Virus record (IMG/VR): IMGVR_UViG_3300021376_000416
Span: 1-21,590 of that record
Strand: one strand, 5' to 3'
DNA from: a virus
Length of the DNA stretch: 21,590 bases
Shown here: one piece after another, positions 1 through 21,590 of the stretch
Layout: each line of letters begins with the position of its first letter
How positions within the stretch are numbered: position 1 is the first letter of the stretch
Made by a program: the position numbers and the translations under genes
The notes under the pieces: model-generated
Database searches by the model: none
What the model saw: the letters and a program-made list of their open reading frames with translations, nothing else
Told to the model about the DNA's origin: nothing

Positions 1-1195
1 ACCTGTAGTCTATCTGCAATCAGTGTGCGAAGTGCAGTATTAGTTGATGTCAGATTAGTTTTAGCATTTGCAATAGATGCATTTGTATTGGCCAATGCGG
101 CTCGTTCAATTGCTTTAGTTTGATAAAGTGCAGATGCATTAGCAACCTGCAATCTATCTGAAATAAGAGTTCGAAGCGCGGTATTTGTAGATGTTAAACC
201 AGTTTTAACATTCGCAATGGATGCATTTGTATTAGCCAATGCTGCACGTTCTATATCTTTTGTTTGATAAATTGCGGCGGCGTTGGCAACTTGCAATCTA
301 TCTGAGATAAGAACCCGAAGTGCAGTATTGGTTGATGTTAAACCAGTTTTAACATTCAATATTGATGCATTAGTATTGGCTAGCTGACTCTTGATGAAAG
401 CATTGGTATTTGCAAGGGCTGCACGTTCTACATTTTTTGTTTGATAGATTGCGGCAGCATTTGCAACCTGCAATCTATCTGAGATAAGAACCCGAAGTGC
501 AGTATTGGTTGTTGTTAAACCAGTTTTAACATTTGCAATGGATGCATTTGTATTAGCAAGAGCCGCACGTTCAATTGATTTAGTCTGATATATTGCAGCG
601 GCATTAGCTACTTGTAATCTATCTGCAATCAATAAGCGAAGCGCAGTATTGGTTGATGTCAAATTGGTCTTAGCATTTGCAATAGATACATTTGTATTAG
701 CCAGAGCAGAATTAAATGTAGCTTCTGATACTCCGCCGCCGCCGCCGCCGCCAGTTGATGAGATGGTAATAGTATCTGTAGCAGGATTTGCCGCCAGTGT
801 GATATTTGCACCGGCAATAAATGTTAAAGTATCATTCTTGCTATCCGCAAATATATTATTCGCACCAATTGTTATGCGAGAAAATGAATTTGCCGCATAT
901 TTTGTATCAGCATTAGCAACTTGCAGTCTATCGGAAATTAAAGTCCGAAGAGCTGTATTGGTACCTTGAATATTACTGCGAATATTTGTAATAGACTGGT
1001 TTGTATTAGCCAAAATTTGCTTTACATATGCATTGGATGCTGCATATGCTTTAGTGGTATATATTGCAGCGGCATTAGCAACCTGCAATCTATCTGCAAT
1101 CAATAAGCGAAGCGCAGTATTGGTTGATGTCAGATTGGTCTTAGCATTTAAAATTGATGCATTGGTATTAGCAAGAGCAGCACGCTCGATTGCTT
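1..1195 (-). repeat. In-frame ~141-bp tandem repeats in the fibre gene
   Basis: Repeat cores, tagged by the DNA for DRLQVANA, occur near positions 1, 144, 287, 469, 610, 913 and 1083. The regular spacing is about 141 bases (47 residues). One unit carries an extra 42 bases, and one gap is filled by a different Gly-rich segment (about 690-900). Some copies are nearly identical: 292-356 and 469-533 differ at one base, and 616-678 and 1087-1149 differ at one base. The reading frame stays open throughout, so these are protein repeats, not a CRISPR or a non-coding satellite. Confidence 0.9.
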
Positions 1196-2111
1196 TTGTC
1201 TGGAATGTTGCAGTTAGATATGCATTAGATACTAAATTTTCTACTTGACCTGATTTAGTAATAATCTTTAACTGACCAGTTTCACTTGATTTAAGTGTCG
1301 TATTACCAAGAAATATTGTGCTACCGCTAAGAAATAAATTAGCAAATCTACGACCGGCCGAACCAATATTAAATGTATTATTTGATGCTGGAATTATTGA
1401 GTGGGTTTGAAGTGTTGTGGATATATTATTACCAATAGCAACACTTTGAACTTGAACAACAGTAGAATTACCTGAAGCAGTAACGGTAGCACCAACAAAA
1501 TCAATGCTGGTTACACTGCTGCCTACAACGGAACCTTCTTCTTTGATGGTGATGGATCCGCCACCACCTACTGTATTAGCTTGCCATTTATTTAAAGTAG
1601 AATTATAAACAAGCGCCTGTCCATTTGTTGCATTTGATACTGTATTAAAATCTACATCATCTAGCTTTTCTAGCAAGACTTCACCAGAACCACCACCACC
1701 ACCAACCATGGCTAGACGGGTTGTCTGAGAACTAATCTTTTGTGAAAGCTGTTCAAACCTATCATTAAGCTGCTTTGAAACTGTGCTTACATCACCAACT
1801 GGCCCTGGAGGACCAGCTTCACCACGAGGACCGGGCCCGCCGCGATCACCCTTAGGTCCAGGTAATCCGCGATCACCCTTTTCACCCCTTTCTCCCTTTG
1901 GTCCTTGTGGCCCCTGTGAACCAGGAATACCAGGAGGACCACGATCACCCTTAGCACCTTGCGGACCACCAGATGGACCCGGAGGTCCTTCTGGTCCCTG
2001 TGGAATCTGACGAATCTCTCCAAGCAGCTTGCTTTCTACGCGATCTGCCTCATTCTGTGCAGCCTTAATGGCTGCAGCAAGTATCTTTGCTGCTTCTAGA
2101 GATAGAGTCAT
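1..2111 (-). CDS. Collagen-like repeat fibre protein (3' end outside window)
   Basis: Open reading frame without a stop from the ATG at 2111 to the left edge (703 codons visible). The ATG overlaps the gp20 stop as ATGA, so translation is probably coupled. Order of parts: an Ala/Glu-rich helical N-terminus (1-37); a collagen-like Gly-X-Y tract (39-107, about 23 triplets, one extra Gly at 48/49) with four KGD/KGE motifs; a short helical stretch; a Gly-rich linker; a fibre-type segment with the GQALVYN...W pattern (about 155-180); a Gly/Asn region; then copies of a roughly 47-residue repeat with the core DRLQVANA and ANTNASI. The GXY tract should trimerise, as in other phage collagen-like fibres. 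Likely role: virion fibre or appendage. In T4, head genes 67, 68 and 21 follow gene 20, so this placement is unusual. I do not recognise a specific named gene. Confidence 0.85.
1792..1997 (-). repeat. Collagen-like Gly-X-Y coding tract
   Basis: About 23 Gly-X-Y triplets at residues 39-107 of the fibre protein, with a single one-residue slip at Gly48/Gly49. Y positions carry Pro (GPP, GIP, GLP), Lys (GAK, GPK, GEK) and Arg (GDR, GER, GPR). KGD or KGE occurs four times, a pattern known to stabilise bacterial collagen triple helices without hydroxyproline. Base composition is clearly more GC-rich than in the repeats that follow. Confidence 0.9.
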
Positions 2112-3871
2112 CCCTTTAACCCTTTTGCCTGATTGATCATATCATCGAGTTCAGGATCTGATAGATCAAGTATTGTTAATGTGTCAATAAATTCTCTTGA
2201 ATTTACAGATTCTAATACCTGTGTCATATCTTCAACTAAATTTTTTTCATCTTCTGTAAGAGAAACTACACCGTCATCAAATGATTCTGAAAATGGTGCA
2301 GGTCTTTTATTTTCTTGATTTTTCTTTTGAGGTGGCTCATCATCTGGTGTCATTTCAGGTTGAGCTTTATTAGCTGCAATTGCTTGATCCATTTGATTAG
2401 CACTATCTATTTGCATATTAGATTCAAGTTCTTTAATTTGATCATCCGACATGCGAAGAACATTCTTCTGCACCCATTCTTTTGTATAATACATTCCAAC
2501 ATATGGGCTAATAGTATTCAGCAGCTGTAATCTTGAAGAAAGGACTTCTTGGTCTTTTAGCTCTGTAAAATAATTATCTTTTTGGAAATCATATCGAATA
2601 TATGATCTCATCTCAAGCCATTCTTCACGATTCATCACACCCTTGAGGGCTAGCTGAATACCCATGAGATGATCAAATAGCATTGTAAAGCGATGACGTA
2701 ACCGACTGATAAATCTTGCAAATTTTATTTCATCGCGAGTAATTTCATTTGATCTACCAAGAGTAAATCCACCATTTCGATCAAGACGTGAAATAGGTAC
2801 TGATAGAGCTTCATAAAGCTTCTTACGGAAATAATCTACGTCGGTCATTTCACCAAGATTTTGTCCGCCAGGTAGAGTTGTAATTTCTGTACCACGAGCA
2901 CCTTCACGACGCGGAAGCCAAAAATCTTCAAGCATTGTCATGAATTTGCGGTCATCACGAACTTCACCTGTTGTGGCATCATATACTAGACGGTTCTTAT
3001 GCTTGATCATAATGTCGCGCAGATATTGTTCTGCTTTTGGCTTGGGTAGGTTACCAACATCAATATAGAAAATTCGACGTTCTGGTGCGCGGCTAAGACG
3101 ATAAATTACAACCGCATCTTCAAGCATTCTTACCTGATTGAGAGGCTTGATGGCCTTGTGAAGATAAGAAAGCACCATACGGTTTCTATTATCAAGCAGA
3201 CCAGAATTTACATAGCAGATAGAATCCGGTGAAATCTTTATACCTTGCGAATATGCTGAACCGGCAAGACCTGCAGGATTATAAAGATAATATTCTGAAT
3301 ATGCGGGAACTGTTGGATTCTTATTCTTTGCTGCATCATTTTCTTTTTTCTGCGGTACTCGCACCTTACGAATTCTGCGAGGATCAACATATCTAAGTTC
3401 TTTGATACCATCAGCAGGTCTCTTGACATCGATCATGATGTGATAGTAAAGACGACCGTCAACATACCAACGACGGAAAATTTCATAGCAAATATTTGAG
3501 AAGTCTAATAGCTCAAGAATATAATCAAATTCTTCTTCAATGCGCTTCTTAATTCTATCGGGTTGCTTAAGGTCATCCATAACAATTCGAACAACACTGG
3601 CATCAGCATCTGTAACAAGAGCTTCATTTACAATGTCATCAACTGCGGCCTCAACCTCAGCATTCATTGACATTTCGCGATAGCGTGTGATAAGTTCAGC
3701 TTCGCTCTTTGCGGTACCTTCTAGATCGACAAATGTGCCATATGCACCACCTGGTGCAATTTCAACTGCACCATCATCTTTCTGCTCTGGGACGAATGAG
3801 GGAATCTGGACGGCCTTTTTGGCATCATCCTCAGCCCGTCCAATGCGGAATCCAAATAACTCTATAGCCAT
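2108..3871 (-). CDS. 20: Portal vertex protein, T4 gp20 type
   Basis: 587 residues; T4 gp20 has 524. It forms the dodecameric portal at the capsid vertex through which DNA is packaged and to which the neck attaches. Family hallmarks are the [13 protein letters not shown] stretch followed by the [12 protein letters not shown] block, the [20 protein letters not shown] block, the [11 protein letters not shown] segment and the FWLPRREG...[13 protein letters not shown] motif, followed by the [16 protein letters not shown] helix. The C-terminus is extended and acidic, with a Lys/Asn/Gln-rich linker. A GAGG ribosome site precedes the ATG by about seven bases. The gene lies just after a terminator with a nested late promoter, so it likely has its own transcription start. 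Its TGA overlaps the ATG of the downstream fibre gene. Confidence 0.97.
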
Positions 3872-3882
3872 TAAAGGTCCTC

Positions 3883-3916
3883 AAAAAAATAGGTCCGCCA
3901 TATTTAGCGGACCTAT
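3883..3916 (-). terminator. Rho-independent terminator between genes 19 and 20
   Basis: On the minus strand a 10-bp perfect stem (ATAGGTCCGC pairing with GCGGACCTAT) encloses an 8-base loop and is followed directly by seven-base T-rich RNA end (T run at 3889-3883). It sits 28 bases after the gene 19 stop. Its position says that sheath/tube transcripts end or are reduced before the portal gene. The loop also contains the late promoter motif described separately. Confidence 0.88.
3901..3907 (-). promoter_or_regulatory. Candidate late promoter for gene 20 (CTAAATA)
   Basis: CTAAATA on the minus strand, 30 bases upstream of the gp20 ATG, in the loop (and last stem base) of the terminator. It differs from T4 TATAAATA mainly in its 5' end. 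The same seven bases were found by eye only in this gap and two others, each time just upstream of a gene. With T4 late spacing, transcription would start inside the 3' arm of the hairpin. Confidence 0.6.
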
Positions 3917-3943
3917 CGGTTAGTTCCGCGTTGCGGGATACCG

Positions 3944-4501
3944 TTATATCGCAAGCGTCCCAGTATTGCCAGGTGTAGTTAGATCCCAGTAGTCGTACGC
4001 AAATTCAACGGGGAAAGTCTCAATCTGCTCACCATTGTCCCAAGCAAGGTCGATAGCACCAACCTCAGTCGGGAAGATGTTTACAAAGCGGTATGTGCGT
4101 AGTGCCTCACCCGTCTTTGCATATTGTGTCACTGTAGCTGTGGTTCTATATGATGCAGAAGTTGCAAGATTAGCAGCACGCAGGTTGACCTGGTGAGCAT
4201 TAATTGCATTGCTCCATACTTCCATGGCATGTCTTACCTGGAAATCTTCATCATTAAGAATATCAGCTCGCCAGCTTGCAAATGTGCGAGTACCAGCAAT
4301 CTTAATACGTCTTCCGAAATAAGCTTGCTCAATTACTCCAAGGCTGCTCTGAGGAATCTGAGCGGCCCGACAAGTAAATGATACTCTTTCACCAACATTA
4401 GGCACACCAGCAGGCGTGTCAATAATTACGCTAAAGAGTGATGGGCGGGCCCCACCCAGTGGAAGCCCGGCCGATGAAAACTCTGAGACATTGAACGGCA
4501 T
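3944..4501 (-). CDS. 19: Tail tube protein, T4 gp19 type
   Basis: 185 residues; T4 gp19 has 163. It polymerises as stacked hexamers to form the inner tail tube, the conduit for DNA. Visible family marks: the N-terminal ARPSLFSVIID strand, CRAAQIPQSSLG, FGRRIKIAGTRTF, the VWSNAINAH segment in the middle, and NIFPTEVGAIDLAWDN near the C-terminus followed by the FPVEFAYDYW strand. A GGAGGAG ribosome site lies seven bases before the ATG, one of the strongest in the window, fitting a major structural protein. It follows gp18 by 23 bases and is presumably on the same transcript from the gene 18 late promoter. Base composition is higher in GC than in the accessory cassette. Confidence 0.96.
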   Translation of the reverse strand: MPFNVSEFSSAGLPLGGARPSLFSVIIDTPAGVPNVGERVSFTCRAAQIPQSSLGVIEQAYFGRRIKIAGTRTFASWRADILNDEDFQVRHAMEVWSNAINAHQVNLRAANLATSASYRTTATVTQYAKTGEALRTYRFVNIFPTEVGAIDLAWDNGEQIETFPVEFAYDYWDLTTPGNTGTLAI

Positions 4502-4524
4502 ATCTTATCTCCTCCTACCGCGCC

Positions 4525-6456
4525 TTATGCTCGTCCGACAATTTCGGTAAACTCGACGCCGGTGCGGACCGCGACGAAGTTCAGCTGAATGAAGTTGATC
4601 GATCTTGCCGGCTTGATATAGATGTCACCAACAAACTCATTGCGGTCAATTACCTCAGGAGTATTGTTAGTCTCATCGCACACCACGCGGAAGTCGTAGA
4701 TGCCGCGGCGGCCTTGCACATCACGCAGGAATGGCTCAACCAGGTTACGGAACTGGGCACGAGTAAATTCATCATTGAACTCAAACAGCGTAAACTTGGC
4801 TGCTGTGCTAATTGCCTTCTCAAGCACGATGAATAGACGGCGTACATTGATGCGGTCGAATGCTGATGGCTTTGCAAGAAGTGTCTTATCACCGAATAGC
4901 ACAGTTCCCTGACCAGGGAATGTTGTTACAGGGTTTATGCCATTTTTATAAAGCTGATCGCGTTGTGTCTTTGTCGGATTGACTGACAATTTAATAACAT
5001 TCTTTACCTGACCGCGATTGAATCCAGCAGGGCTAAACCAAGGATCGCGCTCTACATCTGTGCGAACCATCAGACCTGCGGTATCACCATTTAGCGGCAC
5101 ATAGCGATAGATATCATTGTATTTGTCATAGATGTATTTGTATCCGCTATCAAGTACCGCATATGAAGATGACGGCAGCAGGTTACGGAATGTAATTGTA
5201 TCATCCGTCTCCTTACCAATGTAAGACGAATTATTCACAACATCACTTCTTCTCGGTGAAATGACTGCAATACAGTCCTTGCGAACTTCAGCAATGTTAT
5301 TGATTACATGCACGGCCTTAGTAACATTACCATCACCTGTCAGAAGCAGAGATACATCAACTTCTTCTGGGTTATTGAACTTGTTAAAGCCTGTGATATA
5401 GTCAGATGAGCGAGGTGATGCACCATCTCTACCATTTACAAGCGAATCATTAAATGGTCTTGATTGTGAACCTACACCAAAGTTTACACCAGCAGCCACC
5501 TTACCAGCATTTGTGATACCAGTTGGATGCGCGGCCCACAAGACATATTGACATCTTTCATTGATTACATTCTTATAAAAATTTGTTGCACCATCTTCCG
5601 TTAGAGCATCTGAGGCCTTTGATACTGCTGCAAATCTTTCAACAACAGAATTGGCTCTACCTGACCACAGACCATCCTCGTCGGCTACGACAATATGCAT
5701 CTCATCATTTGAACCACCTTGCTTTGATGCATAACCAGATGTGCCCGGTGCCGCATCAAAGAAATTGAAGAATTCCCAACGACGCCTTACGCTTGACTGT
5801 GATGCTATTGTATTACCAACATAGCGAGACTGAAGTGTAAGTGTATTAGCTGTTCCAACGGAAGCAACCTTTACCTCAACTCTATCTGGGCCTGCCAAAA
5901 GAATGTCACCAACGCGAATCTGATTAGTAAACTGTGTACCTACACCTGTAACAGACGTGCTATTATTTGTAAATGCAAGAGTACCAGTGAGAACACTTGT
6001 ATATGCATTTGCAGTTGTGCAGGTTGACACGCGCAGAGAGTTACCAAGAACACCAGGATACTTAGCTACCCAGTGACCAACACCTGATATACCATTGATA
6101 TAATTTAGCTCATAGTCATCGCTATTCTTGATGACGGTATTTACAGTATTAGCTGCATTTGAAGTAGCATTACGAGCATTGCTTGATGTACCGTCTTCAT
6201 TAATTACGCGCACAACAAAAAGGCTATTACCGTAACCAAGAAAGCTTGCTGCCGTGAAAAAGTCTGCCGCAGTATTTGTATTTGGCTTGGTAAATTGCGT
6301 GACCAGAGAATCTTCATTGTCAATAAGAACGCGCTGCTGAACTGGACCCCAGCTAAAATGACCAGCGATACCACCCACCGTTGTGCTAACGGCGGGTACG
6401 ACTGTAGTAAGGTCGACCTCGCTTACATTCACGCCTGGGGAAATCTGAAATGCCAT
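4525..6456 (-). CDS. 18: Contractile tail sheath protein, T4 gp18 type
   Basis: 643 residues; T4 gp18 has 659. It assembles around the gp19 tube and contracts to drive it through the host envelope. The N-terminus ISPGVNVSEVD with the TTVGGIAGHFSWGPV stretch, and the C-terminus (FEFNDEFTRAQFRNLVEPFL, GDIYIKPARSINFIQLNF), are classic for the family; the C-terminal part holds the conserved sheath core. An earlier in-frame ATG lies at 6462, but the strong AGGAGGA site (6463-6469) would then be one base away. It stands about seven bases before the ATG at 6456, so that start is preferred. A TATAAATA late promoter lies 45 bases upstream. Confidence 0.96.
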   Translation of the reverse strand: MAFQISPGVNVSEVDLTTVVPAVSTTVGGIAGHFSWGPVQQRVLIDNEDSLVTQFTKPNTNTAADFFTAASFLGYGNSLFVVRVINEDGTSSNARNATSNAANTVNTVIKNSDDYELNYINGISGVGHWVAKYPGVLGNSLRVSTCTTANAYTSVLTGTLAFTNNSTSVTGVGTQFTNQIRVGDILLAGPDRVEVKVASVGTANTLTLQSRYVGNTIASQSSVRRRWEFFNFFDAAPGTSGYASKQGGSNDEMHIVVADEDGLWSGRANSVVERFAAVSKASDALTEDGATNFYKNVINERCQYVLWAAHPTGITNAGKVAAGVNFGVGSQSRPFNDSLVNGRDGASPRSSDYITGFNKFNNPEEVDVSLLLTGDGNVTKAVHVINNIAEVRKDCIAVISPRRSDVVNNSSYIGKETDDTITFRNLLPSSSYAVLDSGYKYIYDKYNDIYRYVPLNGDTAGLMVRTDVERDPWFSPAGFNRGQVKNVIKLSVNPTKTQRDQLYKNGINPVTTFPGQGTVLFGDKTLLAKPSAFDRINVRRLFIVLEKAISTAAKFTLFEFNDEFTRAQFRNLVEPFLRDVQGRRGIYDFRVVCDETNNTPEVIDRNEFVGDIYIKPARSINFIQLNFVAVRTGVEFTEIVGRA

Positions 6457-6462
6457 GATCAT

Positions 6463-6470
6463 TTCCTCCT
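6463..6470 (-). promoter_or_regulatory. Strong ribosome binding site deciding the gp18 start
   Basis: AGGAGGA on the minus strand. Spacing favours the ATG at 6456 over the in-frame ATG at 6462, which would be too close. The protein would begin MAFQISPGV. Confidence 0.8.
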
Positions 6471-6500
6471 AGAGATGCCTGATGCCTTATCCATCGACGA

Positions 6501-6508
6501 TATTTATA
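6501..6508 (-). promoter_or_regulatory. T4-type late promoter for gene 18 (TATAAATA)
   Basis: Perfect TATAAATA on the minus strand in the 55-base gap between genes 17 and 18, preceded by a T run. In T4 this element is recognised by RNA polymerase carrying gp55 with gp33 and the sliding clamp gp45. It would drive the abundant sheath and tube proteins up to the terminator at 3883-3916. Confidence 0.85.
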
Positions 6509-6517
6509 AAAAAGCCA

Positions 6518-8143
6518 TTAGACCGGGATCCAACGATCCATTCCATCGCGGCCGTCACTGAATCCATCTAATGACATAGGATCGTCATTCATACCATCAT
6601 CATAAAAACCTACAGGAAGTAAATCATCATCCATTTCTCTCAATTTTTCATCGGCAATTCTCTGTCTAATATCTATATCAGTCAATTCTTTGAAATATGC
6701 TTGTTTTGATAGCCAACCAAAAAGAACTAATGTCATAACCATGTCATCATTGAAACCCTCTTCGGCCTCAAAACTACTACCCTTTGAGACAAAATGAGAC
6801 AATTCTTCAATAATATCAAAATCTTCGATGATAAGTTTGTCACCCTCAATTAATTCTTTGAGGCTTGCACAACCTACCGATTTAACAAACCTTGATGTTG
6901 TTACACCAAGCTGTGACCTACCAGAAAACCCTGCGCTGAGTTGTTGCCCAGCTCGACCCATTTGTGTTGTGGACAAGATATTATCGCACTCAAGATCGCG
7001 GTGAAGAACCTCAGCGATTGTTTTACCAATATCATTGGTTTCAACAAGAATGTATGCATTATTGTAAGCTTTCGCATATCTTGCAACTATCTCCGGATAA
7101 AATGATGATACAACAGTATTACTTCGATATTTTGCAACTAATCGATATGGTACCTGTGACACATCAATAATTGTAAATGCAGAATAGTCAAGACCAACAC
7201 CATGACCCGTATCAACCATGACCGCATATGTATGTTTGGGTTCTGGATTTTTATGTAAGCTAATACCCCAACCATCTTTTGGTACATCTCTAAAGGCCAT
7301 TGATCTTAATTTAGTACCAGAGATAAGAGTTAGTGTGCTACCAAGAAACTCAGTTTCAAATTCTTGCTTGAATTGTTCTTCACTTGTATTGCGAATAGTT
7401 TGTTCGCGCCACTTATCATCACGACCGGGTGTATCTCTCCAATGCACCTCAATGGGCACATATTCACTACGTTTTTCGGTGGCATCAACCCACATCTTAT
7501 AATAGTGATTAAGACCGTTTGGTGTTGATACTACTATAATCTTTGATGTCTTACCCGAGCTGATTGTTGGATAAACTGATGCAAAAAAATCTTCAGCGAT
7601 ATTATGTGGTACGAATGCAAACTCATCAAGAAAGATTAGATTAAATGATCCACCACGGATTGCGCTGGCAGATGTAGACGATGCCAATATCTTTGAACCA
7701 TTTTCTACTTCAATATTACCTTTATTCCAAATGACAACACCTTGCTGAATCCATTTTGGTAGATATTCATATGCAAGCTGAATTTTTGCAAGCATATCTC
7801 TAGCAAGACTACCCTTGTTGGCAAGAATGGCAATGCTTTGATTATCTTGAAATAACAATGTCCATAATATAAAACCAGTTACGACAGTTGATTTTCCTGA
7901 CTGACGCGGCATCTTGCAAATAGAAAATCTGTTATTCTTAAATGTTTTAACCATTTTACGCTGATATGCATATAGATTAAAATTAATCAGACCCCTATCG
8001 ACGTTAACAATCTTCATATAATTGTTAATAAAATATTCCGGATCTTTGGCGCACTTATGATATTCCCGAATTTGTTCTTCGGTATAATTAATTTTTACTC
8101 CAGATTTTTTTAGATTTGGATTACCCAAATAACTTTCAGACAT
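6518..8143 (-). CDS. 17: Terminase large subunit, T4 gp17 type
   Basis: 541 residues from the chosen ATG; T4 gp17 has 610. It is the ATPase-nuclease motor that cuts concatemeric DNA and pumps it through the gp20 portal. Walker A is MPRQSGKST (78-86); Walker B with catalytic Glu is LIFLDEF (169-175, D173/E174); the coupling motif is STPNG (206-210). The RNase H-like nuclease shows its acidic residues at D311 (VDTGHGVGLDY), E368 (LVETND) and D466/D467 (FNDDMV). The frame can be extended to a TTG at 8158 or an ATG at 8155, but the ATG at 8143 has a GGTGAGG site just before it and overlaps the gp16 stop as ATGTCTGA. No key catalytic residue is missing. Confidence 0.97.
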   Translation of the reverse strand: MSESYLGNPNLKKSGVKINYTEEQIREYHKCAKDPEYFINNYMKIVNVDRGLINFNLYAYQRKMVKTFKNNRFSICKMPRQSGKSTVVTGFILWTLLFQDNQSIAILANKGSLARDMLAKIQLAYEYLPKWIQQGVVIWNKGNIEVENGSKILASSTSASAIRGGSFNLIFLDEFAFVPHNIAEDFFASVYPTISSGKTSKIIVVSTPNGLNHYYKMWVDATEKRSEYVPIEVHWRDTPGRDDKWREQTIRNTSEEQFKQEFETEFLGSTLTLISGTKLRSMAFRDVPKDGWGISLHKNPEPKHTYAVMVDTGHGVGLDYSAFTIIDVSQVPYRLVAKYRSNTVVSSFYPEIVARYAKAYNNAYILVETNDIGKTIAEVLHRDLECDNILSTTQMGRAGQQLSAGFSGRSQLGVTTSRFVKSVGCASLKELIEGDKLIIEDFDIIEELSHFVSKGSSFEAEEGFNDDMVMTLVLFGWLSKQAYFKELTDIDIRQRIADEKLREMDDDLLPVGFYDDGMNDDPMSLDGFSDGRDGMDRWIPV

Positions 8144-8555
8144 CAGCCTCACCATCAATCACTGTCGGCCTTCCATTTATGATAGCTTGCAGATCGGCCG
8201 TGCTGCCAATGAATACTGCATTATTTACAACTGTTGGATTATTAGCAGGATGTTCTTCTCCTCTAATTTCTTTGACTTTCTTTTGCAGATCAATGAGGTC
8301 TTTGCTAACATCTGATATTGTCTTGATAAGCTGACCAACAACCTCATATGCTCTTGGTGAATCGCTGCTCTGAGCTAATACCAACAAACCTTCAAGCGCA
8401 TCTTTACCTTTACCAATAACTTCTTTTAAATTGCTTCTAGCCTCTTGATAATCAGTATCAAGATAATCTGTCTCTGAAACAGCTTCTTCCATTTTGGCTG
8501 GTAGTTTTTCTTCTTGTACTGCTGGAAGATTAAGCGCATCATGTAAACCAGTCAT
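8136..8555 (-). CDS. 16: Terminase small subunit, T4 gp16 type
   Basis: 139 residues; T4 gp16 has 164. It forms a ring that recognises viral DNA and regulates the gp17 motor. The central helical region includes the DSPRAYEVVGQLIKTISD segment, matching the conserved DSPR...EV region of gp16, and continues into a coiled-coil-like KDLIDLQKKVKEI. The C-terminal NNPTVVNNAVFIGSTADL matches the gp16 motif ending NATVFMGS. The ATG follows the gp15 stop by two bases, with AGGA about nine bases upstream. The end overlaps the gp17 start by eight bases, so the two subunits are probably translationally coupled. Confidence 0.93.
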   Translation of the reverse strand: MTGLHDALNLPAVQEEKLPAKMEEAVSETDYLDTDYQEARSNLKEVIGKGKDALEGLLVLAQSSDSPRAYEVVGQLIKTISDVSKDLIDLQKKVKEIRGEEHPANNPTVVNNAVFIGSTADLQAIINGRPTVIDGEADV

Positions 8556-8557
8556 AT

Positions 8558-9469
8558 CTAAGTGTCCTGCCCTGTTTTTGGATCATATCTTACACCACTT
8601 GGATAGAAGAATGTATTAGGTGCATACTTCCATGCGCTATTTGCAGATATGAGATTATAATTTATTGACGCCGAGCTATTTGACGTACCGAGACCATTTG
8701 CAAATAGGCCAGGTTGAATTGTCACTCTAGATGATGTCAATGATCTTTCAATTTCTTCATCTGTAATATCAACTGTTATGCCATATATTGTATTTGCCTT
8801 TAATCCAGTATCCATCGCATGAAAATTAAGAATGGTGCGCTTGATGATACCATCATCTGTTGAAGTTTTAACCGGACCAAAAAACCAACACTTCATAGTA
8901 AAATTATATGTATAGACTAATGCTCTACGATTTTCATAATCACCTTCGTAGGTATCTTCAATGTTCAAACTATTGAGTATTGTGGGCACATCAAGCTTGA
9001 TACCCATCTCAGGTATGAGATTTACTGTATTTGTCCACTCTGGTCCGAAGAATGGTAGAATCTGTTCCATAATTTGCACACCGTCATCAGCATTTCTCAC
9101 ATATGAATAAAGTGAGAAATTGATATTCCACGGTACTGGCATTCTTTGATATTGTAATTTACCGGTTGAATTGATGGATACATTTCTATTGATTGACGGT
9201 AAACGTCTAGATCCATCATATTCAAAACCAGTTATTTCAAATGCCATTCTTGGTAGCACAACTTGCAGCTGTGCAGTCAAATCTGGATTATCTTTAGTCC
9301 TTGCAAGCCACTTTTCTTTTGGGCTGTATGAAATAGGTATGGCCAGTGTTTGTAAGGTGCTACCATTTTTGTCTAAACGACTTACGGTAAGATCATTAAA
9401 CATATTACCAAACACTATGACATATTTGCGTAGTGTCTGATGGTAGAAGCTTGAGCCAAACATTGACAT
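8558..9469 (-). CDS. 15: Tail sheath terminator and stabiliser, T4 gp15 type
   Basis: 303 residues; T4 gp15 has 272. It forms a hexamer that caps the finished tail and joins it to the neck proteins gp13/gp14. The N-terminus (MFGSSFYHQTLRKYVIVFG, then LFN-like MFNDLTVSR) matches the family start, followed by the IPISYSPKEKW strand, the LPRMAFEITGFEYD segment and the PVPWNINFSLYSYVRNADDG stretch. The PFFGPEWTNTVNLIPEMG region is also typical. The C-terminus is extended by about 40 residues of low-complexity Asn/Ser sequence. The ATG at 9469 lies two bases after the gp14 stop; a second ATG at 9463 is possible. Order between gp14 and gp16 agrees with T4. Confidence 0.94.
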   Translation of the reverse strand: MSMFGSSFYHQTLRKYVIVFGNMFNDLTVSRLDKNGSTLQTLAIPISYSPKEKWLARTKDNPDLTAQLQVVLPRMAFEITGFEYDGSRRLPSINRNVSINSTGKLQYQRMPVPWNINFSLYSYVRNADDGVQIMEQILPFFGPEWTNTVNLIPEMGIKLDVPTILNSLNIEDTYEGDYENRRALVYTYNFTMKCWFFGPVKTSTDDGIIKRTILNFHAMDTGLKANTIYGITVDITDEEIERSLTSSRVTIQPGLFANGLGTSNSSASINYNLISANSAWKYAPNTFFYPSGVRYDPKTGQDT

Positions 9470-9471
9470 GA

Positions 9472-10314
9472 TTAGTATCTATCCACTTCGCTAAATGGAT
9501 TGCGTTCGCTAAAATCAATATCTTCAAATGATTTTAGACGGAATACTTCATTATTTGCAGTACGAGCAATGTTTTCAAGACGATATTCTTGAATCATATA
9601 ACCACCATCTTCATATATCATGATATCGTTATTTTCCATGATATAATTGTAACTAAACACATCGCGACTAGAATTATTTTCAATATTATCAATATCGCTA
9701 TTGCCAGTATTGAATTGTTCGGAGCTATAACGGAATAGCTCACACGTCATTTCATATGTGTATAGTTTACCGTGCTGATAGAAAATTCTCTCATGCTCAA
9801 CAAATTTGATTTCATAGATTGCACCATTACCGTTATTGATAAATGGAATGTATATTAGATCACCTTCAAGCGGGCGAGTTGATGAAACAGTATAACCATT
9901 TGCGCTACCAGTTTCTAGTAGATAGTTATCAGTATTGGCCGTATATGAATCTGAATTTGTTTCTATCAGATAGATATTACCAACTTCGTCAGAAAGTTTT
10001 TCGGTGCGAATTTGATCCCAACGGCGGCGGGCCATTGTCAATGTAATCTGATCACGAATTTCTAGATTGAATTTGCTTAAAAAGTCACCTTCACCTTGAA
10101 AATTTTCAAGATTGTTGACATAAACTTCTATTGGTACTGCAAGATTAAATTGCGATAGCGGATCTTCACCAAACTCCACAATTTCATTAAAAATAGTTCT
10201 AGGCATATACTGAATATCGACACCATAAATTTTTATGGCCTCAACAATCAGATCATCTTCAACTCTTTGCTCTCTACCGTAGCTATAATTACGGAAGTAT
10301 TTATTAGTTGCCAT
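9472..10314 (-). CDS. 14: Neck protein, T4 gp14 type, with inserted segments
   Basis: 280 residues; T4 gp14 has 256. With gp13 it forms the neck ring linking the filled head to the tail. Family parts are the start (NKYFRNYSYGREQRVEDDLIVEAIKIYG, here split: EDDLIVEAIKIYGVDIQYMP), the FGEDPLSQF region, and the LEGDLIYIPF ... YEIKFVEHERIFYQHG ... YTYEMTCELFRYSSE block. Two extra stretches (about 112-145 and 222-245) carry a short motif of the form Y-[LI]-[ILM]-E-[TN]: YLIETN, YLLETG, YIMENN and a looser YMIQEY. It overlaps nothing: the gp13 stop lies one base upstream. It is expected to be on the transcript from the gene 13 promoter. Confidence 0.93.
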   Translation of the reverse strand: MATNKYFRNYSYGREQRVEDDLIVEAIKIYGVDIQYMPRTIFNEIVEFGEDPLSQFNLAVPIEVYVNNLENFQGEGDFLSKFNLEIRDQITLTMARRRWDQIRTEKLSDEVGNIYLIETNSDSYTANTDNYLLETGSANGYTVSSTRPLEGDLIYIPFINNGNGAIYEIKFVEHERIFYQHGKLYTYEMTCELFRYSSEQFNTGNSDIDNIENNSSRDVFSYNYIMENNDIMIYEDGGYMIQEYRLENIARTANNEVFRLKSFEDIDFSERNPFSEVDRY

Positions 10315-10315
10315 A

Positions 10316-11059
10316 TCAATTCATCATATCCATAACAGGTAAGCTATATCCGCTATTCATTTCCCTCTCAAGGGTATTGATTTCATCATTAGCCTCATCC
10401 CAAATTTTCTGACCATTAAATTTTACTGCACCCGGTAGATTCATACCTTCAAATTTCTTTAGGTTTTCACCCCATTGCTTTTTGATTAGAGCTGTTGCAT
10501 ATTTCTTTAACCACGGATCTGACCATACATCACTATATGCCGCTGAATCAAGTGTGCGATAGCAGTCAATAATCACAAAGTCATCGACCTTGATATCTTT
10601 GTCCCATTTCATATCGACATACAATCTATTATTATGACGATTGAATCGAATTGGCTTGCTACCAACAAAGATTTGCTCTAGTTCTTCAATGTGACGCATA
10701 CCCATGACATATGGCACATAAGTTGTGCTAGAAAAGTCAAAGAGGTCATTAAGATGAATTTGATATCGAATATTGAAAAGATTAGATACGCTTGTGGCAC
10801 GACCAATATCAAATATGCGAATTACATAATTGATATCTTCCGGAAGTGTGATATATTTCTCATCAATATCAGACTGAGTAATCTTATAAGATAGGTATAC
10901 GTGTTCTGTACCATCAAAATGATAGTCTCGATAATATGCAAGCGCATCATCGATGCGGTCTTCAGTTTGACCGTCATCGACATTGATATCAATAACAGGA
11001 TATCCTAACCTACGAAGGCAGTAATCTCTGAATAGCTTGCGGGTTGTTGGTACAGCCAT
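10316..11059 (-). CDS. 13: Neck protein, T4 gp13 type
   Basis: 247 residues; T4 gp13 has 309, so this copy is shorter, mostly at the C-terminus. It acts with gp14 to complete the head after packaging and provide the tail-joining site. The N-terminal TRKLFRDYCLRRLGYPVIDI, the DRIDDALAYYRDYHFDGTEH stretch and the TLPEDINYVIRIFDIG segment are characteristic. The C-terminal half has the DPWLKKYATALIKKQWG helix and FEGMNLPGAVKFNGQKI, also typical. An excellent CGGAGG ribosome site lies before the ATG, and a CTAAATA late promoter motif sits 23 bases upstream of the start, in the 35-base gap after the holin gene. Confidence 0.94.
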   Translation of the reverse strand: MAVPTTRKLFRDYCLRRLGYPVIDINVDDGQTEDRIDDALAYYRDYHFDGTEHVYLSYKITQSDIDEKYITLPEDINYVIRIFDIGRATSVSNLFNIRYQIHLNDLFDFSSTTYVPYVMGMRHIEELEQIFVGSKPIRFNRHNNRLYVDMKWDKDIKVDDFVIIDCYRTLDSAAYSDVWSDPWLKKYATALIKKQWGENLKKFEGMNLPGAVKFNGQKIWDEANDEINTLEREMNSGYSLPVMDMMN

Positions 11060-11081
11060 TCTAACCTCCGAACTGCTTGGC

Positions 11082-11088
11082 TATTTAG
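11082..11088 (-). promoter_or_regulatory. Candidate late promoter for gene 13 (CTAAATA)
   Basis: CTAAATA on the minus strand, 23 bases before the gp13 ATG. Just upstream, the holin stop lies in a small perfect inverted repeat (GGTAATTTACC as read on the minus strand). It probably starts the neck-terminase transcript for genes 13 to 17. Confidence 0.6.
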
Positions 11089-11094
11089 GGTAAA

Positions 11095-11607
11095 TTACCG
11101 CTTATTAGCGGCAGCTTCATCCTTAGCTCTAGACCCAGCCGAAGAACCAAAATAGAATGATATGACAGCACCCCATGCAGTACCCAATGTACCTAGCATG
11201 ACAAGCATGGCCTCACCGCCACCAGCAGAAGGTAGACCAAACATGAGCATATACATTAGCACACCAAAAAATCCAACGGTGATTGCACCTGCTAGTGCTC
11301 GTGGTGTCCAGTCTCTGGTCTGAATTGCCATCTGACGTGCGCTATCACGATCACCTGCGCTAATCTTTTCCAAATCAACATCAAGCTTTTTCATCTCAAG
11401 CTTGAAATTATTTTCAGCATTCTTAAGTGCTAGAAGCTGATCAGGTGTTGCATTTTTGGCTGCATCTGCTAGCTCTTCCGGTGTACCATCTGGTTTACCC
11501 AGCAGTGTCTCAGAAAGAGTGCGAACTGCCATACCAGCAAGTGGCCCACCCAATGCAGTTGCGATGGATGGTGCTACTGTTTTTACAATATTCAATAATT
11601 GATCCAT
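11095..11607 (-). CDS. Holin, GTA-type 3TM family
   Basis: 170 residues. A hydrophobic N-terminal segment (11-33, SIATALGGPLAGMAV) is followed by an acidic, charged helical stretch (43-98, with TPEELADAAKNATPDQLLALK and EM...DRDSAR), then two clear membrane segments (about 104-125 and 133-154), ending in FYFGSSAGS and a charged tail. This architecture and the words GGPLAGMAV, TPDQLLALK, RDWTPRALA, GTLGTAWGAV and YFGSS match what I know of the 3TM holin family first described in gene transfer agents. Role: to form lesions in the inner membrane at lysis. T4 places its holin t elsewhere, so the location before gene 13 is not T4-like. An AAGGAAG site and a CTAAATA motif precede it. No endolysin is seen in the window. 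Confidence 0.8.
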   Translation of the reverse strand: MDQLLNIVKTVAPSIATALGGPLAGMAVRTLSETLLGKPDGTPEELADAAKNATPDQLLALKNAENNFKLEMKKLDVDLEKISAGDRDSARQMAIQTRDWTPRALAGAITVGFFGVLMYMLMFGLPSAGGGEAMLVMLGTLGTAWGAVISFYFGSSAGSRAKDEAAANKR

Positions 11608-11659
11608 GATCTTACTTCCTTTTATACTATCAAGGTCATGGTATAGTTAGATCACCACC

Positions 11660-11666
11660 TATTTAG
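11660..11666 (-). promoter_or_regulatory. Candidate late promoter for the holin gene (CTAAATA)
   Basis: CTAAATA on the minus strand, 53 bases before the holin ATG. It contains the TAA stop of the upstream methyltransferase-like gene, so the two elements share bases. Confidence 0.55.
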
Positions 11667-12307
11667 ATTTTTGCTACAACCACTGATGTAATGAATTTGA
11701 ATATACCTTGATTATTTACATCCCATGTGCTATTATATTGTTTCGCAAAAAATACATCTTGACATGTAATTTGAGACCTAAGATCATCTGCATTATAGAT
11801 TGGATTACCATATCGCATTTTCATATTACTGGTACCAGATACAGATACCAAAGTATCTTTTGGTAAATTTGGTAATAATTCGTCAAATGGTAATAGCATA
11901 TTTATTGATGGTATGATTATCACTTGCTTATTTGGTAAATATTCGCTTATATCATTAAAGACAACATTCTTTCTAATATATTCAATATTCATATTTGTAT
12001 ACATTGTTTTTATAGTCTGACCCAAAGATATAACAGATCGATCATGATCTAATAGAATTACATTTTTTATTCTACCATCTCTGCTAAACATTTCAAGAGT
12101 CATAAGTGATAACCAAGAAGCAAGTATTAATACATTATCATTATCTTTTATATGATTTAATAATTCTAATGTAGATTCATATTCAGGTATAACCTGACTT
12201 GTTGATACACTATTTCGTATTACCAAAGATATTGCGCCGGGATATTGATCAACAAGACTTTGTGCTTTTTTGTGTATCTCTAAAAATAATTCATTATATT
12301 TCATCAT
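11663..12307 (-). CDS. Rossmann-fold protein, possibly a degenerate methyltransferase
   Basis: 214 residues (213 from the second of two adjacent ATGs). Not recognised with certainty. The middle alternates strands and helices like a class I SAM-dependent methyltransferase: a strand NVLILASW (58-65), helix, then NVILLDHDRSV (82-92) where an acidic residue would hold the cofactor ribose, and VIIIPSINMLLPF (129-141). The glycine-rich loop normally found after the first strand is missing (ASWLSLM instead), so binding of SAM is doubtful. It overlaps the upstream glycosyltransferase by 14 bases, so it is part of the accessory cassette. Codons are AT-rich, unlike the core genes. It could equally be a non-enzymatic partner of the sugar-modifying genes. 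Confidence 0.45.
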   Translation of the reverse strand: MMKYNELFLEIHKKAQSLVDQYPGAISLVIRNSVSTSQVIPEYESTLELLNHIKDNDNVLILASWLSLMTLEMFSRDGRIKNVILLDHDRSVISLGQTIKTMYTNMNIEYIRKNVVFNDISEYLPNKQVIIIPSINMLLPFDELLPNLPKDTLVSVSGTSNMKMRYGNPIYNADDLRSQITCQDVFFAKQYNSTWDVNNQGIFKFITSVVVAKI

Positions 12308-13031
12308 ATTTTACCCACATATCATTTGCCCATCCTTTTGTCTCATTTAAATCAAATCCAACACCATGAGAATTATTGAATAAGCATATTTTATAATCTT
12401 CTCTATAAACACCCTTAGCAGTATCATTGGGCCAGAAAGCACCGGCATTATAGGTATAAACTATACCTTTAGGATGATGATAATATTTACCTTCCTGCAA
12501 ATAAAACATTGAATGATCTAGACTCCAATAAACCTTCGATATTCTAGTCATATTATCTTTATAGTATTGAAAAATATGATCGGCTTGATTGCCTTGCCAT
12601 GTTACAAACGAAGAATTTATTACGCAATAATTGTGACCATAATGTGTTATGACTGCATCTTTTGGTTGCCAATAATTATAGATCAATCTAAATTCACTAA
12701 AGCAATTGCTAAGGTATTCGGTAAGATTGCCATGAATTAGAATATCCAAATCTAATAAAACATATGGCCCCTCACAATCTAAGAATCCTTTTTTAAAGGC
12801 ACTTAGTTTTTCAATAGTAAACATATTTTCTGGTGTACCACGAAATGCACTAAGTGAATCAATATCATTTACAATCACTTCTGGTCGTATTCCAGTTGCA
12901 TCATCTGTTATACAATGAAATATAAAAGCTTTATCATAATTTTTCTTAATCATAGCATATAAACGGTTAACATATATACTTGGGTATTTGCTTCCCCATT
13001 TATAGCATATGAATCTAATAGGATCCAACAT
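12294..13031 (-). CDS. GT-A type glycosyltransferase
   Basis: 245 residues. The N-terminal strand RFICYKWGSKYPSIYVNRLY and the FIFHCITDDATGI block are typical of a family of hypothetical glycosyltransferases of the nucleotide-diphospho-sugar transferase fold. The metal-binding DxD is DLD at 94-96 (YVLLDLDILIHGNL); CVINSSFVTWQGN (136-148), WSLDHSMFY (169-177) and the terminal ICLFNNSHGVG (215-225, a His in the place of the usual metal-binding His) follow as expected. An AAGGTGG site precedes the ATG. The start codon overlaps by two bases the start codon of a plus-strand paralogue. The acceptor and sugar are unknown; modification of virion fibres or host surface sugar is possible. Confidence 0.75.
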   Translation of the reverse strand: MLDPIRFICYKWGSKYPSIYVNRLYAMIKKNYDKAFIFHCITDDATGIRPEVIVNDIDSLSAFRGTPENMFTIEKLSAFKKGFLDCEGPYVLLDLDILIHGNLTEYLSNCFSEFRLIYNYWQPKDAVITHYGHNYCVINSSFVTWQGNQADHIFQYYKDNMTRISKVYWSLDHSMFYLQEGKYYHHPKGIVYTYNAGAFWPNDTAKGVYREDYKICLFNNSHGVGFDLNETKGWANDMWVKYDEI

Positions 13032-13677
13032 GTACCACCTTTATAGTATATGGGTAAAACCAAAATATAATATCAAATTTGTAAAGGCCATAAATGATTC
13101 ATGTAAAAAATTTTTAAGTGGACCGTTTATTCACTATTGTTTAACTGACCAACCAGAAGAATTTATAAACACAAATATCATTCCAATAGATATTAGATCA
13201 TATGACTTAGACGGTTGGTGGTTTAAATTTTTGTTTTTCAAACCAAATTTTTGCACACCAGGCACAAAATGTATATTTTTTGATCTAGACTCAAAAATAA
13301 TAAATTCATTAGATCCAATGTTACAATTTAATGATAAGTTAATGCTTGCTTACAATCCATCAAAAATAATCTATACTAGTTTAGTAAATAAATCAGTTCG
13401 AAAAAAATCTTTGGGTAGATATTATACTATTTTAAATTCATCCGTTATGATGTGGATTGGTGGTAATCATCATGATCTATATGAAAAATTTATGACCGAT
13501 CCTGATAAGTATATGATTGATTATTATGGTAATGATGAATTTATTACATATGAATATCCTGATGGTTATGATTTAATCGATGCAAAATGGATATATCATA
13601 GCAAATCATTAATTGACTCCGTAGTGTGTTTAAAAATGTCAGACAATGATACTCTAAAACTTATGGATAAATTATGA
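13030..13677 (+). CDS. GT-A-like glycosyltransferase paralogue, only plus-strand gene
   Basis: 215 residues from the ATG at 13030, which has AGGA six bases upstream; an in-frame ATG at 13009 has no good site. It parallels its divergent neighbour: IWVKPKYNIKFVKAIN, FIHYCLTDQPEEF, CIFFDLDSKI with DLD at 85-87, then YYTILNSSVMMWIGG and YGNDEFITYEYPDG, where the neighbour has the CVINSSFVTWQG and SLDHSMFY segments. The C-terminal His motif of the neighbour is absent, so it may be weakly active or a partner subunit. The gene is very AT-rich. Its stop overlaps the stop of the convergent oxygenase gene by six bases. Late transcripts from the right would be antisense to it. No convincing promoter was found. 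Confidence 0.7.
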   Translation: MYHLYSIWVKPKYNIKFVKAINDSCKKFLSGPFIHYCLTDQPEEFINTNIIPIDIRSYDLDGWWFKFLFFKPNFCTPGTKCIFFDLDSKIINSLDPMLQFNDKLMLAYNPSKIIYTSLVNKSVRKKSLGRYYTILNSSVMMWIGGNHHDLYEKFMTDPDKYMIDYYGNDEFITYEYPDGYDLIDAKWIYHSKSLIDSVVCLKMSDNDTLKLMDKL

Positions 13678-14304
13678 TCCAATTTCTTCTACCATATTTT
13701 CCCAAAGATTTTTATCATATATGATGTAACTTAAAGTTAGGCGGTCACAATCAGTTCTGGCCGCATGCCAGCATATTTTTTCAGGTTCTTTATAGTGACC
13801 AAAATAACCAACCTTAATAAACCAACCTTTTCTATCTTTTTGTTCTTTGATTTCATCTTTTGATTTATCATAGGTATAAAATGCACCATCACCCTCTGTG
13901 CTATATGTGATAATTATATTATACCCTGGTGCATTACCATTATTATGCCAACCAATAAATCCCTTAGGTGGATAATACATCTTTAGTGCATTATTTCGTG
14001 CACCAAGAAATGTCATTAAATCCTCATCAACCTTTTTTAAATTTGGATGATAATACTTTGGTACATGTCCCAATTGTGTATTCATATCAATACCATAACA
14101 GTCTCTAGGATATCCAAATCTATCTGGAGTGGGTAAAGCTTCCTCTAGATATTGTCTATCTGTACATTCTAGATAGGTTCTTTCTCGCTTAAAATCATCC
14201 CGTCTATCAATACGAATATTACTCGTATCTTGCTCAAAAAACCAATTCTTAAAATTATCTAAAATCGATAGCAGATCCGGATGGATATTCGTTATGAGCT
14301 GCAT
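13672..14304 (-). CDS. Putative 2OG-Fe(II) oxygenase
   Basis: 210 residues from the ATG at 14304, with GAGAG upstream; a longer frame to a GTG at 14361 has no site. The C-terminal half looks like the double-stranded beta-helix of 2-oxoglutarate, iron dioxygenases: YYPPKGFIGWHNN gives a first His (H120) with Asn122 two residues later, then PGYNIIITYS, GWFIKVGYFG, and ICWHAARTDCDRLTLSY with a distal His (H180) and an Arg eight residues on (R188) that would bind 2-oxoglutarate. The acidic ligand of HxD is Asn here, which is odd. Similar GWH-x-N proteins are, as far as I recall, common in marine T4-like phages. It overlaps the glycosyltransferase upstream by 50 bases. Substrate unknown. Confidence 0.6.
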   Translation of the reverse strand: MQLITNIHPDLLSILDNFKNWFFEQDTSNIRIDRRDDFKRERTYLECTDRQYLEEALPTPDRFGYPRDCYGIDMNTQLGHVPKYYHPNLKKVDEDLMTFLGARNNALKMYYPPKGFIGWHNNGNAPGYNIIITYSTEGDGAFYTYDKSKDEIKEQKDRKGWFIKVGYFGHYKEPEKICWHAARTDCDRLTLSYIIYDKNLWENMVEEIGS

Positions 14305-15055
14305 TGATAATCTCTCTTGCAATTGTATAATGATAAACCACAACAGGTTTGTCTGTCTCACTATCTAGATACAGATGAATGAAGTTCCAGCGAGCATCAT
14401 CAGGAAAAACTTCTATTTTGATATCTTGATATTCTTCCTTTAAAAGTCGCCAAAAAGTAAATTGATCCCACGGCCGCATTTTTTCATCATATTGAGGCCA
14501 TGGCCATGGTTTGGTTGCTATCTGATAATCATATTCAGACCACCACTTTGACATAAATGACAATACCCTATTAGTCTTTCTATAGAGAAAAAGGCCACAA
14601 TGATATTGCATATTTTCAGTATCGCTAACTTTAGTACCCTTACCAGCATATTCGCGAATATTAGTAATCATAATATCATTATCGCCGATAAGATCAAAAA
14701 TTGTAGCAATATCTTCATGCCAAACTTCAGTATCACAATCCATATAAAGTGTTAGATCAAATGGAGTCTTATCAAGACACCATAATTTGGCTCTACTATG
14801 AACTGGTATCTTAGTTGTGATTTCTTCAAATAGATATCGATCTTTGTCTCTCACAAATGATTCATGAGTAAATAGAACTATTCTAGCTTCAGGATAGTGA
14901 TCTTTAATAGAAATTGCGAGACGAATAGCTGCTTTGTAATAAGCTTCAGATACCGAAGCTACAAGCAAAAATCCTTTAGTAAGCTCAGGCTGTGTTAGCT
15001 GAGTCTGTAGCTGCACTTTCTGCTTGTTGCGCGGCTTCGGCTGCCTTTTGCTCAT
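14255..15055 (-). CDS. GT-A type glycosyltransferase
   Basis: 266 residues. A low-complexity Lys/Gln-rich N-terminus (1-26) is followed by a nucleotide-sugar binding fold: GFLLVASVSEAYYKAAIRLA (28-47), ARIVLFTHESF (57-67), then SRAKLWCLDKTPFDLTLYMD leading to DCD at 106-108, the metal-binding DxD. Further on, YHCGLFLYRK (151-160), the MRPWDQFTFWRLL segment (193-205) and DDARWNFIH (219-227) fit an acceptor/active-site region. A late His pair (VYHYT, 240-244) is likely near the metal. The ATG has GGAG seven bases upstream, which supports this start even though it means a 71-base overlap with the gene before it. It differs from the pair at 12294-13677, so it is a separate branch. Sugar and acceptor unknown. 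Confidence 0.75.
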   Translation of the reverse strand: MSKRQPKPRNKQKVQLQTQLTQPELTKGFLLVASVSEAYYKAAIRLAISIKDHYPEARIVLFTHESFVRDKDRYLFEEITTKIPVHSRAKLWCLDKTPFDLTLYMDCDTEVWHEDIATIFDLIGDNDIMITNIREYAGKGTKVSDTENMQYHCGLFLYRKTNRVLSFMSKWWSEYDYQIATKPWPWPQYDEKMRPWDQFTFWRLLKEEYQDIKIEVFPDDARWNFIHLYLDSETDKPVVVYHYTIAREIINAAHNEYPSGSAIDFR

Positions 15056-15467
15056 TATAGTTCTCCATAGCGATAATTGATGCTAAAAGTGTTACTTCCA
15101 TAACTGAAGCGGCTTTTCTAAGTTTGGACTTCATTGCGATATTTTTAGAACTACGCACCAAATCGACTTCAAATGCATCGCTCTTGGCCATAAAAAGAAT
15201 TTCGCGTCTGGCATTATCTGCTCTACGCTGATTTTCCATTTCTTGAGTAAGTTTAAGTTGCTGATGATTTTTAACTCGGTCATTAGTATTTTTATCAATT
15301 TGTTCTCTAGTAAATGTTTCAAAAATAGCATCCCAATCGGGATTACCTTCATTCGTCTGACTTACAGATGCTGTAACAATACTACCATCAGAGTATTTAA
15401 ATTTACAAACTATCTGATTTTTTAAATTTGAGGACCAATATGGCTCCAAAATTTCTCTTTCTATCAT
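14985..15467 (-). CDS. Small protein with Ala-rich tail, likely virion-associated
   Basis: 160 residues, not recognised. The first 60 residues look globular (KNQIVCKFKYSDGSIVTASVS, DWDAIFETFTREQID); 61-105 is a charged, probably helical Arg/Asn/Gln-rich stretch; 116-134 (MEVTLLASIIAMENY) is a hydrophobic helix; the tail (135-160) is Ala/Gln/Ser-rich. The ATG follows directly after the TAA of the tetrapeptide-repeat fibre gene (TAAATG), so it may be a chaperone or an attachment partner of that fibre. The last 71 bases encode both its Ala-rich tail and the Lys/Gln-rich N-terminus of the glycosyltransferase in another frame. Confidence 0.7.
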   Translation of the reverse strand: MIEREILEPYWSSNLKNQIVCKFKYSDGSIVTASVSQTNEGNPDWDAIFETFTREQIDKNTNDRVKNHQQLKLTQEMENQRRADNARREILFMAKSDAFEVDLVRSSKNIAMKSKLRKAASVMEVTLLASIIAMENYNEQKAAEAAQQAESAATDSANTA

Positions 15468-16592
15468 TTAAGCTGTCCTTACCCAAAGATTGACGGTTGA
15501 TATTGTTGCGACCGATGCTTGAATGGTTACACCTGCATATGTACCTGAGTATGCACCAGAATATGAACCAGCAAAATTTCTTGCATATGTTCCGGCAAAG
15601 GATCTGCTAAAAAATCCTGTAAAGAATCCTGTAAAAAACCCAGTGTAGGTTCCAGAAAATGGACCACTCGGCCCCTGGAATCCATTAAAGAATCCTGTTC
15701 TTGTAAATCCATTAAAGAATCTTGTATAGAATCCGGTATAAGCCCCTGCATATGTACCTGAGTATGTGCCGGCAAAAGTTCCTACATATGTTCCAGCAAA
15801 TGTTCCGGTATAAGTCCCTGTATATGATCCTGTATATGATCCTGTGTAGCTTTGAGTTGCTAGAGTATTTCTAGTATCATCAAAAGCCGAACCAGAAGTT
15901 GTCCAAGTACCAGGTGTTGGTGCAGATGTTTGCAACTTATATGTGCCCCGGCCGGTTGCTATAATTCTATTACGCAGACGATTGGTTAGAGTTAGTATCT
16001 CAGCATCTGTCATTTGTTTTACAGATTTTGTTGGGCTAGTTTGATACTTTAATGGGCGAACTGTTGTGGGTGCAGCTCCACCAGTTTTTCTCCACAATGT
16101 AGATGTATTTGATGCACCAATTATACTATTGGTTATTGACCCTATTGAAGTCCATGTACCTGCTGGTGCAGATGGTTGTAGCACATATGATCCTATCCCA
16201 TAAGAAGTTAAATTGGTCAAAGCTCTGTTTATAATTGAATCATTTAACTGAGTATCATTTTGCTGTCTTACCCCGCTAGTAGAAAATTCTACTGGTCTAA
16301 TAAGAAATTCTGTGGCCGCAGTTGTAATATCTTGCTTGAATGTATATGTTGTTACAGTTATTGGAGAATCTGCAACTGGGTGATCGCCAACAGAACCTGA
16401 TCTAGAAGTATCAGTAAATGTGCCAATTGAAGTGCCAGTTGCACCATCAATATTGACAGTACCCAATCCGGTATTGAGAGCCGCAAAATCTTTAAGAATT
16501 ATATCGACAGCATAATCCATTTCCGCATCGGTCATCAACTGAAGACCTTGAAATGTAGCTCCTGATAATTTAACTTTTAATGGATTAGCCAT
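15468..16592 (-). CDS. Tetrapeptide-repeat fibre protein
   Basis: 374 residues. An N-terminal part (1-248) contains two related modules: GSYVLQPSAPAGTW (134-147) and GTYKLQTSAPTPGTW (216-230), and MTDAE near 20 and again near 194. Then come about 26 tetrapeptides of the form [YF]-[TASN]-[GR]-x (249-354, such as YTGS, FAGT, YSGT), broken once around GFQGPSGPFSG (304-314), and a short C-terminal domain ending NLWVRTA. Similar Tyr/Phe-Thr-Gly repeats occur in marine T4-like phage structural proteins; they probably form a beta-structured shaft. A GAGG site precedes the ATG. Likely a tail fibre or short appendage; Thr, Ser and Tyr residues could be modified by the neighbouring glycosyltransferases, which is inference only. 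Confidence 0.8.
   Translation of the reverse strand: MANPLKVKLSGATFQGLQLMTDAEMDYAVDIILKDFAALNTGLGTVNIDGATGTSIGTFTDTSRSGSVGDHPVADSPITVTTYTFKQDITTAATEFLIRPVEFSTSGVRQQNDTQLNDSIINRALTNLTSYGIGSYVLQPSAPAGTWTSIGSITNSIIGASNTSTLWRKTGGAAPTTVRPLKYQTSPTKSVKQMTDAEILTLTNRLRNRIIATGRGTYKLQTSAPTPGTWTTSGSAFDDTRNTLATQSYTGSYTGSYTGTYTGTFAGTYVGTFAGTYSGTYAGAYTGFYTRFFNGFTRTGFFNGFQGPSGPFSGTYTGFFTGFFTGFFSRSFAGTYARNFAGSYSGAYSGTYAGVTIQASVATISTVNLWVRTA
15531..15848 (-). repeat. 12-bp in-frame repeats coding [YF]-x-[GR]-x
   Basis: A run of about 26 imperfect 12-base units, with recurring DNA words such as GGTACATATGCAGG-like and GGATTTTTTACAGG-like versions on the minus strand. Every unit keeps the frame. Such DNA can gain or lose units by slippage without breaking the protein. 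Confidence 0.85.
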
Positions 16593-16600
16593 TTAATTCC

Positions 16601-17179
16601 TCACGGATATAGCTGAGAGCCATTTGAGGCATAAACATATAAAGGTACTGTAATTATAGCACCATCAGGAAATTTATAACCTGTGTTAGCATAAACAATA
16701 CCATTCACATGAAATGCCGTATTTGGATTCAATGTATTCACTCCCACCCTATTTGCATTCTTTTGTAAAAATAGCAGCCCAGTATCTATATTCAATACAG
16801 CAGCGCCTATGGATACAGTATTACTATTTAAAGTTAATCTATCGGCCGCGGCATCACCTAACGTAGTATTACCAGATGATGTTAAAGAAGAAGTGACAGT
16901 TAATTTATTAGTTGATGTATTACCACTAATTGTAATATTGGTTGCTACACTAACTCTACCATTTGCGGTTAATACACCATTGACTATTGTGGTATCATTA
17001 TTTGCATTGCCTAATTTTGTTGCACCTAATGATACAAATCTAACATTGGCCGTCAGTGTATTTGCATATAGTTTAGATTCATCAATTGCAAACTGGTTCA
17101 TACGAGTAAACACCTGGTTGGAACGAATCCTCCAGGTGTCAAATGTATTGGTTAGGGCGACATTTGCAATTTTAGACAT
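16601..17179 (-). CDS. Fibre-like virion structural protein
   Basis: 192 residues. The N-terminal IANVALTNTFDTWRIRSNQV, then FTRMNQFAI, is a typical start of fibre and neck-associated structural proteins of marine T4-like phages. The middle (45-140) is a beta-rich series of Thr/Asn/Ser-rich turns with NITISGNTST and SLTSSGNTTLGD, and the end has the common fibre motif NRVGVNTLNPNTAFHVNG followed by YKFPDGAIITVPLYV. This suggests a trimeric shaft or an adaptor that bears the next gene's fibre. The stop TGA lies eight bases before the repeat-fibre ATG and overlaps its GAGG site. The ATG follows the preceding TAA directly. Confidence 0.75.
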   Translation of the reverse strand: MSKIANVALTNTFDTWRIRSNQVFTRMNQFAIDESKLYANTLTANVRFVSLGATKLGNANNDTTIVNGVLTANGRVSVATNITISGNTSTNKLTVTSSLTSSGNTTLGDAAADRLTLNSNTVSIGAAVLNIDTGLLFLQKNANRVGVNTLNPNTAFHVNGIVYANTGYKFPDGAIITVPLYVYASNGSQLYP

Positions 17180-17407
17180 TTATAACTGTCCCTTGGACCC
17201 GAGTAGCTGTCGTAGCAGGTCCTTAATTTCAGCGACATCCTGCTTTATATTATTTATCTCATCCAATTTCGCTTGATTTTCAATATCACGTTTTCTCTTT
17301 GCGCGATATGCTTCGAGCCCTACAGTATCAGTAGAGATAATGGCCTGGGTACTTTTATCCTTAAGATACCCAGGCTCATTTTCTATCTTTACCAACTCAG
17401 GTCTCAT
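17180..17407 (-). CDS. Small coiled-coil virion protein
   Basis: 75 residues. The N-terminus (RPELVKIENEPGYLKDKSTQ) followed by AIISTDTVGLEAYRAKRKR is a pattern seen beside the large structural gene in several marine T4-like phages. Residues 43-70 (NQAKLDEINNIKQDVAEIKDLL in parts) have heptad spacing of I/L and look like a coiled coil. The ATG overlaps the TGA of the large protein (ATGA), so translation is coupled. Likely an assembly partner of that protein; exact role unknown. Confidence 0.8.
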   Translation of the reverse strand: MRPELVKIENEPGYLKDKSTQAIISTDTVGLEAYRAKRKRDIENQAKLDEINNIKQDVAEIKDLLRQLLGSKGQL

Positions 17408-20400
17408 CTCTGAAGCGCAATCACTCTGATGTCATCAAGTCTTGGTGGATTTGTAGTAGTTGTACTTGTCAATACAACCTTAATGGCCATATATTTAAAT
17501 CCAACAAATCTTGATTTAGCCGAATTACGATATTCAATAATATTACTATTTGTTGTATTTGCACCTGAAATATAATCATTGCTATAATTTGGCACAACAA
17601 ATGTATATTCTTTGAAATCATCAATTATTTCAGAACTTGAAAATGCTGTAGATGATGTAAATCCTGCTTCCGTTGTGAATGACATAGGTATATAACGGGC
17701 CTTGTCAAATGTATCACTATCTTCGCGATGTAGAATCTTATAATAAACACTAATATTAGATCCAGGTGGACGATATGCTGTCACATATACACGAATATCT
17801 TCGGCATCTTGACCATCAGCCAGAGTTACCTTCTTTGTAATATATTTGGCCTTTGCATTACCACCACTTACTGTATTAGCCTCACCTGTTGTATCATTAT
17901 TGATGAGATTTTCTATGGTAATTGCAGAGATACGTTTGACATCAAGAGCAGGCGAAGCATATCTGCTGGTGCTTGTCAAAGTAGCCTTAATTTCACCAGA
18001 GCGAGTGGAACCCATAGATGATCCTGAAATCGATGTATTAGATTCCATGCTACGGCTTAGAATAAAACGAGGTGCAACAAATTCAGTATCATTATTTACA
18101 TTTAGATCAATGTAAGATGAGTCTCTAGCTGTATTGCTAGTGGCAAATTTACCCGAGAATGATATCACTGTATTTGTGGGTCTCAAGAAATCCGCCGAAA
18201 TATTGATAGTATCAGCCTGCAAACGATCAAGCTTTACAATACGAGCAAAATATCCATTGATCTGTCCACGAACAAAGTTATTAGCAAAAAATACTCTACC
18301 TGGACCCGATGCAGGTCCACTATTTGTAAATGCTACATTAGCTAGGTGCAAATAGGTATTAGCATAAGAAACAGAATCATAGAAAGCAACACGTCCGGTT
18401 GGTGTTGTAGCTGATGTAATACCACCGCTTGAATTACCAACAATTACACCAGTTGTCGCATTTGTATTACGAATGCGAATTTGCTCACCACCTCTAAATT
18501 TTGATGTTAGTGATATATTACGCACGCGTAGCTGTGTGGAACTGAAGCGAGAAATTGTGCCGGTTGCACCTGAAGTTACACCCTGAACAAATGTCACACC
18601 AGTATTAACTGATTTAGTATTTGCAAATGTTCCGACAAGAATGGTTTCACCATGCACTTCTTCACCTGTGCGAATAAATGCGGCCGAAGCATTGGTAATC
18701 TGTAGATAATCGCGAAGTTCATTCTTAAATACAACAGAACCTGTGACGGACTTATCAAAGTTTGCAACATAAAGTGTAAACTTTAAGTCCTCTTCCTGAA
18801 TCGCGCTGTATACCTTATCATTTGAAGATGCAAATAGCATACCTGCGGCTGGTTGAGATGTAATACGATCACCAGTTAATGTATCAACTTCACCAAGACG
18901 TGAAACATGCACATTATAATTTGGATTATTACCAACAGGCTTTACAATTATTGCATAGTCTCTATCATTCTGTAGATATACCGGAGATTGAAAATACACC
19001 GGTGTAGGTGCTGAACCATCAGAGCTTATATTGACTTCTGTTGGCATCAATGTTACACGACTAAATGGAACAATTCGCGGAGTAATTGTATTTGATAGCG
19101 GATCAATTTCACGAATATGTACTTCACATCCAAGAACAGAATCTTTAGTTGCAAAGAAAATATCAGCTTTGGTAACAAATGCACCAGATCCGGAAACTTT
19201 ACCTATCGCATTTGTATCCATAGTAAATGATTGTGCAATAGGATCTTCAAAGCGAACCCTAATATCTTCTTGTAAACGATCTTCAGATACATTCTCTCGC
19301 ACAACTTCTGCGGTGCGAGTGCTTATAATTGTATTTTGAACTTCTTGTATTAGACCCTGAGCGGTATAGATACCCTCCGCATCTGTAGTAAATGTGCCCT
19401 GTTTAGTATCATTTGAAGGAGAATCTGTAAGTCTGAATATCAGACTACCTGTTCTAAATCGCGTATTTTGATCGGATGGGATTCTGAATATACCATATAC
19501 ATTACCGTTAGATACAGCAGTAAGAGACCCACCCTCAATTGCAGTATTTGCAAAGGATGAATTTGTTGGTGTCACATAAGATGATACACTAGTTCCGTCA
19601 AAGAAAGGATATAGGCGCGCACCAGGCTTTATACCATTACCGGTAAATTTAATTAATCGAGAACGCATAAACGGTGCAATATTTACGCTTTTGACTCTAG
19701 GGCCGGTGCTAGTAACTGTAACCTTAGGTATTAGTTTTGTGCGAACACCTTGTCTTGTCTGACTACTAGTGGTAGTAGTTGTTACCCTTACGCCAAATCC
19801 GCGCGGGTCCCCGCCCCCCACCCACTCACGAGTTTCATTTGTTGATTGCCAATTGGTTTGCCAATCGCTCCAAACAGTACCCCAAGCACCATTTTGTTCC
19901 CAATTATCATCAAAATTATCAATATTAATAAGAACATCAGGTAATTGAACGGTATCTACCCAATAATCAGTTGGTGGATCAAGAGTTATATTACCTTTCC
20001 ATTTCCAGAAAAGACCCGCAGCATTTCTAGTTGTCGATGAATATTTTTGTCTAATGAATACTTCATGTGAATATGGTAGGGTAAGCAATTCCCCTGCGGG
20101 TATTGCATAAACACCTGAAATAGTTGTAGATACTGCACCACTAGTGATTGAGGCCGATGTTGAGAAATTACCTGTTGCATCTTCAACATATAATTTATTA
20201 TTTACTTTGAATCGAACTGTAGCTGTTGTTCCACCAGATGTTACAGTAGAATCATTAGCAAATGCAGACTGACTATTTGCAATGAATATGATCTGATCGC
20301 GCGCAATTCCACCAACTGTAGTATTTGTGCGAACCACATTTGATGAATTAGCAGCATTGTAAAAAAGTTCAACACAATCAAGCTTAAATGGAGGACGAGC

Positions 20401-21590
20401 TTCTCCATAATTAGGATCTATCGAAATCTTATAATCAGAATTTGTGACATCACCCACGTTATGGCCATAGAAAGCATCAACTAGAATACCATTCTTAAAG
20501 CGATTATTACCCGCAGCATCTTGCACAAGAAGATTTTTTGTATCCATCTCAAGTAAATTTAATGTAGTATAATATTCCAGATTTTCAATACGATTTCGTA
20601 AAACGCCAATATCTTTCATAGTAAAGCGCGGATTTGTAATCGGAAATATTTTAGAAGCAAGATCACCACGATTTACACGACGAGCTTGTTCATCAGGTAG
20701 AGATGGATATTGTGATAGATTTACAGTGGCCACCGACATAGTATCAGTGGGCTCATCAGGTGTTACTGGATTTGAAGAAGAAACTCCCTTGATTGCAACA
20801 AAATTACCATCACGATCAAGCACAATTCTATCATTGCGAAGTAGATAATAATCAAGATCGGCTTCAAATGTTTCACCTGGCGCCATAAAACGCAGACCGC
20901 CCGATGGCTGATCAAATGATGTAGATAATTTCGGATTAATTGAAATATTTGTAAGAGATGTTACGCTATTTGCAGTATCCGTCATACGAGGACGAATATC
21001 AATGCAATCTCTTAGATCAAATCTATTACCCGTTCGTGCAGAATTATATACTGGAATTTCATATGTAAAAATCTTAGTTGGGTCAGCACCTGCATTTGTA
21101 TCATCGATGGGATATGAATCAACCGAGAAATATCCAACACCAGTAGAATAGCTATGCGTAAAATAATCTAGCTTGACAAGCAAACGATCACCAGAAGCAA
21201 TTGATAATCCACTAGTAGATTTATTTACAAGCTGTGCATGACTATAATACCCGTCAAGCATACCCGAATCTAAACTAAAACTATTGGTGACATCAGTCCC
21301 TTCAGTCAGAGTTGAAAAGTTTGATCCAGATTTCTTGCGAACTGATACAATCTTAAATCCATCGGATAGACCTAAAGGCCATGGTCCAGTAGTATTGGCA
21401 ATATAAGATGTGCCACCGCCAGCCCCAATTCTAATTTGAACTAAACGATTACGATTGACCGTCTTTGATGCTTCTTGACCATCAACCTTGTTTAGTTCGG
21501 TGAGAACTGTCGCATTAAGTGATGCACCAAGAGTTTCTTTCAGATCAAAATCAGTTTGAGTTGAAGATGATACTGTGATGGTACGAGCTG
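17404..21590 (-). CDS. Large tail/baseplate appendage protein, DUF4815-like (5' end outside window)
   Basis: 1394 residues visible. An internal Met at 21261 could be mistaken for the start, but the frame is open for 109 more codons to the window edge and reads as continuous protein. Near that Met, MLDGYYSHAQLVNKSTSGL and the LLVKLDYFTHSYSTGVGYFS stretch resemble the DUF4815 domain of large marine-phage structural proteins. A Trp-rich stretch follows mid-protein (DNWEQNGAWGTVWSDWQTNW, encoded near 19850-19920). Then come a domain with EDPIAQSFTMD and LGCEVHIREIDPLSNTITPRI, a YFQSPVYLQNDRDYAIIVKP block, and long beta-rich Thr/Ser/Asn stretches to the end. Position before fibre and neck genes and the size suggest a baseplate-attached fibre or wedge component. 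I do not assign a T4 number. Confidence 0.85.
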   Translation of the reverse strand, partial: ARTITVSSSTQTDFDLKETLGASLNATVLTELNKVDGQEASKTVNRNRLVQIRIGAGGGTSYIANTTGPWPLGLSDGFKIVSVRKKSGSNFSTLTEGTDVTNSFSLDSGMLDGYYSHAQLVNKSTSGLSIASGDRLLVKLDYFTHSYSTGVGYFSVDSYPIDDTNAGADPTKIFTYEIPVYNSARTGNRFDLRDCIDIRPRMTDTANSVTSLTNISINPKLSTSFDQPSGGLRFMAPGETFEADLDYYLLRNDRIVLDRDGNFVAIKGVSSSNPVTPDEPTDTMSVATVNLSQYPSLPDEQARRVNRGDLASKIFPITNPRFTMKDIGVLRNRIENLEYYTTLNLLEMDTKNLLVQDAAGNNRFKNGILVDAFYGHNVGDVTNSDYKISIDPNYGEARPPFKLDCVELFYNAANSSNVVRTNTTVGGIARDQIIFIANSQSAFANDSTVTSGGTTATVRFKVNNKLYVEDATGNFSTSASITSGAVSTTISGVYAIPAGELLTLPYSHEVFIRQKYSSTTRNAAGLFWKWKGNITLDPPTDYWVDTVQLPDVLINIDNFDDNWEQNGAWGTVWSDWQTNWQSTNETREWVGGGDPRGFGVRVTTTTTSSQTRQGVRTKLIPKVTVTSTGPRVKSVNIAPFMRSRLIKFTGNGIKPGARLYPFFDGTSVSSYVTPTNSSFANTAIEGGSLTAVSNGNVYGIFRIPSDQNTRFRTGSLIFRLTDSPSNDTKQGTFTTDAEGIYTAQGLIQEVQNTIISTRTAEVVRENVSEDRLQEDIRVRFEDPIAQSFTMDTNAIGKVSGSGAFVTKADIFFATKDSVLGCEVHIREIDPLSNTITPRIVPFSRVTLMPTEVNISSDGSAPTPVYFQSPVYLQNDRDYAIIVKPVGNNPNYNVHVSRLGEVDTLTGDRITSQPAAGMLFASSNDKVYSAIQEEDLKFTLYVANFDKSVTGSVVFKNELRDYLQITNASAAFIRTGEEVHGETILVGTFANTKSVNTGVTFVQGVTSGATGTISRFSSTQLRVRNISLTSKFRGGEQIRIRNTNATTGVIVGNSSGGITSATTPTGRVAFYDSVSYANTYLHLANVAFTNSGPASGPGRVFFANNFVRGQINGYFARIVKLDRLQADTINISADFLRPTNTVISFSGKFATSNTARDSSYIDLNVNNDTEFVAPRFILSRSMESNTSISGSSMGSTRSGEIKATLTSTSRYASPALDVKRISAITIENLINNDTTGEANTVSGGNAKAKYITKKVTLADGQDAEDIRVYVTAYRPPGSNISVYYKILHREDSDTFDKARYIPMSFTTEAGFTSSTAFSSSEIIDDFKEYTFVVPNYSNDYISGANTTNSNIIEYRNSAKSRFVGFKYMAIKVVLTSTTTTNPPRLDDIRVIALQR
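19809..19823 (-). other. G-rich tract, possible G-quadruplex
   Basis: On the coding strand the sequence reads GGGTGGGGGGCGGGG, encoding a VGGG stretch in the large appendage gene. It stands out in AT-rich surroundings and uses GGG glycine codons that are otherwise rare here. A sequencing or assembly error in the run would shift the frame, but the frame is intact. Confidence 0.5.

Follow-up and report, generated by a model that had tools for sequence, protein, structure and literature searches.

A late-promoter motif in the loop of a terminator-like hairpin between the tail tube and portal genes of T4-like phages

Introduction

Late promoters of T4-type phages are served by the late sigma factor gp55 and carry a TATAAATA-like −10 element shortly before a late gene; in Aeh1 the late consensus is CTAAATA, starting at −12 (PMC1524935). 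From work on T4, late promoters are already known within hairpins that hide a ribosome-binding site (I-TevI and others, segB, and mobE of Aeh1, with soc and e for hairpin control; PMC2988022). In these cases upstream transcripts form a hairpin that blocks translation, and the late promoter is placed so that its own RNA is missing the 5' part of that hairpin. T4-like phages also have terminators after genes 23 and 32 (PMC1524935), and the KP15 record carries an annotated putative terminator between genes 19 and 20. These junction terminators consist of a stem and a T run after strongly expressed late genes and have been described as stop signals only. Polymerase recycling, in which a promoter near the stop site is used, has been seen in vitro with separate promoters (PMC6978380, PMC6978322).

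The element described here, from the gap between the tail tube and portal genes of a T4-like myovirus, has something in common with each of these systems. As with the T4 hairpins, upstream transcripts would form a hairpin whose 5' part would be missing from the late RNA; here, though, the hairpin runs into a T run, does not cover the ribosome-binding site and is predicted to stop transcription instead of translation. It shares with gp55 late promoters the core word, the distance to late genes and the presence of gp55 in relatives; however, neither ordinary late promoters nor the other late motifs of this DNA lie within an inverted repeat, whereas this motif does. It has the stem and T run of the junction terminators, but with the next promoter motif in the loop, and for polymerase recycling it would be a natural nested case, known from its sequence. 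We found no account of such a terminator version, that is, of a late promoter in a terminator loop, in the literature covered on T4-like phages, cyano- and pelagimyophages, DLP6, pf16, ViI-like phages and a Kayvirus; this coverage lay mostly outside subscription journals, and an earlier description may exist.

Results

The window, by which we mean the whole stretch of DNA analysed, is a 21,590-base IMG/VR fragment of a T4-like myovirus. Head and tail genes 13 to 20 lie on the minus strand, with Pfam support for the names of genes 14 to 20; the large terminase was also matched in this check, and we infer the identity of gene 13 from gene order. Directly 3' of the portal gene, where T4 usually has prohead genes, the window encodes a 703-aa collagen-like repeat protein (3-2111, minus strand). 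A 222-aa ORF at 13009-13677 (plus strand) runs opposite to all its neighbours and had no match in Pfam and PHROG searches. The element itself lies between the tail tube gene, which ends at 3944, and the portal gene, which begins at 3871, and the features that concern it are as follows.

2108..3871, minus strand: gene 20, portal (Pfam Portal_T4, E 5e-176)
3878..3882, minus strand: ribosome-binding site GAGGA of gene 20, outside the hairpin (sequence, fold)
3883..3889, minus strand: T run after the stem, seven T, of which the first also closes the stem (sequence, scan)
3889..3916, minus strand: putative terminator hairpin, 5' arm 3916-3907, loop 3906-3899, 3' arm 3898-3889 (sequence, scan, fold, covariation in relatives)
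3895, minus strand: predicted transcription start within the 3' arm (Aeh1 −12 spacing, PMC1524935; geometry in relatives)
3901..3907, minus strand: putative late-promoter motif CTAAATA, with TAAATA in the loop (motif placement; TAAATA in relatives with different stems)
3944..4501, minus strand: gene 19, tail tube (Pfam Phage_T4_gp19)
4525..6462, minus strand: gene 18, tail sheath (Pfam sheath domains)
6501..6508, minus strand: TATAAATA, a late promoter that probably serves the 18-19 unit; the transcript of this unit is predicted to end at the terminator between genes 19 and 20 (motif placement)

Read on the minus strand, the element is 5'-ATAGGTCCGC TAAATATG GCGGACCTAT TTTTTT GAGGA-3', and the 72-base gap between the two genes contains ATAGGTCCGC-TAAATATG-GCGGACCTAT-TTTTTT, followed by GAGGACCTTTA and then the start codon. 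An earlier note, made from the letters of this DNA, had reported a perfect 10-bp stem with a T run, and direct reading bears this out (3916-3889, with seven T). Its placing of CTAAATA in the loop holds for TAAATA, which is entirely in the loop, and not for the C, which ends the 5' arm and belongs to the stem. The overlap of a terminator-like hairpin with a late motif is thereby confirmed, both by the sequence and by shuffling. With TAAATA held fixed and the flanks shuffled, only 3 of 20,000 trials gave a perfect stem of at least 10 bp, so a nested stem is rarely produced by chance. Among the 19 minus-strand TAAATA words in the window, the copy between genes 19 and 20 has a 10-bp stem and the others have stems of at most 4 bp, which rules out nesting as a general property of late promoters here.

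A G+C-containing stem of 10 bp that passes directly into seven T has the sequence form of an intrinsic terminator, and a scan of positions 1-12500 gave no other strong terminator-like site. As RNA, the 45-nt element has a folding energy of −20.7 kcal/mol (z −5.8), and extra pairs predicted in the fold can reduce the loop to AAUA. No T run was found on the plus strand at the element; the element is therefore one-directional, and a bidirectional terminator is ruled out. Sequestration of the ribosome-binding site is likewise ruled out in the window, where GAGGA follows the T run outside the stem. Within the 5' arm, AGGTCC could pair with GGACCT at the ribosome-binding site; this complementarity is missing from two relatives (L007 and L008) and was treated as incidental.

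The case for CTAAATA as a late promoter comes from its placement and not from its number, given that three copies are found in the window against 5.75 expected. All three are on the coding strand at gaps ahead of late-region genes, 22, 29 and 52 nt before gene starts (29 nt for gene 20), although gene gaps account for 4.2% of the window; in one case the motif and the end of the upstream gene overlap. The TATAAATA word occurs once, on the coding strand, 38 nt before gene 18. CTAAATA thus fits, by sequence, the late-promoter class of T4-like phages. The window ends short of the gp55 region, and a gp55 homologue is found in a 154-kb record (G001) and on the contig of L007, a close relative that shares the nested element and has an 82% identical gene 20 product.

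We then compared gaps in relatives using 80 loci fetched by gene 20 similarity, an unbiased sample in which the gap was read at each locus, giving 66 distinct gaps and 16 gene 20 protein clusters at 75% identity. The motif is nested in the hairpin in 18 of the 66 distinct gaps, from 7 of the 16 clusters, and the nested stems are unrelated among clusters (for example GGTCCGC, GGGGTTGCC, GAGGTCGA, GGGGTTCC, GGGGTGC and GGGGTAC). Nested counts are slightly low: L004, which is plainly nested, was filed as promoter-only, and L421 and L429, with a stem mismatch, were misfiled. In another 18 the terminator is followed by the promoter, 22 have a terminator without TAAATA, 5 have a promoter only and 2 have neither. 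The promoter lies upstream of the terminator in a single gap (1/66), an asymmetry of order that is expected if both parts work, since the terminator would cut off transcripts from a promoter upstream of it. In the same loci TAAATA occupies the loop of 12 of 161 distinct terminator hairpins, all 12 between genes 19 and 20, whereas words of the same composition outside TATAAATATA occupy 0 to 3. A larger sample, in which 60 of 161 distinct gaps are nested, is biased, two of its queries and its pattern loci having been picked from nested cases. As a separate observation, a large cluster (L039-L081, in part) has a terminator in this gap followed by a TTGATTTTATAATTA-like sequence in place of TAAATA, perhaps a diverged late promoter.

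Eleven distinct stems were aligned, anchored on the motif. Pairing is seen in 93.6% of their cells and drops to 46% or less when the partner is slid. Both sides have changed in seven of the ten stem pairs, with a covariation score of 0.58 (0.25 in shuffles). The invariance of TAAATA in this alignment is by construction, the sequences having been chosen for TAAATA; the pairing counts are freer of selection, yet the aligned elements were also chosen for having a hairpin. The unselected gaps, together with the few losses in nested clusters, are a better guide to how well the motif is kept.

The Aeh1 −12 spacing (PMC1524935) puts the predicted start at 3895, within the 3' arm, so that, by sequence geometry only, a late RNA would start inside the hairpin and could not form it. 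When +1 is placed six nt after the motif in relatives, 59 of 60 nested elements have a predicted start that lies within the 3' arm or beyond it, and the leaders are 24 to 39 nt long. The predicted folding energy is about −24 kcal/mol for the read-through RNA and about −2 to −4 kcal/mol for the initiated RNA. The argument of the earlier note that RNA begun at this promoter cannot form the hairpin is supported by this comparison. The stem and the loop motif, which it had proposed to compare for co-conservation, are conserved together in the gaps of relatives. It had also named the pattern that would speak against it, a stem kept and a motif lost. This occurs in L411 and L402, members of nested clusters whose gap between genes 19 and 20 keeps the terminator while TAAATA has gone from the loop, and it is rare compared with about 60 distinct nested elements. 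The recurrence of the arrangement with quite different hairpins in many relatives looks like a selected device, one that would end one message and start another.

The exact nested arrangement with a T run is missing from all 24 sequenced isolates examined, and in the closest ones the element is absent or arranged differently. In Syn9 (L472) and AbTZA1 (L480) a strong hairpin in the same gap encloses the late motif but has no T run, and S-SM1 and Syn30 have a weak version of nesting. The motif lies in the 3' arm in HTVC008M, at the end of the 3' arm in ACG-2014d, directly ahead of the 5' arm in KP15 and Aes508, and separately, downstream of the hairpin, in T4 and EniLVp02. Overlap of a hairpin with a late promoter between genes 19 and 20 is therefore widespread, and the nested terminator is one version of it. 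Given that their hairpins have no T run, the hairpin may have a role other than termination in some phages (Syn9, AbTZA1).

Viral contigs were also scanned for the pattern GGGG..TAAATA..CCCCTTTT and for the same pattern with the motif reversed. Strong distinct hairpins among the matches listed numbered at least 70 in the sense of the motif and at least 60 reversed, and the two sets are compared by their T4-like share only and not by scan totals. Among the matches listed, 29 of 70 sense hairpins lie in loci with a T4-like core gene, compared with 8 of 60 reversed ones (p = 4e-4), and four of these eight are elements of the sense list read from the other strand. Just before gene 20 there are eleven sense matches and zero reversed ones, again among the matches listed.

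Discussion

In the window a terminator-like hairpin and a late motif overlap, the overlap recurs in relatives with different complementary stems, and promoters upstream of the terminator are nearly absent. The best explanation, which we consider probable, is that the hairpin is an intrinsic terminator whose loop contains a late promoter of the gp55 type. Once polymerase that set out from the gene 18 promoter had copied both arms, the hairpin would form and the T run would mark the end of the 18-19 message. Polymerase bearing the late sigma factor would, late in infection, recognise CTAAATA and start at about 3895 in the 3' arm; the resulting RNA, without the 5' arm, would form no hairpin, would be immune to the terminator and would carry gene 20 with a free ribosome-binding site. 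Here we infer termination at the hairpin as well as the site and timing of the start. Genes 18-19 and gene 20 would most likely be on separate messages split at the element. Tube, sheath and portal proteins are required in very different numbers in T4, and a resetting of the tube and sheath to portal ratio by the element is for that reason a reasonable candidate effect.

It is very improbable that TAAATA is only the chance A+T-rich loop of an ordinary terminator with no promoter present. The word is short and has 19 copies on the coding strand of the window, but its occurrence in terminator loops is specific to the word (12 of 161, against at most 3 for same-composition words) and, in T4-like loci among the matches listed, to its orientation, and it stands at a fixed distance before gene 20 and is kept while the stem changes. 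We also doubt, if somewhat less strongly, that the hairpin is an RNA element other than a terminator, such as an mRNA stabiliser, a processing site or a translational block, with late transcripts evading it in the manner of T4 soc, e and I-TevI. Such a role would agree with the placing of T4 late promoters so that late RNA cannot form the inhibitory hairpin (PMC2988022) and with the nesting in Syn9 and AbTZA1 without a T run. It does not agree well with the seven T after the window stem, with a ribosome-binding site outside it, or with the T-rich tails after the stems of nested relatives, although a T tail was a condition set by the classifier.

The remaining alternatives accept both signals and differ on what the overlap does. 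Chances are about even that it does nothing beyond saving room, with a short gap in need of both signals and shared bases serving each. Gaps are indeed short (72 nt in the window), and nesting is evidently not required, since relatives have the parts side by side as often as nested (18 gaps each) and T4 has them separate; nesting on many unrelated stems, kept by compensating changes, points the other way, although it is compatible with compaction too. An unlikely possibility is that a polymerase which ends at the hairpin remains tethered to the sliding clamp and restarts at the promoter beneath it, so that gene 20 would follow upstream traffic. This is worth testing because the T4 late complex has been proposed to resume promoter scanning after termination (PMC7892883) and bacterial polymerase stays on the DNA after intrinsic termination and can diffuse and start again nearby, also upstream (PMC6978380, PMC6978322), although the published reinitiation work used separate promoters. 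Its general form, which we regard as a rather unlikely conjecture, is that T4-like phages have repeatedly evolved a terminate-and-restart element, in which the late promoter within the terminator that follows a heavily transcribed gene would recapture the just-released clamp-tethered polymerase and put the next gene on a separate message in proportion to upstream traffic.

As a terminator with a late promoter in its loop, the element would be a compact and recognisable boundary, with one transcript ended and the next begun within the same stretch of 34 bases, and many unrelated stems show signs of selection. It would provide a natural test of the interplay of terminator and promoter, in particular of whether the T4-type late polymerase is recycled at the stop site. 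Annotation that keeps terminators and promoters separate can overlook this nested class.

Nested elements were also seen beyond gene 20. In G001 the sole nested element is that between genes 19 and 20, and two other terminators are followed by a late motif at 20 and 38 nt. Five loci (L197:6199, L175:549, L178, L095:451 and L148:3244) have a nested element after a gene 32 (ssb) homologue and before an ORF of about 500 aa, which in L197 is a radical SAM protein. Three have one in the stretch following gene 23 (L088:9761, L116:1847 and L189:828), and the next ORF in L116 matches a taurine-dioxygenase-like family. A nested element precedes a tail-tube ORF in L176, and in L102:8261, L121 and L136, on contigs with regA, it lies ahead of a DUF6267/cytidylyltransferase ORF.
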